A stretch of 64,000 nucleotides of DNA, taken from contig MTMF02000009.1 in NCBI GenBank assembly GCA_002011125.2, positions 1,766,989-1,830,988 of the forward strand, written 5' to 3'. This stretch comes from Candidatus Hydrothermarchaeum profundi. GTDB taxonomy: Archaea > Hydrothermarchaeota > Hydrothermarchaeia > Hydrothermarchaeales > Hydrothermarchaeaceae. The translations under genes were made by a program, and so were the position numbers. Within the stretch, counting starts at the first letter, position 1, and every line of letters begins with the position of its first letter. This document shows, in pieces, positions 1 to 64,000 of the stretch. A model generated the notes under the pieces. It was not told the origin of the DNA. It saw nothing but the letters and a program-made list of their open reading frames with translations, and searched no databases.

Positions 1-191
1 CCCATTTCCTCTAGATTATCTAAGATATCGTACTCTCGTGAGTAGGGTATACCGGCAGATTCTCTTATTTCTTTAACGGTTGAAGGCCCTCTAGTTACTA
101 GGGCGATATACGTTTTTGCTTCATATTCTGTTAAGTCAAAGAGCTTGAGTATATCGACCCACCGCTGATCTATACCAAATTTTTTACTCAT
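1..191 (-). CDS. TrmB-family transcriptional regulator, N-terminal part (cut by window edge)
   Basis: The reverse strand reads an open frame from ATG at 191 to the window edge, about 63 residues beginning MSKKFGIDQRWVDILKLFDL. The pattern LTEYEAKTYIALVTRGPSTVKEI followed by GIPYSREYDILDNLEE is the N-terminal winged helix of TrmB-like archaeal regulators, which bind DNA as dimers, often in response to sugars or metabolites. The C-terminal effector domain lies outside the window. It is divergent from the sulfur-relay cluster, and a shared AT-rich promoter with a TTTACTT/AAGTAAA palindrome lies between them, so control of that cluster is a reasonable inference. The start sits about 26 bases from the reverse-strand TATA-like stretch, so the transcript may be leaderless. 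Confidence 0.75.
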   Translation of the reverse strand, partial: MSKKFGIDQRWVDILKLFDLTEYEAKTYIALVTRGPSTVKEIRESAGIPYSREYDILDNLEEM

Positions 192-211
192 TTTCAAGTA
201 AAAAATAGAAA

Positions 212-248
212 GTTTTATATATTTAAATTTTACTTAATTTTAAGTAAA
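212..248. promoter_or_regulatory. Divergent promoter and candidate operator between TrmB-like gene and tusA
   Basis: A TATA-like stretch (TTTTATATATTTAAA, 213-227) is placed to serve both flanking genes. At 229-248 a perfect inverted repeat has arms TTTACTT and AAGTAAA around a 6-base AATTTT spacer, between the TATA box and the expected tusA transcription start (about 246). A further AAGTAAA half-site at 196-202 lies beside the TrmB-like start. The geometry suits a repressor site with autoregulation. That the neighbouring TrmB protein binds it is an inference. Confidence 0.45.
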
Positions 249-262
249 TTGAGGGAGACATG

Positions 263-499
263 ATGGCGGATATTACTCCAGACGAGGTACTTGATTGTAG
301 AAAACTTGTATGTCCTATGCCTGTTCTCAAGACCAAGAAAGCCGTGAAAGGCATGCCTGCAGGGAAGATCTTAGAGGTCCTAGCTACTGATAAAGCGGCA
401 CCAAAAGATATTACAGCATGGGCTAAAAAAGCGGGAGTGGAAGTACTTAAAATCGAGGGAGATGAAGAGTTCAAAATATACCTCAAAAAGAGCGAATGA
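263..499 (+). CDS. TusA/SirA-family sulfur-carrier protein
   Basis: This small protein of 78 residues has the TusA signature: LDCRKLVCPMPVLKTKKAV carries the CPxP motif whose cysteine holds a persulfide, followed by the typical G-KILEVLATD strand and a KDI-AWA helix. TusA proteins accept sulfur from cysteine desulfurases or DsrE proteins and pass it to tRNA thiolation, molybdopterin or redox enzymes. ATG codons occur at 260 and 263. The GAGGGAG ribosome site at 251-257 is better spaced for 263. The next gene overlaps its stop codon (ATGA), so the pair is translationally coupled, and a DsrE-like gene follows. The family is clear, the specific acceptor is not. Confidence 0.88.
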   Translation: MADITPDEVLDCRKLVCPMPVLKTKKAVKGMPAGKILEVLATDKAAPKDITAWAKKAGVEVLKIEGDEEFKIYLKKSE

Positions 500-723
500 A
501 TATGCCTTATAGTCTAGATTTAAGCCGTGCCAAGTGCCCTATGGTTGTCTACAATCTTAACAAAGAAATGAGGAAACTAAGCTCGGGAGAAGTCTTGGAA
601 GTAGTAGTAACAGATCCTGCAGCAGAGAAGGACATTCCGGCTTGGTCAAGAACCACAGGAAATGAGATTATTGAAACTATAAAGACTGAGAATAATATAA
701 AATTCAAGATAAGGAAAAAATAA
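496..723 (+). CDS. Second TusA-like sulfur-carrier protein (divergent CPMV motif)
   Basis: A 75-residue protein with the same fold signature as the upstream gene: LDLSRAKCPMVVYNLNKEM, then SGEVLEVVVTDPAAEKDIPAWS. The active-site cysteine is kept, but the second proline of the CPxP motif is replaced by valine (CPMV), which is atypical for TusA. Its start overlaps the tusA stop (ATGA at 496-499); a second ATG at 502 is possible. A tandem of a canonical and a variant TusA plus a DsrE protein suggests a sulfur relay with two carriers of different function. That functional split is inferred. Confidence 0.8.
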   Translation: MNMPYSLDLSRAKCPMVVYNLNKEMRKLSSGEVLEVVVTDPAAEKDIPAWSRTTGNEIIETIKTENNIKFKIRKK

Positions 724-734
724 GGAGGTTTAAA

Positions 735-1211
735 ATGGCGGAAGAAAAAAAGAAGAGGATAGCAATAATAGCATCTAAAGGAACTTTAGATATGGCTTAT
801 CCTCCCCTAATTTTAGCTACTACGGCTCTATCTATGGATATGGAAGCAGGGATATTCTTTACTCTCTATGGTATTAACATTCTCAGGAAAGATAAGCAGG
901 AATCCCTTAAAGTAGCTCCATTAGCAAATCCAGCGATGCCAGTTCCGGTACCAAATATAATGGGCGTGATACCTGGCATGACGGCTATGGCGACATCTAT
1001 GATGAAGGGCTGGATAAAAAAGATAAACTGGCCAACAATTCCTGAGCTACTTGAAATGTGTGTAGAGGAAGGTGCGAGGCTGATAGCCTGCTCGCCAACA
1101 ATGGAAATGCTAGACCTTAAAAAAGAAGACCTAATTGATGGCGTAGAGATAGCAGGAGCTGCCGACTTCTTAGAATTTGCATCAGAAGCAGATATAACCC
1201 TATTTATCTAA
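735..1211 (+). CDS. DsrE/DsrF/DrsH-like family protein
   Basis: This 158-residue protein begins KKRIAIIASKGTLDMAYPPLILATTALSMDMEAGIFFTLYGINIL, the Rossmann-like start of the archaeal DsrE/DrsH-like ('peroxiredoxin-like') family, and carries the conserved cysteine in LIACSPTMEMLDL near residue 117. DsrE-type proteins transfer persulfide sulfur, often with TusA partners, and two TusA-type genes lie directly upstream. A strong AAGGAGG at 721-727 sets the start at 735. Its 3' end overlaps the convergent MfnF-like gene by 12 bases. The family call is firm; the direction of sulfur flow is unknown. Confidence 0.85.
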   Translation: MAEEKKKRIAIIASKGTLDMAYPPLILATTALSMDMEAGIFFTLYGINILRKDKQESLKVAPLANPAMPVPVPNIMGVIPGMTAMATSMMKGWIKKINWPTIPELLEMCVEEGARLIACSPTMEMLDLKKEDLIDGVEIAGAADFLEFASEADITLFI

Positions 1212-2183
1212 ATCCTCCAACATCATCGCTAGACCATAACACGGTAAATTCTCTGGAGCACAGATAGTTTCGGATAAGTCCACGTACTCTAGACGCAGGC
1301 GATTACTGGCCTCTTCTGCTAATACAGACCCAACACCGCATCCATAGACTCTATTCAACTCATGTCTTCTGGAAACATTCATTAAAGAGGTAGAGATAAT
1401 TTCAACCTGTTTTTCATGGAGATATCGACAGATTTTTTTTAAGACATCTTCGCCTATATCCTCTAAATCCGAGCATAAAAGTCTCGCAATCCGTCTCATT
1501 GAGTCTATTTTCCCTTTTCCCTTTTCATCGGGAGTATCGCAGGAGTACTCTGCAATCATGCCCAAAATATTATATACATCCGCTGTGATTGCGAAATACT
1601 CCGAGGATATAGGTAAGAGCCCCCCTCTATAAGGTAGTTTATCTGTTATAGCTGGCACAGGAGTTCTTAAAAAACCAGTATAAACCAGCTCTCCACGCTC
1701 CAGCCTCTCTAGGTCATTTTTTCCAGTTAATATTTTTCCTTTGCTAAAGGGCAGAATATCTGTCGTAGTTGACCCCACGTCTACGAGTATGCCCATGCCG
1801 AACTTTTTTTCCATGTAATAGAGGCTTGCAACCCAGTTTGCAGCGGCGAGTTCTAATGGATCCTTAACTTCATCTCGATAAAGCAGCCTACGACGAATAG
1901 ATAAGTAGAGTGGATGCTCCATTACATTTTCACATGCTTCGAGAATATACTCCACCCCTTCTCGGCGGCTGTTGAATACGTCGCTCAATTCAGCTGTCAT
2001 AGTAACCGCTATTTTGTCTGCCTCTTCCATTATGCCCCCTAAGAATCTAGCAAACTCATCTTTTTTCCTCCAGAAGGGGAAGTAGTGTATGTGACTTCGG
2101 ATTTTACCCTCCATAAGCACCAACTTCTTTGTGTTAGCTCCCCCTATATCAAAAGTCAAAATCTTCAATCTATCATCTCCCAC
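1200..2183 (-). CDS. mfnF: Methanofuran biosynthesis protein MfnF-like (H4MPT-linked C1 pathway, ASKHA fold)
   Basis: A protein of 327 residues with an ASKHA/hydantoinase-like ATP-binding fold: the first phosphate loop is FDIGGANTKKLVL near residue 11, then MTAELSDVFNSRREGVEYI, the hallmark of the 'H4MPT-linked C1 transfer pathway' family, and a second loop GILVDVGSTTTDILPF near residue 131. In Methanocaldococcus this family (MfnF) joins the phenethylamine and furan parts of methanofuran. The gene overlaps the upstream ATP-grasp gene (MfnD-like) by 19 bases from a GTG start at 2183; a TTG at 2168 overlapping the upstream TGA is an alternative. The pairing of both genes strengthens the assignment. 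Confidence 0.78.
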   Translation of the reverse strand: MGDDRLKILTFDIGGANTKKLVLMEGKIRSHIHYFPFWRKKDEFARFLGGIMEEADKIAVTMTAELSDVFNSRREGVEYILEACENVMEHPLYLSIRRRLLYRDEVKDPLELAAANWVASLYYMEKKFGMGILVDVGSTTTDILPFSKGKILTGKNDLERLERGELVYTGFLRTPVPAITDKLPYRGGLLPISSEYFAITADVYNILGMIAEYSCDTPDEKGKGKIDSMRRIARLLCSDLEDIGEDVLKKICRYLHEKQVEIISTSLMNVSRRHELNRVYGCGVGSVLAEEASNRLRLEYVDLSETICAPENLPCYGLAMMLEDLDK

Positions 2184-3115
2184 GAGATTGAGTATCCTCC
2201 GTAGGATACATAGCTGCCTGTTACCGTGCCCTTCTCCTTTTTTAGATATACGCTTTTTTTAGGCAGATATTTATTAATCTCCTTGCCGTGATAATTTCGT
2301 AGGAGTAGCTCCGATATATTGAAGCCGTATACGTCATTTAAAGCTATTATGGGCACAGTAGGTCTTGGATTGATCTCTATAATATTTACCTTCTCGTTTA
2401 GAACAAAGTCGACACCTACATAGCCAAATAGACCCTTTATCTTCTCAGCGGCACTAATTATATCCTCAACGTTCTCTAAGTTGAAAGGTATTTTAGCTCC
2501 ATGATACTTGAAGTCCCTTATCTCTTGGGTATTAATGCTTATAACGTGAACATCATCTCCTATTATCAGGCTTGCACTACAAGCTTTCCCAGGTACGTAT
2601 TCTTGTATCAGGTAGCCTCTCGGGACTCTGCGGAGGTCACTTTCACTTTTTATTAGCGAAACGCCCTCACATGATACTCCATCTCTTGGCTTTGCTATAG
2701 CCGGGAGGTCTATGCTTGTTTTCCCATCGTAGATCTCGGTCTTAGGCATATATTTTTTGAGCTTTTTATATGTCCTATACTTGTCTCCTGCGTCCAAGAT
2801 CCCCTGGGTATTCGACCCCAGATTAGGACAGTCGATTTTCTCAGCCATCAAGGTGAGGTCATAAAGAATATTGTCGGTTTCCGGTGCAATTATTAGGCAG
2901 TAGGCAGCTTTTCCCAAGTATTCTGCAAACTTATCCCTATAGTCACTCACCTTGGGGTAGTTGAAAAGGGGTATCCGTCTGTCAATAAAGGTATATACAT
3001 CTTTAAAACCGTCTAAGAGTATCTTAAACATTCCAAGTCCTTCCACCGTTATAGAGGGCTCCAGCTCCTTGAAAGCTCCGCATGTAGCATACTCAAAGAG
3101 GAAAACATGCTCCAT
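2165..3115 (-). CDS. mfnD: ATP-grasp ligase, tyramine--L-glutamate ligase-like (MfnD)
   Basis: A 316-residue ATP-grasp protein. Visible core elements are IAKPRDGVSCEGV (ATP-binding lysine and loop), LIQEYVPGKACSASLI, and the metal-binding end GYVGVDFVLN...NIIEINPRPTVP. The N-terminal segment FEYATCGAF fits the MfnD family, which ligates glutamate to tyramine in methanofuran synthesis. It lies directly upstream of and overlaps an MfnF-like gene, so the two probably form an operon for the methanofuran side chain. Other ATP-grasp ligases are possible on sequence alone; context is what makes MfnD the best call. The start is ATG at 3115. Confidence 0.72.
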   Translation of the reverse strand: MEHVFLFEYATCGAFKELEPSITVEGLGMFKILLDGFKDVYTFIDRRIPLFNYPKVSDYRDKFAEYLGKAAYCLIIAPETDNILYDLTLMAEKIDCPNLGSNTQGILDAGDKYRTYKKLKKYMPKTEIYDGKTSIDLPAIAKPRDGVSCEGVSLIKSESDLRRVPRGYLIQEYVPGKACSASLIIGDDVHVISINTQEIRDFKYHGAKIPFNLENVEDIISAAEKIKGLFGYVGVDFVLNEKVNIIEINPRPTVPIIALNDVYGFNISELLLRNYHGKEINKYLPKKSVYLKKEKGTVTGSYVSYGGYSISWEMID

Positions 3116-3253
3116 GTTGAATGTTTTGGATTATAATTAAAATTATTATGCTTAGCGGTTGAAAGCTATGGGTTATGTTTATCTATTTTTGAGAATTGAG
3201 TTAATTTTATAGGGGAGAAGATTCCCTAGATATGAACGGAAGGAGAGTAACGT

Positions 3254-3778
3254 ATGCTCGGTGTCAGCATAAAGGAGTGTATGACCAGAGAAGTGATCAG
3301 TATTGATGGAAAGACTTCGATTCGAGAACTTGCTAAAACCATGAGAGATCATGGGATTAGTTGCGTCGTACTTCAGAGGAATGGAGAGCCCTGCGGAATA
3401 GTAACTGAAAAGGACTTAGTGAGGAAATGCATAATCGAGGGTATAGACGCAAATTCTAGCTCCTTTAAAATTATGAGTTCTCCTCTCATAACTGTAGATG
3501 GGAACATAGCTCTTACTAAGGCAAGTAAACTCATGGAAAAACATGGGATCAGGCGACTTGTCGTAACCGACCAGGGGAGAGTTGTAGGCATTATAACGGT
3601 TACAGATATCCTAAGAATCTCTCTTAAGCTTGTCTCAGAATTTTCTAGGACCTTTGAGGAAATAGAAGAGCTTTTGAAAAATCTTTTCAAGATAGCTGAC
3701 TCAAGCATAGAGATACTCGAGAAGATGCAGGAGTTCAAGAAACTGAGGGAGAGGTTAGAAGAGCTGGAGAGGAGGTAA
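3254..3778 (+). CDS. CBS-domain pair protein with C-terminal coiled coil
   Basis: Two tandem CBS motifs fill residues 1-125: VSIKECMTREVISIDGKTSIRELAKTM...GIVTEKDLVRK and FKIMSSPLITVDGNIALTKASKLM...GIITVTDILRI. Such pairs (Bateman modules) bind adenosine nucleotides and act as energy sensors. The last 45 residues are charged and helical (FEEIEELLKNLFK...KLRERLEELERR), suggesting a dimerising coiled coil. A GGAAGGAG site at 3239-3246 precedes the ATG. It is convergent with and abuts the nucleotide-sugar dehydrogenase gene. The effector target is unknown. Confidence 0.85.
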   Translation: MLGVSIKECMTREVISIDGKTSIRELAKTMRDHGISCVVLQRNGEPCGIVTEKDLVRKCIIEGIDANSSSFKIMSSPLITVDGNIALTKASKLMEKHGIRRLVVTDQGRVVGIITVTDILRISLKLVSEFSRTFEEIEELLKNLFKIADSSIEILEKMQEFKKLRERLEELERR

Positions 3779-5116
3779 CTATAGTCCTATACCGAAGTAT
3801 TTTAAACCTGTGGTAGCAGTTTTATTAGGATCTAAAATCCTCCTTCCATCAACAATAACCCCTGGTTTTTTCATTACCTTTGAAAGCTTTTCTAAATCTA
3901 GGCTTTTGTAGACATCGTGGTCTGTTAAAATCACAAGGCAATCTGCTTCTCTTGTTACCTCAATTATATCATTGGAAAACTTTCCTCCGAAATCCTGAGT
4001 TACAAGAGGGTCATGGGAAAAGACCTCGCATTTTTTCATAAGTTCCTCTATCACGGCCTTAGAGGGGGTATTCCTAACATCATCGGTATTACCCTTATAA
4101 GCTACTCCAAGTATCGCCACTTTTGAATTCTCTACTCTCTTGCCTGTAGCTTTCAAAGCTCTCTCAATAATTTCTAAGAGGTGCTTAGGCATAGACTCGT
4201 TGAGTTCTCTGGCAGAGGTTATCACTTTCAACTCTAATCCCAGTTCTCTTGCTTTGTCTATCAGGAAATACGGATCCTTAGGTATACAATGCCCGCCAAC
4301 TCCCGGTCCAGGCATATGAAGGTTTACCCGCGGATGCTTATTAGCGAGGCTTATAACTTTCATAACATCTACGCCGAGCTTTTCGCAGAGGAGGGCGGTC
4401 TCATTGGCGAGAGCGATGTTCACATCTCTATACGTGTTCTCTATGAGTTTAACTACCTCAGCTGTAGCGATATCAGTGGTAAATACTTCCCCAGAGGTGA
4501 TGTTAGAGTATAATTGTTTAGCTAGGATAGCGCTTTCTTCGTTTATGCCTCCGACTATTCTGTCATTTTTCTGAATTTCCTCTAATGTCTTTGTGGGGAT
4601 GGCTCTCTCTGGAGAATATGCTAAGAAGTAGTCTTTCCCTGCAACGAGACCGCTTTTGTTTAGAATGGGTATGGCAAGATTTTTAGTTGTACCGGGCGGT
4701 AGAGTGCTTTCTATTATAATAAGCATTTTTTTACGCAGGTTTTCAGAGATGGTTTCTAGAGCTTTTTTTAGGCAGCTGAGATCTGGCTTCTTATTACCGC
4801 CAATAGGTGTCTGAACCACGATTAATATGACATCGCTTTTTTTAACTACCTCGCGGGTATTTACCGTAGCGACAAGTCTTCCTGATTTCACCGCCTTTTC
4901 CACAAGCTCTGGAAGACCTCTCTCATTTATTGGTGCTTTTCCCTGATTTACCTTATTGACTATTTTGCTACTGATATCGCCCCCTAAGACAGTATATCCT
5001 CTGTCAGCGAGAATTGCTGCCATAGGCAGGCCAACATATCCTAGACCTATAACGCCTATTTTGCAAGACTTATCGCTGATCTCTTTCTTAGTAACCATCG
5101 CTCCAAATCTAAGCAT
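3779..5116 (-). CDS. UDP-N-acetylmannosaminuronate/UDP-glucose-type nucleotide-sugar dehydrogenase
   Basis: The roughly 445-residue protein starts with the NAD-binding IGVIGLGYVGLPMA loop (about residue 20) and carries the UDP-sugar dehydrogenase blocks IVVQTPI, IIESTLPPGTT, YSPERAIP, LIENTYRDVNIALANE and the catalytic-cysteine motif PGPGVGGHCIPKDP. The C-terminal domain begins ILGVAYKGNTDDVRNTPS. The GGHCIP form and overall pattern fit the WecC/WbpA class, which oxidises UDP-ManNAc or UDP-GlcNAc at C6 to the uronic acid used in surface glycans. Such sugars would suit S-layer N-glycosylation. GTG 5119, ATG 5116 and ATG 5098 are all possible starts. Confidence 0.85.
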   Translation of the reverse strand: MLRFGAMVTKKEISDKSCKIGVIGLGYVGLPMAAILADRGYTVLGGDISSKIVNKVNQGKAPINERGLPELVEKAVKSGRLVATVNTREVVKKSDVILIVVQTPIGGNKKPDLSCLKKALETISENLRKKMLIIIESTLPPGTTKNLAIPILNKSGLVAGKDYFLAYSPERAIPTKTLEEIQKNDRIVGGINEESAILAKQLYSNITSGEVFTTDIATAEVVKLIENTYRDVNIALANETALLCEKLGVDVMKVISLANKHPRVNLHMPGPGVGGHCIPKDPYFLIDKARELGLELKVITSARELNESMPKHLLEIIERALKATGKRVENSKVAILGVAYKGNTDDVRNTPSKAVIEELMKKCEVFSHDPLVTQDFGGKFSNDIIEVTREADCLVILTDHDVYKSLDLEKLSKVMKKPGVIVDGRRILDPNKTATTGLKYFGIGL

Positions 5117-5367
5117 CACACCTATTTTAAGCTTTCCGGTGAAATTGTTCCGGGGCGAAGATTCATTTAGCGGTATACTGCTCTTATTTTAAAAAATATG
5201 TCTTATAACCATTTCTAACCATTTCTAATGCCTTTTTTATATTTAATTTTCTTATAAAATCATTTTTATTATTATTTTTTTCTAAATATACTACATAATA
5301 GCATTATACGGTCTTTAAGCAATATTAAAATCGCTCTTAGTTCATCATTAGTAAGCGGTAAAAAGAG

Positions 5368-5681
5368 TTGGAGCCAAGAAATACTTTGATATTTGAGGCA
5401 TTAGCGGCGAGAGGATTCCCTAGCGCAATAGTGGATGTACAAGATACCAGAAGTCCTCGTGGCTCTAGCAGTCGAGCCTGAGAGATGGGAAGAAGCATAC
5501 CTATATACTCTAGGAACCGTAGCTGCAGTTGTCCCTGATTTACAAAAAAATTACTGTTATGCAAGTCTCTGAGGAAGGAGAGCTTCTTAGAGAGATGAGC
5601 GCTTCAACAAGTGAGGTAGATGCACTTAACTATAAAATCTCCTTAGATGACCTGAAGTCACGTTTAAGCGGGGATACATAG
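5368..5681 (+). pseudogene. Possible frameshifted gene remnant, function unknown
   Basis: No intact gene is seen between 5120 and 5686, but three short frames in series read like one protein broken by shifts: frame one 5368-5479 (TLIFEALAARGFPSAIVDV), frame two 5435-5572 (YKIPEVLVALAVEPERW then AYLYTLGTVAAVVPDLQ), and frame three 5559-5681 (MQVSEEGELLREMSASTSEV to a TAG). The second shift falls at a run of seven A residues (5544-5550). The residue composition looks protein-like, unlike random AT-rich DNA. No family is recognised. It could be a degraded cargo gene of the adjacent restriction-modification locus, or chance. Confidence 0.35.
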
Positions 5682-5686
5682 CACTA

Positions 5687-8600
5687 TTATGAGGCAAGCC
5701 TTTTACTTATAATGAACCAGACCTTTTTTCGAAGCTTTCTATCCGGGATGTATCGCTCCAGGTAACTTTGGATATCTTTAACAATAATGCCTAGATCATT
5801 TTGATATTTTTTAACCGCTTCTATTACCCTCTTTTTATTCACGGGTACCTTTATACTTCTAGCACCGTTTATCACAGCGTAGTGTATGTACTCCGCCTTC
5901 TCTGGGTATTCGCAGTTGAATCTTTTACCTCCAATATTAACGTAGAAGCCGTTTAAGTCTGAGCCTGTCATTGAAGGGCCTCCGGGAACCTCTACTATCT
6001 CCACTAGAGTAGTATCGGGGATATACTCTTCTGGGAATTTCTTCAATCTGCTTATGTCTACCTCCCGCAGAATAGCTTCCGCTATATCCTCTGGTCTAGA
6101 TCCTCTGGATTTCTTTTTCCTAGATACGCTTTCCGCTTTCTCTATCCTTGATTTAACCAAGTTTACTACCGCTCTGTAAACCTCAAGCTGCTCTTCCTCG
6201 GTTAAACCTAATATTTCTCCCATAATGATTTTGTCAAGCTCTCTGCGATCGGGTTTCACCTTATCTAATGAAACATCTTCAGGTTTCTTTGCACCGATCT
6301 CATCGAAAACTGAACCAATCGGACGTTTGGAAAGCCTATCAAAGGCCTTTTTGAGTTTTTTGATATTTCTTTTTTGCAATTGAAATGGATCGAAAACTAG
6401 AATATCTTTTAATTCATAAACTTGAATTTTTAATGGACCGCCTCCACCGCCGTAGCTTCTAGTAAGAATCTCAATCAACATAAAATTATAACTTGAAGTT
6501 AAAATAGCTGAAAGAACTGCAGAGTTTCCTATTAGATATACATCAAAAAATTCACAATCAAAAAATACTCTCGACGAATTTAGTATCGAAAAAATCCGTT
6601 CTCTCAATATATAGGGCCAGCCAATTTTTCCAGGGACCCTTTCACCTAGGTCATACCATCTTTTTCTACTAGCACATGTAGGTCTTTCATGGAACCCTCT
6701 CTCTTCCCCCCATTCTATGTATTTTAAAACATTTGTTCCATTCAATTCCTCTCTATCCTTGTGGATCATCAGCACCCTATATTTTAAATCCCCTAGATCA
6801 ACAATAACTCCCTGACACTCCCTAGGGCTCTTAACAACATAGTTGGGAATCCAGTAAACGTAGCCGTCTTCTCTTAAAAAATCCTTTAATGATAGTCTAG
6901 AAGAATATTGAGATTTTTTGAAGTACTTGCCGCCCTTATCCCTCCAAGCATGACCTTGTACTGGGACTTCAAAGTCCTTCTCTATAGGGTGCATCCAGAA
7001 TTCTCTTTCGATACTCCACCTTGCAATATCTTCATCTATGAGATAGAAGAACTCGTTTGCACCGGTTGTAAACCCTCTACAAACTTCTGCGATTTCCTTT
7101 AAGGGAACCAGCAGGTCTCTACCTTTCTCGATAATCTTAAAGAAAATCGGTGGTGCTCTAACATACTTCCCCCATTTAGAGCCTACGTATCTGCCAGCCT
7201 CTTTGTCATAGCCCTCTTTCCAAAGCTCAGCCTGTTTTTTAGGGAATATCCTAATCTTCTCGTCTTCGTAAAATTCGGTCTTATTTTCAATGAGTTTTAT
7301 TAATTTCTCTATAGACCCGAATTTCTTTTCATCGTCATCGGTCTGAGGAATTATCTCGCTTAAAGGCTTGAGCAATTGAACAAATTTCACGACATTTTCT
7401 TCGCGCTCTTTCTTTCTTTTTTCATCCTCTTCTTGATTTTCTGAGTAACACCTTTCTAGGATAGTCACAGCAGTATTAACATCAGCCTCCTCAAACCACC
7501 GCTCTACCTTGGATTCTATAATGGCTACTATCTTTGTCTTTGTAAGGAAGAACTCCTGTAAGTACTTCCCATAATCTACATCAAGCCAGGAGTTAGAGGT
7601 TACATATCCAAATCTGCCCTCCTCCCTAAGGAACTTCAATCCATGAAGGAAGAAATAGGCATGGACACCTGCCCTCTTACCTAGGATTACATTCCTACCC
7701 CAATCCTGTTTTATAACAGCATTAAGGACTTTCTTATACTCTGGCTTATAGTCCTCAAGTTCTTCCTGCCTAGTATACGGAGGATTACCAACAACGGCAT
7801 CCATATACGGTACATATAGCTCCTTTTCACCCTTACTTAGTGTACTAATTCTCTCCCCAATATTAAGCCACATCCTAAGCTTCTTCTGGTCCTGTGTAGG
7901 ATAAATATGGAAGAAGTCCTTGCAGATAATCTGAGGATAATTCTCCACACTAGCTAAGTTACGAATCGCCAGACTAATAGTCGAGAGGTGGGCTGGGAAC
8001 TTAGCTATATCAATACCATACAGCTGCGAGAGAACCTCACTATGCGACTTAGTAGGATTAAAAGTCTTCAAGCGAGCATAGCTTCTAACAAGAAACGTTC
8101 CAGCACCACATCCAAAGTCTGCGACGATATCTCTCTCACTTTTAACACAGAAACCTATTATTAAGTCCACTAGGCCTGGACGTGTGAAATACTGCCCAAG
8201 CTTGTGCCTCTCGTTCACAGGTATCAAGCTGTCGAAAATCCTACCTATATCTTTCAAGCCTATTTGGGAGAAATCGTATTTTGAGAAACTGTTGATAAAA
8301 TGCCTAAAGTTAGGTATAATCTCGTCGGGTAGAGGAATGCCTTCAATAAAGTTAGTAGCAAAGACGGTCTCATAGTCGCCGGTAACTCTCTCCGCAATAT
8401 CGAAGTATTCCTGAAGCCTCCTCTTTAAAGCCTCACTACTGTCGATGCCCTCTGGGATAGTTATTTGTTTTAAATTATACTTAAGCCTTAGAGTGTTATA
8501 GAATAGAAGCTTGTCTAGGAGTAGGTAAAGGAATTGTCGAGCTATCCTTTCAAAATCTTCATCAGAGGAAGGAAGAGTCCATCCTTGCTCTATGAACCAG

Positions 8601-9259
8601 CCATTTAGCTGTGTCCTAAAGCCATTATCCTTCTCATACACCTCCATTAGATGAAGAGAAATCGGCATATCGAAGGCATCTACGGTAGAGTGGAGGCTTG
8701 CAATAAAAAACTCATCAACAGGCGGCTTAGAGATTTCGCTTTTACCCAGATATACCTCTTCTAGGTCTTTGAAGAATTTTCTCAGGAACTCTTTTATCTG
8801 CTTTTCAACTATTGGCTTATCTATCTCCTTGAGGTTTCTTATCTTAGTTACCTCATACCTCCTAACCCTCCTGTCAACTACGCTCCTAGCTTCTGGATCA
8901 AAGGTCTTCCATAGGAAGAGCTCATTAATATTCCAAGTACCAATATACTCTATCTGAGGACTTGCCATAGTAGCTTTGCGCTGAGCATCGTTCAAAATAT
9001 AATCATGAGTCCATCCCAGAGGAGGTTTAAGCTCGATTAGACATACCACTCTACGATTTTTCTTCCACCAAACGATAAAATCCGGAAAACTAATGCTACT
9101 ACCATCTGAAGTCTTAATCTCAATCTGCGAGTCTACATACTCTAAAGGAGAATCGATCTCTTTTAGTACTTCGCTCATCCAATTGGTAAGTCTCCTCCTA
9201 AGAGTGTCCTCAACATATCCAAAGCTTATAGATATATCATCTCTCTTGTGATATTTCAT
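5687..9259 (-). CDS. Single-chain restriction-modification enzyme: PD-(D/E)xK nuclease fused to N6-adenine methyltransferase
   Basis: This 1190-residue protein combines cutting and modification. Residues 59-78 form a PD-(D/E)xK core (PDFIVWWKKN...ELK: D60, E76, K78). The methyltransferase follows: LGQYFTRPGLVDLI (354-367), SAM motif I DFGCGAGTF (381-389) and catalytic NPPY (492-495), typical of gamma-class N6-adenine methylases of the Eco57I/type IIG/IIL kind. The second half has TaqI-like target-recognition features (CRGFTTGANEFFYL) and a coiled C-terminus. No separate R, M or S subunit flanks it, so it is probably self-sufficient. A PglX-like BREX/DISARM methylase was considered, but those lack an N-terminal nuclease and have other neighbours. 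Start ATG at 9259. Confidence 0.85.
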   Translation of the reverse strand: MKYHKRDDISISFGYVEDTLRRRLTNWMSEVLKEIDSPLEYVDSQIEIKTSDGSSISFPDFIVWWKKNRRVVCLIELKPPLGWTHDYILNDAQRKATMASPQIEYIGTWNINELFLWKTFDPEARSVVDRRVRRYEVTKIRNLKEIDKPIVEKQIKEFLRKFFKDLEEVYLGKSEISKPPVDEFFIASLHSTVDAFDMPISLHLMEVYEKDNGFRTQLNGWFIEQGWTLPSSDEDFERIARQFLYLLLDKLLFYNTLRLKYNLKQITIPEGIDSSEALKRRLQEYFDIAERVTGDYETVFATNFIEGIPLPDEIIPNFRHFINSFSKYDFSQIGLKDIGRIFDSLIPVNERHKLGQYFTRPGLVDLIIGFCVKSERDIVADFGCGAGTFLVRSYARLKTFNPTKSHSEVLSQLYGIDIAKFPAHLSTISLAIRNLASVENYPQIICKDFFHIYPTQDQKKLRMWLNIGERISTLSKGEKELYVPYMDAVVGNPPYTRQEELEDYKPEYKKVLNAVIKQDWGRNVILGKRAGVHAYFFLHGLKFLREEGRFGYVTSNSWLDVDYGKYLQEFFLTKTKIVAIIESKVERWFEEADVNTAVTILERCYSENQEEDEKRKKEREENVVKFVQLLKPLSEIIPQTDDDEKKFGSIEKLIKLIENKTEFYEDEKIRIFPKKQAELWKEGYDKEAGRYVGSKWGKYVRAPPIFFKIIEKGRDLLVPLKEIAEVCRGFTTGANEFFYLIDEDIARWSIEREFWMHPIEKDFEVPVQGHAWRDKGGKYFKKSQYSSRLSLKDFLREDGYVYWIPNYVVKSPRECQGVIVDLGDLKYRVLMIHKDREELNGTNVLKYIEWGEERGFHERPTCASRKRWYDLGERVPGKIGWPYILRERIFSILNSSRVFFDCEFFDVYLIGNSAVLSAILTSSYNFMLIEILTRSYGGGGGPLKIQVYELKDILVFDPFQLQKRNIKKLKKAFDRLSKRPIGSVFDEIGAKKPEDVSLDKVKPDRRELDKIIMGEILGLTEEEQLEVYRAVVNLVKSRIEKAESVSRKKKSRGSRPEDIAEAILREVDISRLKKFPEEYIPDTTLVEIVEVPGGPSMTGSDLNGFYVNIGGKRFNCEYPEKAEYIHYAVINGARSIKVPVNKKRVIEAVKKYQNDLGIIVKDIQSYLERYIPDRKLRKKVWFIISKRLAS

Positions 9260-9436
9260 TAGTTAACTCCTTGGGATTTCCAAGGATATACCCGAGATTT
9301 TCATTAAAAGATTATGTTTTCCGTAAAAAAAGAATTTAATTAAAAATACAACTAATAAAGCATAATAAAGCCTTAGTTAATACTAAATCTTATTTAAAAA
9401 GTGATTTATTAACACTAATAGGAAAAAACATTAGTA

Positions 9437-10174
9437 TCACATCATGCCTCTCTCTTTCATACTGACGAACTTTCCATTACCTATCACGACATGATCCCGT
9501 ATCTCGATCCCAATAGTACGTCCTGCTTCTATTATCCTCTTGGTTACCTCTATGTCGCCATCGCTTGGCTCGGGGTCTCCCGAAGGATGATTATGGACTA
9601 TTATCACAGAGTCAGCATTCTTCACCAATGCTATCCTAAAGATGCTCCTCGGCTCTAGGACGCTGATATTAAGGGACCCTACAGAGACAACTACCTCAGA
9701 GTTGTCTATAACTCCGCATCTCGTGTCAAGGCAGAGTACAACGACCTGCTCCCTATCTAAATCTCTCATCTTAGGCAATAGAAACTCTGCAACATCCTTA
9801 GGGTTTGATATCTCATATCTCTCTGTGCTCGGGTAATCCATCCGCTTAGCAAGCTCATAGGCCGCTTTGAGTTGGACAGCCTTAGCAAAGCCCATACCCG
9901 GAACCCAACGCAACTCATTGACATCTGCCGAGAAAAGAGACCTGAGACTACCATATTTTTGTAGCAGCCTATTCGCTACATCAACTGCCGTCTCTCCTTT
10001 CCTGCCAGAGCGGAGTAGGATAGCAAGCAGCTCAGAAGTGGAAAGCGCTGGCGCTCCATGCGCTGCTAACCTTTCCCTAGGCCTCTCGCTCGGTGGCAGG
10101 TCTTTAATATATATTTTATCCCCTCTTGGCCTAGAATAGCGGCTTCTCCAGTCCTTTCCTGCGTAGTCATCCAT
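9437..10174 (-). CDS. radC: RadC-family JAB/MPN metalloprotein
   Basis: A 245-residue RadC protein of normal family length. Residues 38-110 carry the N-terminal helix-hairpin-helix-like region (LRWVPGMGFAKAVQLKAAYELAKR). The C-terminal JAB domain holds the complete metal-binding motif HNHPSGDPEPSDGD (H194, H196, D207). RadC is widespread in bacteria and patchy in archaea; its function is unsettled, though it recurs in mobile and defence neighbourhoods. Here it lies upstream of a restriction-modification gene on the same strand, about 180 bases apart, so acquisition with that locus is possible. Start ATG at 10174. Confidence 0.92.
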   Translation of the reverse strand: MDDYAGKDWRSRYSRPRGDKIYIKDLPPSERPRERLAAHGAPALSTSELLAILLRSGRKGETAVDVANRLLQKYGSLRSLFSADVNELRWVPGMGFAKAVQLKAAYELAKRMDYPSTERYEISNPKDVAEFLLPKMRDLDREQVVVLCLDTRCGVIDNSEVVVSVGSLNISVLEPRSIFRIALVKNADSVIIVHNHPSGDPEPSDGDIEVTKRIIEAGRTIGIEIRDHVVIGNGKFVSMKERGMM

Positions 10175-10228
10175 GAAATGCTGAAACTCACAGGAGAATA
10201 TATAGGCATGCTTTTTTCGGATAAAATC

Positions 10229-11161
10229 CTACTCCTCGAATTCTTTTTCTATCCTTATTCTCTGGGTCCTCCCGTGAGGCTCCTTTGAAACTATTTTTCT
10301 CTCACAGAGCACTGCGACTATCCTGCTAACTTTAGGCCTTGAAAAGCCTGTTTTAGCTGGCAACTGATCCTGCATTATTTCACCGCCGTTTTCTATAATC
10401 GCATCCACAACCTTTTGCTCATCTTCGGTTAGGATCTCATAGGAGACTTTCTCTCCCTTCTTCATTCGTAAGAGAGCGAAAACTAGAAACGCTCCAACAA
10501 CGAGCCCGCTTAAAAGGGAGAATACTTCCTTCGGTAACTTTTTCTTCTTAAAATCCTCTCCCTCTCCAACTGTGGTAACAGTATAACCTTGTGAGGATAG
10601 ATAATCCTTAATCTCCTGCGATATCCCTTTATCCACCAGCACCACTCTTTCAATTCTCATGGTATTCATCGCATCTTCTACGCTCATAGGAACCTCATTC
10701 TGCCTCGTAAATAGTATGGGAAACCCTGTCTCGCCAGCTATTCTGAGGGCGGTCAACATTCCCTCATAGGTCTCGCCGTTAACCAAGATGCATTCCTTAG
10801 AGTCAGGGTATAGCTCAATGGCAAACCTAGCTGATGTTCCATGACGGTCTGCACCGCTTATCCGGTTAGTCACAAATCCTAGTGCTTCAATCTCCCTCTG
10901 GACCTTTAGTGATATAGCGCTTTCTCCACCAATGATAAGCACCCTATCGTAGCCAGCCTCTCTATAGCCCTTCAACTGCACTTTAACTTCATCTAATAGT
11001 TCGTTCGGAGTTGTAGTAACGATGGGTATACCTGACTTCTGAGAGTATGCCTGCGCTATAACCCAGTCTGGAGGAAGATCACTTCTCACGAGGATTACAT
11101 CGTAGTTTGATAAGCTTCCAATAAAGAGTAACAGTAGTAGCGTTGTTATTAAACGCTTCAT
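10229..11161 (-). CDS. Membrane-spanning regulator: secreted CWB2-like domain, one TM helix, cytoplasmic winged helix
   Basis: The 310-residue protein has a signal-like N-terminus (1-18), then an outside domain of the cell-wall-binding-repeat-2 kind (VILVRSDLPPDWVIAQAYS, RVLIIGGESAIS, RISGADRHGTSARFAIEL, FPILFTRQNEVP, RVVLVDKGIS). Residues 214-232 form one transmembrane helix followed by basic RMKKGEK. Residues 244-303 are a MarR-like winged helix (LTEDEQKVVDAIIENGG...RPKVSRIVAVLCERKIVS). The domain order implies a one-component receptor: sensing outside, DNA binding inside. It is divergent from a giant surface protein that also ends in CWB2 repeats. The function is inferred from architecture only. 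Confidence 0.75.
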   Translation of the reverse strand: MKRLITTLLLLLFIGSLSNYDVILVRSDLPPDWVIAQAYSQKSGIPIVTTTPNELLDEVKVQLKGYREAGYDRVLIIGGESAISLKVQREIEALGFVTNRISGADRHGTSARFAIELYPDSKECILVNGETYEGMLTALRIAGETGFPILFTRQNEVPMSVEDAMNTMRIERVVLVDKGISQEIKDYLSSQGYTVTTVGEGEDFKKKKLPKEVFSLLSGLVVGAFLVFALLRMKKGEKVSYEILTEDEQKVVDAIIENGGEIMQDQLPAKTGFSRPKVSRIVAVLCERKIVSKEPHGRTQRIRIEKEFEE

Positions 11162-11261
11162 GGCTAAAGAACTAGATTACCGGACATATAATACTTGCGA
11201 ATTTCTCCGAATTTGACAATGCTTATTCTATTGCTTAAAGATTTGGAGTGGGAGGTGATTA
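11162..11261. promoter_or_regulatory. Divergent promoter region between CWB2-wHTH gene and giant surface-protein gene
   Basis: The 100-base gap holds promoters for both directions. For the reverse gene a TATA-like AGTATTATATG (reverse strand, about 11186-11198) lies some 26 bases from the ATG at 11161, suggesting a leaderless or nearly leaderless transcript. For the forward gene there is a strong GGGAGGTGATTA just before ATG 11262. The shared space would let the winged-helix protein regulate both genes, which is inference. Confidence 0.4.
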
Positions 11262-14200
11262 ATGCTGAGAGGAATCCTCCTAATAATTCTTTTTCTGGCA
11301 TTAACCCCTACTGTGGAGGCATCAATAAAGGTAGTGAATAGGTCAACTCCCGCCTGCTATTCAGGCGAGTATCACCAGACAATACAATCAGCAGTTGACT
11401 CAGCGGCTAGTGGAGATTCCATAATAATTTGTCCTGGAATCTATAGCGAAAATATTGATATAGGGTTGCCGCTTGAGATTAAATCTTACTCCCAAGATTA
11501 TGCTGACACAGTAGTACAAGCTGCTATCGCAAGCGATAATGTCTTTGAGATAACCGCAGGCAACGTTAATCTCAGCAGCCTTACAATCACAGGTGCTAAT
11601 GGGAGTAACGCCGCAGGAGTATACATCTTCGGGGCAAAGGAGTGTAATATCACGAATAACAAGATTAGCGGAAATTGGTACGGGATTAAAACTAGATCAT
11701 CTAGTAATAATGTATTTTTTAATAATAACTTAAGTTTAAATACAGAAAGCGGGATTGCCCTAGGGACTTCAAGTAATAATGTCATAATAAGAAATAAGAT
11801 TTCATACAATAACTATGGGATTTTATTAAGAGATTCTATTAATAACCTACTTTCAAATAATTCGGTGCTAAATAATTACTATAGTGGATTATTCTTGGAT
11901 TTTTCAGGTAGTAATACTATCGCTAATAATAATATTAGCCTCAACTACGACTATGGAATCTATATCTACTCCTCAAACAGCAACTATATTTATAATAATC
12001 TTTTCAATAACACCTACAATTTTTACCTCTTCTCTACTATTAATGAATGGAATACTTCTACAACGCTAGGCTCTAATATAATAGGCGGGCCAACTATAGG
12101 AGGTAACCTTTGGGCTACACCGCTGGAATCAGGCTTTTCACAGAACTGCCAAGACAGCGATCATGATAGGATTTGCGATTCTGGTTTTGTCTTAGATGAT
12201 GATAACATAGATTATTTACCTATAGCCCTAGGTAACATAAGAAACTTGGAGACAGGTAAAAGATTTTCTTCTATACAATCTGCGATAGATGACCCTGAAA
12301 CAGATATCGGCCACACGATAGTGGTGCCGCAGGGGTACTACAGTGAGAACGTTAAATTGAACAAATCCATTAATTTAATTAGCACAGGTAAACCTACAAT
12401 AATTAATGCTAGCAAACCTGATTATACGCTGGAGATATCAGTAAGCTATGTAAACATTAGCGGCTTCACGATAACAGGAGCTTCAAGCTGGGAATCTTCT
12501 GGAATTTTTGTTTCCAATGCAGACTACTGCGATATCAGTAACAGCAATATCTCATATAACTGGCATGGGATTACCTTAGAATATTCCGATAACTGTACTC
12601 TGATAAATAATTCAATCCAATATAATTCCGGTTTTGGGGTGATATCAGAATACTCTCTTTCTAGTACTATTAGTGGTAATAGTGTAAATCTTAATGGAGC
12701 AACAGGGATACATATTTTTTCTTCTAACAATAATCTTCTAGAAAAAAATGAGATAAACTATAATGAAAGAGGTATTTATCTTCAAGAATCTGAATCAACC
12801 CGCATTGTAGATAACACTATAAATTCTAACACCTATGAAGGGATAACTCTACGAAGTGCTAATAGTAATTTGATAAGACATAACAATGCAACCAACGGGT
12901 ACATTGGATTATACTTAATATTTTCAAGCGACTTCAACGTTATTTCTGATAACAATCTTTCTCTTAATAACAGGCAGGGGGTTTATCTTAGCTATTCTCA
13001 AAATAATACCCTTGCAAATAACACTATAACGCTAAACGGGGATTCAGGCATATATCTTAGATCTTCCGGTAATAACAATTTCTATAACAACTTCTTCAAT
13101 AACTCTCTAAATGTCTTCTTTTACGATGAGGCTCCTAACAAATGGAATACTACCAAGCGATCCGGCTTAAATATCCTAGGCAGAGAAGATATTGGCGGCA
13201 ATTACTGGGCTACTATCGGTGGCTCTGGCTTCAGCGAATTATGCATAGATGAAGATGGCAATAGTATCTGTGACGGCTATTATGCTTTAAACCCGGGTAA
13301 TGTCGATTTCTTCCCACTATTCTATGAAACTGATCCTCCAATAATCGAGATAATTGGTAACGCATCTGTTAATAACAGCCTCCATAATAGTGCAATTACA
13401 TTCAACGCTAGTGTTTCTGATTTAAGATCCAATATATCTTCATGCCTTCTTGAACTAGATAGCATAAATGTTAGCATGCTTCTCGAGGGCACCGGTAAAA
13501 ATGTTACATGCGGATATGCCTCATACAATCTAACTGAGGGAGAGCATAAATACTCTATCTACGCTAGCGATGCCTCTGGAAATATCAACCAAACCTCTAT
13601 TTTAACGCTAGTAGTAGACTCTACGCCGCCTATAGTCTCGCTAGTAAGCCCCATAGACAACTATAATTCCTCTAACCAAAGCTTATTCTTCGAATTCACA
13701 GCCTCCGATAACCTTTCATCTGCTCTCCTATGCAGCATCTATGTAGACGGAAGCAAAGAATGGTCAGGATACGCTTCAAATGCAACTCTTCCTCTTGCTG
13801 AAGAACTCCACAGCTGGTATGTCAGCTGCTCAGATCAAGCTGGTAACAGGGGGTTCTCAAAGGAGTATACTTTTTTAATCGACTTAACACCTCCAACTAT
13901 AGATATATCTTCTCCTTTAGAGAAATTATACTCTTCTAGGCAGATAATGTTAAACACCTCCTCGGGGGAAGAAGTTGAAACCTGGGGGTACTCGCTTAAT
14001 GGCGGCGGAAACATCACTTTTACTCCTGCTATAACCATTTCTATATCTGAAGGTCTGAATACTCTCTTTGTATACGCTAGAGACTACGCGGGGAACACTA
14101 ATAGTGCTAGAATAGACTTCACCGTAGATACCATTGCTCCCTCTATTACTATATTGTCACCTGAAAACACCGTATATGCAGATAACACTATTACAATAAA

Positions 14201-16532
14201 CATAACCACCGATGAGAGCAGCAACATATCCTACTCTCTAAATAATGCAGAAAATGTTTCTTCCAACAATCTATCTACCAGCTTTGAAACATATACATCA
14301 GGAGCCGAAGGATTAAACTGCGTAGACATCTACGTGAGAGACAAGGCGGGAAACCTTAACTCGACCCAGGTCTGCTTCATAATAGACACAGTTAATCCCC
14401 TAATCGAGGTTACTTCACCTCAAAATCACTCCTATGGCTCATATACTATAGATCTTAACGCTTCATCAAACGAAGCCATCTCCCTATGGCAGTACTCCTT
14501 AAATGGGGACCCAATGACTAATTTCACTCCTAACATGACTATAAATGGCCTTGAAGGAGAGAATAATATAACAGTCTACGCTTTAGATAGTGCAGGTAAC
14601 ATAGCTAATACAACGATATACTTCTATATTGATACAATCCCCCCGGAGATCACTATTCTGACATCTAATAACTCCAACTTCTCTGGAGAAATAAATCTCT
14701 CCTGGACCCTACAGGACTCTTCACCTTTCACCGTAGATTTTTATTTGAATGGTAGTTTAAACCGGACGAATACTACCGACGGATGCTCTTTTGGCAATTT
14801 AGAGGAAGGAGTCTATTTATGGAGAATAGAAGCTACCGATTCGCTTGGAAATAAACACCAAAGCAAAGCTTATATATTCACAGTTGACATCACAGCCCCG
14901 CTTATCATAAACGCCACTATATCTGCCGAGAAAGCCCTAATACAAGACGGCATAGAGATATCAGTTAATGCGGTGGACAACTCTACAGGAACACGATCAA
15001 TATTAGCGGAGATAAATGAGGCCAATCTAACCTTTTCAAACCAAAGCCTATGGTTAACTAGCGAAGGATTCTATCATTTAACCGGCATCTATGCCGTAGA
15101 TTATTCTGGCAACATGGGATATTTCCCTATAGACTCTTCTTTCGCCATCTATAACGATACCACTTCACCTTCAATTATAATCCACTACCCAATGCCATAT
15201 ACAAATCTCTCTTCCAACTCCTGGGAGCTGAACTGGTCATCAACTGATATCTTTCCAGTAGCTTCTGCTATACTCTTAGACGGCTCAATAGTAGCGGAAG
15301 ATGTAGAGACTACTAGTGGATATAATATCCTCGAGATTACCGCAAGCGAGGGGTTTCATAACATATTAGTAGAGGTAAGTGATACAGCTGGAAACAAGAA
15401 CTCAGCAGAAGTACCTTTTATTATTGACCTTACTTTGCCCGAAGCAGGTAAGCCTACCATTATGCGGGAAAACATAACCGAGGGAGAGATGATTAAAATA
15501 AAAATAAAAGCCACTGATTCACTCACCGGAGTAGAGGACATTTTTATCGTGATAGAAGGTCAGAATTACTCAATGGAAAGAGAAGGCGAGTACTTCTGGC
15601 TGAAGCATCCCTTCGATGTCGGACTCTACACTATCGCAGGGTTCTATATACATGACTATGCTGGAAACCTAGACTACGTAGAATATAATACCTCTTTTAG
15701 AGTGGAAGAGAGGCCGAATTTCATCTCTTTATCGTTTGCTAGCGGAGGTGGAGGCAGTATAACTAAAAAACCTGTATTCAAGGAGGGCTTTAACGTTTTG
15801 ACCCCAGAGCTTATGAAGGACTTACTCAAGGACCAAAACATGTTGCAAGGTGAATTTTACAAGACCAATCGGTCAATATATCCAACCCTCGTTCTGACAG
15901 CAAGGAGCAAAGGTAAGTATCCCGCGCCGGATATGAACCTTGGCGGACTAAATATTAGCATATTAAAGGGTGATCTCTACGAGTTATGCGCTCAAGAAGT
16001 CTTAACAAGCCTCCGTAAAGCCGAGTCTATAGTCATCGCTAGAGGAGATATTGAGGCAGATTCTATTTCTGCGATAGCTTACGCCAAGGCTATTAATGCG
16101 CCCATACTTCTTACCGATCCTATAGTTCTACCTGAAGTCATATATAATGCTACAGAAGCATTAAAGCCGGAGAAAATAATAATTATTGGAGGCGAAAAGG
16201 CTATCTCCCGGGAAGTGGAGTGGAAGCTCGCCATGCTAGCAGGTGTAAGGAGAATCGCGGGTAAGAATAGAGAAGAAACTGCAGCAAATGTTGCTGGAGC
16301 TATTAAAGAAACTGCTATACCGGATACTATTATAATAGCGGACGGCGAGAGACCTGCGGCAGAAGCCGCTATCTTGGCCTATAGTCTTGATGCACCTGTG
16401 CTTTACTCTAATGCTGAGGAAATACCTCCACCTACGAAAGAGTTTCTAAAAAACATTGACCAAAAAACTAAAATTATTCTAGTAGGACTAGGTAATTTCG
16501 AACTTAACTATCTTATTTTTTCCGAGAGGTAG
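11262..16532 (+). CDS. Giant secreted surface protein: two NosD-like beta-helices, Ig-like repeats, C-terminal CWB2 domain
   Basis: The 1756-residue protein opens with a signal peptide (LRGILLIILFLALTPTVEA). Residues of about 35-330 and 330-690 are two right-handed beta-helix blocks with repeated short turns such as NNxISxNxxYGIYIxxS, each starting with an 'IQSAVD/IQSAID' entry strand as in NosD/pectate-lyase-like proteins. From about 690 to 1490 there are nine Ig-like repeats, each starting with a D-x-TPP-I-x-I-x-SP-type segment and many N-x-S/T sequons. After a glycine-rich hinge (ASGGGGS), the last 250 residues are CWB2-like (VIARGDIEADSISAIAYAKA, KIIIIGGEKAIS, RIAGKNREETAANVAGAI). No C-terminal transmembrane helix is seen, so CWB2 is the likely anchor. 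It probably acts in adhesion or glycan binding. Confidence 0.85.
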   Translation: MLRGILLIILFLALTPTVEASIKVVNRSTPACYSGEYHQTIQSAVDSAASGDSIIICPGIYSENIDIGLPLEIKSYSQDYADTVVQAAIASDNVFEITAGNVNLSSLTITGANGSNAAGVYIFGAKECNITNNKISGNWYGIKTRSSSNNVFFNNNLSLNTESGIALGTSSNNVIIRNKISYNNYGILLRDSINNLLSNNSVLNNYYSGLFLDFSGSNTIANNNISLNYDYGIYIYSSNSNYIYNNLFNNTYNFYLFSTINEWNTSTTLGSNIIGGPTIGGNLWATPLESGFSQNCQDSDHDRICDSGFVLDDDNIDYLPIALGNIRNLETGKRFSSIQSAIDDPETDIGHTIVVPQGYYSENVKLNKSINLISTGKPTIINASKPDYTLEISVSYVNISGFTITGASSWESSGIFVSNADYCDISNSNISYNWHGITLEYSDNCTLINNSIQYNSGFGVISEYSLSSTISGNSVNLNGATGIHIFSSNNNLLEKNEINYNERGIYLQESESTRIVDNTINSNTYEGITLRSANSNLIRHNNATNGYIGLYLIFSSDFNVISDNNLSLNNRQGVYLSYSQNNTLANNTITLNGDSGIYLRSSGNNNFYNNFFNNSLNVFFYDEAPNKWNTTKRSGLNILGREDIGGNYWATIGGSGFSELCIDEDGNSICDGYYALNPGNVDFFPLFYETDPPIIEIIGNASVNNSLHNSAITFNASVSDLRSNISSCLLELDSINVSMLLEGTGKNVTCGYASYNLTEGEHKYSIYASDASGNINQTSILTLVVDSTPPIVSLVSPIDNYNSSNQSLFFEFTASDNLSSALLCSIYVDGSKEWSGYASNATLPLAEELHSWYVSCSDQAGNRGFSKEYTFLIDLTPPTIDISSPLEKLYSSRQIMLNTSSGEEVETWGYSLNGGGNITFTPAITISISEGLNTLFVYARDYAGNTNSARIDFTVDTIAPSITILSPENTVYADNTITINITTDESSNISYSLNNAENVSSNNLSTSFETYTSGAEGLNCVDIYVRDKAGNLNSTQVCFIIDTVNPLIEVTSPQNHSYGSYTIDLNASSNEAISLWQYSLNGDPMTNFTPNMTINGLEGENNITVYALDSAGNIANTTIYFYIDTIPPEITILTSNNSNFSGEINLSWTLQDSSPFTVDFYLNGSLNRTNTTDGCSFGNLEEGVYLWRIEATDSLGNKHQSKAYIFTVDITAPLIINATISAEKALIQDGIEISVNAVDNSTGTRSILAEINEANLTFSNQSLWLTSEGFYHLTGIYAVDYSGNMGYFPIDSSFAIYNDTTSPSIIIHYPMPYTNLSSNSWELNWSSTDIFPVASAILLDGSIVAEDVETTSGYNILEITASEGFHNILVEVSDTAGNKNSAEVPFIIDLTLPEAGKPTIMRENITEGEMIKIKIKATDSLTGVEDIFIVIEGQNYSMEREGEYFWLKHPFDVGLYTIAGFYIHDYAGNLDYVEYNTSFRVEERPNFISLSFASGGGGSITKKPVFKEGFNVLTPELMKDLLKDQNMLQGEFYKTNRSIYPTLVLTARSKGKYPAPDMNLGGLNISILKGDLYELCAQEVLTSLRKAESIVIARGDIEADSISAIAYAKAINAPILLTDPIVLPEVIYNATEALKPEKIIIIGGEKAISREVEWKLAMLAGVRRIAGKNREETAANVAGAIKETAIPDTIIIADGERPAAEAAILAYSLDAPVLYSNAEEIPPPTKEFLKNIDQKTKIILVGLGNFELNYLIFSER

Positions 16533-16533
16533 G

Positions 16534-16689
16534 TTACACTTGCTCTCTCTTAATGTTCATCTTTTTGTATATACTAACTATGTTGGAACTGTCACAGCTA
16601 GGGCACTTTATTTCTTCCCCTTCCGCAGCTTCGTAGGATATCCTAAACATCTTACCGCAATCATCGCACACCATTATTTTTTCGGCCAT
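16534..16689 (-). CDS. Small zinc-ribbon protein (51 aa)
   Basis: A short reverse-strand gene fills the gap after the giant surface protein: ATG at 16689, TAA at 16534-16536. It encodes 51 residues with two metal-binding pairs, MVCDDCGKMFRISYE and KCPSCDSSNIVS, the four-cysteine layout of archaeal zinc ribbons. GGAGAAGAAGG lies directly upstream of the start. It precedes no obvious partner but is on the same strand as the DUF1405/CDF genes. Such ribbons often mediate nucleic-acid or protein contacts; no specific role can be given. Confidence 0.72.
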   Translation of the reverse strand: MAEKIMVCDDCGKMFRISYEAAEGEEIKCPSCDSSNIVSIYKKMNIKREQV

Positions 16690-16724
16690 CCTTCTTCTCC
16701 ACTTAAACTGATCTCATCTAGTAT

Positions 16725-17321
16725 TTATGCTTTCTCAAGTTTTAAAAATATTTCCTCCAACCTTTTTCCCTGATCTCTAAGTAGGTAAAGTCCTAAGCTA
16801 ATTACTACAGTAGAGATGGCTGTTACTAGTCCGACTAAACCTACGTGCTGGAAAGAAAACCATTTCAAAGGCGTGTATCCACCAACATAATCGAGATAGT
16901 CATTTATCCCAAACCAAAATATAGCCAAAAAAGGATAAATTCTGCGATAATTGATAGTGTGAAGTAAAACCACGGGCTCGATTATCATCCCAAAATGTAA
17001 GGCGAACATCAGGTAATAAAAGGACCTGTTTCCTGGGGAGAGGAAATAGTCCGAATAGAAAAGTATGACGAATAACGTCCAGAAACCATATTTTATCACC
17101 GCAACGGAGGCTAAATAGCTGAGAGCATCCACTTTTCTACCTAAGAATATTAAGCCAACTGCTATCGCAAACATGAAGGTGGAACCAGGACTATCAGGGA
17201 TAAAAGCCCATACAATTTTGGGGGTTATTTCTAACTGCCACTTATAGTAGAAAAACCCTGCAATGGTACCAAGAATGTTAATTATAAACACCATTGATAG
17301 GATAAGCTTATAGCGCTTCAT
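16725..17321 (-). CDS. DUF1405 integral membrane protein
   Basis: The protein has 198 residues and about six hydrophobic segments. The start FIINILGTIAGFFYYKWQLEITPKIVWAFIPDSPGSTFMFAIAV is the characteristic DUF1405 opening (FYY-QL, W-F-PDSP-ST), known from Bacillus YpjA and archaeal relatives of unknown function. Its start overlaps the stop of the upstream cation transporter by four bases (17318-17321), so they are co-translated. A membrane role linked to ion homeostasis is suggested only by this context. Confidence 0.85.
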   Translation of the reverse strand: MKRYKLILSMVFIINILGTIAGFFYYKWQLEITPKIVWAFIPDSPGSTFMFAIAVGLIFLGRKVDALSYLASVAVIKYGFWTLFVILFYSDYFLSPGNRSFYYLMFALHFGMIIEPVVLLHTINYRRIYPFLAIFWFGINDYLDYVGGYTPLKWFSFQHVGLVGLVTAISTVVISLGLYLLRDQGKRLEEIFLKLEKA

Positions 17322-18220
17322 TTTCTACCGTATTTAACCTTATGATGTTTATCGTATGGCTCCACATGAACCAGAGCATAGTTTATTTCTGGGAATTTCT
17401 CAACTATTCTATCCTGTATTATAGTGGCTATCTCATGAGCCTTCTCTATAGAGAGGGATTCATCAACACAGACATGGAGGTCCACGGTGGCAAATGCTCC
17501 AACAGCGTGTATCCTGATATTATGAATGCATCTAGCGCCAGGGACTTTCTCCGCTGCATTCTTTACTTCTTCTATCAACCCGGGGGAAGGCACGGTGCCT
17601 ATCAGTTGTTCAACGTTTTCCTTGCCTACGCTTACGCCCATCTTTAATATGAGTAGTGCTATAATAAAACCTGCTATTGGATCTAAGATTGGAAAGCCAA
17701 GGCCTGCACCAATAAGGCCTGCAATAACTATGAAAGACGAATATATGTCCCCCCTATAGTTCATCGCCCCGGCCTTAAGAGCTGGGCTTTTAATTTTCTC
17801 TGATACCTTTAAAGTATATCTAGCCATCCACTCCTTCAATAGGACTGTAGGAATAATAGCTAAGACCGCAAGTACTTCTGGAGGACCTGTCACCTTCATC
17901 GCCTTTAGAACGGAATGCCGTGCTATCTCGAAGCCTAATACACATAATATTATAGATGCTATTAATCCCGCTAAAGGCTCGAGGTCGCCATGTCCATATG
18001 GATGCTCTTCATCCGGATATTTTACAGCTTTCTTTAAACCAACCCAGACCACTAGCGACATTACAAAGTCCGAAAAGGAGTCTACCGCGTCAGCAATTAT
18101 AGCCGTGCTATTTGAGATCACTCCAATAACGAACTTAAAAATGGTTAGAAAAAAATTTCCCACGATACCATACTCTGCTGCTCGTTTACCAGCTCTGGTT
18201 CTTTCTTCTATCATGTCCAT
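17318..18220 (-). CDS. Cation diffusion facilitator (CDF) family metal transporter
   Basis: A 300-residue CDF protein of standard length. The transmembrane part (about 1-205) has the metal-site signature ADAVDSFSDFVMSLVVWVGL near residue 43 and HPYGHGDLEPLAGL near 76, with a second DxxxD-like site (YRGDIYSSF) near 154. The C-terminal cytoplasmic domain (HNIRIHAVGAFATVDLHVCVD) is the CDF dimerisation/metal-sensing ferredoxin-like fold. CDF exporters exchange Zn, Fe, Mn, Co or Ni for protons; the metal cannot be told from sequence. It heads a likely operon with the DUF1405 gene and lies just downstream of an acyltransferase gene. Confidence 0.92.
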   Translation of the reverse strand: MDMIEERTRAGKRAAEYGIVGNFFLTIFKFVIGVISNSTAIIADAVDSFSDFVMSLVVWVGLKKAVKYPDEEHPYGHGDLEPLAGLIASIILCVLGFEIARHSVLKAMKVTGPPEVLAVLAIIPTVLLKEWMARYTLKVSEKIKSPALKAGAMNYRGDIYSSFIVIAGLIGAGLGFPILDPIAGFIIALLILKMGVSVGKENVEQLIGTVPSPGLIEEVKNAAEKVPGARCIHNIRIHAVGAFATVDLHVCVDESLSIEKAHEIATIIQDRIVEKFPEINYALVHVEPYDKHHKVKYGRK

Positions 18221-18223
18221 GTG

Positions 18224-18709
18224 TTACTCCTCTTTACGTTTGATCTCCTTAGCAGGGACTCCTCCCACAAAGGTTCCAGAATTAACATCCTTGTTTACTA
18301 GAGCACATGCTGACACGACAGCACCATCCCCTATAGTTACCCCTGGGAGAATGGTCGAATTGGCTCCGATCATAACATTTTTCCCTATTCTTACCCTGCC
18401 GGTTCGCCACTCATCAACCAAAAACTCGTGCCCTAAGATAGTGGCATTATACCCGATGACGGTGTTATCCCCGATCTCAATAAGCTCTGGAAAAAATATG
18501 TCAAACATAGCCATCAAGCCTACAGAAACATTCCTACCAACTTTCATTCCTAACATTCTATATAGATAGTTTTTAAGAGAAAGAGAGGGAAGAAATCTAC
18601 ATGCATAGATAACAATAAAATTAAAGGCTACGCGCAGAGGATTCCTTATCTTGTACCACCCACACATGGAATTTTTGCCTTTGACCTTATGGACCTCCAG
18701 ATCTCTCAT
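18224..18709 (-). CDS. Hexapeptide-repeat acyltransferase (left-handed beta-helix)
   Basis: About 161 residues. The second half contains the repeating [LIV]-G-x4 hexapeptides of left-handed beta-helix acyltransferases (VGLMAMFDIFFPELIEIGDNTVIGYNATI, VRIGKNVMIGANSTILPGVTIGDGAVVSACALV) and ends with the typical FVGGVPAKEI. These enzymes O- or N-acetylate sugars or small molecules with acetyl-CoA. ATG 18709 is preferred because GGAGGT lies five bases upstream; ATG 18727 is also open. The start overlaps the end of the PAPS-reductase-like gene by about 23 bases, suggesting co-expression. The substrate is unknown. Confidence 0.85.
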   Translation of the reverse strand: MRDLEVHKVKGKNSMCGWYKIRNPLRVAFNFIVIYACRFLPSLSLKNYLYRMLGMKVGRNVSVGLMAMFDIFFPELIEIGDNTVIGYNATILGHEFLVDEWRTGRVRIGKNVMIGANSTILPGVTIGDGAVVSACALVNKDVNSGTFVGGVPAKEIKRKEE

Positions 18710-20456
18710 CTCTGACCTCCAAACCATATCTTACTATAGGACACCTTCGATGACATCTCCCACAAGATATGCAGTTATCATTTATCCATGCCTTGCCATC
18801 CCTTATTTCAATAGCATTATTTTTACACTGGCTCAGACATACTCCACAGCCGAAGCAGTGGGTAGCTCTCTCCGCTATAGACTTAATAACCTTATTACAG
18901 TTATCCCCATTGAAAAAATGTCCATTAACCTCAAATCCCCCTTTAGTAAATTTTACCTCCCCTAGAACTCTTGCGAAGTTAACCGTCCTTTCAAAGTCGA
19001 ATCTTCCATCACTACCATACTCAAACCTCGTTACAGCCACTCCTACTCTGCCTGCAACTTCTCTCTGTGCCTTCCCAGGGTTTCTCCATCTCCAAAAACC
19101 ATGATTTATGGCCTTCTCACTTAATCCAGACTTTTTAAGAACCGATTCCCATCTCCTCCACAAGTCGGGATGTATCCTTTTCAATATCTCTATCTCAGCA
19201 AGATCAGATCCAGGGCAAGCCCAGCACCCAAGCCTCTCCATCCCATACTCGTAGAGGTGATTTACCTCAGCTCCTTCCATTAAGATATAAAGCCATATAT
19301 GCAGGGCTGTCCAATTCTGCACAGGACTGGCTGCCAGCTGGGAGAGAATCCAAGGATTTCTCCACACCCTGCTGCTCTTTGACCTAACCTCTGACTCGAA
19401 TTTCCTTTGACCTATAAAGCTGATGCAACCTTCCCTAAACTTCTCATTTATTAATCTCGCAATTGGCCCAAGCTTAATTAACTTGCAACACCATCTATAG
19501 TCTCTGCCAGGAGGCCCAAAATATTCTACGCCTTCCCAAAATCTATCACCACAGTCTATTTTTATAAACTCCAATCCCAACCTCTCCACGATTCTTTCAG
19601 CGTATTCAACGATCTCCGGGAACTCTATGCCTGTGTTCGTAAAAACAACTTTAACATCCGGTATAACCTTCTTAACAAGGAGGAGAGTAGCTAAGCTATC
19701 CTTACCACCACTAAAGGCTACAACTTTAGGCTCCCTCCTCTTAGCAATCCTCCTGATAAACTCTAAAGCCTCTTTTTCCATCGCCTCGACTACATACTTA
19801 TTTGCCTCAAGAACCGTCTTCCAGTCTTGCCCGCCTTCTAACTCTCTTGCCTCAGAGGGGTGCGAGTATCTCCTTACCTTGACGAACATTCCTTTCTTCT
19901 TCTCTTTAGCCTCTAATGCGCTCATCCTGCTTCTGCCTACACCAATGACATTCCCTTTCCATACTATGTATACCTCATCGCCCTGGAGTATGTCTTCATC
20001 AAAAGATACAACCCCCGGCAATAATATGCTGGCTCCATTGAGTATATACGGCCCTGCGCTCTCGCTAATTTCAACGAACTTTTTTCCCTTGTTCTTCCAT
20101 ATCCTCCTCGCACCTTCGACCCTTGGAAGAAACTCGAAATCCATCTTTTCCGCATTAAACTTTAAAACCCCTTGAACTCTGCCATCTATAATTACTTCAT
20201 CAAACCGGTCATACCCTGGAGCTTTATTCAACACAGCTACCTTATCAGAGGGTATTAACTCGCAGTTGAAATGTTTTTTAATCGTCTCGTTTATAAGCTC
20301 GATATCTCCTGCTAAAGCAGGACGCACATCGCCAGGAGGAGTGACCTCTACCTTTTCTGTGTTTCCCCTGCAGACGCCACATTTTTTTCCCAGTACCGGA
20401 ACATTGCAGTTTATGCACCAGTATAGCTTCACTCTGCCGAAGTAGGGCATCTTCAT
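18687..20456 (-). CDS. Archaeal PAPS-reductase-family protein with zinc ribbon, PUA-like domain, PP-loop and two [4Fe-4S] ferredoxin clusters
   Basis: A 589-residue multidomain protein. Residues 11-31 form a zinc ribbon (YWCINCNVPVLGKKCGVC). Residues of about 130-215 are PUA-like (GASILLPGVVSFDEDILQGDEVYIVW...GVGRSRMSA). The PP-loop ATP pyrophosphatase core begins KVVAFSGGKDSLATLLLV near residue 246, with the CysH-like IEFPEIVEYAE and a cysteine-bearing WCCKLIK. The C-terminus has two ferredoxin motifs (CFGCGVCLSQC; CISCGRCHRRCP). The architecture matches the MJ0973-like group annotated as PAPS reductases. True sulfate reduction is uncertain: a sulfur transfer or RNA-thiolation role is equally consistent with PUA plus PP-loop plus Fe-S. 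The start is ATG 20456. Confidence 0.82.
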   Translation of the reverse strand: MKMPYFGRVKLYWCINCNVPVLGKKCGVCRGNTEKVEVTPPGDVRPALAGDIELINETIKKHFNCELIPSDKVAVLNKAPGYDRFDEVIIDGRVQGVLKFNAEKMDFEFLPRVEGARRIWKNKGKKFVEISESAGPYILNGASILLPGVVSFDEDILQGDEVYIVWKGNVIGVGRSRMSALEAKEKKKGMFVKVRRYSHPSEARELEGGQDWKTVLEANKYVVEAMEKEALEFIRRIAKRREPKVVAFSGGKDSLATLLLVKKVIPDVKVVFTNTGIEFPEIVEYAERIVERLGLEFIKIDCGDRFWEGVEYFGPPGRDYRWCCKLIKLGPIARLINEKFREGCISFIGQRKFESEVRSKSSRVWRNPWILSQLAASPVQNWTALHIWLYILMEGAEVNHLYEYGMERLGCWACPGSDLAEIEILKRIHPDLWRRWESVLKKSGLSEKAINHGFWRWRNPGKAQREVAGRVGVAVTRFEYGSDGRFDFERTVNFARVLGEVKFTKGGFEVNGHFFNGDNCNKVIKSIAERATHCFGCGVCLSQCKNNAIEIRDGKAWINDNCISCGRCHRRCPIVRYGLEVRDERSGGP

Positions 20457-20551
20457 GATAAGAACTTATATATCCCCTGTATTAATAATTATGATAGCTT
20501 ACTAAGAGAAAGCGGTATATATCGCAGTCTCATTTAAGGAAGTGATGCATT

Positions 20552-21400
20552 TTGTCTAGGATTAATGAGAAGTTCGAGGAGCTTAAGAGGAAAAATGAAG
20601 GGGCCCTCATAGGATATCTCACGCTGGGAGACCCTGACATAGAAACATCAAAAAAATTGATCCGTTGCCTATTGGAAAATGTCGACTTATTGGAGATAGG
20701 AATACCCTTTTCTGATCCTATCGCAGATGGCCCTACGATTCAAGCTGCGATAGACCGAGCCTTAAAAGCAGGGGTTAACACAGATATTGCTTTCGAAGCC
20801 GTAGCCGAGCTGCGTAATGGAGGAGTAGAAGAACCGCTAGTATTTATGACCTACTATAATATTATTTTACAATATGGTGAGGAGAGATTCATTAAAAGAT
20901 GCAGTAAAGTAGGAGTAGACGGTATAATAGTATGTGATCTGCCCATTGAAGAGGCGGAAGGAATTTTACAGCAATGCGAAAAATATGGTGTAGATTTTAT
21001 TTTTCTAATAGCTCCGACAACTACCGAAGAGAGAATTAAAAAAATCGTGTCCAGGGCTAAAGGTTTCATCTATCTCGTATCCGTCCTAGGAGTTACTGGT
21101 GCTAGAGGAGAGCTTCAGGAAAGGACTGTAGAGGTAACGAAGTGGGCTTCTCAATATGTTGATATCCCATTGGCAGTAGGCTTTGGGATATCTAAGAAAG
21201 AGCATGTGCAAAGAGTCCTAGAGGCAGGAGCTCAAGGCGCAGTAGTGGGAAGCGCATTCGTAGACATAATTGCTAGAAAGGGGAAAGACGCCTGTGAAGA
21301 ATTAAAAAAACTTTCAGCGGAATTAAAAGAAGGGACAAAGAAAATAAAAGTCCCCACATCTAGAGTTCAAAAGGCATCGGTTATGGAGAACGGAAGCTGA
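20552..21400 (+). CDS. trpA: Tryptophan synthase alpha chain
   Basis: The TrpA signature LLEIGIPFSDPIADGPTIQAA is near residue 46, including the catalytic Glu (in LEIGIPFSDP) and Asp/Pro region, followed by VFMTYYNIILQYG and DGIIVCDLPIEE. The alpha chain cleaves indole-3-glycerol phosphate to indole for TrpB. At 282 residues it is slightly longer than the usual 260-270 because of a basic C-terminal tail. Translation starts at TTG 20552, since an in-frame stop lies just upstream; AAGGAAGTGAT precedes it. No trpB or other trp gene is adjacent. The next ORF overlaps the stop by one base. Confidence 0.93.
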   Translation: MSRINEKFEELKRKNEGALIGYLTLGDPDIETSKKLIRCLLENVDLLEIGIPFSDPIADGPTIQAAIDRALKAGVNTDIAFEAVAELRNGGVEEPLVFMTYYNIILQYGEERFIKRCSKVGVDGIIVCDLPIEEAEGILQQCEKYGVDFIFLIAPTTTEERIKKIVSRAKGFIYLVSVLGVTGARGELQERTVEVTKWASQYVDIPLAVGFGISKKEHVQRVLEAGAQGAVVGSAFVDIIARKGKDACEELKKLSAELKEGTKKIKVPTSRVQKASVMENGS

Positions 21401-21783
21401 TGCGTTCAGCAAGCTTAACTGAGACAATTCTTCAGAGTATTGAAAATATCTCGGAAGATTGCAGAATAAGAAGCAGGGAAGGGTATACAGCAGGATACGC
21501 TAGATTAAAGATATCATACTACGAGAAAGTGTTAGAAAAAATTAAACAAGTAATCGGGCCTGTAATTAAAAATGGAGAAAAAATAGAAAACCAGATAGCT
21601 GATGGCGAAATAGTAGACTCGGGGATTAAGCAATTCGAAGTTAAGAGAGGAGTGTTTCTAGAAGTATACGATTACAAGAAGACCACAGCAATCTTTATCC
21701 GGCTTTATCACATTAAGGGAGACAAGGAGTGGCTCGCATTATATATAGATGAGAACCCAGAAACTCCATGGTGGGAAAAATAG
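21400..21783 (+). CDS. Hypothetical protein coupled to trpA
   Basis: The 127-residue protein is not recognised. It starts at an ATG overlapping the trpA TGA (TGATG), so it is translated from the same message. The first half is helical (SLTETILQSIENI...YYEKVLEKIKQVIGPVIKNGEKIENQI), and the second half looks like beta strands (VFLEVYDYKKTTAIFIRLYHI, WLALYIDENPETPWW). No signal or membrane segment is seen. Codon use resembles its neighbours. Coupling hints at, but does not prove, a tryptophan-related role. Confidence 0.7.
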   Translation: MRSASLTETILQSIENISEDCRIRSREGYTAGYARLKISYYEKVLEKIKQVIGPVIKNGEKIENQIADGEIVDSGIKQFEVKRGVFLEVYDYKKTTAIFIRLYHIKGDKEWLALYIDENPETPWWEK

Positions 21784-21841
21784 TATATACACATATATAC
21801 AATACTTCCGGTATATATAAATAGTATCACTTGAATATAAA

Positions 21842-21970
21842 TTTTATAACCTAGGGCTGTCCGAATGAAAAGAGGGCGTGTTGGAGAACCCCCCAAAAGT
21901 CCTTCCGCCACCTCCTCTATTTTTTCGCCCTCTTTTCATTTCAAAATTATCAACAATATACCTTATAAAA
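21842..21970. ncRNA. Quasi-palindromic element: candidate structured ncRNA or 31-aa leaderless small protein
   Basis: Two 16-17-base arms, GAATGAAAAGAGGGCG at 21863-21878 and CGCCCTCTTTTCATTTC at 21926-21942, pair almost perfectly around a 47-base loop. A TATA-like TTTTATAA sits at 21842-21849 and its mirror TTATAAAA at 21963-21970, so each strand has a promoter-like box about 26 bases from the arm edge. On the forward strand this gives an RNA of roughly 80 bases closed by a terminal stem. On the reverse strand it would give a leaderless ORF, ATG 21939 to TAA 21844, of 31 Arg/Gly-rich residues (MKRGRKNRGGGGRTFGG start). I cannot tell which is real. The 21784-22084 gap holds nothing else. Confidence 0.45.
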
Positions 21971-22084
21971 CTAGCATCCTACTTTACCTAAATTATTTTT
22001 TTAAGTAAAATTAATAAAAATCTATATTTTTAAATATTTAGAAACAATATTATTTTTTTTATAAAGATAAAAAAGGATGATAAA

Positions 22085-22867
22085 GTGAAAGTTAAGTTAA
22101 CAAGAAGAGAGTTTGTCATTGGATCAGCAGGATTTACAACGGGAATAGCTATAGGATCTCAGGGGTTAAATATAATTAAAAATTTGATAACCTCTGCAGA
22201 TAAAGAAACATCGAGACCAATTAAAGTAGCAAATAAGCCTCCCCTACTTCCATGGCCATATAAAAAATTAGATCCTGAAAAAGTTGCAAAGATAGCCTAT
22301 GAAAACTGGTATAAGGAATTCTGCGCTTATGCTGTTACAAGCGCAATCCTATTACCTCTCTGTAAAGAAATAGGGGAACCATACACCTCATTTCCATTAG
22401 AGTCTGTCAGATGGGGACATGGAGGAGTAGTAGGGTGGGGCACAACATGCGGAACGTTGTTGGGAGCGGGGTTTGCATTGAGCCTTATAGCTGGGAAAGA
22501 GGGTGAAAATATACTTAATGATCTTATATATTGGTATACAAAGTCTGAGCTACCTATTTATGAGCCAGAAAATCCCAAGGCAAGGATAAGAAATAGGAAT
22601 AAAAGCAATTCTCCTCTCTGCCATATTTCAGTAGGCAAGTGGATGAAAAAAGAGGATGTTAGATTTTATACCCTTGAGCGAAAGGAAAGATGTGCTAGAT
22701 TATCTGCAGATGTAGCTTCAAAAACGGTTAAATTACTGAATGAGTGGAAAGACGGAAAATATACACCGGTTCACAAATCCCAAGCTAAAACCCATCAAAT
22801 AACCGCTCAAAATAACTGTCTAGAATGTCATAGAAGCTTGCCTATTATACCTGGTACTAAGATGTAA
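22085..22867 (+). CDS. Tat-exported split-Soret-type cytochrome c family protein
   Basis: A 260-residue protein. The N-terminus KLTRREFVIGSAGFTTGIAIG is a twin-arginine export signal. The body follows the C_GCAxxG_C_C/split-Soret layout: EFCAYAVTSAILLPLC, WGTTCGTLLGAGFALSLI, SPLCHISVGKWM, ERCARLSADVASKTVKLLN. A heme-binding CLECH stands near the C-terminus (about residue 246). In Desulfovibrio the split-Soret cytochrome is a dimeric diheme redox protein; here one CxxCH is visible. It should act outside the membrane in electron transfer. The start is GTG 22085 with AAGGATGAT upstream. The context is isolated, with no cytochrome-maturation gene in the window. Confidence 0.8.
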   Translation: MKVKLTRREFVIGSAGFTTGIAIGSQGLNIIKNLITSADKETSRPIKVANKPPLLPWPYKKLDPEKVAKIAYENWYKEFCAYAVTSAILLPLCKEIGEPYTSFPLESVRWGHGGVVGWGTTCGTLLGAGFALSLIAGKEGENILNDLIYWYTKSELPIYEPENPKARIRNRNKSNSPLCHISVGKWMKKEDVRFYTLERKERCARLSADVASKTVKLLNEWKDGKYTPVHKSQAKTHQITAQNNCLECHRSLPIIPGTKM

Positions 22868-23131
22868 GATACTGCGTCATAACAACCTTATTAAACATTA
22901 CCGCTCTATTTAGAAGGCTCATTTATAGCTTCACCTATGTCTTGTAAGGTCAAGATAAAATTTCGAGATTTCTTAAAGCTCAGTCTAATAAGGGAAGTGG
23001 AAACATCTTCTATACCACAAGACTTATTATAATAACTTACGCTGGCGTTGATTCTGAGGATGCTAGCGGGTTATTGAGGAGAGTTAATATTTTCCAATGT
23101 ATAATACTATAATGCTATAAAGGTGATTTAA

Positions 23132-23326
23132 TTGCCTACTACAATACAGGTAAAGGAGGATGTCTACCGGGTTCTTAAACATATGAAGGGGAGCATGGGC
23201 TTTGAGACCTATGATGACGTGATTAGGATGTTGCTGAAAGCTAAGAAGATAGCAGCCGAGGACTACTTCGGTAGGTACCCAAGGCTGAAGACCTTCGCGA
23301 GGGAGGAACTTGACCGTTTTGATTGA
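23132..23326 (+). CDS. VapB-type antitoxin (ribbon-helix-helix-like)
   Basis: A 64-residue protein: TTIQVKEDVYRVLKHMKGSMGFETYDDVIRMLLKAKK is a short DNA-binding antitoxin start, followed by an acidic tail (YFGRYPRLKTFAREELDRF) of the sort that wraps around a PIN toxin. The start is TTG 23132 with AAAGGTGAT four bases upstream. Its end overlaps the start of a VapC-like PIN gene that is frameshifted, so the antitoxin may now stand alone. The upstream 264-base gap (22868-23131) shows no convincing gene. Confidence 0.75.
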   Translation: MPTTIQVKEDVYRVLKHMKGSMGFETYDDVIRMLLKAKKIAAEDYFGRYPRLKTFAREELDRFD

Positions 23327-23673
23327 TTCTTGGGCATGGATTGAGTTTTTTAAGGGCTCAAAAGCAGGAGAGAAGATCAGAAAGTTCATAGTTGGTAGTG
23401 ATAAGCACTATTAACATTGCGGAGGTTTGCAGATGGTTTCTTGGATCTTACACTAAAGCAGATGCTGAAGAAGCTGAAGGGGTTATGAAAGAGGTTTCTC
23501 TCGTATTGCCTGTGAACGAGGATATAGTGGTGGAAGCAGCTAAAATAAAACACAGAAAAGGATGGGGCCTGGGAGATTCTATCATATATGCTACGGCAAA
23601 ACAGGAGCAGGCAAAGATAGTCACTGAAGATCCGGATTTTAAAGGAATAAAAGACGTAGTTTTTATAAGGTAA
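23310..23673 (+). pseudogene. VapC-type PIN-domain toxin, split by a frameshift
   Basis: Two frames together make one PIN protein. The first, TTG 23310 to TAA 23414, reads VLIDSWAWIEFFKGSKAGEKIRKFI with the first catalytic Asp. The second, from about 23392 to the stop at 23673, reads VVISTINIAEVCRWFLGSY...GLGDSIIYATAKQEQAKIVTEDPDFKG, with the remaining acidic residues. The join falls around 23390-23405. The loss of frame would inactivate a Mg-dependent ribonuclease toxin. A sequencing or assembly error is the main alternative, because both halves look well conserved. It overlaps the upstream antitoxin as in intact vapBC operons. Confidence 0.75.
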
Positions 23674-23864
23674 TTTTACAAATTTTTCTATGGGTAAATA
23701 AGTAAAACTATTCTCCATCCTTAAAATCCTTCAACTAGGCGAGTGCTCCCCGGCCTATGAGTTCCTCTTTGTCTTCCCAAGTTCTATAAGCATAAATTGA
23801 ATTATGACTACATACTCATTTTCAATTATTTGAAAAAATGTGAGGTTATATGCGACAGCGATAC

Positions 23865-23903
23865 TTATAGAAAAATATATATAATATTTGCTACTATGTA
23901 GCA
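23865..23903 (+). promoter_or_regulatory. Promoter and candidate operator of the aromatic-pathway operon
   Basis: A TATA-like AAAAATATATATAATATTT (about 23870-23888) is followed directly by a 15-base palindrome at 23889-23903 with arms TGCTAC and GTAGCA around TAT. A palindrome just downstream of a TATA box typically blocks RNA polymerase recruitment when occupied. The gene start (ATG 23931) has a strong AAGGAGGAATAAT. The binding protein is unknown; the same site was not seen upstream of trpA. Confidence 0.4.
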
Positions 23904-23930
23904 TGCCAACAAATAACAAGGAGGAATAAT

Positions 23931-24737
23931 ATGACCGAAATCGGGAAAAATGTCAGATTAGAGAGAATAATGAATAGAAAAACTGGGAAGATAATAATTG
24001 TGCCAATGGACCATGGAGTCTCGTCTGGCCCTATACCGGGCCTTATAGATATGCCCCGGATAGTGAATCTTGTGGCAGAGGGGGGCGCTAATGCAGTTTT
24101 ACTCCATAAGGGAATAATAAAAGTAGGCCACAGAGGTTACGGGAAGGATATAGGACTAATTATGCATTTATCAGGCAGTACATCTCTTGGACCTGATCCC
24201 AACAATAAGGTGCTAATATCGAGCGTTGAGGAAGCATTGAGACTTGGCGCAGATGCTGTAAGCGTACACATAAACATTGGCGCAGAAAATGAAGCAGATA
24301 TGTTAAAGATTCTAGGTGAAACTTCACGGAAATGCATGCTGTGGGGTATGCCCTTACTTGCTATGATGTATCCTCGAGGAAAAAAGATAGAGGAAAAAGG
24401 CGGTGAGCATGTCGTAGAAGTAGTTAAACACGCCGCGAGAGCAGGAGCAGAGTTAGGTGCAGACATAATAAAAACTAATTATACAGGTAGCCCAGACTCT
24501 TTCCGAGAAGTCGTAGAAGGCTGTCCTGTACCGGTAGTTATCGCTGGCGGCCCTAAGATGGAGACTGATAGAGATGTTTTGGAGATGGTTGAGGGATCAA
24601 TAGAAGCAGGCGGGGCTGGAACCTCCATAGGCAGGAATATATTCCAGCACGAGAATCCGACTAAAATGGTTAGAGCGATAGCTAGGATCGTCCATGAGGG
24701 ATGGAGCGCAGAAGAAGCCTTGGAGGAGCTAAAGTGA
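23931..24737 (+). CDS. 2-amino-3,7-dideoxy-D-threo-hept-6-ulosonate synthase (ADH synthase, archaeal AroA')
   Basis: A 268-residue class I aldolase-type enzyme. The opening [37 protein letters not shown] is characteristic of ADH synthase, which joins 6-deoxy-5-ketofructose phosphate and aspartate semialdehyde in the first step of the archaeal route to 3-dehydroquinate. The Schiff-base lysine lies in [15 protein letters not shown] near residue 184, and the phosphate loop is [13 protein letters not shown]. The next enzyme of the route starts at GTG 24734, overlapping this stop (GTGA), so the two form a coupled operon. This replaces the bacterial DAHP route. Confidence 0.9.
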
Positions 24738-25879
24738 AATTCTTTTGGTTTGAACCACTAGGAAAGTCGTGGGAGGAGAGAAAGAATCTCATTACCACCG
24801 CATTAGAGTCAGGTGCCCAAGGAGTGATAGTAGACCAGAGCGAAGTAGAAAAAACTGCTAAACTCGGTGATATAGACATCGTCGTCTCTGACTCTAGCGG
24901 CCTAAAAGAGCTATTAAATAAGGGAGCTGACATTATCCTTGTTGGGAGAGGAGGCGATGGTCAAGACCCTAACCTATCAAAGCCGGAGGAATCAAAAGAC
25001 TTGGCAAGGCTCAAGGAACTTAAGGAAAGTGGATTTAAAACTTGCGGATATGTCGAGATAAAAAGCAAGGCCCATGAGAGGCTCGCAGCAGCCGAGGCTA
25101 GAAATTCTGATTATGTTATCGTAGTTGGCCAAGAATGGAAAGTTATACCTCTCGAAAATCTAATAGCTGAGCTTCAAAAAGAAGAATGCAAAGTTATAGC
25201 CGGAGTTAAAGACTCCCAAGAGGCCAAACTTGCCTTTGAAACCCTCGAAATAGGGGCTGATGGCGTTTTACTTCAAAGTGATGATATAAACGAGATAAAA
25301 AAAGTTTCTAAGCTAGTGGAGAGGGCTTCTGAGAAGCTGTTGCTACAGCCTGCTAAGATTAAGAGCTTGAAGCCGGTTGGTATGGGCGACAGGGTTTGTA
25401 TAGATACTGCCTCGCTTCTGAATATAGGTGAAGGAATGCTGATAGGCTCGCAATCTAGCGGACTGTTTCTAGTTCACTCTGAAAGCCTAGAAACTGAATA
25501 TGTTGCTGCTAGGCCATTCAGGGTGAACGCTGGCGCGGTGCATGCATATGTCCTCGTGCCTGGAGGTAAGACGAGATACCTCAGCGAACTTAAGGCAGGG
25601 GACGAAGTCTTAGCCGTAGACAAAGATGGAAATACTAGGACTGTTATAGTAGGTAGAGTAAAAATCGAAAAGAGGCCTCTAATACTAATAGAAGCGGAGA
25701 TAGAAGGCCATGTTTTTAAGACTCTCTTACAGAATGCTGAAACTATAATGCTAGTAAGCGGAGAAGGGTCCCCAATCTCTATCTCTAAGCTGAAGCCCGG
25801 TGACGAAGTTTTGATTCACATCAAGGAGAAGGCGAGACACTTCGGAATGGAGGTTGAAGAGAGCATAATAGAGCTATAA
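24734..25879 (+). CDS. 3-dehydroquinate synthase II (archaeal AroB')
   Basis: About 381 residues from GTG 24734. It matches the archaeal DHQ synthase II family: [33 protein letters not shown] at the start and the conserved C-terminal half [35 protein letters not shown]...[28 protein letters not shown]. It performs NAD-dependent oxidative deamination and cyclisation of the ADH-synthase product. A longer frame begins at ATG 24701, but the GTG overlapping the upstream stop gives the normal N-terminus. It is unrelated to bacterial AroB. Confidence 0.9.
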
Positions 25880-25888
25880 ATCTTCTTT

Positions 25889-26362
25889 TCACTTTTTACT
25901 GCGCTCCCTGTTAATCTCAATAACTTCCCGAAGCTTCCCGTAGAGATTGAAAAGATGCTCCATCCTCCTTTCTACTTTTTTGAACTCTTTGTCGGTATGG
26001 TAGCCCATTTGCTGAATGTTTTCAAGCACTTGGGACGCTACTTCATTAGGATCCGTTGAGGCAACTCCTTCAGAGCTTGGGAATCCGGATTTATTCATGA
26101 TTACCTCAACCTTTCTTGCGTCCACCTGGCTTCGTAAGAACTGTATATCCACGTTTCTTTCTAAAAAGGTACGCCATACTTCACTTTCATCTATGGCTGA
26201 AACCTTCCCTTTTTTAATCTCTATTAAGCCTTTCCAGTATAGATCGTCCAACGATGCATTGAGTTCCTTATGAGTCAGCCCGGTCTTCTTTTTTAAGTCT
26301 CTTTTATCTATTTCCCCAATTTCGTATACTACTTCGAGAATTTTTTCGAGATTCTTATCCAT
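25889..26362 (-). CDS. Winged-helix DNA-binding protein, divergent from the giant coiled-coil gene
   Basis: A 157-residue protein. Residues 1-60 form a winged helix (LEKILEVVYEIGEIDKRDLKKKTGLTHKELNASLDDLYWKGLIEIKKGKVSAI). The rest is mostly helical and charged, ending EFKKVERRMEHLFNLYGKLREVIEINRERSKK, a probable coiled coil for dimerisation. No effector domain is recognised. It shares a 39-base divergent promoter with the 1121-residue coiled-coil gene, so it may regulate that gene or work with its product. The start is ATG 26362, apparently leaderless. Confidence 0.75.
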   Translation of the reverse strand: MDKNLEKILEVVYEIGEIDKRDLKKKTGLTHKELNASLDDLYWKGLIEIKKGKVSAIDESEVWRTFLERNVDIQFLRSQVDARKVEVIMNKSGFPSSEGVASTDPNEVASQVLENIQQMGYHTDKEFKKVERRMEHLFNLYGKLREVIEINRERSKK

Positions 26363-26401
26363 TCTAGTAAGTTTAAATATGTATAAATATAAATTTTAGC
26401 C
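26363..26401. promoter_or_regulatory. Overlapping divergent leaderless promoters
   Basis: The 39-base gap contains TTTAAATA at 26372-26379, a consensus archaeal TATA box centred 26 bases before ATG 26402. On the other strand TTTATA-type sequence (about 26382-26393) is centred 26 bases before ATG 26362. Both spacings predict transcription starting at the A of the start codon, so both messages should be leaderless, and the boxes are close enough that the two promoters compete. Confidence 0.6.
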
Positions 26402-29400
26402 ATGATGGATTCCCATGCCTCAAAACATGCTCTATTAATCGAGAGGCAGCTTCGAGAGGAATTATCTAAGCTTAAGGAGTTATTAAGGAGCAAGAAGGCG
26501 GATGAAGCTACATTATTGATGCTTACTAAAAGAGCTGTCAAGCTTGAAGAACTCTTAAGAGACGAAGTTTCTACTACGATAGGAAGAATTGAAAGGGCTA
26601 TAAAAGAGGCGGAAAAGAAGGAGAATAAGATTAGGGAGCTAGAGCGTTTACTGAAAGAGAAGGAAAAAGAGAAAAAAGAGCTTACATCTAATATCTCAAA
26701 TTTGAAGTCAAAACTTGGGGTATCATGGTCGAGGATAGAGAAACTCAAAGAAGAAATCCGCTTAAAAAACCTTAAGATAGAAGACCTAGAGAGCAAGGTA
26801 GGCAGAGCCGAGGGTGAAGCGTCTAGGAATATAAAGGAGCTTAAATCCAAAGTTCGGGAGCTTACTTTTGCTCTTGAGGATGCTGAAAAAAAAGCTAGAG
26901 AAGAAGAAGAAAAAATCAAAGAGATTGAAGCGGAGATTGAAGATAAAGAAAACGAGAGGCTCGCCCTATTATCACAACTTGAAGATTTTAAGGACAAAGC
27001 TGAGAGCTATGAAGAACTCATAAAGGAGCTCAGCAGAGAAAAAGAGGCTCTAGCGAAAGAGATTGAAAAACTTAAGAAGGAAAAAGCAGAGCTAGAAGCC
27101 GGTGTAGAAGGTGCGAGAGAGATTGAGGACCGGATAGCTGAGCTAATGCTAAAGCTTGGAGAAAGAGATGAAGAGATCAAGAGACTAAAAGAGGAACTTC
27201 AGGTCAGAAATAAAGAGCTAGAGGATACCGACGCAGAGCTTAAGAAGATGGTATCGGAGATAGCAGAGCTAAATCAACGCTTAGCAGAGGCAGAGGAGGC
27301 TTTGAGGGAGAGAGAAGAAGCTGTTGAGAGGGTCGTAGAAAGAGATATAAAGCTAAAAGAGATGGAGAAAACCCTTGCCGAGAAGGAAAAGGAGATAGAG
27401 TTTCTTAGAGCACGGGCACAGGAGCTGATGAGAAGTCTTGAAGAAAAGGATCTAAAGATAGAAAAGCTGAAGAGCCTCGAAGGAATCTTGTCAGAGGTCT
27501 CCAAGCGAGATATGAGAATTCTCCAACTAGAAAGAGAGCTAGAGGAGAAAGAGAGAAATATAAAGGCACTGGAACTGCAAGTAGAGAGTTTAGAGGAAAA
27601 TCTAAGAGAGAGTGAGATAAAACTAGAAGAGCTTAAATCTAAATTGGCGGAGAGAGATAAGAGGCTCTGGGAGCTAGACCAGAAGATGAGGGAAGCTTTA
27701 GCTACGATTGAAAAGAGAGAAGGAGAGATCGAGAATCTTCACAAAGTATTGGACGAAAGTAAGGAAAAACTAGAAGAAAGCCAGAACTATTCAAAAGAGC
27801 TGGAGTCCTCGATAGCACATTTGCGGGAGGAATATAATCAAAGAGAAAAAGAGTTTGAGAGCAAGATTAGCGAGCTGGAAATAACTCGGAAAGAACTTTC
27901 ATCAGAAATAGAGAAGTTACATGAAAGGCTTTCTCAAAAGGAGGAAGAACTACGAGAAAATACTGTGAAGACAGAGAAGTTAGAAGGAGATCTGCAAGCT
28001 GTTCAAAAAGAATTAAGCCTTAAAGAAAAGGAGCTGGTAAATAAAGGGGGAGAGATAAGTCAGCTAAAGCAAGCGGTAGAAACTTCTAATATGAGAATAG
28101 CGGAGTTAGAGAGCATCGCTGGTGAGAGAGACGAACTCCTTAAAGCACTTCAAAATAAAGAGGAATCTATCAAGGAACTAGAGATTAAGATAGATACACA
28201 AGCCAGAGAAATAGAGGATCTGAGAAGCCTATTAAGAGAAAAAGCAGAAGAACTCGAGAATGCTAAAAAAGAACTCATAGAAGCGAAGGAGAGAGAGGAG
28301 GAGCTACAGAAGGAATTAGAGCGGTCAAGAACAGAACTTTCTACCATCCTAAAAAAGATAGAAAACAAGGAAGAGAAGCTTAATGAATTGGATTATAATG
28401 TAGCCTCACTACAAAACCAGGTGAAAGAAAAGGAAGAAGCATTAACAAGCATACTGCAGGAAAAATCAATGCTTGAAAGCGAGCTATCTGAAGCTAGGAG
28501 TAAACTAGGTGAAGCTGAGGAGCTTATTAAAGATAAGGACAGCAAAATAACAGAACTTAGCCTGAGAGTAGAGTCGCTCTCAGAGACTCTTCAGGGAAAA
28601 GTTGAGGAAATAGAGCGCTTATCCCGTTTAAATGAAGCCCTAGAAGAACAGGTAGTGAATTTCTCTCATAAAGATGAAGAGATTGAAAAACTTAAGGAAG
28701 AACTCGATCATACTAGAGAAAAGATTGAAGAGCTATCACAGCTTGAAGAAGAGATTTCAATAAAGGATAATAGAGTAAAGGAGCTAGAGAAGGCTATAGA
28801 GGAAGCCTCTAATCAGATGAAATTAAAAGAGGATGAGAACAGCGCGTTGCAGGAGCATCTTGAAGCCCTCAAAGAAGAACTTATGCAACTGAGTGAAGAC
28901 CTTGAAAGAAAGAATCAAATGCTTAGAGAAACCGGAGAATTTGAGAAAAGAGTAATCGAGTTAGAAGAAGAGTTGCGCAAAGCAAAAGCTGAAAAAGAAG
29001 CGTGGGAGAACAAGCTGGATGAACTAAGCAAACAACTAGACTCAGAGATAGAAGAAAAACACAGACTGTTAAACGAAATCTCAAGGCAGGAAAGCTCCAT
29101 AGCTGAATTTGAGAATAAGCTTAGGGAAGCGCAGGCAGAGATAAAAGAGAGGGACGCATTAATTGAGGAATTAAACTCTAAGATAAATGAAATCTCACAA
29201 GGAATGAGCGAGGCAGATAAGTCTTATAAGGAATCTATAAAAAGTCTTGAAGAGAGTCTCGCTTCACGAGAAGAAGAGATAAAACAGCTGAAGAACGCTT
29301 TAGAGGAGATGAATGAGAAAAACCTAGAACTCATAAGGCTCATTGAAGACAGGGAAAGAACGGTTATAGAACTAGAGAAAGAACTGCAATTATTAGAAAA

Positions 29401-29767
29401 AGAAAAAGCCGAGTATGAGGCCCAGAGACGGGAAGCTGAAGAAAAGCTTAGAGAGGAGATAATGGTGCCTCTACCTAGATTAAATGAGCTGGAAGGCACT
29501 ATAAGAAAGTTAAAAGCAGAACTGGAAAGAAGTGCTTCAGAAAAAGAGATGCTCAATAAAAAGATAGAGGAACTTGAGAAAACGTTAAAAGAGAAAGATA
29601 AAGAAATAAGTTCCACCGCAGAAAGGTATTTGAAGGAGTTAAGAAGGGTAGAAAAAGAAACTCTTGAAAAACATAGAGAATACGAAAACCGGATTAGAGA
29701 GCTTGATGAACAATTACAGTTGCTTGGCGAAGAGATTATAAAGACAATAGAACAATTAAAGGCCTGA
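26402..29767 (+). CDS. Giant coiled-coil protein (1121 aa), no ATPase domain
   Basis: The 1121-residue product is almost wholly coiled coil: heptad-rich, dominated by E, K, L, R, with few aromatic residues and almost no proline (one short break near residue 1022, IMVPLPRLNELE). No Walker A/B, zinc hook or membrane segment is visible, so it is neither a complete SMC/Rad50 nor a secreted protein. If fully extended it would be a rod on the order of 165 nm (0.15 nm per residue, inferred). ATG 26402 and 26405 are adjacent; the promoter spacing favours 26402, leaderless. Candidate roles are a cytoskeletal, tethering or nucoid scaffold. Its stop is one base before tRNA-Glu. Confidence 0.85.
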   Translation: MMDSHASKHALLIERQLREELSKLKELLRSKKADEATLLMLTKRAVKLEELLRDEVSTTIGRIERAIKEAEKKENKIRELERLLKEKEKEKKELTSNISNLKSKLGVSWSRIEKLKEEIRLKNLKIEDLESKVGRAEGEASRNIKELKSKVRELTFALEDAEKKAREEEEKIKEIEAEIEDKENERLALLSQLEDFKDKAESYEELIKELSREKEALAKEIEKLKKEKAELEAGVEGAREIEDRIAELMLKLGERDEEIKRLKEELQVRNKELEDTDAELKKMVSEIAELNQRLAEAEEALREREEAVERVVERDIKLKEMEKTLAEKEKEIEFLRARAQELMRSLEEKDLKIEKLKSLEGILSEVSKRDMRILQLERELEEKERNIKALELQVESLEENLRESEIKLEELKSKLAERDKRLWELDQKMREALATIEKREGEIENLHKVLDESKEKLEESQNYSKELESSIAHLREEYNQREKEFESKISELEITRKELSSEIEKLHERLSQKEEELRENTVKTEKLEGDLQAVQKELSLKEKELVNKGGEISQLKQAVETSNMRIAELESIAGERDELLKALQNKEESIKELEIKIDTQAREIEDLRSLLREKAEELENAKKELIEAKEREEELQKELERSRTELSTILKKIENKEEKLNELDYNVASLQNQVKEKEEALTSILQEKSMLESELSEARSKLGEAEELIKDKDSKITELSLRVESLSETLQGKVEEIERLSRLNEALEEQVVNFSHKDEEIEKLKEELDHTREKIEELSQLEEEISIKDNRVKELEKAIEEASNQMKLKEDENSALQEHLEALKEELMQLSEDLERKNQMLRETGEFEKRVIELEEELRKAKAEKEAWENKLDELSKQLDSEIEEKHRLLNEISRQESSIAEFENKLREAQAEIKERDALIEELNSKINEISQGMSEADKSYKESIKSLEESLASREEEIKQLKNALEEMNEKNLELIRLIEDRERTVIELEKELQLLEKEKAEYEAQRREAEEKLREEIMVPLPRLNELEGTIRKLKAELERSASEKEMLNKKIEELEKTLKEKDKEISSTAERYLKELRRVEKETLEKHREYENRIRELDEQLQLLGEEIIKTIEQLKA

Positions 29768-29768
29768 C

Positions 29769-29843
29769 GCTCCGGTAGTGTAGACCGGCCAATCATGTGG
29801 GACTCTCACTCCCACGACCGGGGTTCAAATCCCCGCCGGAGCA
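29769..29843 (+). tRNA. tRNA-Glu (CTC)
   Basis: The 75-base cloverleaf has acceptor arms GCTCCGG and CCGGAGC, anticodon stem TGGGA/TCCCA enclosing loop CTCTCAC with anticodon CTC (glutamate, GAG), and T-arm CCGGGGTTCAAATCCCCG. The discriminator is A and CCA is not encoded. It begins one base after the coiled-coil gene's stop codon, so it may be processed from that transcript. An integrase fragment lies 60 bases downstream, marking this tRNA 3' end as a likely integration site. Confidence 0.95.
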
Positions 29844-29850
29844 ATCCTTT

Positions 29851-29910
29851 GCCACGTCCTAAGCTCCTTGGAATTTATTAGCTTTGAGATAGGAGGCTTA
29901 GGAACGTGGC
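29851..29910. repeat. Imperfect inverted repeat spanning the integrase start
   Basis: The left arm GCCACGTCCTAAGCTCC (29851-29867) pairs with GGAGGCTTAGGAACGTGGC (29892-29910) apart from two single-base bulges; the loop is 24 bases. The right arm contains the GTG start of the integrase fragment. It may be a recombinase-binding site, an operator or a transcript hairpin sealing tRNA-Glu from the next gene. Confidence 0.55.
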
Positions 29911-30154
29911 CGACATCTATAGGAGAGACTTAGAGGAGAAAGCTAAAAACTATATCTCCAAGCTCCCAGCCGAAGATAGAGAAGACATGAGAGGATTCTA
30001 CACCGACCTCACGGCAAGAGGCTACAGCCCGAGCAGAGTTGACAAATACATGGCCTCCTTGGTCAGTATAGGCCGGAGGTTGGGATCCTTTAAGAAAGCT
30101 AGGAGGGAGGACGTTAAACGCTATGTAGCCTGTCCGGAGAGGTCTGGCAGATAA
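29906..30154 (+). pseudogene. Truncated tyrosine-recombinase (integrase) N-terminal fragment
   Basis: An 82-residue frame from GTG 29906: ADIYRRDLEEKAKNYISKLPAEDREDMRGFYTDLTARGYSPSRVDKYMASLVSIGRRLG resembles the N-terminal SAM-like core-binding domain of archaeal tyrosine recombinases. The C-terminal catalytic domain (R-HxR-Y) is absent: the frame ends at 30154, and I find no matching continuation in the next 270 bases. Its place beside tRNA-Glu is classic for an integrated element, so this is probably the remnant of one. An alternative is a free-standing small DNA-binding protein. Confidence 0.6.
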
Positions 30155-30421
30155 TACTGATGTTGGAGTGCCTAGTTATAGGCGTGGCTTTCCTGGTGAT
30201 TGTGAAATGTTAGGAGTTTGACTCTTTTAAGTCAAATTTGAATCATTTGGGTTGCAAGTGGTAAAAAGGTTTTAGACCTCTTAAAAAAATACTACCTTAG
30301 TCTAAGCTGAAGCCTATCCTGCTCAGCTACTATGTCTCTGGCTTTGCTGGACAATATTAGCGAAGTCGGCAACCAGCCTCTATTTCTCTACCTACCTCAT
30401 AGAAAGGCAGGCTTATAGCGG

Positions 30422-30856
30422 TTACTTCTCCGTGTGTGTTGGCGCGGGAATAACGCCAAGCTGTTCCATCATACCTAGATTGTCTCCAACACCCCATCGT
30501 TCCGCTATCTTGCCGCCAGCAATGCGGACAATGTCAATTGTAGCTAGTTTTATCTGTTTGCCAGTAGGAGCAATGCCCATGAACTCACCTTTATGTGTGC
30601 CACGCAGCGTTATACGGGCTACTACCTTATCCCCCTCAGCGATCATATCTTCAACTGTGACATTAAGGTCAGGGAAGGCATTACGAAACATAGTAAAAGT
30701 CTGTTTTATACCCTCAGGTCCAGGTGATATTTCCGGGGGTGCATTATGGTCGATGAAATTAATGGCTACTAGCTCGTCTACAGCAGCAAAGTTCCCCTTG
30801 TTATGTATCTCCTCATATACTCGGCGGACAAGAGCTTTGTTTTCTTCTACTGACAT
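30422..30856 (-). CDS. SnoaL-like / ester-cyclase family protein
   Basis: 144 residues in the SnoaL-like NTF2 fold: SVEENKALVRRVYEEIHNKGNFAAVDELVAINFIDHNAPPEISPGPEGIKQTFTMFRNAFPDLNVTVEDMIAEGDKVVARITLRGTHKGEFMGIAPTGKQI. The F-DHN, GPEG and FPDL-V blocks are the family hallmarks. These proteins are polyketide-cyclase-like hydrolases/isomerases, mostly of unknown substrate and common in bacteria. AGGAGGTGAT lies six bases before ATG 30856, which fixes the start; a GTG within the ribosome site is less likely. It is less AT-rich than its surroundings and lies within the putative integrated remnant, so recent transfer is likely. Confidence 0.85.
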   Translation of the reverse strand: MSVEENKALVRRVYEEIHNKGNFAAVDELVAINFIDHNAPPEISPGPEGIKQTFTMFRNAFPDLNVTVEDMIAEGDKVVARITLRGTHKGEFMGIAPTGKQIKLATIDIVRIAGGKIAERWGVGDNLGMMEQLGVIPAPTHTEK

Positions 30857-31780
30857 ATTTATCACCTCCTCTTTATATTATACTCAGCACAGGTCTGAGT
30901 TCAATTGCATGTCAATATGGTAATCCACACTTGACACGCCTCACCAGAAACTATTCATGTTTTACCAAATCTACTATTTGGTCATGAGTTACCCCCCTTC
31001 TGAGGTAGCTGGTTGCCGCTTGCTAACTTTTTATATGAACATTCAATAAAAAAAAATTTCGCCAGTTAATACCGAAGGAATTTCTATTTTGACGGCGATT
31101 CTTTTTACTTGCTTCTTTGATATAGTTCTTCTCAGATTGATATGCGATAAACACATTTACGCAGCTTTTATAGGAGCTTCTATCTCGTCATATATTTTCT
31201 CTAAATCTTCTTCTTTTCCTGTACGTCAAAGCCAACTAGGATCCCAAGGGAGGCAGTCAAGCTCTACAAGACCCGGAGGGAGGTTCTAAGCCAAGAAGAG
31301 AAAGAAGACAACAAGGCTCCTCTTATTCCTCGATATTGGTAGTCAGGTGGTCAAAGGAAAAACTCGCTATTTCTATATATATCAGGTAAACCCGCCAAGA
31401 TGCTCCATATCGCAACTGCAACCAAAATAATAAAAAGTAAAGAAATTGATAATCCGGTCAGATCCTTCTCTTGATTTAGCACTAATTTAATTTTCTAAAA
31501 ACTTCTAAAAACGAAAGATTTAAAAATATGCATAGACTATGATTAGATGCCTGTGGGGATAAAGAAACTCTTTTTCTACCCCATAGGCCCCCTCCCCCTA
31601 CCACTTATGATGGGAATTGGTATTGAAGTTAGAGTGCCGTAGATTAATATACCTCTTAGACGGCGAATCCAGTTATACTAAGCTGCGCAAAAGCTACCGG
31701 AGCAATGAGAAAAATGCTTTCCTCAGTTCTCCAGACGGTCATCATATATCAGCCCTGGGTTCTATCATCATCGGAAAGCT
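30857..31780. other. Gene-poor 0.9-kb region with promoter-like and hairpin elements
   Basis: No convincing protein gene is seen in either direction. A frame at 31216-31332 (TRIPREAVKLYKTRREVLSQEEKEDNKAP) reads protein-like but has no start, so it may be a gene relic. From about 31519 there is a promoter-like BRE/TATA followed by a hairpin (listed separately). Further hairpins lie at 31650-31678 (GCCGT/ACGGC) and 31699-31733 (GGAG..TGAG/CTCA..CTCC). CCGGAGCAAT at 31697-31706 repeats the last bases of tRNA-Glu. Confidence 0.5.
31519..31588 (+). ncRNA. Candidate ncRNA: BRE/TATA promoter placed 26 bp before a strong hairpin
   Basis: CGAAAG followed by TTTAAAAATA (about 31519-31529) is an archaeal BRE/TATA pair. 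Its centre is 26 bases before 31549, where a hairpin begins: GCCTGTGGGG (31549-31558) pairs over ten bases (one G-U) with CCCCATAGGC (31579-31588), with further A/U pairing in the 20-base interior. No ORF with a ribosome site follows. The RNA may extend through the hairpins up to about 31735. It does not match tRNA, SRP RNA or RNase P RNA motifs that I can recognise. Confidence 0.45.
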
Positions 31781-31969
31781 TTATTCAGGTTTTATCACTA
31801 TTTCATGCTGATCTGCGTCTACTTCTATAATCTTACCTCTTATTTCTTTTCTGTCCCCTAGTAATCCGATTAGAACGAGGTTTTCCCCCTCATATCTTAC
31901 TTTAGAAACATCTTCCATTATCTTCTTTTTCTCTTCCCCTTCAAGTATATACACTATTGATTCACACAT
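31781..31969 (-). CDS. CooT-family small nickel-binding protein (COG1532)
   Basis: A 62-residue protein beginning MCESIVYILEGEEKKKIMEDVSKVRYEGENLVLIGLLGDRKEIRGKIIEVD. The MCES start, with Cys2, and the MEDV...LGDRKEIRGKI core are typical of the CooT/COG1532 family, earlier annotated as predicted RNA-binding. In Rhodospirillum CooT is a nickel-binding protein of the CO dehydrogenase maturation system and Cys2 is the ligand. A nickel role fits the CODH/ACS cluster elsewhere in the window, but it is not adjacent to it. Start ATG 31969. Confidence 0.82.
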   Translation of the reverse strand: MCESIVYILEGEEKKKIMEDVSKVRYEGENLVLIGLLGDRKEIRGKIIEVDADQHEIVIKPE

Positions 31970-32025
31970 CTATTCAGGATATAATATGTTAATCTTTAAA
32001 TAATTAATTCGTTGAGTTGAATCGC

Positions 32026-32526
32026 ATGGTAGCTTTCATCATTGATAACAGGATAATAGTCGAAGACGAGTCTACGGCTAACAAGCTCTATCAGAAGGGG
32101 TTTGGCGAGAGGGAAAACAGCAGGCTGGAGCTTTCTCTAATGGAGGGACTCTTCCTGCTAGAGAGAGGAACTCTGGAGATAACTGAAGAGGGAAATAAGA
32201 TAACTCCCGAGGAGCTAATGCGCAGAGCTAAAGAAGAGGACTTCAGCATAAAATATAAGGTTTACAAGGACCTGCGCGAGAGGGGCTTTGTAGTTAAGAC
32301 TGGATTAAAGTTTGGGGCCCATTTCAGAGTATATGGGAGGGGGGAATATTTAAAAGAACACTCAAGATATTTAGTGCATGTGGTATCTGAAAACGAGAAT
32401 ATATCTTTCACGGAACTGGCAAGAGCTGTGAGATTAGCGCAGGGAGTTAAAAAAAATATGATATTTGCGGTCGTAGACGATGAAGGTGACGTTACTTATT
32501 ATCTACTTGAAAGAATTACTCCCTAA
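32026..32526 (+). CDS. endA: tRNA-splicing endonuclease
   Basis: 166 residues, the length of the homotetrameric (alpha4) archaeal form. The catalytic triad is visible: Tyr in KFGAHFRVYGRG, His in EHSRYLVHVV and Lys in LAQGVKKNMIFAVVD. It cleaves bulge-helix-bulge motifs to remove introns from tRNA and rRNA precursors. ATG 32026 is the likely start; an in-frame TTG at 32017 would add three residues. The three tRNAs in this window contain no obvious introns. TrpRS and Trm-G10 genes follow closely, forming a tRNA-maturation operon; tRNA-Trp is a typical intron-bearing substrate in archaea. Confidence 0.93.
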   Translation: MVAFIIDNRIIVEDESTANKLYQKGFGERENSRLELSLMEGLFLLERGTLEITEEGNKITPEELMRRAKEEDFSIKYKVYKDLRERGFVVKTGLKFGAHFRVYGRGEYLKEHSRYLVHVVSENENISFTELARAVRLAQGVKKNMIFAVVDDEGDVTYYLLERITP

Positions 32527-32550
32527 AATAAAACGCAAAGGAGCTATACC

Positions 32551-33672
32551 ATGACCAAGAAGAAGTTCATCGTTACCCCATGGGAAGTGAGAGGGGAAGT
32601 AGACTATGACAAACTGATAAAACAATTTGGAACAAAGCCTATTGACGAGGGCCTTTTAAATAGGATTAAGAAGCACGCCGGAGAGCTACACCCGATGCTT
32701 AGGCGAGGGATATTCTACTCACATAGAAGCTTAAACTGGATACTTAGCGAGTACGAAAAGGGGAATACATTCTATTTATACACAGGCAGAGGACCTTCCG
32801 GTGACACTCATCTTGGACACCTCATGCCATGGATCTTCACCAAGTACCTTCAGGATAAGTTCAAAGTGAAGCTGATTTTCCAGCTTACAGACGATGAGAA
32901 GTTCATGATAAAAGAGGATATGTCCCTAGATGACGCAGTAAATTATGGATATGAGAATGCATTAGACGTGATAGCCCTTGGTTTCAAGCCAGATAATACA
33001 GAGATCTTCCTTGACACCGAGTATATTAAGAGCCTCTACAAGCTTGCAATTAAGGTTGCTAAAAGAGTTACATTTTCAACCGCAAAAGCCGTCTTCGGAT
33101 TTAAAAATAGCAGTAATATAGGGATAATATTCTTCACAGCAGTACAATCTGCCCCGGCCTTCCTAGAGTCTGAAAGACAGGGAAAGCAAGTGCCATGTCT
33201 AATACCCTGCGCTATAGACCAAGACCCCCACTTCAGGGTGACAAGAGATGTTGCACCCCACCTAGGGTACCCAAAGCCGGCTCTGATTCATTGCAAGTTC
33301 TTTCCAAGCCTTCTTGGGAAGGAAAAGATGTCTGCCTCAATTCCCGGTAGTAGTATATATACTACAGATAGCCCAAGCGAGGCTAGAAAGAAGATCTTTA
33401 ACGCCTTTACTGGGGGCAAAGCAACTGTCGAAGAGCAGAAAAAGCTTGGGGGGACACCTGAGATTTGCTCAGTATACCAGTATTTGTCTTACATTTTTGA
33501 GGAGGATGACGAAAAGCTAAAGGAACAATACGCTCAATGTAAGAGAGGAGAGCTTCTCTGCGGAGAACATAAGCAGTACCTAGCAGATAAAGTCGAGAGG
33601 TTTTTAATAGAACATCAAAAGAAACGTGAGAAGGCTAAGGACAGAATAGAGGAATTCATCATAAGAGACTGA
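32551..33672 (+). CDS. trpS: Tryptophanyl-tRNA synthetase
   Basis: A 373-residue class Ic synthetase of the archaeal/eukaryotic type. The HIGH-equivalent is GPSGDTHLGHL (about residue 76), and the KMSKS-equivalent is GKEKMSAS (about 252). The eukaryote-like AIDQDPHFRVTRDVAPHLGY block binds the ATP/Trp region. AAAGGAG precedes ATG 32551. It lies 24 bases after endA and 6 bases before the Trm-G10 gene, probably co-transcribed. Confidence 0.95.
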   Translation: MTKKKFIVTPWEVRGEVDYDKLIKQFGTKPIDEGLLNRIKKHAGELHPMLRRGIFYSHRSLNWILSEYEKGNTFYLYTGRGPSGDTHLGHLMPWIFTKYLQDKFKVKLIFQLTDDEKFMIKEDMSLDDAVNYGYENALDVIALGFKPDNTEIFLDTEYIKSLYKLAIKVAKRVTFSTAKAVFGFKNSSNIGIIFFTAVQSAPAFLESERQGKQVPCLIPCAIDQDPHFRVTRDVAPHLGYPKPALIHCKFFPSLLGKEKMSASIPGSSIYTTDSPSEARKKIFNAFTGGKATVEEQKKLGGTPEICSVYQYLSYIFEEDDEKLKEQYAQCKRGELLCGEHKQYLADKVERFLIEHQKKREKAKDRIEEFIIRD

Positions 33673-33678
33673 TAAGGT

Positions 33679-34695
33679 ATGCAGGTATTCTTCTTCTTAT
33701 CAGGTGAACATCGAACGCTACCCCGTGCGGAGGTTCTCGCTGTCTTTGAGAGCCTAGGATTGAATTATAGGGTTATCGACAGCTTTGATCAGGTATTGGC
33801 CCTAGAAACTAGAGATATAGATGGCGTAAGTGAGAGGCTATCCTTGACCCATAGGATATGCCAGCTGCAAGGCCTATGCGATGTAGAATGGAACTCTATA
33901 ATCCGTTTACTCGAAGCGTGGGATATACCGCTAACCGGGAGCTTTTGTGTTAGGATTAGAAGGATAAAAGAGTATGGCAGAGAAATTAAGACGGACCTGC
34001 TGGAGAAAAAAGCGGGAGAGATACTCAGAGTTAAAACTAGTAATGAGGTAGACTTAAGAAGCCCGGATGAGGTAGTCTACGGTATTATCTCAGAGAAATT
34101 CATATTAGGAAAAAGTATTCATGTAGTGGATAGATCTGCCTATGAGGCTAGGCGACCTCATTTAAGACCTTTTTTCCGTCCTGGATCAATGCTTCCTAGA
34201 ATTGCGAGGGCTATAGTGAATCTCACAAGAGTTAAAAAAGGATATAAATTCCTTGACCCCTTTTGCGGTACAGGAGGGTTTTTGATTGAGGCGGGCCTTA
34301 TTGGCGCTAAAGTGTTCGGTTTTGACGTGGACTCTATTGCTGTTGAAGGCTGTAGGCAGAATCTAGAGTACTACGGCATAGGAGATTACTACCTAGAAAC
34401 ACAGGACGCTAGAAACCTAGTTGACAGATATAGCAATTATTTCGATGCCATTGCAACTGATATCCCCTACGGTATTTCCTCGAGCACAAAGAAATTGAGC
34501 CTTGAGGATCTCTCTCAAAAAGCGATGGCAGTTATCTATGAAGTATTAAAAGAAGGAGGACATGCCTGTGTGGTTTCCCCAGAGAATGTCGATATTGAGA
34601 TCATGGCTAAGCGGGTAGGCTTTAAGTTGAGAGAGGTACATTTTCAGAGAGTGCATCGTAGTTTAACGCGTAGAATTACGGTGTTGAAGAAATAA
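33679..34695 (+). CDS. tRNA (guanine(10)-N2)-dimethyltransferase (Trm-G10/Trm11 family)
   Basis: A 338-residue protein with an N-terminal THUMP-type RNA-binding half and a C-terminal Rossmann methyltransferase. Motif I is KFLDPFCGTGGFLIEAGLIGAK (about 192), and the catalytic amine motif is DIPYGIS (about 258), the [DN]-x-PY-G form of guanine-N2 methylases. The linker ARRPHLRPFFRPGSMLPRIARAIVNL is diagnostic of this family. It methylates G10 in archaeal tRNA. Its last 33 bases overlap the convergent HD-domain gene. Confidence 0.9.
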   Translation: MQVFFFLSGEHRTLPRAEVLAVFESLGLNYRVIDSFDQVLALETRDIDGVSERLSLTHRICQLQGLCDVEWNSIIRLLEAWDIPLTGSFCVRIRRIKEYGREIKTDLLEKKAGEILRVKTSNEVDLRSPDEVVYGIISEKFILGKSIHVVDRSAYEARRPHLRPFFRPGSMLPRIARAIVNLTRVKKGYKFLDPFCGTGGFLIEAGLIGAKVFGFDVDSIAVEGCRQNLEYYGIGDYYLETQDARNLVDRYSNYFDAIATDIPYGISSSTKKLSLEDLSQKAMAVIYEVLKEGGHACVVSPENVDIEIMAKRVGFKLREVHFQRVHRSLTRRITVLKK

Positions 34696-35208
34696 CGCTC
34701 GGAGAGTTTGGTATATCTTTTTACTTTTACCTTGAAATTCATATTTCTCTTTCCAGAAATCCTCAACATTATATCCCTGTCTCTGGTATTCCTCTGCCTG
34801 AGCGAGCATATCCAACTTATCAGCATATTTTACTACTCTCGCCTCGGGAGTATTGCCCTCGCAGTATTCTCTCCAGATATTAATATAGCAATCTCTTATT
34901 GTATTAGGTAGAGGTTTTAATATCTCCCGGACCGCTTCTTCTTCAAGTCTCTTCTTATTAGAGTATTCTAATGAATCCTTCGTTAAATCGCCTACTATCG
35001 ACTCCTGTAAGTCATGCAACAAAGCCATTCGTAGTACTTTCTCGGTATCTTGGTTTCCAAGATCTGAGATTAGCATAGCGATTGTAGCTGTGCCACAGCT
35101 ATGATCAGCCACGCTCTCAGGAGCTCTAACTCCTCTCTTTTTCCATCCCGACCTCTCAACTGCTTTAAGCTTGACTATAGCCTTAATAAAGTCTATGGCC
35201 CTTTCCAT
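34663..35208 (-). CDS. HD-domain phosphohydrolase (YfbR-like 5'-nucleotidase family)
   Basis: 181 residues with the HD metal-binding pattern: RAPESVADHSCGTATIAMLI (first His), MALLHDLQESIVGDLT (HD pair) and a distal Asp in VVKYADKLDMLAQAEEYQ. This arrangement belongs to the HD_3/YfbR group, which dephosphorylates (deoxy)nucleoside monophosphates. It is convergent with the Trm-G10 gene (33-base overlap) and divergent from RNase Z. The substrate is inferred from the family. Confidence 0.85.
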   Translation of the reverse strand: MERAIDFIKAIVKLKAVERSGWKKRGVRAPESVADHSCGTATIAMLISDLGNQDTEKVLRMALLHDLQESIVGDLTKDSLEYSNKKRLEEEAVREILKPLPNTIRDCYINIWREYCEGNTPEARVVKYADKLDMLAQAEEYQRQGYNVEDFWKEKYEFQGKSKKIYQTLRALFLQHRNSTR

Positions 35209-35266
35209 AAATTTATCTCTTTCATCGGCGAATAAAAATATAAAGGAAAAAGCTTTCCTTTACACC

Positions 35267-36175
35267 ATGGAGCTAATATTTCTAGGAACGACGGCTGCGG
35301 TTCCAAGTGCCAAGCGAGGCCACTCCTCTATTGCACTAAAATATCATAATGAGATAATACTCTGGGACTGCGGCGAAGGAACCCAGCGGCAGATGATAAG
35401 GTCTAAGACAAGCTATATGAGAGTAACAAAGATATTCATAACCCATTTTCACGGAGACCATTTTTTAGGTCTGCCTGGTTTAATTCAGACGTTGTCCTTC
35501 TCCGATAGGGAGAAGCCCCTCTACATATACGGTCCAAGAGGAATTGATAAGCTCATGGAGAATATTCTCTCACTGGGCGAGTTTGACCTTGGATACAAAA
35601 TTTACACCCATGAAATAACAGATGGCTTCACGGTAGATGAGGGAAAATACTACATAAAATGTTTTAAGGTAGAACACTCTGTGCCCACCTATGGACTTAT
35701 CTTTGAAGAGAAGAAGGGTAGAGAATTCTTAGTTGATAAAGCAAAGGCATTAGGCTTGAGACCGGGCCCCATGTATTCTAAACTCCAGAGAGGAGAAGAA
35801 GTAGTATTCCAAGGCAGAATTATTAAGCCTGATGATGTGTTAGGGGAGAAAAAGAAGGGCATAAAAATAGTTTACTCTTCTGATACTCGTCCTTGCTCAA
35901 ACGTTCTTAATAGTGCTGCAAATGCGGTGTTAATACATGACGGCACCTTTGATGATGACAAAAAGGAAAACGCTATTGAGACTGCGCACTCCACATGTGT
36001 CGAGGCAGCTGAGATTGCGAGGGATGGAGGAGCTGTTGCTTTGTATCTGACGCATGTAAGTCCGAGATATAAGAATGATGAGTTGCTTGAAAAACAGGCA
36101 AAAGAAATTTTTAGACCGACAAGAGTGGCAAGAGATCTGATGCGAGTTGATATAACTAGCGGCCTCTTTTATTAG
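35267..36175 (+). CDS. rnz: Ribonuclease Z
   Basis: 302 residues of the short RNase Z form. Start MELIFLGTTAAVPSAKRGHSSIAL and zinc motif THFHGDHFLGLPGL (HxHxDH) are diagnostic, followed by VEHSVPTYGL and the C-terminal SDTRPC and YLTHVSPRY histidine motifs. It cuts the 3' trailer of pre-tRNAs, needed here because CCA is not genome-encoded. An in-frame upstream extension to 35171 is rejected: the family's N-terminus begins at ATG 35267, and AATATAAA about 26 bases before it suggests a leaderless message. Confidence 0.94.
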   Translation: MELIFLGTTAAVPSAKRGHSSIALKYHNEIILWDCGEGTQRQMIRSKTSYMRVTKIFITHFHGDHFLGLPGLIQTLSFSDREKPLYIYGPRGIDKLMENILSLGEFDLGYKIYTHEITDGFTVDEGKYYIKCFKVEHSVPTYGLIFEEKKGREFLVDKAKALGLRPGPMYSKLQRGEEVVFQGRIIKPDDVLGEKKKGIKIVYSSDTRPCSNVLNSAANAVLIHDGTFDDDKKENAIETAHSTCVEAAEIARDGGAVALYLTHVSPRYKNDELLEKQAKEIFRPTRVARDLMRVDITSGLFY

Positions 36176-36220
36176 TTAAATATTAGTAATCTAAGCAATG
36201 ATCGCAGCTAAACTGACTAA

Positions 36221-37234
36221 ATGATAGAAATGGTAACTAGCAAGTCTTTAGGAGTAAAAGTTCCCTTACATGAGGCTGAATCTACTAGAAAAAAGCTGAT
36301 AGAGCTTAGAATGTTAGATCAAAAAAGGAAAATAAAACGGATGGGAGGCTATGCTTTTTTACCTGTAACCAGAGTGCCTAAAGGGTTCTCCATAGTTGAA
36401 ACTGACTTCGAGGAGGTGGAGGAGAAAAAAAGCTTCAAAGAGAAGCTCAGAGAGATTCTGCCGGCTGGAAAGACTATTACTTCATACGATATAATAGGGG
36501 ATATAGCGGTAATAGAGATACCACAGGGACTAGAGGAGTATGAAAGGAGAATCGCTGAGCTACTACTTTCATCCCATAAGCACATTAGGTCTGTATATGA
36601 GAAAAAAGGGGAAGTCGAGGGATTGGAAAGAGTAAGGACATTGAAATTTCTGACAGGTGAAGACAATCCCAAAACTATCCATAAGGAACATGGCATACTT
36701 CTAAAGCTTGATATCTCAAAGGTCTATTTTTCACCAAGGTTATCATATGAAAGAGAAAGGGTGCTGAAGCAGGTTAAAGATGGAGAGGTAATAGTGGACC
36801 TCTTTGCAGGCGTAGGGCCTTTCTCCATATTATTGGCTAAGTATAGGAGAGTGAAGGTCTACGCTATAGACATTAACCCCTATGCATATGAATATCTTAA
36901 GGAAAATATAAGGATAAATAAAGTCGCAAACAAGGTGATTCCATTGCTCGGCGATTGCAGGGAGTTAGCTCCGAGAAATATCGCTGACAGAGTAATAATG
37001 AACCTTCCGAAATCCGCCCACGAGTTTCTGGACCTCTCCTTCCAAGTTGTTAAAGAGGGGATAATACATTTTTACTCTATTTCCCCTAAACAAGATTTAT
37101 ATTCACGCCAGATTGAGTTGATTAGAGAAATCGGGAGAAAAACGGAAAAAGAAGTAAATATCTTAGGGAAGAGAATCGTCAGACCGTATTCCCCCTATAA
37201 TTACCATATCGTTATTGACATAGGAGTAAAATAA
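36221..37234 (+). CDS. trm5: tRNA (guanine(37)-N1)-methyltransferase Trm5
   Basis: A 337-residue archaeal Trm5 protein. The N-terminal D1 domain (SLGVKVPLHEAESTRKKLIELRMLD...YAFLPV) contacts the tRNA elbow; the middle domain carries YDIIGDIAVIEIP; and the methyltransferase core has VIVDLFAGVGPFSILLAK (motif I, about 191), VYAIDINPYAYEYL and the NLP motif VIMNLPKSAHEFLDLS. It makes m1G37, essential to prevent frameshifting. It lies 20 bases before thiL. ATG 36230 is an alternative start. Confidence 0.93.
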   Translation: MIEMVTSKSLGVKVPLHEAESTRKKLIELRMLDQKRKIKRMGGYAFLPVTRVPKGFSIVETDFEEVEEKKSFKEKLREILPAGKTITSYDIIGDIAVIEIPQGLEEYERRIAELLLSSHKHIRSVYEKKGEVEGLERVRTLKFLTGEDNPKTIHKEHGILLKLDISKVYFSPRLSYERERVLKQVKDGEVIVDLFAGVGPFSILLAKYRRVKVYAIDINPYAYEYLKENIRINKVANKVIPLLGDCRELAPRNIADRVIMNLPKSAHEFLDLSFQVVKEGIIHFYSISPKQDLYSRQIELIREIGRKTEKEVNILGKRIVRPYSPYNYHIVIDIGVK

Positions 37235-37253
37235 GGAAAAACGAGGAACTATA

Positions 37254-38204
37254 ATGAAGCTTTCAGAACTCGGAGAGCGAGAAATAATAAAAATCCTCCG
37301 CAGAAACTTCGAAGAATGCGATAGAATGCTTGTGAGCATAGGGGACGATGCCAGCGTATATGACCTCGACGGCGAAAATTGCCTAGTGGTATCAATGGAT
37401 GTGATATCTCAAAAGGAACACATTCCGGTGGAGATGACGCCTAGACAGATAGGCATGTATGTGGTTAACGTTAATCTAAGCGACTTAGCTTCTATGGGTG
37501 CGCAGCCTATCGGGATTGTTACCTCCTTAGGCTTGCCAGGAGATTTGGAGGATATCTTCATAAAAGAGCTTTCTTCTGGAATAAACGAGGCATGCAGTAA
37601 GCATGGAATCTGTGTTCTAGGAGGCGACACAAAAGAAATGAGAGAGATATCCATCGCTTGTACTGCGTTAGGCATGGCTAAAAAGGGAAAGTTCCTAACT
37701 AGGAGTGGAGCAAGAGTGGGGGACCTAATATGTGTGACTGGTAAAATAGGTTCGGCTGCTGCTGGATTCTATTGCCTTATAGAGAATCTAAAGGAGGAGA
37801 GATTCATAAAGGCGGCATTAGAACCTAAAGCAAGAATAAGAGAAGGCTTACTCCTTGCCGGATATGCTAACTCCTGTATGGATATCTCAGACGGCCTTGC
37901 TTTTTCTCTCCACGAGATATCAAGAGCAAGTAAAGTTGGGTTCAAAGTATACGAGGAGAAGATTCCTATTGACCCTAGAATCCTAGATGTGGCTGAAAAG
38001 GCTGGCGTGTCATCTCGAGAGCTTATATTCCATAAGGGCGGAGATTACGAGCTTCTTTTCACAATTCCTCCAGAGAAACTCAAGGAGATAAAGCTAAATG
38101 TGAATATAATAGGTGAGGTTATCCCTGCGGGAGCTATTATTGTTAATCCGGAAGGTATGGAGGAAACTCTAAGCGATAGAGGATACGAATCATTCAAAAG
38201 TTAA
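37254..38204 (+). CDS. thiL: Thiamine-monophosphate kinase
   Basis: 316 residues. ThiL/PurM-fold landmarks are MKLSELGEREIIKILRR, SIGDDASVYDL (ATP/Mg), VSMDVISQKEHIP, DLASMGAQPIGIVTSLGLP, CVLGGDTKE, MDISDGLAFSLHEI and KGGDYELLFTIP. It phosphorylates thiamine monophosphate to the diphosphate cofactor. It is convergent with the coiled-coil protein gene, overlapping by four bases. No other thiamine gene is in the window. Confidence 0.94.
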   Translation: MKLSELGEREIIKILRRNFEECDRMLVSIGDDASVYDLDGENCLVVSMDVISQKEHIPVEMTPRQIGMYVVNVNLSDLASMGAQPIGIVTSLGLPGDLEDIFIKELSSGINEACSKHGICVLGGDTKEMREISIACTALGMAKKGKFLTRSGARVGDLICVTGKIGSAAAGFYCLIENLKEERFIKAALEPKARIREGLLLAGYANSCMDISDGLAFSLHEISRASKVGFKVYEEKIPIDPRILDVAEKAGVSSRELIFHKGGDYELLFTIPPEKLKEIKLNVNIIGEVIPAGAIIVNPEGMEETLSDRGYESFKS

Positions 38205-39691
38205 GCCAATGTTTTTAACGCCTTTTCCAAGCGAGTCTCTAGCTTCTCAAGCTTAACACTTAGCTCCTTCTCAAGCTTATCCAGCTCTACCTTCTTCTTC
38301 TCTATCTCCTTCTTCTTTGGGGGTATCTGATCTTCTAGCCAGATCTTCTTAAGGGACTCTCTCGTTAAGTCTATATAGGACTTGCAGTCAGCTAAAATGT
38401 CATTAAGCTTCTCGTATGCCTTCATCTCTTCTTCCATCATCTTAAGCTTACCGTTAAGCCTTCCTATCTGCGCTACAGCCTTAGACCTCTCACGAGAGTA
38501 CTCTTTCTTTAATACCGAGTACGTGCCCTCATCGATCTTCCCCGTATCCTTTTCCCTTTCAAGAGTATCTATGAGGGTATCGAAATTCTCTGCCTTGCTC
38601 TTCGCTGCGGCTAGCTTATCCTTCACTTCTTCCATTTGTTTCTTCTTCTCTGAGATAAAGTTCTCATCCGGCAACTTTACACCTGATGCAAGGGATTCCT
38701 CCTCTATTTTCTCGAGGGAGTTTATCAGCTCCGTCAGATACTCTTTTACTTTAGAGATAAGGAAAAGCTTGCTTGACTCTATGAAGCCCAGCTCCATCTC
38801 TTTGGAGAAGATCTCGCCTTCAATTGCCTTAAGCTTTTTCTCATATTCCGCCTGTACAGTTAAGAGGTCCTCATATTTTGATACAACGTTTTTCCTTTTC
38901 TCTATCTCAGTCTTTATTTCCTCTATCCTAGCCGCGCACTTGGCCACTTCCTTTTCATATTTCTGCTTAAGGCTCTCATAGGTAGCATCGTCAACAAGTC
39001 CATCATCATGGTTCTTCTCAAGCACTTTTAAGCTTGACTCCGCAACCTGCTTCTTCATGAGCTGACTGTTCAACGAGGAGTTAAGCGAGGGTATCTCGCC
39101 TTTTATGGCTTCAACCTTAGATATAAGAGAGGGATCTACGAATCTCCTTATCTCAAGCTCTTCGGGAATATAAATCTCTTCCAGTACCTCCTCCTTAGGA
39201 GCTGCTTCCTCTACTTTGACCTCTTCGACTTCGGGAGCCGCCTCCTCTATAGCCGGGGCTTCAGAAACTTCCTCTGGCACTTCTACTGATGGAGCCTCAA
39301 CTTCAGGAGCTGCTTCTTCAGGTGCTTCCACAGCTACTGCGGCCTCTTCACCTGCCTGATCCTGTTGCCTCAGCGCTTCTTCTATCTTTTCCCTCGTCAT
39401 ACCTTTCTCGTTAACCGGTATGCCCCTCTCCCTAGCAAGCTCCCTTAGCTCATTCCACTCCATTGAGGAATAGTCTACCGGCTTTTCCTCCTTCTCCTCC
39501 ATCTCTTTCTTTATCTCAGCGATCTTAGAATCAATCTCGGTGAGCTTTTCTTCATAATCAGCAACTGAGCTATTATAGTCCTCTTCACTTATCTCCCCCT
39601 CCTCAAAAGCTCTTTTGAGTTCATTCAAAGTAGCGGTGATAACCTCCCTTTCTACCTCCAATTCAGTTAATTTATCAGAATCTTCAGCCAT
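38201..39691 (-). CDS. Coiled-coil protein with three SHOCT-like helical modules and a SAP-like domain, partner candidate of MinD-like ATPase
   Basis: About 496 residues from ATG 39691 (a TTG at 39706 is also open). Three similar modules, L-x(n)-G-x-[IL]-x-[ED]-x-x-Y-x-x-[LV]-x-x-x-Y, occur at residues 23-50 (FEEGEISEEDYNSSVADY), 219-247 (DDGLVDDATYESLKQKY) and 373-399 (DTGKIDEGTYSVLKKEY). A SAP/Rho-N-like stretch lies at 78-107 (EWNELRELARERGIPVNEKG), then an acidic Pro/Ala/Glu/Val linker (113-175), and long coiled coils to the end. The ATPase gene just upstream (68 bases) ends in the same module. There is no signal peptide. It is probably a cytoplasmic scaffold, possibly nucleic-acid-binding through the SAP-like part. 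Function is unknown. Confidence 0.75.
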   Translation of the reverse strand: MAEDSDKLTELEVEREVITATLNELKRAFEEGEISEEDYNSSVADYEEKLTEIDSKIAEIKKEMEEKEEKPVDYSSMEWNELRELARERGIPVNEKGMTREKIEEALRQQDQAGEEAAVAVEAPEEAAPEVEAPSVEVPEEVSEAPAIEEAAPEVEEVKVEEAAPKEEVLEEIYIPEELEIRRFVDPSLISKVEAIKGEIPSLNSSLNSQLMKKQVAESSLKVLEKNHDDGLVDDATYESLKQKYEKEVAKCAARIEEIKTEIEKRKNVVSKYEDLLTVQAEYEKKLKAIEGEIFSKEMELGFIESSKLFLISKVKEYLTELINSLEKIEEESLASGVKLPDENFISEKKKQMEEVKDKLAAAKSKAENFDTLIDTLEREKDTGKIDEGTYSVLKKEYSRERSKAVAQIGRLNGKLKMMEEEMKAYEKLNDILADCKSYIDLTRESLKKIWLEDQIPPKKKEIEKKKVELDKLEKELSVKLEKLETRLEKALKTLA

Positions 39692-39759
39692 AGTATCGCA
39701 CCCCAAGGTTTGACCTTTATAAATTAAATTATAAGAATATAAATAGGTTGTGGTTTTTA

Positions 39760-40716
39760 TTATCGCTGAGCTTGAGAGTCCAGTTGCTCAAGTTCTTCCA
39801 AATATTTCCTTTTTAAGTCCTTATATACATCCTCGAGTATTAGCCCCCGCTCGTAGTACTCAAATAACCTATTAAGAGCCGTTTCTATAACCTTCTTCTT
39901 TGCAAGAATTTCATCAGATCCAACTTCAACTCTGATCTCTACTTCTTCCTCGCTTGGAGCTTTTATTTTAAGCTTTTTTAAGGCTTTAGAAGTTTTTTCA
40001 ATTATACCTTCACGGAGTTCCTCGCCTAATAAATCCGCCGCCAGTTTTTTGTAACTTTTACTCGCTGGAGAATTAGGTGAAAGCTGTAAAACGCTTACCC
40101 CCTTGTTCACTGCTTCTATAACCCTAGGATCATAAGGGATAACAGACGCCACGGGTTGAGCCAGAGTAGCCTCTACTGCGCTCTTCTCAAGCTCCCCTTT
40201 ACTTCCGCGCACTTTATTCAAGATCACCCTTATTTTGAGTTCATTTTCTCTCGCGGCTTTAATGAGCTTGTATACTGTTGTAACTGACAGACGATCTGGC
40301 TCTGTAATTACTAAAAGCTCATCTGACGCCTTCATCACGTCCTCGTCCACACCAGTACATGAGTCTATGAGGATAAAATCATATTTCTTTAAGAGAAACT
40401 GAATTTTCTCCCCCAGCTTAGCCTTACGACTAGTCGCTTCATTCATTAGGTACCCCAATATTAGGTCCATTTTTTCATTAAGCTGGTAGATCGCTTCTTC
40501 GATGGGAATTTTATCTTCAAGAGCATCTCGAAGAGTCAGAGGAGGATGAGGCAGATTAAAGCATAACCCAAGGTTTGGAGCCTCCAAATTTCCATCAACC
40601 GCTAGAATACGCCTGCCGAAAACTGAAGACATGGCAAAAGCCAGATTAGCTACGAAGACGGTTTTACCTGCTCCTCCTTTAGAGGATACAACCCCAACTA
40701 CCTTTCCCTCAAGCAT
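39760..40716 (-). CDS. MinD/ParA-family ATPase with C-terminal SHOCT-like module
   Basis: A 318-residue deviant Walker A ATPase: GVVSSKGGAGKTVFVANLAFAM (about residue 7) with signature Lys, Walker A' FILIDSCTGVDEDV and MinD-like LAVDGNLEAPNLGLCF. The normal ATPase ends near 245. A further helical tail, residues 276-318, reads RLFEYYERGLILEDVYKDLKRKYLEELEQLD, the same module repeated three times in the downstream coiled-coil protein. No MinD membrane-targeting helix is obvious. ParA/MinD proteins position cargo (septa, chromosomes, organelles) on surfaces; here the cargo or adaptor may be the coiled-coil protein. The target is unknown. Confidence 0.85.
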   Translation of the reverse strand: MLEGKVVGVVSSKGGAGKTVFVANLAFAMSSVFGRRILAVDGNLEAPNLGLCFNLPHPPLTLRDALEDKIPIEEAIYQLNEKMDLILGYLMNEATSRKAKLGEKIQFLLKKYDFILIDSCTGVDEDVMKASDELLVITEPDRLSVTTVYKLIKAARENELKIRVILNKVRGSKGELEKSAVEATLAQPVASVIPYDPRVIEAVNKGVSVLQLSPNSPASKSYKKLAADLLGEELREGIIEKTSKALKKLKIKAPSEEEVEIRVEVGSDEILAKKKVIETALNRLFEYYERGLILEDVYKDLKRKYLEELEQLDSQAQR

Positions 40717-40754
40717 TAAGCTTTTTATATGATACTATTAGGATATATAGGTTG

Positions 40755-41393
40755 ATGTATTGTAGAAGCTGCGGCGAGTATATTGAAGAAGGATGGAGAT
40801 ACTGCCCCAACTGCGGAGCGAAGATAGAGAAGGGAGTAGACATACTGGAGAGGTTCCCGAGCTTCTCACAGTTCGGCTCTCTCTTCAGAGACATAGAAGA
40901 AGAGTTCAGACGCATAGAGGAAATGTTCCGTAGCAGTTTTGGCGATTTTGAGAGGGAATTTGAGCCTCCAAGGGATCTATTTAAAAAGCCCTTCAAGGGA
41001 GGTGGAGTAAGTATTAGAATAACATCAGAGACGGGAAAAGAGCCAAAAATAGAGGTAAGGACCTTTGGTGACTATAAGGACCAAGAGCCCGAGATATTGA
41101 GAAGGTTCGGAATTGAGGAGCCGCGTAATAAGCGAGAGCGACCTAAGCCAAAGGTGACCGAAGAGCCTCAGACCGAAATGAAGAGGATAGAGGATAAGCT
41201 CATTGTTAAAATCAAGGTGCCGGGGGTTGAGTCCGAGGACGATGTAGAGCTGCGAAGAATGGAGGAATCTATTGAAGTTAAAGCATACGCTAAAGATAAA
41301 GCATATTTCACCCTTTTTACTGTGCCGCCAGGCTATAGGGTACTTTCAAAAAGGCTGGAGAATGGAGAGCTTATTTTAGAGTTAGGCGAGTAA
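40755..41393 (+). CDS. Zinc-ribbon protein with C-terminal Hsp20/p23-like domain
   Basis: 212 residues. Residues 1-26 form a zinc ribbon (MYCRSCGEYIEEGWRYCPNCGAKIEKG). The middle is charged and flexible (about 30-130). The C-terminus, from about 140, is alpha-crystallin/CS-like: EDKLIVKIKVPGVESEDDVELRRMEESIEVKAY...YFTLFTVPPGYRVLSKRLENGELILEL. Small heat-shock-like domains hold unfolded proteins or recruit partners. It is divergent from the MinD-like gene across only 38 bases, so the two share a promoter region. A leaderless start at ATG 40755 is likely. The fusion is uncommon. Confidence 0.8.
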   Translation: MYCRSCGEYIEEGWRYCPNCGAKIEKGVDILERFPSFSQFGSLFRDIEEEFRRIEEMFRSSFGDFEREFEPPRDLFKKPFKGGGVSIRITSETGKEPKIEVRTFGDYKDQEPEILRRFGIEEPRNKRERPKPKVTEEPQTEMKRIEDKLIVKIKVPGVESEDDVELRRMEESIEVKAYAKDKAYFTLFTVPPGYRVLSKRLENGELILELGE

Positions 41394-42046
41394 ATTTCGA
41401 AGAAAACCTTAAAAGAAGCTGAGAAATAAAAATAGAGTAGTGAATCCAGCTGATAAGCGTTTTGGAGGTTCATATTATTCCCAGGATAATCCTAGAGCTT
41501 GAGAGCCTCAGTAACTTTGCTTTCTATGATATTTTTTATAACATTAAACTCATTCTTACGAGATGATGGGAAGAACTACCAAAGCTGAGAAAAGAGTAAA
41601 GAAATTTCTAGAATTTTCTAGATTAATCATGGAGAACGTGAAGAAGTCAAGTGCATCCAGAAAGTCTAGTCGCCCCAATCGATAGGTCATAATTCTTGAA
41701 TCGGTATGTATCCTGCCTTATAACTTGTTTCAAAGTATGGTTTAACTCGAAATCTTTAATCCATTTACATAAGTATTTTAAATCTAATTCATTTAAAGTG
41801 GCTAGAGCTAAAATGTCGATCTTATCCTGATAGTTCTCCTTTATCATTATCCTAAATAATTTGCTAATAATTATATCCTCAGGTATAGCGACCTCACAAG
41901 CATTCCGAATATTCTCTTATTTTTAGCGTTTTTTAAAAAGCAGCCTACATGCATTTTATGGGAAATAAGATATTTCTAACCTTTTGTTATTAAAATATTT
42001 TATCTCGTTAGATAGATTTGGTGATAATGACTTCTTGGTGATATTT
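41394..42046. other. 650-bp region without a firm gene; grpE promoter at its end
   Basis: The region is AT-rich and holds only one weak reverse frame (41647-41847, listed separately). The last part contains ATTAAAATATTTTATC (about 41986-42001), a TATA-like element centred some 30 bases before the grpE leader, which carries GGTGAT at 42036-42041. No tRNA or clear hairpin RNA is seen. Confidence 0.45.
41647..41847 (-). pseudogene. Short ORF, possible remnant of a nucleotidyltransferase-like toxin/antitoxin protein
   Basis: A 66-residue reverse frame: YQDKIDILALATLNELDLKYLCKWIKDFELNHTLKQV resembles the end of DUF6036/AbiEii-type nucleotidyltransferases, which carry 'KDKIDI-LL...D-EYL-KWV'. The rest of such a protein is absent: the region upstream of 41847 has no matching frame. 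It may be a degraded toxin-antitoxin gene or a chance frame. The resemblance is by eye only. Confidence 0.3.
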
Positions 42047-42595
42047 ATGAGTAAACAGAAGAAGGATTCCAAAAGTAAAACTACTGCTCAGAAGGTACGA
42101 CCATCGGATAAAAAATCTCTAGAAAAGGAAATAGAGAAGATAAAGGCAAAACTCGAGGAAACCGAAAAAGCGGCAGAGGATTATCTAACTAAACTGAAAT
42201 ACCTGCAGGCAGAGTTTGAGAACTACAAAAAGATGGCTGACAGAGAAAGAGAAAAGATTATTCAATACGCTAACGAAGAACTTATAATAAAGCTCCTAGA
42301 TGTCTATGAGAACCTGGAAAGAGCCCTTGAAAGCGGGAAAAAATCCAACAACAAGGAAGCATTAATGAAAGGTGTCGAAATCACATATAACCAGCTTAAA
42401 GACATCCTCGAAAGAGAGGGCCTCAAGCCCATAAAAACGGTGGGAGAGAAGTTCGATCCATTCAAGCATGAAGCTGTAATGAAGGAGAATAAGGAGGACT
42501 GTGAGGAGGACATAATCTTAGAGGAATTTCAGAGGGGCTATATGTTGAAGGATAAAGTTATCCGATACTCAAAAGTCAAGGTTTGTAAGAGGTGA
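42047..42595 (+). CDS. grpE: Nucleotide-exchange factor GrpE
   Basis: About 182 residues from ATG 42047. The N-terminal half is a basic then coiled-coil segment ([45 protein letters not shown]). The C-terminal beta domain has the GrpE motif [16 protein letters not shown] and [16 protein letters not shown]. It releases ADP from DnaK. A longer frame from 41984 is rejected because GGTGAT precedes 42047 and the upstream residues are not GrpE-like. It heads the grpE-dnaK-dnaJ operon, with the dnaK ribosome site inside its end. Confidence 0.94.
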
Positions 42596-42600
42596 TGATT

Positions 42601-44460
42601 ATGGCTGAGAAAAAAGAAAAGATAATAGGCATAGATTTAGGAACAAGTAACTCTGCCGCCGCAGTAATGATAGGTGGTAAACCTACTATAATCCCCAGCG
42701 CTGAAGGCGCTACCCTTTATGGTAAAGCTTTCCCCTCGGTCGTAGCTTTCACTAAAGATGGACAGATATTAGTAGGCGAGCCAGCAAGAAGACAAGCAGC
42801 TACTAACCCTGAGGGAACAATTATGGCCGCAAAGAGAAAGATGGGGACGGACTATAAGTTCAAGGTATTTGGAAAAGAATACACTCCCCAAGAGATTTCT
42901 GCATTCATCCTTCAGAAGATAAAGAGAGATTCAGAGGAATTCCTCGGAGAACCGGTAAAGAAAGCCGTGATAACTGTGCCAGCATACTTCAATGATAACC
43001 AGCGCCAGGCCACTAAAGATGCTGGCAGAATAGCGGGTCTAGATGTGGTTAGGATAATTAACGAGCCTACTGCAGCTGCATTGGCATATGGACTAGATAA
43101 ATCTGGAGAAGAGCTAAAAATAATGGTCTTCGACTTTGGAGGCGGGACTCTTGACGTGACGATAATGGAATTTGGAGAGGGCGTATTCGAGGTAAAATCA
43201 ACAAGCGGTGATACGCAGCTCGGTGGAACAGATATGGACATCGCATTGATGAACTATATAGCTGATGAATTCAAAAAAGAAACCGGGATCGACTTAAGAA
43301 ACGATGACACCGCAATGCAACGCCTTAGAGAAGCAGCCGAGAAGGCAAAAATAGAACTCTCTACGTTAGTGGAGACCGATATAAATCTACCATTTATAGC
43401 GGCAGATGAAAAAGGCCCGAAACACCTCCAAATGAAGCTCACAAGAGCTAAGCTCGAGGAACTCGTCAGACCCGTGGTCGAAAAATGCGGCAAGTCTATT
43501 CAAAGAGCCTTAGAAGACGCTAAACTCAAGCCAGAAGACATCAACAAAGTGATACTAGTAGGCGGGCCAACTAGGATGCCTATCGTTAGAGAATACGTGA
43601 AGAACTTTGTAGGAAAAGAGCCTGAAAGAGGTATCGATCCTATGGAATGCGTAGCCATAGGCGCTGCAATACAAGGCGCTGTTTTAGCCGGAGAGATTAA
43701 AGATATCCTACTGCTCGATGTCACCCCCTTATCACTAGGAATAGAGACTCTTGGAGGAGTATTCACGAAATTAATAGAGAGGAATACCACTATACCAGTT
43801 AAAAAGAGCCAGATATTCACTACAGCTGCAGATAACCAAACATCCGTAGAGATCCATGTCCTACAGGGAGAGAGACCAATGGCGGCAGATAATGTTTCGC
43901 TAGGACGCTTTCAATTAGTAGGTATCCCTCCGGCTCCGAGAGGCGTACCGCAAATCGAGGTAACCTTCGATATCGATGCCAACGGTATTCTAAACGTCTC
44001 CGCGAAGGACTTAGCTACAGGCAAGGAGCAGAAGATAACGATAACAGCCCCCCATAAGCTCTCTGAGGAGGAAATAAAGAAGAAAATAGAGGAGGCACAG
44101 AAATACGCAGAGGAAGATAAGAAGAGGAGAGAGGAGGCTGAACTACGGAATGAGGCTGACTCTCTCATATATACCTCAGAAAAAACTATCCAAGAACTTG
44201 GAGATAAGGTTCCATCTGATGTAAAGGAAAGAGTCGAAAAAGCAGTTAACGCTTTAAAGGAATCGCTGAAGGGCAAGGATATCGCGGATATCAAATCCAA
44301 GATTGAAGAGCTTAGGAAAGCGGTGCAAGAAATTGGCACTAGGGTCTACCAGCAAGCACAGGCACAGGCAGGCAGTGATAGCAAGAAAGACGAAGAAGGG
44401 AAAGAAAAGGAGAAGGTCGTAGATGCGGATTATGAAGTCGTCGATAAAGATAAGAAGTGA
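42601..44460 (+). CDS. dnaK: Chaperone DnaK (Hsp70)
   Basis: About 619 residues. The Hsp70 signatures are [35 protein letters not shown] and [17 protein letters not shown]; the interdomain linker [18 protein letters not shown] is intact, with the substrate domain and helical lid after it and an acidic [22 protein letters not shown] tail. The EEVD-like end is absent, as usual in prokaryotes. ATG 42601 is preferred, five bases after GAGGTGAT. Archaeal Hsp70 systems are considered acquired from bacteria. The stop overlaps the start region of dnaJ. Confidence 0.97.
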
Positions 44461-44465
44461 AGGCG

Positions 44466-45605
44466 ATGACAGCCAAAAAGGACTACTATGAAATCCTTGG
44501 GGTGCCTAGAAATGCTTCAAAAGAAGAGATCAAGAAAGCCTATCGAAGACTAGCTTTGAAATATCATCCTGACCGTAATAAATCTCCTGACGCTGAAGAG
44601 AAGTTTAAGGAGATCTCTGAGGCCTACGGAGTGCTTAGCGACGATGCTAAAAGAGCACAGTATGACAGATGGGGCCATGCCGGCATAGAGGGCAGATATA
44701 CGGCTGAGGACATATTTAGATCTATCAATTTCGATGATATTTTCGGTGACCTTGGATTCGACTTCGGATTTGACAGCATCTTTGACATGTTCTTTGGCAG
44801 AAGAAGATCCCAGAGAACAGGTCCAAGGAAAGGAGCTGACCTTAGGACTGACATAGAGATAACCCTCGAAGAGGCTTACCGAGGAGTAGAAACAACTGTG
44901 ACATATCCTCGATTAGAGAAATGCGGAGAATGTAATGGAAGCGGAGCTGAACCAGGAACAAGCCCTATAACCTGTCCTAACTGTGGTGGAAGCGGTCAAA
45001 CTAGTTACACAAAGAGAACCCCCTTCGGCCATTTCACTAGCGTAAGCACATGCGGAAGATGTGGAGGTAAAGGTACAATCATTGAAAAGCCGTGCAGAGA
45101 ATGCAAAGGATCAGGTGTAGTCCAGAGGAAGAGAAAAGTGCTGGTAAAGATACCTCCAGGAGTAGATGAGGGGTCAAGACTGAGAATCCCTGGAGAAGGT
45201 GAGGTAGGGGAAAATGGAGGCCCACCAGGCGATCTCTATGTAGTAGTGCATATAAAGCCCCACAAATTCTTCATTAGAGAAGGAGATGATATCCTCTGCG
45301 AGATTCCAATAACATTCAGCCAAGCAGCATTAGGGACCACTATAGAGGTTCCTACACTTGACGGCAAGGCAAAGCTTAAGATCCCTTCAGGAACACAGTC
45401 GGGGACAATTTTCAGGCTGAGAGGGAAAGGTATGCCCAGCTTAAAAGGATACGGCAGAGGCGACCAGCATGTTAGAGTGATCGTTAAAACACCAACAAAA
45501 CTTACAAGAAAGCAGAGAGAACTCTTCGAAGAACTTGCTAAAATCGAGAATGATCAGGGGATAATCTCTAGGGTGATAAATGCATTCACCAGCCCAAGGA
45601 GTTAA
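44466..45605 (+). CDS. dnaJ: Chaperone DnaJ (Hsp40, class I)
   Basis: About 379 residues with all class I parts: J domain with HPD ([11 protein letters not shown]), a phenylalanine/glycine-rich linker ([22 protein letters not shown]), four CxxCxGxG zinc-finger repeats ([32 protein letters not shown]), and the C-terminal substrate domains ([20 protein letters not shown]). It stimulates DnaK ATPase. Start ATG 44466; GTG 44457 overlaps the dnaK stop. Confidence 0.96.
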
Positions 45606-45653
45606 GATTAATATTTATCATTAAATAAAAATCTAATAGGAGGTGCAGGAAAA

Positions 45654-47318
45654 ATGGCTGCACAAATGGGAGGACAACCGGTATATATACTGCAGGAGGG
45701 TACCCAAAGATTTACTGGTAGAGATGCGAGAAGGATGAATATAACAGCCGGTAAAGTAGTGGCCGAAGCCGTGAAAAGCACCTTGGGACCAAAAGGTATG
45801 GATAAAATGCTTGTAGACTCCTCGGGGGACATTCTTATAACCAACGACGGCGCGGCCATACTGAAGGAGGTCGAAGTTAAACACCCTGCAGCCAAGATGA
45901 TGGTAGAGATAGCTAAGACTGTGGAAACCGAGGTAGGCGATGGGACAACTAGCTCAGTCGTATTAGCAGGCGAACTTCTAAAGAAGGCTGAGGACCTGCT
46001 AGATCAAGACATCCATGCCACAGTGATAGCGAGAGGTTACAGGATGGCGGAAGAAGAGGGGGTAAATATCCTTTCAAAAATCAGCAAAAAAGTAGACCCT
46101 GCAGACGAGGCTATACTAGAGAAAGTTGCTTTAACAGCATTGAACTCAAAAGCGTCAGGAATAACTGCACGTGAGCATCTAGCGAAGCTAGCGGTACAAG
46201 CTGTGAAGAAAGTTGCGGAGAAAAGTGATGGAACCTTTAATGTGGATAAAGCAAACATCAAGATTCAAAAAGTTGTAGGAGGGTCTACCCGCGACTCAGA
46301 GTTGGTTGAAGGTATAGTGATAGACAAAGAAATAGCTCACTCCGGCATGCCTAGAGTAGTGAAGAACGCGAAAATAGCTATTCTAAATACCGAGCTGAAA
46401 GTCAAGAAGACTGAGACGGATGCAAAGTTCAATATTACCTCGCCTGAGCAGGTTAAGAAGTTCATGGACGAGGAAGAGGAGACTGTCAAGAATATGGTAA
46501 AGGCAATAGCAGCTACAGGGGCTAACTGCGTGCTATGCCAGAAAGATATAGAGGTTCTAGCCCAGTATTACCTAGCGAAGGAGAACATACTAGCGGTCAA
46601 GAGTATAAGCGAGAAAGATATAAAGCTTATATCCAGAGCTACCGGAGGAAAAATAATCACCAATATCAAGGACATATCCTCCAAGGACCTAGGAAAAGCA
46701 GGCAAAGTAGAGGGGAAGAAAATCGGGGGTAAAGAATTCGTGTTCATAGAGGACTGTGAGAATCCAAAGGCCCTAACAGTGCTCTTGAAGGGCGGCTCAG
46801 AGCATGTCGTTGACGAATCAGAGAGGAGCATGGATGATGCTATAAGCGTGGTTAAAGATGTTGCCGAAGACGGTACTGTGCTGCCAGGTGGAGGAGCTGC
46901 GCTAATGGAGGTTTCAATGCGCTTGAAAGACTTTTCAAATACGATTAGCGGCAGAGAACAGCTAGCCGTCTTAGAGTTCGCTAACGCCTTAGAGAAGATA
47001 CCAAGGACTATCGCCGAGAATGCAGGACTAGATCCGATAGACACTATTATCGCCCTGCGAGCTTCCCATGAGAAGGGAGGACTAGAGGAGGGTATAGACC
47101 TAGCTACAGGAGAACCTAGAAACATGTACGAGCTAGGCATCGTTGAGCCAGGGAAAATGGTCAAGCAGGTCATAAGGTCTGCTACCGAAGCTGCTATAAT
47201 GATACTGCGGATAGATGATGTCATCGCTGCAAAAGGCAGCCTAGGAGAAGAAGAGGAAGAAAAAAAGGAGTCAGAACTCCCGAAAGGGCGTAAGAGACCA
47301 CAGATGCCTTCCTACTAA
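45654..47318 (+). CDS. Thermosome subunit (group II chaperonin)
   Basis: 554 residues. The diagnostic motifs are GPKGMDKMLVDSSGDILITNDGAAILKEVEVKHPAAKMMVEIAK, VGDGTTSSVVLAGELLKKAEDLLD and PGGGAALMEVSMRLKDF. It forms the ATP-driven double-ring archaeal chaperonin. The C-terminus is charged (KKESELPKGRKRPQMPSY) instead of the usual Gly/Met-rich tail. A GGAGGTGCAGG site precedes ATG 45654. It lies 48 bases after dnaJ with its own TATA-like AT stretch, so independent or joint heat-shock expression is possible. A terminator follows. Confidence 0.96.
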   Translation: MAAQMGGQPVYILQEGTQRFTGRDARRMNITAGKVVAEAVKSTLGPKGMDKMLVDSSGDILITNDGAAILKEVEVKHPAAKMMVEIAKTVETEVGDGTTSSVVLAGELLKKAEDLLDQDIHATVIARGYRMAEEEGVNILSKISKKVDPADEAILEKVALTALNSKASGITAREHLAKLAVQAVKKVAEKSDGTFNVDKANIKIQKVVGGSTRDSELVEGIVIDKEIAHSGMPRVVKNAKIAILNTELKVKKTETDAKFNITSPEQVKKFMDEEEETVKNMVKAIAATGANCVLCQKDIEVLAQYYLAKENILAVKSISEKDIKLISRATGGKIITNIKDISSKDLGKAGKVEGKKIGGKEFVFIEDCENPKALTVLLKGGSEHVVDESERSMDDAISVVKDVAEDGTVLPGGGAALMEVSMRLKDFSNTISGREQLAVLEFANALEKIPRTIAENAGLDPIDTIIALRASHEKGGLEEGIDLATGEPRNMYELGIVEPGKMVKQVIRSATEAAIMILRIDDVIAAKGSLGEEEEEKKESELPKGRKRPQMPSY

Positions 47319-47324
47319 ACAAAT

Positions 47325-47366
47325 GCCCTCCTCTAGCTGAGGGGGCGGTCTTTTTCTAGTTTTTTC
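47325..47366 (+). terminator. Hairpin plus T-run after the thermosome gene
   Basis: GCCCTC pairs with GAGGGGGC around a short CTCTAGCT loop, directly followed by CTTTTTCTAGTTTTTT. The placement seven bases after the thermosome stop and the T-runs fit an archaeal intrinsic terminator. Confidence 0.6.
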
Positions 47367-47406
47367 CAGAAAATTATTAAAACATTATAGCACTATTCTG
47401 TTTGAT

Positions 47407-48444
47407 ATGCCATCGATTTTCTTCGATTTAGAGGGGCCTTTATCACCCCAGGATAATGCTTACGAGGTCCTTGGCCTAGCTCCAGAGGGAGCTAAGGTCT
47501 TTGAAGTTATAAGCAGATATGACGATATGCTCACCTTAGAGGGCAGGGCAAACTACGAGCCTGGAGACACTCTAAAACTGATTGTTCCTTTCCTTATACT
47601 TCACAGAATCTCTGAGAAAGACATCATTAATGTGTCGAAAAAAGCTAAGATAGTACCGGGTGCAAGGGAACTTATATCGGTTCTGCATGAGAGGGGCTGG
47701 AATGTATTCATAATATCAACGAGCTACCAGCAACATGCCTATAATGTCGCTTCTCAGGTAGGTGTGAATAGGGAGAGAGTCGCATGTACAAAGATGCCCT
47801 TAAATAGATATGTTTCTGAGCTGGCAAATGAGGACCTAGAGATCGTTAGAGAAATGGAAGAGAGGATACTAGAAGACCTATATTACGAGAAAGACGGAAA
47901 GAGAGTGGTTAGGGAATTGGATGATTTCTTCTTTAAAAAACTAAGAAGCACAAAGCTAGGCGAGATTTTTAGCGAGGTTACCGTGGTAGGTGGAAGCAGG
48001 AAAGTCGCTGCCCTAAAGAGATTTTATGATAAAGACGACTTAAGCGGAGTAGTGGCTATAGGAGATAGTATAACGGATTATAAGATGCTTGACGCGGTAA
48101 AGCAGGGAGGAGGCCTAGCAATAGCCTTTAATGGGAACGAGTATTCTATACCTTACTCCAGCGTTGCGATAGCAAGTGTAGACCAGAGATTCTCCCTTCC
48201 CCTACTAGATGCCTTTGAAAGAGGAGGCAAGGAAAAAGCAGTACAGTTCGCTTTAAAACTCGAGAAAACAGATCCAAAAGAGATAGTAGAAATAATGGAC
48301 GAGAATATAGCTAGTGGCATCCTGACGCATCCGCCCAGGTATCACTGCATAGAAGGAGTCAATAGGGATAAGATACAGAGCGTAATAAGCATACATAAGG
48401 AATACCGAATGCTGGTTAGAGGAGAAGCAGGCAAGCTCGGATAA
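47407..48444 (+). CDS. HAD-superfamily phosphatase, EhaR-like
   Basis: 345 residues. It opens IFFDLEGPLSPQDNAYEVLGLAPEGAKVFEVISRYDDMLTLEG...YEPGDTLKLIVPFLILHRISEKDI, closely matching the pattern of 'energy-converting hydrogenase A subunit R' (EhaR) proteins. HAD motifs II (VFIISTSYQQH) and IV (VAIGDSITDYKML) are visible; the motif I nucleophile is D7 in DLEGP. Despite the name, EhaR is a soluble phosphatase-like protein, and no Eha hydrogenase gene is in this window, so its substrate is unknown. It is not close to standard phosphoserine phosphatases. Confidence 0.72.
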   Translation: MPSIFFDLEGPLSPQDNAYEVLGLAPEGAKVFEVISRYDDMLTLEGRANYEPGDTLKLIVPFLILHRISEKDIINVSKKAKIVPGARELISVLHERGWNVFIISTSYQQHAYNVASQVGVNRERVACTKMPLNRYVSELANEDLEIVREMEERILEDLYYEKDGKRVVRELDDFFFKKLRSTKLGEIFSEVTVVGGSRKVAALKRFYDKDDLSGVVAIGDSITDYKMLDAVKQGGGLAIAFNGNEYSIPYSSVAIASVDQRFSLPLLDAFERGGKEKAVQFALKLEKTDPKEIVEIMDENIASGILTHPPRYHCIEGVNRDKIQSVISIHKEYRMLVRGEAGKLG

Positions 48445-48459
48445 TATTGGATTAAAATC

Positions 48460-48708
48460 ATGAAATATTCAAAAATAACATGCCGGATAGAAACCGACAA
48501 TAGAAAGAAAGTAGAGGAACTAGTCTCCCGCGGTCTTTTCAAAAACATGTCAGAATTTTACAGACTAGCTATAAATAGGCTGCTCAGAGAGATCGCAGAA
48601 TACGAAAAAGCTAGGAAAAATGAAAAGAGAAAAGCACTGCAGAGGCCCGACCTCAAGATAGAGGAAAACATGAAAGACATCGCCAAGTTCGTAGATGACC
48701 TCTTCTAA
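48460..48708 (+). CDS. Small ribbon-helix-helix-like DNA-binding protein
   Basis: 82 residues: MKYSKITCRIETDNRKKVEELVSRGLFKNMSEFYRLAINRLLREIAEYEKARK shows one beta strand then two helices, as in CopG/Arc-type antitoxins and regulators, with a basic helical tail. It is 15 bases after the HAD phosphatase gene and convergent with cdhE (four-base overlap). No toxin partner is adjacent, so a small transcription factor is as likely as an antitoxin. Confidence 0.68.
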   Translation: MKYSKITCRIETDNRKKVEELVSRGLFKNMSEFYRLAINRLLREIAEYEKARKNEKRKALQRPDLKIEENMKDIAKFVDDLF

Positions 48709-50105
48709 CTTACCGTCCAATTTTGATCTAAATACCCGCCAATCCGTGAAGAGTCAAGCGGCCCAACCATTACCTCCCAGCCAGTGGCTTCCTCTATTTC
48801 ACCGCTTATCCTAGCAGCCATGCCGGGGATTATTATTTTCCTGTGCTTTACGAGGTCTTTAACTTTTGATGAAACTATCACATCCTTAACAAGACTAGCG
48901 GTGAGCTTACCACCTGCCATAGCCGGCTCTACCGCAAGACCTTCTGTGTCAACCACAATAAGATGGCAGTCCACCTTAGATGCCTCCAGGTCAGCCGCCA
49001 CAGTATAATAGGTTAAAGCAAAATTCGTAGTCATAAGCACAGGAGACTCCTCATCCGGGTTCCCTATAGTATACACGCCCGGATCAACCTGTATAGGTAC
49101 TCTCGGATCCGTATAGATGTTCTGTCTCAGAGTTAAAATTGGGAGAATAGACCAAGTCTCCAAAGAATGAAGTATAAGGATATCGCAGTATCTAAGCATC
49201 TGAGTTGCAGCTAAGGTCGCCTCCATCATAGACGCTTTAACATCGTCCTTCTCAATCTGCCAAGCAACCATGGGTACTCCTATCAAAGGGAATCCAACCA
49301 GGTTAAGGTTTCTCTCAATTGCCATTCGCCTTAGTGCAGCAAGGTTTTCCAGCATCTGCCCATATCTATCACCGAGAGGATAACTTCCTATATCTAAGAC
49401 GAGTTCGCTTAGACCCATATCTAATAGATCCTGAGATAGATCTAAAAGTCCTTGCATATCCCCCGGAGACGATGCTACCAAAGGACACTTATGATCCAAT
49501 GCTAGCTTCCCTACCTTCTCCCAATTATCCCTAGTAGCTGCATAGATTAAAGGCCTCCTATCAACTGCTATCTCCAGAGCAATCTCAAGAAGCTCAGGAT
49601 CTAGAGCACATATCGCAAGGGGCAGATCCGTTCTCTCCATTACTGAAAGCACTACCTCGCCAAACTTAGTAGGATCCCCGCTTCTAGACCTTATGGCGAC
49701 TCCATTTAACCTTAGATCCTGTCCAATACGTGTTATAATGAAATGATCTATTCTAGTAATCCTCTCCGATATCTCGTCACTGGACATCTCATCATGAACG
49801 TCAAAGAAAAGCGCAGTAGGATTAAAGTAGGTGAGCTCATGCCTATACATCACCTCCTCCCCACCGATCTTTACTGCTTTACTACCACTTCCTATCACGA
49901 TCTCCTTCACTGGAGGAGTCAGTATTGCCTCTAGTTTTTTCCTCTTATCTCTATATTTCTCATCTAAGAGAGGATGACAATCCTCAATAGTGCGCTTCCT
50001 TTCTATAAGTGCAGAAGCAAACGCCATACAGCTCACTTCACCGCACTCCTTACAGTTAGTTCCGGGAAGAAGCCTATAAATTTCCATGGGGGATACTTTT
50101 GCCAT
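48705..50105 (-). CDS. cdhE: Acetyl-CoA decarbonylase/synthase gamma subunit (corrinoid/Fe-S)
   Basis: About 466 residues. The N-terminal [4Fe-4S] site is C-x2-C-x4-C-x16-C (NCKECGEVSC...DC) near residues 16-41, then the TIM-barrel (AVKIGGEEVMYRHELTYFNP) and corrinoid-binding end (MAGGKLTASLVKDVIVSSKVKDLVKHRKIIIPGMAARISGEIEEATGW). With CdhD it forms the corrinoid protein that carries the methyl group between H4MPT and the A-cluster. ATG 50105 is chosen for its GAGGTGG site; ATG 50135 is open but overlaps the upstream gene. It is last in the cdh operon. Confidence 0.95.
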   Translation of the reverse strand: MAKVSPMEIYRLLPGTNCKECGEVSCMAFASALIERKRTIEDCHPLLDEKYRDKRKKLEAILTPPVKEIVIGSGSKAVKIGGEEVMYRHELTYFNPTALFFDVHDEMSSDEISERITRIDHFIITRIGQDLRLNGVAIRSRSGDPTKFGEVVLSVMERTDLPLAICALDPELLEIALEIAVDRRPLIYAATRDNWEKVGKLALDHKCPLVASSPGDMQGLLDLSQDLLDMGLSELVLDIGSYPLGDRYGQMLENLAALRRMAIERNLNLVGFPLIGVPMVAWQIEKDDVKASMMEATLAATQMLRYCDILILHSLETWSILPILTLRQNIYTDPRVPIQVDPGVYTIGNPDEESPVLMTTNFALTYYTVAADLEASKVDCHLIVVDTEGLAVEPAMAGGKLTASLVKDVIVSSKVKDLVKHRKIIIPGMAARISGEIEEATGWEVMVGPLDSSRIGGYLDQNWTVS

Positions 50106-50115
50106 GAATCCACCT

Positions 50116-50583
50116 CTAAACGAACTCAATAGCATTTAAGGGACATGACTCTATGCAGACGCTACAAGGCCTATTCTCGGCATCCTCCTCAAAGCGCCTG
50201 CAAATCCTGAGATTGCATATCTCAACCTTACCATTAGCTATTTTCATTATAATCTCCCTAGTAGTGGGTCCTTTTCCGCCAGAAACGTCAAGGCTTACAG
50301 ATACATTAGGAGGGCATGCCACGACGCAGTTCCCGCATCCGTTACATAGGTCCTCATGGATAATCATGCGTGTTTCCTTAACTTCATGAAGCTTACCAGC
50401 TAACTCTTTTAATGCTATCCTTTGCTTAATATATTTTGGATTCTTAAGCACTACACACTGATCTAGGTAGGCCTTCTTTCCGGCCATCTTTACTGCAAAC
50501 GCCATGCAGTTTGGGAAACCGCATTTCCCACAGTTTTTCTCCTTAGGTAAGAGCTTATAAATATCCATTGGAGATATCGTCAT
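50116..50583 (-). CDS. CdhE-like Fe-S domain fused to ferredoxin, encoded inside the CODH/ACS operon
   Basis: About 155 residues from ATG 50583, which overlaps the cdhD stop (ATGA). The N-terminus is a second copy of the CdhE Fe-S motif, C-x2-C-x4-C-x16-C (KNCGKCGFPNC...DQC). It is followed by a 2x[4Fe-4S] ferredoxin, CNGCGNCVVACP and CSVCIESCP, the two halves separated by about 50 residues with extra cysteines (CNLRIC). It probably passes electrons for reductive activation of the corrinoid cobalt or the A-cluster; this is inferred from position between cdhD and cdhE. No characterised name is certain. Confidence 0.85.
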   Translation of the reverse strand: MTISPMDIYKLLPKEKNCGKCGFPNCMAFAVKMAGKKAYLDQCVVLKNPKYIKQRIALKELAGKLHEVKETRMIIHEDLCNGCGNCVVACPPNVSVSLDVSGGKGPTTREIIMKIANGKVEICNLRICRRFEEDAENRPCSVCIESCPLNAIEFV

Positions 50584-51725
50584 ATCTTCAACCAATCCTC
50601 ATACTTGAATTCCGGAGAATCAACTTCTCCAGACTTAGAACTAATCACATTCTTAACTATATTAACCGCTGTTGGATGAAGCATCATCATAACATCAGCG
50701 CCAGCGCTCAGCACAGTAAGCGCAGTAATCGTCTCCCATAATGGACCCCGGTATTCTCTAGGACCCCACCTAGGCTCATTCATCCATGCCTCTCTGGCAG
50801 CCCAAGCATTAGTTACACCGCAGGATATAGGATTTTGCAGATCCTCATCGCCCTTAAGGGCACTATCCTTCATTCTCTCTATAAGCGTGAAGGTGTATTC
50901 AATACCATATCCCAGAGCGCCTGTAGTCGGATCCATCACCATTCTTTCCTTAGGCAGCCCACACTCAAGTAGAAGCTTGTTTAATGTTTTTTGATCATTT
51001 ATATCCATTGAAGTCCACGAGAGGACATTATGCCCGTACTTGTTAGCTGCTTCAACTACCCTCTTATAGTCGAGATCAAGATTCGCAGAAGCTATTAAAC
51101 ACATTTCTCCCTCAGCAACCTCTGCTGCCTTCTCGAAGACAAGAGGATCCTTCTCAGGGTTCCCTGAGCCACCGATGACTAAGGGCACCTTTACCGCTTG
51201 TAGAACCTCCTCTACAGTCTTTGCAGCCTCTCGAGGAGAGGTATCTTTAATCTTTGGGTCAGTGGAAATAAGATGAATAGTTATCATATCGGCTCCCCTT
51301 TTTACAGCCTCCTTAGCCCACTCTGCAGGGGAACTCCAATAATCCTGCCAGACCTCTCGGAGTGCTTTGGCGAAGCTAGGCATTTCCAAATCGAATACGT
51401 CATAGCTTACCACGGGGCGGTTTTTGTGTCCTCCCTCATACTGGTATAAGGTTGTCTGTCCACCTATCTTCACCACTTTCTCTCTAGTTCCACCCTCACT
51501 CCTCGTAGCTCCTATCTGCACTTCAGCGATTGAACCTTTATACTCTTTTATCGGATGCTCAAATTTTATCCGCTCTTTTTCTTTAAGCACCTTCTTAGCC
51601 CTTGGAATAAACATTGGGGGACTCTGCTTTAACTCTAATATAAGCTCGTCAACATCTATTTCGACATTATCTAATTCCAATTCTTCCGCATCTACAAGAG
51701 ACGAAATTAAATCCTCAAGCCTCAT
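50580..51725 (-). CDS. cdhD: Acetyl-CoA decarbonylase/synthase delta subunit (corrinoid)
   Basis: 381 residues. An N-terminal acidic segment is followed by the corrinoid-protein TIM barrel: VVKIGGQTTLYQYEGGHKNRPVVSYDVFDLEMPSFAKALREVW, ADMITIHLISTDPKIKDTSPREAAKTVEEVLQAVKVPLVIGGSGNPEKDP, and MVMDPTTGALGYGIEYTF. It pairs with CdhE in methyl transfer. The start ATG 51725 overlaps the upstream cooC-like gene by 11 bases and the stop overlaps the ferredoxin start, so the operon is tightly coupled. Confidence 0.95.
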   Translation of the reverse strand: MRLEDLISSLVDAEELELDNVEIDVDELILELKQSPPMFIPRAKKVLKEKERIKFEHPIKEYKGSIAEVQIGATRSEGGTREKVVKIGGQTTLYQYEGGHKNRPVVSYDVFDLEMPSFAKALREVWQDYWSSPAEWAKEAVKRGADMITIHLISTDPKIKDTSPREAAKTVEEVLQAVKVPLVIGGSGNPEKDPLVFEKAAEVAEGEMCLIASANLDLDYKRVVEAANKYGHNVLSWTSMDINDQKTLNKLLLECGLPKERMVMDPTTGALGYGIEYTFTLIERMKDSALKGDEDLQNPISCGVTNAWAAREAWMNEPRWGPREYRGPLWETITALTVLSAGADVMMMLHPTAVNIVKNVISSKSGEVDSPEFKYEDWLKI

Positions 51726-52476
51726 AACGCATCAACAGCCTTCCAACTATTTCCCTAACAGCATTTAGGGCTTTAGAGTTTTCCGGCAGTTCTATTAAAG
51801 GTTTTCCATCGAAATCATATTCAAGTACCTTCTCATCTTCTGGTATAGATCCTAAAATCTCTAGACCCAGCTCCCTAGAATATTCCTCAATTTTGCTCAG
51901 CTTATCCTGAGAAACTCTATTTACTATTACAAAAAGATCCTTAAAGTTTATCTCTAAGTGTCTCGAAAGATCTTTTATCCTTTTAGCCGTACTCACTCCC
52001 CTCTTGGAGGGATCCGTTATCACGAGCATGACATCAACATCCTGCGTTGTTCTTCTACTCAAATGCTCCAATCCAGCCTCTGTGTCAATCACAACATAGT
52101 CGTAGTTCTTGGCGAAAGTATCTATTATTTCCCTGAGAACATGATTAACTGCACAGTAACATCCTTGCCCTTCAGGCCTACCCATAACCAAAAGATCAAA
52201 CTTATCTCCTTCCACTATAGCGCCCATCGTCTTATACTCTAAAAGGTCTCTCCAAGACACGCCCGGCGGCATCTTGTCCCTCTCCTTTAGAAGCTCCTCT
52301 CTTAAGTCACCTATAGTTTTATCGAATTCTAACCCCAGAGCACCAGATAGGTTCTCATCTGGATCAGCATCAATAGCGAGTATATCCTTCCCATTCATCT
52401 CAGATAGCGTCCTCACTAGGAGGGAGGCAAACATTGTCTTGCCTGTTCCTCCTTTCCCCGAGACGGCTATGATCAC
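51715..52476 (-). CDS. cooC: CooC-type nickel-insertion ATPase
   Basis: 253 residues of the MinD-like CooC family: MIIAVSGKGGTGKTMFASLLVR (P-loop), ILAIDADPDENLSGALGLEF, and the nickel-binding CxC in GQGCYCAVNHVL near residue 112, then VVIDTEAGLEHLSRR. CooC loads nickel into CODH/ACS metalloclusters with ATP hydrolysis. It lies between cdhC and cdhD with overlaps on both sides (4 and 11 bases), fixing expression ratio to its targets. Confidence 0.93.
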   Translation of the reverse strand: MIIAVSGKGGTGKTMFASLLVRTLSEMNGKDILAIDADPDENLSGALGLEFDKTIGDLREELLKERDKMPPGVSWRDLLEYKTMGAIVEGDKFDLLVMGRPEGQGCYCAVNHVLREIIDTFAKNYDYVVIDTEAGLEHLSRRTTQDVDVMLVITDPSKRGVSTAKRIKDLSRHLEINFKDLFVIVNRVSQDKLSKIEEYSRELGLEILGSIPEDEKVLEYDFDGKPLIELPENSKALNAVREIVGRLLMRYEA

Positions 52477-53846
52477 TTTTCTTTCCTCGTGATTATAATC
52501 TTTTCAGCGTAAATCTTGGCGTTTTTGAATGTTATACTAATCCCGCCTCCCGCTATAGGTATACCTTGAACAGGCATTTCTAGCTCAGGAACAGTTACTG
52601 CAGGTTTCTCGCCTTCTGCAGGCACTTCTTCTACTTCCTTTGCCCATCTCTCAACTACGGGGTGTTCCTTTTCCTTGAGGAATGCTTTCAGAGTCTCTAG
52701 GTCAGTAGCATCTTCTTCGGTAGCGATCTTCTCTCTGAGATGTTCTGGAACATCCTCACCTATTCTATCTTTAAGGTCCCTTGGAAGCCAGACTACTCTG
52801 TCCCATCCTCCATCTCCCTTTAAAAATTTTGGAGAACGTAGATACTCTACAGCGATCCCTTGGAAACCCTCGCTCTGTACACCGCCGCCAACTTGGCCCG
52901 CCATAGTTGAAAAAGGTATCCCAAAGGGTGTGACGCCATGAAAGTCCCTGTGAACTACTCCTATCCCATCAACTTCCGGAATGTAAAATGCTATAGCCTC
53001 GAAACATCCGCAAGAAGTATGGGGATAATCGAATAAGCTGTGGAGGAAAACTCTCTCCACCTCACCATTAGACCTCTTATAAGTCATCTCATTTATTCCA
53101 GAAAATTCGCCTCTCTCAGGATCTATCTCTTCTCCCTTGTGAACCTCAAATATAGGTCCTTTAGGATCTACTTTTACTGCCGCTCTTCCTTCGAACCAAG
53201 TTATTGAACCGCAAGAAGATGTTCTACTTGGAGTAATTGTACATACGTGCTTGGGAGCAAAGCTTTGGCAGAGAACACATCCATAAAACACATCGACATC
53301 TTCATCTTTTAGCCCTCGTATCCTAGAGTCCCTCTTCTGATAGACCTTCCGGGCTTCTGAAATAAATCTATCGACCTCTTTCTCATCAGTATAGAAGGTA
53401 ACTTGCATCGCCTCTATGGCATCGAATTCTGACTTAAAAAGATGTATTAAGGCCTTACCGACATGTTTCAGGCTTAGACCTTTTTTCGCTCCTTCTTTGC
53501 TAACCCTGCACCATATAACATCTCGAGAATTGAGGTGCATGAAAGTTTGAACGTAATTTGCAAAGTCGTGTATTCGCCTCTCAAAGACACCTTCAAGGTC
53601 CTCTTCCAGTTTTTCTCCTGCGACTTCTACGAAAATTCCAAAGGAGTAAGCTTTACCTTCCTCCATATCCTGAATATCAGACCCTATAACTTCAACTTTA
53701 CCGTCTTGAACTTTATCCTTAGGGGCAACTACTAGTAGTTCTGCTCCCTTACTTTTGGGACCAGCTAAGTCTACATACATGTTTGCCTTTCGTATCCGTT
53801 CTCCTTCATATATCAAACCAACATCCACAGGCAAATCTTCTAGCAT
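52473..53846 (-). CDS. cdhC: Acetyl-CoA decarbonylase/synthase beta subunit (acetyl-CoA synthase)
   Basis: About 457 residues from ATG 53846. The A-cluster ligands follow the family spacing C-x2-C-x8-C ... C-x-C at C190, C193, C202, C279 and C281 (FYGCVLCQSFAPKHVC; SCGC). It joins CO, the methyl group and CoA into acetyl-CoA. Like other archaeal CdhC it lacks the bacterial AcsB N-terminal domain. ATG 53867 is open, but GAGAGGTGA stands before 53846 and the promoter spacing supports the shorter form. It heads the operon; cdhA and cdhB (CODH subunits) are not in this window. Confidence 0.96.
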   Translation of the reverse strand: MLEDLPVDVGLIYEGERIRKANMYVDLAGPKSKGAELLVVAPKDKVQDGKVEVIGSDIQDMEEGKAYSFGIFVEVAGEKLEEDLEGVFERRIHDFANYVQTFMHLNSRDVIWCRVSKEGAKKGLSLKHVGKALIHLFKSEFDAIEAMQVTFYTDEKEVDRFISEARKVYQKRDSRIRGLKDEDVDVFYGCVLCQSFAPKHVCTITPSRTSSCGSITWFEGRAAVKVDPKGPIFEVHKGEEIDPERGEFSGINEMTYKRSNGEVERVFLHSLFDYPHTSCGCFEAIAFYIPEVDGIGVVHRDFHGVTPFGIPFSTMAGQVGGGVQSEGFQGIAVEYLRSPKFLKGDGGWDRVVWLPRDLKDRIGEDVPEHLREKIATEEDATDLETLKAFLKEKEHPVVERWAKEVEEVPAEGEKPAVTVPELEMPVQGIPIAGGGISITFKNAKIYAEKIIITRKEK

Positions 53847-53853
53847 CGCTTCA

Positions 53854-53888
53854 CCTCTCTTCATCATGATTATTTATGATATATATCC
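53854..53888 (-). promoter_or_regulatory. Promoter of the cdhC-cooC-cdhD-fd-cdhE operon
   Basis: Reverse-strand GGATATATATCATAAAT (about 53872-53888) is a TATA element, placing transcription start near 53855 and leaving a very short leader with GAGGTGA before ATG 53846. An imperfect palindrome with ATCAT/ATGAT arms overlaps its start-site side (53863-53880), a possible operator. Confidence 0.45.
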
Positions 53889-54066
53889 TTTTTGGTACGC
53901 TTTTCACAGCATTCATTTCAGATCACTATCAAGGAATTAAGCAGTCGCTTTGTCCTACCTAATTCTTGTTAGAAATATTTAGCTATCTATCTACAATAAA
54001 AAAATATGAAACTTAGAGTAAAAAATCCATAATAAAATATATATCTGAGATACGAGAGGCTAAAAA

Positions 54067-54813
54067 ATGGACCGGTTCTATCTCCGTTGGCAAGTTCTAT
54101 TAGGGTTATTATTGGTCAGTATTTCAGCGCTTCTTTACACCCTCCATTATATCATTTTCAGGGACTCTCACCATATATTCATATTCATGTTAGGAAAACT
54201 TGCCTTCCTGCCTATAGAAGTCCTCTTTGTTACTCTCATAATACATCAACTGCTCAATGAAAGAGAAAAACGGATAAGATTAGAGAAGCTAAACATGGTA
54301 ATCGGTGCATTTTTTAGCGAAATAGGGACAAAACTAGTGAGATATTTCTCAAATTTTGATCCATCATTAGACGATATTAGGAGAGAGCTAATAGTCACCG
54401 GAGAATGGTCGGATGAAAAATTCAATAAAGTGAGCGACAACCTAAAAAGCTATGAATATAAACTAAATGTCGAGGAATCAACATTAGAGGATCTACGAGT
54501 ATTTCTTAACGAGAGAAAAGACTTTTTACTTCGATTGCTAGAGAACCCTAGTCTATTAGAGCACGAGTCCTTCACACAACTTTTACAAGCTGTTTTCCAT
54601 CTAGAAGAGGAACTCATTATAAGAGAGAGTTTGAAACATCTGCCTGAAAGTGACTATGAGCATCTTTCCGGGGACATGCAAAGAGTCTATGTTATGCTAG
54701 TCCATCAGTGGCTTGATTACATGAGATACTTGAAAGATAACTATCCCTATATCTTTTCTCTTGCAATGAGAACAAACCCCTTTGACAAGAATGCTACGCC
54801 AATAGTTAGCTGA
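54067..54813 (+). CDS. Hypothetical membrane protein with two TM helices and a helical cytoplasmic domain
   Basis: 248 residues. Two N-terminal transmembrane helices (WQVLLGLLLVSISALLYTLHYIIF and FMLGKLAFLPIEVLFVTLIIHQLL) are followed by a basic REKRIRLEKLNMVIGAFFSEIGTKL stretch and a helical domain of about 170 residues ending YVMLVHQWLDYMRYLKDNYPYIFSLAMRTNPF. Similar uncharacterised proteins occur in archaea and anaerobic bacteria. A TATA-like AAATATATATC lies about 35 bases upstream. It may be a membrane-tethered sensor; no enzymatic motif is seen. Confidence 0.78.
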   Translation: MDRFYLRWQVLLGLLLVSISALLYTLHYIIFRDSHHIFIFMLGKLAFLPIEVLFVTLIIHQLLNEREKRIRLEKLNMVIGAFFSEIGTKLVRYFSNFDPSLDDIRRELIVTGEWSDEKFNKVSDNLKSYEYKLNVEESTLEDLRVFLNERKDFLLRLLENPSLLEHESFTQLLQAVFHLEEELIIRESLKHLPESDYEHLSGDMQRVYVMLVHQWLDYMRYLKDNYPYIFSLAMRTNPFDKNATPIVS

Positions 54814-54985
54814 ATCTAGGGCACTATTAATAAGTAGAGAAAACTAGGTGGAGCTATTAGACAACACCTCTTTCCGCGGCTATCTTTGTGCTATTTTAAT
54901 AGTTACTAGATATTGTTTATCTTAATGTTTACACAAAATTTAATGAGAATATTTCTTTTTTCGATCCCATATCTAACAACGATAT

Positions 54986-56260
54986 TTATAGATAACAAAC
55001 TGGAGCGAACATAATAAGTGTATTATTAACTTTTTCCTTACCCCAGAAATCTTTTGTAACTACCAACGCTCTTTTTGGTTTGTATGTCTTGATGAAACTC
55101 CTCAGGCTTCTTGAAATCTTCGGTTTCTTAAATGTCTGATATTTAACTTCTATCGGAATCACCTGATTATTTACTCTAAGTACAAAATCAACTTCTGCCT
55201 TTGCTATGGTTCTCCAGTAATTTATTGTACTGCTAGGAAAGCTATTCCTCAAGCAGAGAAAAACAAAGTTTTCAACCAACGTCCCAGAGTCTATCCTTTT
55301 CTCAATGGAACTGAAGTTGTCAGTTATATAATTCCTCAGTCCCAAATCATAGAAATATACTTTAGGAACTTTCTTCAGCTCTGTTATTGGATTCCTATAA
55401 AAAGGCTGAATCAGTTTTATTATATATGTCTCTGATAGTATCGAAATTATCCTTTTTAATTCTTTATAATAAATCTGACATGTCAGGCAGATGTCATTGT
55501 AATTTATCAAATTTCCTATAAGAGTGGCCAAGACCCTAACCACACATCTGTACTTAAATGCATCACTTATTTTGAGAAATTCTATAACATCCTTTGAGAT
55601 ATATGTGTCGTAAATGTTCTTTAATATCATCCTCTTGGTTTCAAAGTCTTCTGCTTTTATAACAGCAGGATATCCTCCAAAAGTCACGTATTCATTAAAC
55701 AATGGCGTAAGTTCTTTCAAGAAAATATCTTTTTCTACAGAGACTTTGCCTTTTAGTAAGAATTTTCTAATGCAATTATTTCTATTTTCATAGATATTTG
55801 CGAGCCTAGAATTTTTTGCGACCAAGAATTCATGAAAACTAAAGGGAAATAACTCAAAGAAAAATACTCTTCCAACCAAAAATTTAGCCATCGCTCCACT
55901 AAGCTCTAGGGAAGAACTACCAGTAACTATAAATTTCACATTATCAAAACTATCATACAATAACTTGAGCTTTTTTCCAGGATCCCTAACATAGTGGTAC
56001 TCATCAAGTAGAAGATAGTATTTACCTTCCGTCAAAAGGAAACTCCGTATATATTCTTTAGGATTTACTTCAAATGCTTCGAGAATATCTGGATCTTCAA
56101 AATTTAGGTAAACTACATTTTCTCTTACCTTTCTTTCTAATATTTTTAGAATAGTAGTTTTGCCAGATTGCCTTGGGCCTTTGATAGCATATGCTTCTTT
56201 TCTATCCAGCCATTTTATCAGGTATGGTAAAATATCTCTCGGGAATATCTCCTTATTCAT
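54986..56260 (-). CDS. AAA ATPase with DUF4143 domain
   Basis: 424 residues. P-loop AYAIKGPRQSGKTTILKILERK (residues 22-43), Walker B YYLLLDEYHYVRDPGKKLKLLYD, sensor IVTGSSSLELSGAMAKFLVGR, then the DUF4143 region with FYDLGLRNYITDNFSSIEKRIDSGTLVENFVFLCL and a PD-(D/E)xK-like end (KAEVDFVLRVNNQVIPIEVKYQ). This common archaeal/bacterial family is of unknown function, often in toxin or mobile neighbourhoods; the terminal D-(x)n-E-x-K suggests a nuclease fold. It stands alone between a hypothetical gene and tRNA-Pro. Start ATG 56260. Confidence 0.9.
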   Translation of the reverse strand: MNKEIFPRDILPYLIKWLDRKEAYAIKGPRQSGKTTILKILERKVRENVVYLNFEDPDILEAFEVNPKEYIRSFLLTEGKYYLLLDEYHYVRDPGKKLKLLYDSFDNVKFIVTGSSSLELSGAMAKFLVGRVFFFELFPFSFHEFLVAKNSRLANIYENRNNCIRKFLLKGKVSVEKDIFLKELTPLFNEYVTFGGYPAVIKAEDFETKRMILKNIYDTYISKDVIEFLKISDAFKYRCVVRVLATLIGNLINYNDICLTCQIYYKELKRIISILSETYIIKLIQPFYRNPITELKKVPKVYFYDLGLRNYITDNFSSIEKRIDSGTLVENFVFLCLRNSFPSSTINYWRTIAKAEVDFVLRVNNQVIPIEVKYQTFKKPKISRSLRSFIKTYKPKRALVVTKDFWGKEKVNNTLIMFAPVCYL

Positions 56261-56430
56261 GTTAATACTAGTATTTTTTAATAAATTTAAATTTTACTAA
56301 TGTTATAAAAAAATATCTTTATGATTTAGATACCGACACATGCAAAGAAAAACCTTTTCCGTTTAGAGATCCAGGCAATGCGAATTATGAGCAACGTATA
56401 TGCGGAGATATAATTTTCAGACATTAATAG

Positions 56431-56505
56431 TGGGGCCATCCGGATTCGAACCGGAGTCCATGGCTCCCAAAGCCACGAGGATCGACCAAGCTACCCTATG
56501 GCCCC
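56431..56505 (-). tRNA. tRNA-Pro (TGG)
   Basis: On the reverse strand acceptor arms GGGGCCA and TGGCCCC enclose a full cloverleaf; anticodon loop TTTGGGA gives anticodon TGG (proline, CCA), and the T-arm is CTCCGGTTCGAATCCGGAT. The discriminator is A, and CCA is not encoded. No intron is seen. It lies downstream of the S-layer terminator on the same strand. Confidence 0.95.
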
Positions 56506-56581
56506 TTATCTTTTATCAATCTCTAACATTTAAAGATTTTATTCTTAGAATTATAAAGAAAATAATCCAAGAAAAAGAGTT

Positions 56582-56627
56582 AATAAAAAATTAAAAAAAG
56601 AAAAAATAGAAGGCATATATGCCTTCT
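56582..56627 (-). terminator. Strong intrinsic terminator of the S-layer gene
   Basis: A perfect 20-base palindrome at 56608-56627 (arms AGAAGGCATA / TATGCCTTCT) overlaps the last base of the S-layer stop codon. On the reverse strand it is followed by a U-rich tract with runs of six and seven T. This is expected for a very highly expressed gene. Confidence 0.75.
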
Positions 56628-59122
56628 TAAAGTGCAGCTGCTAGAGCATCTGCAGCCGCCTTTGTTGCCTCTCTGTTCTTACCAGCGACAATTATGCCGG
56701 TAAATCCAGTAGAAGGATAGTCGCTTACTAGCTCTATATCTCCATCACTAGTATACCAATCCACTTTAGACTTACCAGCAGTCACAAGCTCTGCTACAAG
56801 ACTATTAGCAACGGGTCCACCAATTAACACGAGATTCATATTCGTGCTAGCGGTGTCTTCATCGACTATCTCTAGCTCCGGAATCTTAGTCTCAGCTGCT
56901 CCTGTAGCAGAAACTGTGAAGGAGCTGGTGTCATCATCCACTATAGGCTCGTAGTCAGAATTAGAATCCTTCAACTTGGTACCACTAGCCACCGAGACAC
57001 TCTTCTTACGAACAACCTTGAGCTTCCTCGCCAAAGACCAGTCAAGCTGATACTGAGTACCCGGGATATCCACCTTATCATCCTTAACCAAAGAGATAGG
57101 ATCACTCAACAACACAAGCTTGTTAGCACCACTAGTATACGAGTTACTCCCAGCAGCAAAGTCGGTGTCATTCACCTGAGCCTCATAATAGCCCAGTGCA
57201 CCAGACTGATCATCAGAAACCTCGAAAATCTGTGAAGACTCAGTCAACCTGACCTCAATCGAATCAGCTGTGCCAGAACTTGCATATGCCCAGATCTTAT
57301 AGGCATCAAAGGCATCAGAGTTATCAGTAACATCCGAAGTAATGTCCTTCGGGCTCAGCTGAGAAAGAGTCAAAGGCAACTGATACTGAACCTCAGTACC
57401 GTCAATAATAACAAGATACCCTGTACTCGCACCTGAAGCTGACTTGATAAACTGCATTTTCTTAGAACCAGAGATAACCACGGCATTAGCAGCATCAATA
57501 GAAGTCGTATAATACAGGCTCTTCGTTATAGCCGGACCCATCTTAACGGTCTGACCATTATTAGTCAAATCAGTAACCAAATAATCAGTGCCCTTAATCG
57601 TCACAACAGAGCCCTCAACACTCGAAATATCAATAACCTCCGCCATCTGCACATCGCCAGAAGTACCGTCAATGACATACACCGCATTATAGAGCTCATA
57701 GTCATCAGCACTCGTAAGATCACCGTCAGCATTGTCATCAAAATACAAGCTACCGCTCAAATTCCTAAGCTCATCAGCAACACCGCTCAAACTATTAGTA
57801 GTCGTAGCCATAGTCGTACCAGTCCAAATCGCAGAAGCAGTTCCATCATCATCAAGCTCGTTCACTGTATAATCAAACTTGATATCACCACCAACTAACG
57901 ATACTATGAAGGAGCTGGTGTCATCATCCACTATAGGCTCGTAGTCAGAATTAGAATCCTTCAACTTGGTACCACTAGCCACCGAGACACTCTTCTTACG
58001 AACAACCTTGAGCTTCCTCGCCAAAGACCAGTCAAGCTGATACTGAGTACCCGGGATATCCACCTTATCATCCTTAACCAAAGAGATAGGATCACTCAAC
58101 AACACAAGCTTGTTAGCACCACTAGTATACGAGTTACTCCCAGCAGCAAAGTCGGTGTCATTCACCTGAGCCTCATAATAGCCCAGTGCACCAGACTGAT
58201 CATCAGAAACCTCGAAAATCTGTGAAGACTCAGTCAACCTGACCTCAATCGAATCAGCTGTGCCAGAACTTGCATATGCCCAGATCTTATAGGCATCAAA
58301 GGCATCAGAGTTATCAGTAACATCCGAAGTAATGTCCTTCGGGCTCAGCTGAGAAAGAGTCAAAGGCAACTGATACTGAACCTCAGTACCGTCAATAATA
58401 ACAAGATACCCTGTACTCGCACCTGAAGCTGACTTGATAAACTGCATTTTCTTAGAACCAGAGATAACCACGGCATTAGCAGCATCAATAGAAGTCGTAT
58501 AATACAGGCTCTTCGTTATAGCCGGACCCATCTTAACGGTCTGACCATTATTAGTCAAATCAGTAACCAAATAATCAGTGCCCTTAATCGTCACAACAGA
58601 GCCCTCAACACTCGAAATATCAATAACCTCCGCCATCTGCACATCGCCAGAAGTACCGTCAATGACATACACCGCATTATAGAGCTCATAGTCATCAGCA
58701 CTCGTAAGATCACCGTCAGCATTGTCATCAAAATACAAGCTACCGCTCAAATTCCTAAGCTCATCAGCAACACCGCTCAAACTATTAGTAGTCGTAGCCA
58801 TAGTCGTACCAGTCCAAATCGCAGAAGCAGTTCCATCATCATCAAGCTCGTTCACTGTATAATCAAACTTGATATCACCACCGGGCACGGTGTATGTGAG
58901 TTTCGTCTTAACTGCGTCAGCTATAATTTGAGCACTCGCAGTATCTGCTACCTTACCCGGGGCATCCTTACCCACTACTAATTGGGCTTTCGCTACTCCT
59001 TTATCAGCAAGCATCGAAGCCTTAAAATCCGACGGTACTGTTACCGCCGCAGCCATTCCGATAGTAGCCCCTATAAATAAGGCCCCAGTCGCAATGGCTC
59101 CTATCTTTTTCACATTTACCAT
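56627..59122 (-). CDS. S-layer protein (methanococcal type) with an internal 330-residue tandem duplication
   Basis: 831 residues. The start MVNVKKIGAIATGALFIGATIGMAAA and the block VTVPSDFKASMLADKGVAKAQLVVGKDAP are the archaeal S-layer N-terminus (signal plus first domain). The C-terminal domain NLVLIGGPVANSLVAEL...GIIVAGKNREATKAAADALAAAL matches the S-layer C-terminal domain. Between them a 330-residue unit (starting GGDIKFDYTVNELDDDG, ending SDYEPIVDDDTSSF) occurs twice in tandem, identical in protein and apparently in DNA. Without one copy the protein would be about 501 residues, near the usual methanococcal length. The promoter and ribosome site (AGAGGAGGT) are strong. It would form the outer crystalline lattice. 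Confidence 0.92.
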   Translation of the reverse strand: MVNVKKIGAIATGALFIGATIGMAAAVTVPSDFKASMLADKGVAKAQLVVGKDAPGKVADTASAQIIADAVKTKLTYTVPGGDIKFDYTVNELDDDGTASAIWTGTTMATTTNSLSGVADELRNLSGSLYFDDNADGDLTSADDYELYNAVYVIDGTSGDVQMAEVIDISSVEGSVVTIKGTDYLVTDLTNNGQTVKMGPAITKSLYYTTSIDAANAVVISGSKKMQFIKSASGASTGYLVIIDGTEVQYQLPLTLSQLSPKDITSDVTDNSDAFDAYKIWAYASSGTADSIEVRLTESSQIFEVSDDQSGALGYYEAQVNDTDFAAGSNSYTSGANKLVLLSDPISLVKDDKVDIPGTQYQLDWSLARKLKVVRKKSVSVASGTKLKDSNSDYEPIVDDDTSSFIVSLVGGDIKFDYTVNELDDDGTASAIWTGTTMATTTNSLSGVADELRNLSGSLYFDDNADGDLTSADDYELYNAVYVIDGTSGDVQMAEVIDISSVEGSVVTIKGTDYLVTDLTNNGQTVKMGPAITKSLYYTTSIDAANAVVISGSKKMQFIKSASGASTGYLVIIDGTEVQYQLPLTLSQLSPKDITSDVTDNSDAFDAYKIWAYASSGTADSIEVRLTESSQIFEVSDDQSGALGYYEAQVNDTDFAAGSNSYTSGANKLVLLSDPISLVKDDKVDIPGTQYQLDWSLARKLKVVRKKSVSVASGTKLKDSNSDYEPIVDDDTSSFTVSATGAAETKIPELEIVDEDTASTNMNLVLIGGPVANSLVAELVTAGKSKVDWYTSDGDIELVSDYPSTGFTGIIVAGKNREATKAAADALAAAL
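56917..58882. repeat. Direct tandem repeat, 990-bp unit, two copies, within the S-layer gene
   Basis: Copy one runs 56917-57892 and copy two 57907-58882, each 976 bases with no difference found by line-by-line reading; the offset is exactly 990 bases, so the frame is kept. Between them lie 14 unique bases coding for the junction (VSLVGG). This is either a recent in-frame duplication, active gene homogenisation, or an assembly join. Confidence 0.92.
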
Positions 59123-59158
59123 ACTACCACATACCTCCTCTGGGTAATTTTTAATTGA

Positions 59159-59195
59159 GATGGATTTCCCTATTACCCGATATATATATCTTTCG
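59159..59195 (-). promoter_or_regulatory. Strong S-layer promoter
   Basis: Reverse strand: BRE CGAAAG (59190-59195) joined to TATA ATATATATAT (59180-59189), predicting a start near 59159 and a leader of about 37 bases that contains AGAGGAGGT before ATG 59122. Confidence 0.6.
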
Positions 59196-59272
59196 ATTCA
59201 TATAGTTCCGAACGTATTTTTCATTTTGCGCCAAAAAAAATAAAAGGGAGAGAATAAGCAAATCCTATTGAT

Positions 59273-61024
59273 ATGAACAAAGCAATTATATTATTGGTAT
59301 TACTTTCATCTCTATCTGTAGTATACGGCGACATGTTTGAAACAACTAGAGTTGGCATAGGACCTCCACCCTACTCAATTGTAGCTTTAGACACGGATGG
59401 TGACGGAATTCAAGATACAGCAGTTATTGGCACCGCTTTAAAGGCTTTTGCCTTGGGTTATCAAGGGTGGGAAGTCTCTGTAACTAGTGTAAGAAGCATT
59501 GGAAAGGTTGATTTGGACTCCGATGGTCTCTTACAAGAAGTTGTTATAGCTGGTGATAATATTGTAGCTGTAGATTCTAATGGTAATGAACTATGGAGGA
59601 AAACTACTAGTAGTTATTCAGCTGTTGCAGCTGATCTCAATGGAGATGGAAAACTAAATGAAGTCGTCGTAGGAGGATGGAATGCTGTATATGCTTATGA
59701 TAGCTCTGGGGCATTGCTATGGGAATACACCCAATTAGAGGGGGGAGTTAATCATCTAGTTGCCTTAAAGGACCGTATAATAGCCGGGTCAGGGAAAGTA
59801 CTTCATGGGATAACATTAGATGGGGACCCAGCTTGGAGCAAGGTTTTTCAAGAAAATATTGGAGCCATAACAAAGATAGAGGCTGACGGCCAAGAATGTG
59901 TGGTAGTCGCTTTATTAGACGGTAGCGTTAACGCATATAGTCCTTATGGTGTTAGCAAAGATTGGAACTTTAAACAAAACCACGAAGGCTCTAAAATAAC
60001 GATGATAGCATTTGATAGAAATTCACGAGGGAAACTTGACCATGTTTTATTTAATCTTGACTTTAAGGTATATATAGTCAATTCAAAAGGCTTTCAAGCC
60101 GGAAGCATGTCTATCGCCTTCTCCACCGCTTTGTCCACTGCAGATTTCGATGGGGACGGAATACTAGATGACGTAGTAATAGGAAAGGAGAGTTCAAATA
60201 GTCCTGGAGATCTTTTCGCCTATAGCGCCTTTGGACAGGAACTCGGAATCCTTGAAGGAGTAGGAGGTACGAGAATAGCGGCTATAGATTACGATTTTGA
60301 TTCAAGAGCGGATGACATCATTGTCCTAAGTAAATATGATGCCAGCGCTCATATAATAATCTCTACAATAAGCGATAATACAACTGCTACACAGCCTATA
60401 ACAACTCCTCCGCCTACAACCCGGGCCCCAGTAACTACAGCTCCACCAACTACTGCTCCTCCTCCAACAACTACTATCTCAGTTGACCTCGGACCAGATA
60501 GGACGATTACCGAGGGAGAAGAGATAACTTTAACACCAACAGCAACAGCCACGACTGGAGGTAAAATAGTCTCATATATATGGACTGAAGATGGCAAACT
60601 ACTGGGGGATACCCCAACCCTAACTCTCTCGCTAGAAGAAGGTACTCACAATATCTCGCTAAAAATTACTGACAGCTTCGGAGCTACATCCACGGACAGC
60701 ATTATAATAACCGTTAAACCAAGAGAAAAGGTACCTTCAAGCTCAGACTCAGACGAAGATGGATTAACAGATGAACAAGAAAAGATACTCGGTACTGATC
60801 CCTTTAAACCCGATACTGACGGAGACGGAATAATAGACTCGAAAGATCCTAATCCTCTTGTGCCTGAAGAAGAAGGTTTCTCCATCCCCTCGCTAGGAGG
60901 TATAAGCCCCTACCTCGGGTACTTGAAATGGGTTGCACTAGCTGTTGTGGGAGTTATATTAATCATATATATAAGAGAAAAAATTCTAGACTTCCTATGG
61001 GAAAGACGACAGGAATGGGAATAA
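59273..61024 (+). CDS. Cell-surface beta-propeller (FG-GAP-like) protein with PKD-type domain, calcium-binding repeats and C-terminal TM anchor
   Basis: 583 residues. It has a signal peptide ([18 protein letters not shown]) and about six FG-GAP/VCBS-like calcium loops such as [31 protein letters not shown] and [16 protein letters not shown] Pro/Thr-rich spacer (about 375-400, [14 protein letters not shown]) leads to a PKD/Ig-like domain ([21 protein letters not shown]). Then come thrombospondin-3-like calcium motifs ([34 protein letters not shown]) and a transmembrane helix ([16 protein letters not shown]), ending RRQEWE. It is divergent from the S-layer gene and probably stands in or above the S-layer. 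It is paralogous to the next gene. Confidence 0.85.
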
Positions 61025-61056
61025 ATTTATATGCAAGCATAAAGGTGCTTTATCTT

Positions 61057-62757
61057 ATGAAACACGTGTTTTTAGTTCTTATTCCTCTAATCCTCCTAGC
61101 GCAGGGTGTATATGCAGATGAACTGACGGAGAAATTTGATAAAGACTACACTTCATATGAAGAATCTATTACGGGGAGGGCTTCAATGGCAATTATAGAC
61201 TTTGACTCTGATGGAAAAATGGACGGCGTCGCTATCCTAGATGTAAAGAGTAGTAGAGTTCTTGCCATAAGCTTTAGCGGCCCTTTAAATCTCCTTTGGA
61301 AGAAATCCGTTAAGCCTGGGTTGACTGAGGGGATAATAATAGCCGCAGATATAACTGGAGATGGACGTAAAAATGAAGTCGTGGTAGGTTCCGGTAAGAC
61401 CTACGTCTTTGACTCCTCAGGAAATGTAGAATGGACTTTTGAAAGTGGAGCGGCAGTATATTCTATAGCAACTGCTGATCTTGACGAAGATGGCACTCCC
61501 AATGACTTAGTTATAGGAGCTCATGGGGTATTATATGTTGTTGACCACAATGGAAAGTCTCTATGGAATATCACTGGACTTGCCGCAAGTGTTGAAGCAG
61601 TGACATCTCTTGACCTAAATAAAAACGGTAAACCTGAAGGAGTCGCGTATGCCACAAGCAAGTTTCTCTATGTCACAGATTCAGAGGGTAAGCAACTTTG
61701 GACTAGAAGCCTCCCAAAAAATATATTCTCGGCGATCTCACTTGACCTAGACGGGGATGGATACTCCTCAGAAATAGTAGTGGCATCGTCTAATGGCAAT
61801 GTTACTGCATATGACTCCGAGGGAAACTACTTGTGGAGTTATTTTGCTTACACAAGCGAGGGCAGGAGAATAAAGCTTTACAAGGCAGACCTGGATTCAG
61901 ACGGTATTGTAAATAATGTGATAATCCAAGCAGATGTTTTGCATGCCTTAAATCCAGACGGTACTAATAAATGGAAATTCAACGTAGGAATAGATTCTTT
62001 ATCCTCTATAGACTTTAACTCAGACGGATCTTATGAGGGATTAATCGGAGGCACTAAGTCAAAAATATATGCTATTAACCCCCTCGGTCAACAGGTAGGA
62101 TTTTATGATGAGGATAGTCAGAAGTTTAAGCCCTATAATAAGACTGGAGCTGAGATAGCGATAAGTGCAGCAGACTTAGATGGAGATGGCTATCTAGATG
62201 ACGTAATAGGCATAGGAAAAAACACAATATTCGCTTTGAACCATATATCTCTCGCACCGGCGCCCGAAACTCCTCCTCCAGTAACTGAGATAAAAGTCGA
62301 CTTAGGACCTGATATAGAAGTCACAGAGGGTGCTGTGGTTACCTTGACTGCCGAGGCTACGCCAAGCACAGCATCTGGAAGAATAGAACTGTATAAGTGG
62401 AGCGTGGATGGAGTAGATAAAAGCGCTGGAAGGGACGTAAAGGCCTTCAGCATAACACTTCCACCAGGCACCCATACCATAAAAGTTTCAGTCGTAGACG
62501 ACAGAGGAGAAAAAGCTGAAGATACGGTCACAATCACCGTGAAGCCGGTTTCAACTCCTCTACCGCAAACTACTGCGCCACCAACTACCACGCCAATAGA
62601 GACTACCCCGCCCCCAACAACTGTGCCTCCACTGGCTGAAGAGAAACCTCCTATTCCATGGTTATATCTCCTAATTGGTGTGATAATAGGCATCGTGGTA
62701 GTAGGGATAATTGCATTGGTAATGTTAAGAGGTAAATCCGGGGAAGAGTGGGAATAA
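61057..62757 (+). CDS. Second cell-surface beta-propeller protein with PKD-type domain and TM anchor
   Basis: About 566 residues from ATG 61057 (signal peptide KHVFLVLIPLILLAQGVYA); a longer frame from 60928 is rejected as it runs through the upstream gene's end without a signal. Eight propeller loops are visible (IDFDSDGKMDGVAIL, ADITGDGRKNEVVVG, LDLDGDGYSSEIVVA and others), then a PKD-like domain (VDLGPDIEVTEGAVVTLTAEA), a Pro/Thr spacer (PPTTTPIETTPPPTT) and a C-terminal helix (WLYLLIGVIIGIVVVGIIALVML). It ends GEEWE, like its paralogue. The two lie 32 bases apart and probably form an operon. The calcium motifs of the paralogue's tail are missing. Confidence 0.85.
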   Translation: MKHVFLVLIPLILLAQGVYADELTEKFDKDYTSYEESITGRASMAIIDFDSDGKMDGVAILDVKSSRVLAISFSGPLNLLWKKSVKPGLTEGIIIAADITGDGRKNEVVVGSGKTYVFDSSGNVEWTFESGAAVYSIATADLDEDGTPNDLVIGAHGVLYVVDHNGKSLWNITGLAASVEAVTSLDLNKNGKPEGVAYATSKFLYVTDSEGKQLWTRSLPKNIFSAISLDLDGDGYSSEIVVASSNGNVTAYDSEGNYLWSYFAYTSEGRRIKLYKADLDSDGIVNNVIIQADVLHALNPDGTNKWKFNVGIDSLSSIDFNSDGSYEGLIGGTKSKIYAINPLGQQVGFYDEDSQKFKPYNKTGAEIAISAADLDGDGYLDDVIGIGKNTIFALNHISLAPAPETPPPVTEIKVDLGPDIEVTEGAVVTLTAEATPSTASGRIELYKWSVDGVDKSAGRDVKAFSITLPPGTHTIKVSVVDDRGEKAEDTVTITVKPVSTPLPQTTAPPTTTPIETTPPPTTVPPLAEEKPPIPWLYLLIGVIIGIVVVGIIALVMLRGKSGEEWE

Positions 62758-62845
62758 CATCCAGACATTTCGCAAGGACTTAAGAATCTCTTTGTAGTTT
62801 TGGAAAGATTTATTAAATAGTAATAGTTAAGGGTTTTTGATTTCC

Positions 62846-63760
62846 ATGCCTATCCAAGAAGTAGAAAAAATATGGATGAACGGTAAGCTGGTAAAATGGC
62901 ACGACGCCAAGATACACGTGCTTACCCATGCCCTCCACTACGGCTCTGGCGTATTCGAGGGGATACGATGCTATAATACAGTAAAAGGTCCTGCTGTTTT
63001 TAGGCTGCGAGATCATATTGACAGACTTTTCGACTCAGCTAGGCTCTACTTCATGGAGATACCCTATTCTCGCGAAGAAATAATCTCTGCTTGCAAGGAG
63101 GTTATCAGGGCCAATAAGCTTAAAGAATGCTATATAAGGCCTATAGCTTATAGAGGCTATGGAGAAATGGGTCTAAATCCCCTGAACTGCCCAGTAGATA
63201 TTGCAATAGCGGTCTGGCCTTGGGGAGCCTATCTAGGGGAAGAGGGCCTAAAAAAAGGTATTAGAGTTAAAACCTCAACTTTTCAGAGAATTTCCTCCAA
63301 TGTCATTCCCCCGATTGCTAAGGCTACTGGACAATATATTAACTCTATTCTAGGGAAGCTTGAATCACTCCACGCGGGATACGATGAGGCTATAATGCTA
63401 GACTATAGAGGCTTTGTCTCAGAGGGTCCTGGTGAGAACCTTTTCATAGTCAAGAAGGGCCTGATTTACACTCCGCCAAGCAATGCGAGTATCTTAATAG
63501 GTATAACTAGAAATTCGGTTATAACTATAGCGAGAGAGCTTGGGTATGAGGTGATTGAGAGGGATATAACTAAGAACGAACTATATTTAGCGGATGAGGT
63601 CTTTTTCACAGGTACTGCAGCCGAGATCACGCCGATTAGAGAAATAGATGGCTATCAAATAGGAAACCCAGGAGAGGTTACTAAGAGCATTCAGCAAAAA
63701 TTCTTCAAGATAATTAAGGGAGAAGACGAGAGATATATGGAATGGCTGGATTTCCTCTGA
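62846..63760 (+). CDS. ilvE: Branched-chain amino-acid aminotransferase
   Basis: About 304 residues of the fold-type IV PLP family. Landmarks are [38 protein letters not shown], the lysine region [17 protein letters not shown]...[18 protein letters not shown] (Schiff-base Lys), and [26 protein letters not shown] then [14 protein letters not shown]. It interconverts branched-chain amino acids and keto acids. Start ATG 62846; a TTG at 62837 is in frame. Confidence 0.94.
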
Positions 63761-63823
63761 TTTTCTGCTATTTTTTAGAATTTAAACGCAAAAATATTAT
63801 TTGGTGAGTGGATTATTTTATTT

Positions 63824-63897
63824 GCCCACGTAGTATAGTCCGGATAGTACTCGGGGCTTCGGACCCCGTAACCCGGGTTCAAATCCCGGCGTGGGCA
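63824..63897 (+). tRNA. tRNA-Arg (TCG)
   Basis: A 74-base cloverleaf: acceptor arms GCCCACG/CGTGGGC, anticodon stem CGGGG/CCCCG with loop CTTCGGA giving anticodon TCG (arginine, CGA), and T-arm ACCCGGGTTCAAATCCCGG. The discriminator is A. No intron. No integrase is adjacent. The remaining bases to 64000 show no gene. Confidence 0.95.
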
Positions 63898-64000
63898 TAT
63901 CATATTCAGATGAAGTTGAAAAATGAGTATTGGTTTGAGGTAATTCAGCTTCCTATATAAAGTAAAAAAAAGAAGTAGATAAGGGGAGAAAAGTGCTTAA

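Follow-up and report, generated by a model that had tools for sequence, protein, structure and literature searches.

Comparison of archaeal genomes indicates that the gene for a MinD/ParA-type ATPase and the gene for a coiled-coil protein directly behind it form a real, conserved and lineage-specific MinD/coiled-coil unit, which is narrow in its distribution. The pair lies in the window, i.e., the whole stretch of 64,000 nucleotides of Candidatus Hydrothermarchaeum profundi DNA analyzed here. Both genes are at the place given in the first-pass annotation. They are on the minus strand, with the ATPase gene upstream and the coiled-coil (partner) gene downstream, and the pair is flanked by plus-strand genes (thiL-like, 37254-38204; zinc-ribbon/Hsp20-like, 40752-41393). 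The 68-base spacer between the two genes contains a TATA-like stretch upstream of the partner gene; therefore, a single transcript is not assured, and the partner gene may have its own promoter. The ATG at position 39691 appears to be a more likely start of the partner than the listed TTG at 39706: in a relative, the protein begins at the equivalent residue. Elsewhere in the window, a 1190-aa minus-strand ORF (5687-9259) has an N-terminus that looks nuclease-like by eye. PADLOC gave no match, and a reading of the locus as a defence system was dropped.

Table 1. Features of the MinD/coiled-coil pair (positions within the window).
Feature	Position	Strand	Basis
MinD/ParA-type ATPase, 318 aa	39760..40716	minus	Pfam CbiA, TIGR01969, PDB 1g3q matches
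P-loop ATPase core, residues 1-231, deviant Walker A SSKGGAGKT	40024..40716	minus	
Amphipathic segment EELREGIIEKTSKALKKLKIK behind the core	39961..40023	minus	hydrophobic-moment scan
ATPase C-terminal hairpin, residues 269-318	39763..39912	minus	alignment, profile score, AlphaFold2
Family-specific coiled-coil partner, 496 aa from ATG	38201..39691	minus	confined to two genomes, one family
Partner hairpin module 1, residues 8-65	39497..39670	minus	alignment, model
SAP/HeH-like stretch DYSSMEWNELRELARERGIPVNEKGMTREKIEEAL	39371..39475	minus	homologous to this genome's uS3 tail
Acidic linker, net charge -23 over 68 residues	39152..39355	minus	predicted disordered
Partner hairpin module 2, residues 207-264	38900..39073	minus	alignment, model
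Partner hairpin module 3, residues 360-417	38441..38614	minus	alignment, model

The affiliation of the ATPase with the MinD/ParA family, proposed from the sequence in the first-pass annotation, was borne out by matches to Pfam CbiA (3.2e-17) and to an archaeal MinD of known structure (PDB 1g3q, 7.4e-31). Furthermore, residues 6-244 align with the archaeal MinD family TIGR01969 (minD_arch), at 158.6 bits and thus under its cut-off of 201.75, whereas the paralogues P0006 and P0007 exceed this cut-off (225.6 and 202.1 bits, respectively). The deviant Walker A motif (KGGxGK[T/S] with the signature lysine) is present near residues 11-19 and is kept in all four tailed MinD proteins considered here. 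The C-terminal tail of the window ATPase is missing from the further MinD proteins examined in the phylum. The segment behind the core has a moderate hydrophobic moment at residues 239-249 and low hydrophobicity, and would make a possible but weak membrane-targeting helix. Note that the core of the AlphaFold2 model of the ATPase has a mean pLDDT of 43; the tail hairpin alone was taken from this model.

The tail of the ATPase is a helix-hinge-helix element of ~50 aa that is conserved behind a hypervariable linker in the four tailed MinD proteins. Its match to three modules in the partner protein, claimed from the sequence alone, was confirmed by a gap-free alignment, by profile scores and by the hairpins modelled with AlphaFold2; all four segments quoted for the claim are present. 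The ten modules (four MinD tails and three copies in each of two partner proteins) fit a 59-column alignment without a single gap. A profile built from the partner modules only gives the tail 21.7 bits (17.1 bits for the whole ATPase ORF), a score reached by none of ~3000 plainly shuffled tails and none of ~3000 shuffled with the hydrophobic pattern preserved, and no other window ORF of at least 80 aa scores above 4.3 bits. Because the shuffled tails and the other ORFs score lower, the likeness exceeds chance and that of a generic coiled coil. The identity is modest, with 26-32% between the tail and the modules and 17-27% among the three partner modules. When the partner is modelled with AlphaFold2 from its single sequence, helix pairs form at all three modules (block pLDDT of 86-90 in module 3 and of at least 90 across the greater part of modules 1 and 2); in the ATPase tail, helices are modelled at residues 268-289 and 295-317 (block pLDDT 71-88 from residue 271).

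The modules had been likened to SHOCT hairpins, and this likeness stands: they are gap-free two-helix elements modelled as hairpins, and Pfam PF09851 matches the partner below its cut-off of 27 (15.5 bits in the protein scan, 20.7 in the genome search). The ATPase tail is not listed in the PF09851 results. Over the genome of the window, PF09851 finds three clear SHOCT genes, followed by the partner and a second tailed MinD, both sub-cut-off. SHOCT is known as a short, indel-free two-helix element, mostly C-terminal and found on many unrelated proteins; published tests for a role of it in oligomerisation had a negative outcome (PMC3581485). The window modules share with PF09851 the two helices, the short loop and the absence of indels, but besides scoring sub-cut-off they exceed it in length, with about 50-59 aa, and are present as internal copies in the partner. 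In the same genome, three consecutive small methionine/glycine-rich membrane proteins each end in a clear SHOCT (L182:2063-2983), and one protein of this kind is found in the relative G001 (L184).

As for the remainder of the partner, the acidic linker described in the first-pass annotation was found again, and residues 116-178 are modelled with a pLDDT under 50. The 'SAP-like domain' was not supported: SAP/HeH profiles gave no Pfam match in the partner at E up to 1, and the homologue of the stretch is the C-terminal extension of ribosomal protein uS3 of the same genome. This uS3 (C9, about 1411 kb; L017:778-1713) carries an acidic C-terminal extension with the SAP/HeH-like stretch at its very end, and it matches the partner (residues 52-123) at 48% identity. 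Matches to gas vesicle protein GvpG and to SMC were rejected, as they are weak, sub-threshold and of coiled-coil type. A search of solved structures with the partner gave nothing useful, and no named relatives of it were found in GTDB 220; among the matches listed for the MinD alignment in the GTDB 220 scan there are ordinary MinD proteins.

The partner is present in two of 297 archaeal genomes (two of the 23 of the phylum), both of one family, and in each it follows directly behind a tailed MinD. One additional match in the phylum (G007, E 4e-4) covers the first module alone. In the relative G001, the gene ahead of the partner encodes a MinD of 394 aa that has the same tail and a long proline-rich linker. 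The gene order is that of the window genome, and in both genomes about 70 bp separate the two genes. The G001 partner gene is split, its N-terminal part ending contig C29 and its C-terminal part beginning C181; the alignment leaves about a dozen residues between the halves. It is highly improbable that the two genes lie side by side by accident and that the coiled-coil protein has an unrelated structural role: the pair is known from two genomes only and the neighbours on both sides otherwise differ, but order, strand and short gap were kept despite the rearrangement of both flanks, which points to selection for the pair.

On the MinD tree, the window ATPase has a long branch and clusters with the MinD of the relative (96/70); tail-less MinD proteins of family f6 are the sister group of the two (99/95). 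In f6, the gene for this MinD has no coiled-coil neighbour; the trpA genes close to it are the same as those found ahead of the pair in G001. As judged from this tree and the gene neighbourhoods, tail and partner appear together, though this counts as one evolutionary event. A second tailed MinD exists in both genomes, with conserved neighbours encoding a PQQ-type propeller protein and a sensor kinase. The MinD tree does not support one common origin for the tail, since the two tailed groups are separate. In the window genome, the region of the second tailed MinD (C9, about 1555.4-1565.1 kb; L027:2403-12108) also contains a response regulator, and two membrane proteins encoded within 5 kb have module-like hairpins at their ends; module carriers thus cluster there again.

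The hairpin appears to be a common archaeal add-on rather than a code private to the pair. At E 1e-3, the module profile matches proteins in 77 of the 297 sampled archaeal genomes, chiefly membrane proteins predicted to have one or two transmembrane segments, alongside soluble coiled coils, a HerA-like ATPase, AAA ATPases, a CcmF-like protein and others. None of the carriers examined outside the family of the two genomes is a MinD; L069, L072 and L077, flagged by a MinD profile that includes the tail, appear to be short proteins with no ATPase core. Segments of 13 of 18 unrelated carriers outscore the window tail against the partner modules; as these carriers had been preselected with a profile trained on the tails and the partner modules, which biases the comparison towards them, the figure shows a lack of specificity and not an exact ranking. 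The partner modules are matched best by the tail of the MinD paralogue that is not adjacent to the partner gene (44 bits), and in a partner-based search of the own genome this other tail reaches E 1e-3, whereas that of the window ATPase falls short. A repeat private to the ATPase and its neighbour, with the tail specifically copying the partner, was therefore rejected. Two outcomes had been named in the first-pass annotation as telling against its proposal, a generic module and a failure of the genes to co-occur: the module is indeed generic, but across the archaeal genomes the two genes proved adjacent in both family members.

These data leave a serious competitor, which we regard as quite possible: both genes might have gained a generic SHOCT-like accessory independently, each hairpin having a separate target (a membrane complex, nucleic acid or another hairpin protein) with no docking between them. 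The occurrence of the module on varied proteins and the better fit of most unrelated carriers tested and of the non-adjacent paralogue to the partner modules are what this explanation would lead one to expect. On the other side, chance adjacency of two module genes is unlikely, because only about six genes of the own genome carry the module at E 1e-3; the corresponding probability of 1-2% is a rough estimate with ascertainment bias, as the profile was trained on the pair. Besides, one family has tail and partner jointly, and at the sister MinD there is neither.

We tentatively prefer to read the ATPase as a positioning protein of MinD/ParA type and the coiled-coil protein as its lineage-specific adaptor, with the chemosensory array as a possible cargo. 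In this mechanism, the ATP-bound ATPase dimer would bind the membrane (or the nucleoid), the hairpin on its flexible linker would dock onto the coiled-coil partner, and the partner would tether a cargo, which might, less certainly, be the chemosensory array. Its parts are not equally firm. ATPase and partner probably work together, and the chances that they act in positioning or tethering are about even. A chemosensory cargo is possible though somewhat unlikely, and docking of hairpin on hairpin, a guess consistent with the shared module, is rather doubtful.

Genes for ParA/MinD proteins are often found near the genes for their cargo (PMC10241942). A MinD with an adjoining coiled-coil protein gene, as in both genomes, and with che genes next to it in one relative fits this pattern. 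In known ParA/MinD partners, the ATPase is stimulated by an N-terminus that is disordered and positively charged (PMC10241942); the 30 N-terminal residues of the window partner are acidic and modelled as a helix, which speaks against a standard partner of this type. The hairpin common to both proteins would offer another way to dock, but the negative oligomerisation tests of SHOCT (PMC3581485) count against this, and the hairpin may equally well bind something else. In Haloferax, MinD proteins position chemosensory arrays and archaella (PMC11588486). MinD4 and MinD2 of this organism are likewise archaeal MinD paralogues that influence array and archaella position rather than division, but the accessible text describes neither a hairpin tail nor a coiled-coil partner for them (PMC11588486; the likeness is by description), and they affect archaella, whereas the window family has no archaellin match. 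ParC/ParP of Vibrio and the ParC/PpfA-type systems likewise combine an ATPase encoded near chemotaxis genes with an array-linking partner (PMC5706961, PMC10241942). ParP, however, possesses an MCP- and CheA-binding domain, whereas the search of the window partner for a CheW-like or other array-binding domain gave no match and its adjacency to che genes is seen in one genome.

A chemosensory cargo is suggested by G001, where the pair directly precedes cheW-cheY-cheB-cheA; as the partner gene is split across two contigs, the adjacency of partner and cheW depends on one inferred join. In the window genome, the che cluster (MCP-cheW-cheY-cheB-cheA-cheC-cheD) is located on another contig, away from the pair. 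CheW is found in 13 of the 23 genomes of the phylum, and since 11 of these do not possess the pair, chemotaxis does not depend on it; the link between the two comes from one genome. Both family members encode two long coiled-coil proteins upstream of cheR (L190:1-4197, L185:3-3147), the first of which has hairpin-like segments and is related to coiled-coil proteins from several small-genome archaea that are distant. The G001 copy of this block is located near cheA-cheC-cheD.

No archaellin match was found in either family member (note that G001 is only 62% complete), whereas each encodes a pilus-type platform that includes two T2SSF proteins. The lack of an archaellin match sets this family apart from most of the other genomes of the phylum. 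The presence of che genes without archaellin matches raises the question of what che controls in the family. It would also suit an alternative in which the pair positions or tethers a non-chemosensory cargo (a type IV-like pilus, the nucleoid or the division apparatus), with the SAP/HeH-like stretch of the partner contacting nucleic acid; the distance between pair and che cluster in the window genome points the same way. We consider this alternative unlikely, as the sole informative neighbour evidence points to che, and the SAP-like stretch matches no family, its relative being the tail of a ribosomal protein.

Coming back to the positioning ATPase with a coiled-coil adaptor, its most specific version, a new way of coupling an ATPase to its adaptor, is improbable: a MinD with a flexible tail would plug its SHOCT-like hairpin into a multivalent coiled-coil scaffold that bears the same hairpin, and would thereby position the chemosensory array in archaea with chemotaxis proteins but without archaellins. 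If this is true, the widespread SHOCT-like hairpin would gain a role as a homotypic docking plug.

To our knowledge, few partners have been identified for archaeal MinD proteins, and the conserved MinD/coiled-coil pair provides a concrete candidate for such a partner. If the hairpins of ATPase and partner dock onto each other, this would hint at a function for SHOCT-like modules, which are common in both archaea and bacteria.

Follow-up and report, generated by a model that had tools for sequence, protein, structure and literature searches.

We find that the gene for the predicted main S-layer protein of a Hydrothermarchaeota archaeon holds its presumed lattice-forming section twice, in tandem and with identical DNA over almost 1 kb, and we consider it probable, at about 75%, that recombination in Hydrothermarchaeota repeatedly equalizes such units while the unit itself diverges fast between genomes. 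The window, a 64-kb stretch of DNA, comes from one genome (G000, the window genome) of a class represented in our genome collection by 23 Hydrothermarchaeota genomes. What would be new is a doubled lattice section homogenized inside an S-layer gene across several families of a single phylum. This combination was absent from the open-licence papers searched, which also contained nothing about the G000 gene or about S-layers evolving in concert in Hydrothermarchaeota. The elements are already known separately, as partial gene conversion (mtrA), as S-layers with tandem domains (Methanosarcina) and as near-identical repeats in surface proteins (Periscope).

An S-layer consists of a single abundant protein, every contact of which has to fit, and the exposed part of this protein evolves fast. 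Through intragenic conversion, both contact partners could change at once by a simple route, and the gene described here makes this idea testable from sequence.

An exact in-frame repeat inside a predicted S-layer gene

The longest exact direct repeat in the window is 976 bp long and 100% identical between its two copies (56917-57892 and 57907-58882), exactly where the original prediction had placed it. The second-longest direct repeat measures 20 bp and shuffled windows reached a maximum of 17 bp, which excludes chance as the origin of the long repeat. Its period, from start to start, is 990 nt, so that the unit is, as predicted, a multiple of three: 330 codons in frame, with both copies wholly inside a single open reading frame (ORF) of 831 aa on the minus strand (56627-59122). 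The sequences flanking the repeat are unrelated at the repeat offset, also in line with the prediction, with 22-48% identity per 60-nt window, and no further occurrence of the unit was found in the 2.19-Mb assembly. Synonymous sites show no difference between the copies either (upper 95% bound of 0.3% divergence), an identity beyond what selection at the protein level alone would give.

Read from its N terminus on the minus strand, the protein begins with a part of 80 residues (58883-59122) that comprises a signal peptide at about residues 1-25, recognized by inspection, and the N-terminal half of a split anchor. This is followed by two units of 330 codons each, unit 1 at residues 81-410 (57893-58882) and unit 2 at residues 411-740 (56903-57892), which contain the exact copies at 57907-58882 and 56917-57892, respectively. 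The C-terminal half of the anchor (residues 741-831) and the stop codon occupy 56627-56902. The exact copies are parted by a private spacer of 14 nt (57893-57906, minus strand) that is present in neither flank. It codes for the end of FIVSLV before GGDIKF, and the corresponding end of unit 2 reads FTVSAT; F-x-V-S is kept between the two, using different, synonymous codons for V and S.

The protein matches Pfam family PF05124 (S_layer_C) over residues 39-830 with an E value of 1.2e-16 and 61.3 bits, the curated cut-off being 23.9. Its C-terminal part matches the chain of PDB 9FSA by HMM (E = 8.4e-8), and a Foldseek search with the predicted model returned 9fsa as the best PDB match (E = 2.7e-4, probability 1.00). 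The family's anchor as solved for Methanococcus voltae comprises residues 24-75 and 484-576 (PDB 9FSA; PMC11410804). The full-length prediction for the G000 protein has a mean pLDDT of 43.6 and is confident almost only at residues of about 31-80 and 741-831, with block values of 73-92 within residues 31-80 and 67-91 in the C-terminal anchor half, whereas one unit modelled alone reached a mean pLDDT of 70.7. The best explanation is that the protein is the main S-layer, or cell-coat, protein of the archaeon, with lattice formation predicted. Since the confidently modelled ends and the 9FSA match frame the doubled section, the latter is taken as the counterpart of the lattice-forming section of relatives, and the 2 x 330 residues presumably correspond to that section, doubled within the split anchor. 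The predicted picture of a 330-residue doubled middle in an otherwise normal S-layer protein is borne out, and the proposed change in subunit size by two thirds is arithmetically right, from about 501 to 831 aa.

Downstream of the gene lie an AAA_14/DUF4143 ATPase gene (54986-56260) and a tRNA gene (56431-56505), both on the minus strand. Adjoining the S-layer gene, genes on the plus strand encode secreted proteins of the FG-GAP/beta-propeller and PKD types (59273-61024 and 60928-62757). Similar secreted FG-GAP/PKD-type neighbours of the S-layer gene occur in two relatives, G013 (L050, 8561-10135) and G005 (L054, 3954-5969), possibly marking a conserved surface-protein neighbourhood.

Related genomes and the age of the duplication

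When the contigs of the relatives were scanned, a single-protein query matched none and a query built from an alignment did. A tandem doubling at the homologous place is present in G021, from another order of the class, with 1051 bp exact and a period of 1080, and in G013 (Ca. Pyrohabitans jungbluthii), from another family, with 726 bp exact and a period of 942. Together with G000, these are the only three genomes in which both units are complete; in a fourth, G018, a contig edge leaves one unit truncated to its end, followed by the complete next unit, with 131 bp exact. Two units are therefore a recurrent state in Hydrothermarchaeota and not an oddity of G000. The number of units in relatives, which the original prediction had named as informative, does vary: G002 and G009 hold one unit each, which means that not every genome has the doubling, barring collapse of those assemblies, as may have happened to some single-unit genes. 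One-unit forms measure 489-533 aa and two-unit forms 796-898 aa in the related genomes, among which no three-unit form was found. G006 carries a relative that lacks the N-terminal anchor, on a contig that stops about 40 residues into an apparent second unit. Tandem units exist without homogenization too, given that a related secreted protein from a genome of the same family (G001; a 465-aa ORF in L012) has two that have diverged, to 44% over 84 aa.

The units share 91-99% protein identity within a genome compared with 20-42% between genomes, and they group by genome rather than by position. Copies within genomes being more alike than copies between genomes is the pattern of concerted evolution. 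The anchor halves are conserved, at 53-80% identity across this set of genomes, against 26-41% for the unit in the same comparison.

The edges of the identical tracts are informative about the order of events. In G013, the first 185 nt or so of the two units are 64% identical, with 65 of 181 sites mismatched plus indels, against 0 of 726 in the core (Fisher 6e-51); at the 3' edge the mismatches number 4 of 28 against 0 of 726 (p = 1.5e-6). The corresponding counts are 5 of 24 against 0 of 1051 at the G021 edge (p = 4e-9) and 4 of 9 against 0 of 976 at the G000 edge (p = 3e-9), the last on a stretch that is very short and hand-picked. Sharp edges between identical and diverged sequence, as in a mosaic, are thus clear in G013 and G021 and are seen in G000 on 14 nt only.

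The unconverted unit starts of G013 are 57% identical in protein between unit 1 and unit 2, similar to the starts of units from different species: across the species and genera of the family, unit starts share 41-58% protein identity, with one close pair at 92%. By this sequence comparison, the duplication in G013 is as old as a species-level divergence and the identity of its core is new, so that in that genome the duplication is older than the homogenized state. With a duplication of that age, 726 bp without a synonymous change call for homogenization in G013. These diverged starts beside 726 bp of identity led us to reject a single recent duplication as a full account. The original prediction had left a very recent event, gene conversion and an assembly artefact side by side as explanations; conversion, or unequal exchange, is the one favoured here, a one-off recent duplication is not, and an artefact is unlikely.

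Alternative explanations and a proposed model of homogenization within the gene

We regard it as very improbable that an assembler wrote a single unit twice. Repeats of about 1 kb are indeed difficult for short reads, and the short-read relatives do break at the S-layer gene: a contig end cuts it in 7 of 12 genomes, compared with 1 of 20 for valS (Fisher p = 0.0016), and in BMS3Abin16 (G010) two contigs end inside the gene and overlap by exactly 127 bases (L055, 6844-6970; L013, 1-127). A k-mer length of 127 is typical, and such an overlap would be expected had the contig been split at a repeated k-mer. These cuts and the overlap fit long exact repeats breaking short-read assemblies, although contig breaks at S-layer genes can result from strain variation as well. 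When the start of the repeat was predicted from contig ends and k-mer length, the outcome was plausible in G016 and G015 and not in G005, and it was left out of the evidence. In G000, however, the spacer that connects the copies is absent from both flanks, and reads must therefore have bridged the end of one unit and the start of the next through it. The arrangement recurs in independent assemblies whose sequences are distinct, and outside the core the two copies of G013 are not alike; furthermore, the window lies within a 1.9-Mb contig, consistent with good resolution. At least two units in G000 are thus likely to be real. Because breakage or collapse of the gene is likely in short-read assemblies, records of coat proteins from this phylum are probably incomplete, with the number of units sometimes wrong.

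Independent and very recent tandem duplications in each lineage, arising by unequal crossing-over at short similar flanking stretches, would account for one-unit relatives (G002 and G009) and for the identity of nearly the whole period in G000, and the stretches in question, GVGGD-like at the start of a unit and AVGGE-like at its end, have in common a VGG-type motif at which recombination could start. Taken by itself, G000, in which the only diverged stretch between the copies is 14 nt, could indeed be a recent duplication with an odd junction. Yet the G013 unit starts differ at 36% of sites plus indels beside 726 identical bp, and in G021 and G013, immediately next to perfect identity, 14-21% of sites distinguish the spacer from the end of unit 2. 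This account would also require the same place to have been hit by a recent event three times, once in each of three families, and we consider it improbable. A length- or phase-variable surface switch, in which recombination alternates between one-unit, two-unit and longer coats and the variability itself is selected, adds a functional claim to homogenization and is compatible with it, so the confidence placed in the two overlaps. It would fit the one-unit and two-unit forms of the related genomes, and in bacterial surface genes with near-identical tandem repeats variation by homologous recombination has been proposed (Periscope proteins; PMC9704523). The single-unit forms may, however, be collapsed assemblies, and a longer, three-unit form is missing from the relatives examined, which leaves the selected switch rather doubtful.

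In the favoured explanation, homogenization within the gene, the two chain ends would together form the anchor domain and the lattice-forming middle would be inserted between them, twice in tandem. Recombination between the units would equalize them, in the simplest case by gene conversion within the gene and now and then by unequal exchange, and the same process would have equalized the copies in G000; RadA-type recombination is a candidate agent. In such a short array, unequal exchange would have a similar outcome to gene conversion. Adjacent identical units could let each molecule present the same contact surface twice, and identity would be favoured if neighbouring units need the same lattice contacts, so that both copies change together. 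Where like units contact each other, altering one copy would be of use only when the other follows, and conversion would supply just that.

The same recombination would sometimes delete or add a unit, so that alleles with one, two and three units may be expected in populations. From the sequences, the coat would then be variable in length through loss and gain of units, which does not imply a regulated switch. The broadest version, that an ancient double-unit S-layer is phylum-wide and continuously homogenized, with both lattice partners changing together and with one-, two- and three-unit coats within populations, is one that we put forward tentatively, as possible rather than probable.

Comparison with known surface proteins

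Methanococcal and thermococcal S-layer proteins of the PF05124 family have the same plan of a signal peptide, a split anchor and a middle inserted between its halves (9FSA; PMC11410804). In contrast to the loci sampled from these groups, the middle section in G000 is doubled with identical DNA: the sampled Thermococci- and Methanococci-type PF05124 loci showed no long exact repeat of the whole middle section. Protein self-comparison of 96 ORFs from PF05124 loci gave internal repeats in three, of which one was marginal and the remaining two were large proteins of another kind, in a control that is approximate, many loci holding part of the gene only. One 1355-aa ORF of S_layer_C type (L172, from G197) has an internal repeat with 88% protein identity, a period of 708 nt and a 97-bp exact stretch.

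Methanosarcina has an S-layer protein with tandem DUF1608 domains (PF07752; MA0829, PDB 3U2G and 3U2H; PMC3361143). As in G000, two tandem copies of a beta-rich domain stand in an S-layer protein; unlike the split anchor of G000, the anchor there is a C-terminal membrane helix (PMC3361143). The model of a single G000 unit has 3U2G as its best PDB match (Foldseek E = 1.3e-5, probability 1.00, TM-score of about 0.3), and comparison of the unit with the DUF1608 fold gives Z scores of 5.7-5.9 over 207-209 residues, within the range of chance arrangements. Profile-profile comparison of the unit with DUF1608 (hhalign) gave a probability of 0.2%, no match, and PF07752 matched neither the window genome nor any other of the 23 Hydrothermarchaeota genomes, with none for the units at E values up to 1. 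Membership of the unit in DUF1608 is ruled out by these HMM and profile comparisons; the fold resemblance remains as a lead. A likeness to viral fusion proteins (VIA-align), confined to residues 120-221 with a Z score of about 6, was taken as a common beta arrangement and set aside.

Two further systems resemble parts of the proposed process. The methanogen genes mtrA-1 and mtrA-2 have undergone long-lasting partial gene conversion, likewise after an old archaeal duplication, with one part homogenized and the adjoining part distinct (PMC4632066); they are, however, two genes of an operon for an enzyme subunit, whereas the S-layer case concerns two units in one gene for a coat protein. Periscope and other bacterial surface proteins share with G000 their near-identical tandem repeats, with homologous recombination as the proposed mechanism (PMC8201768, PMC9704523), and differ in that their repeats form rod-like stalks that project a functional domain, the G000 unit being presumed to be a lattice section between anchor halves.

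At the DNA level, the tandem DUF1608 copies of Methanosarcina have diverged, in contrast to the identical copies of G000: among 30 Methanosarcinales-type tandem DUF1608 loci, the longest exact stretch was 82 bp and most had none of at least 17 bp at that spacing. Taken together with the PF05124 control, strong homogenization is thus seen only in Hydrothermarchaeota. In two of the Methanosarcinales-type loci (L201 and L205), tandem DUF1608 copies with a period of 822 have exact stretches of 82, 65 and 43 bp in common, perhaps reflecting weak homogenization there too.
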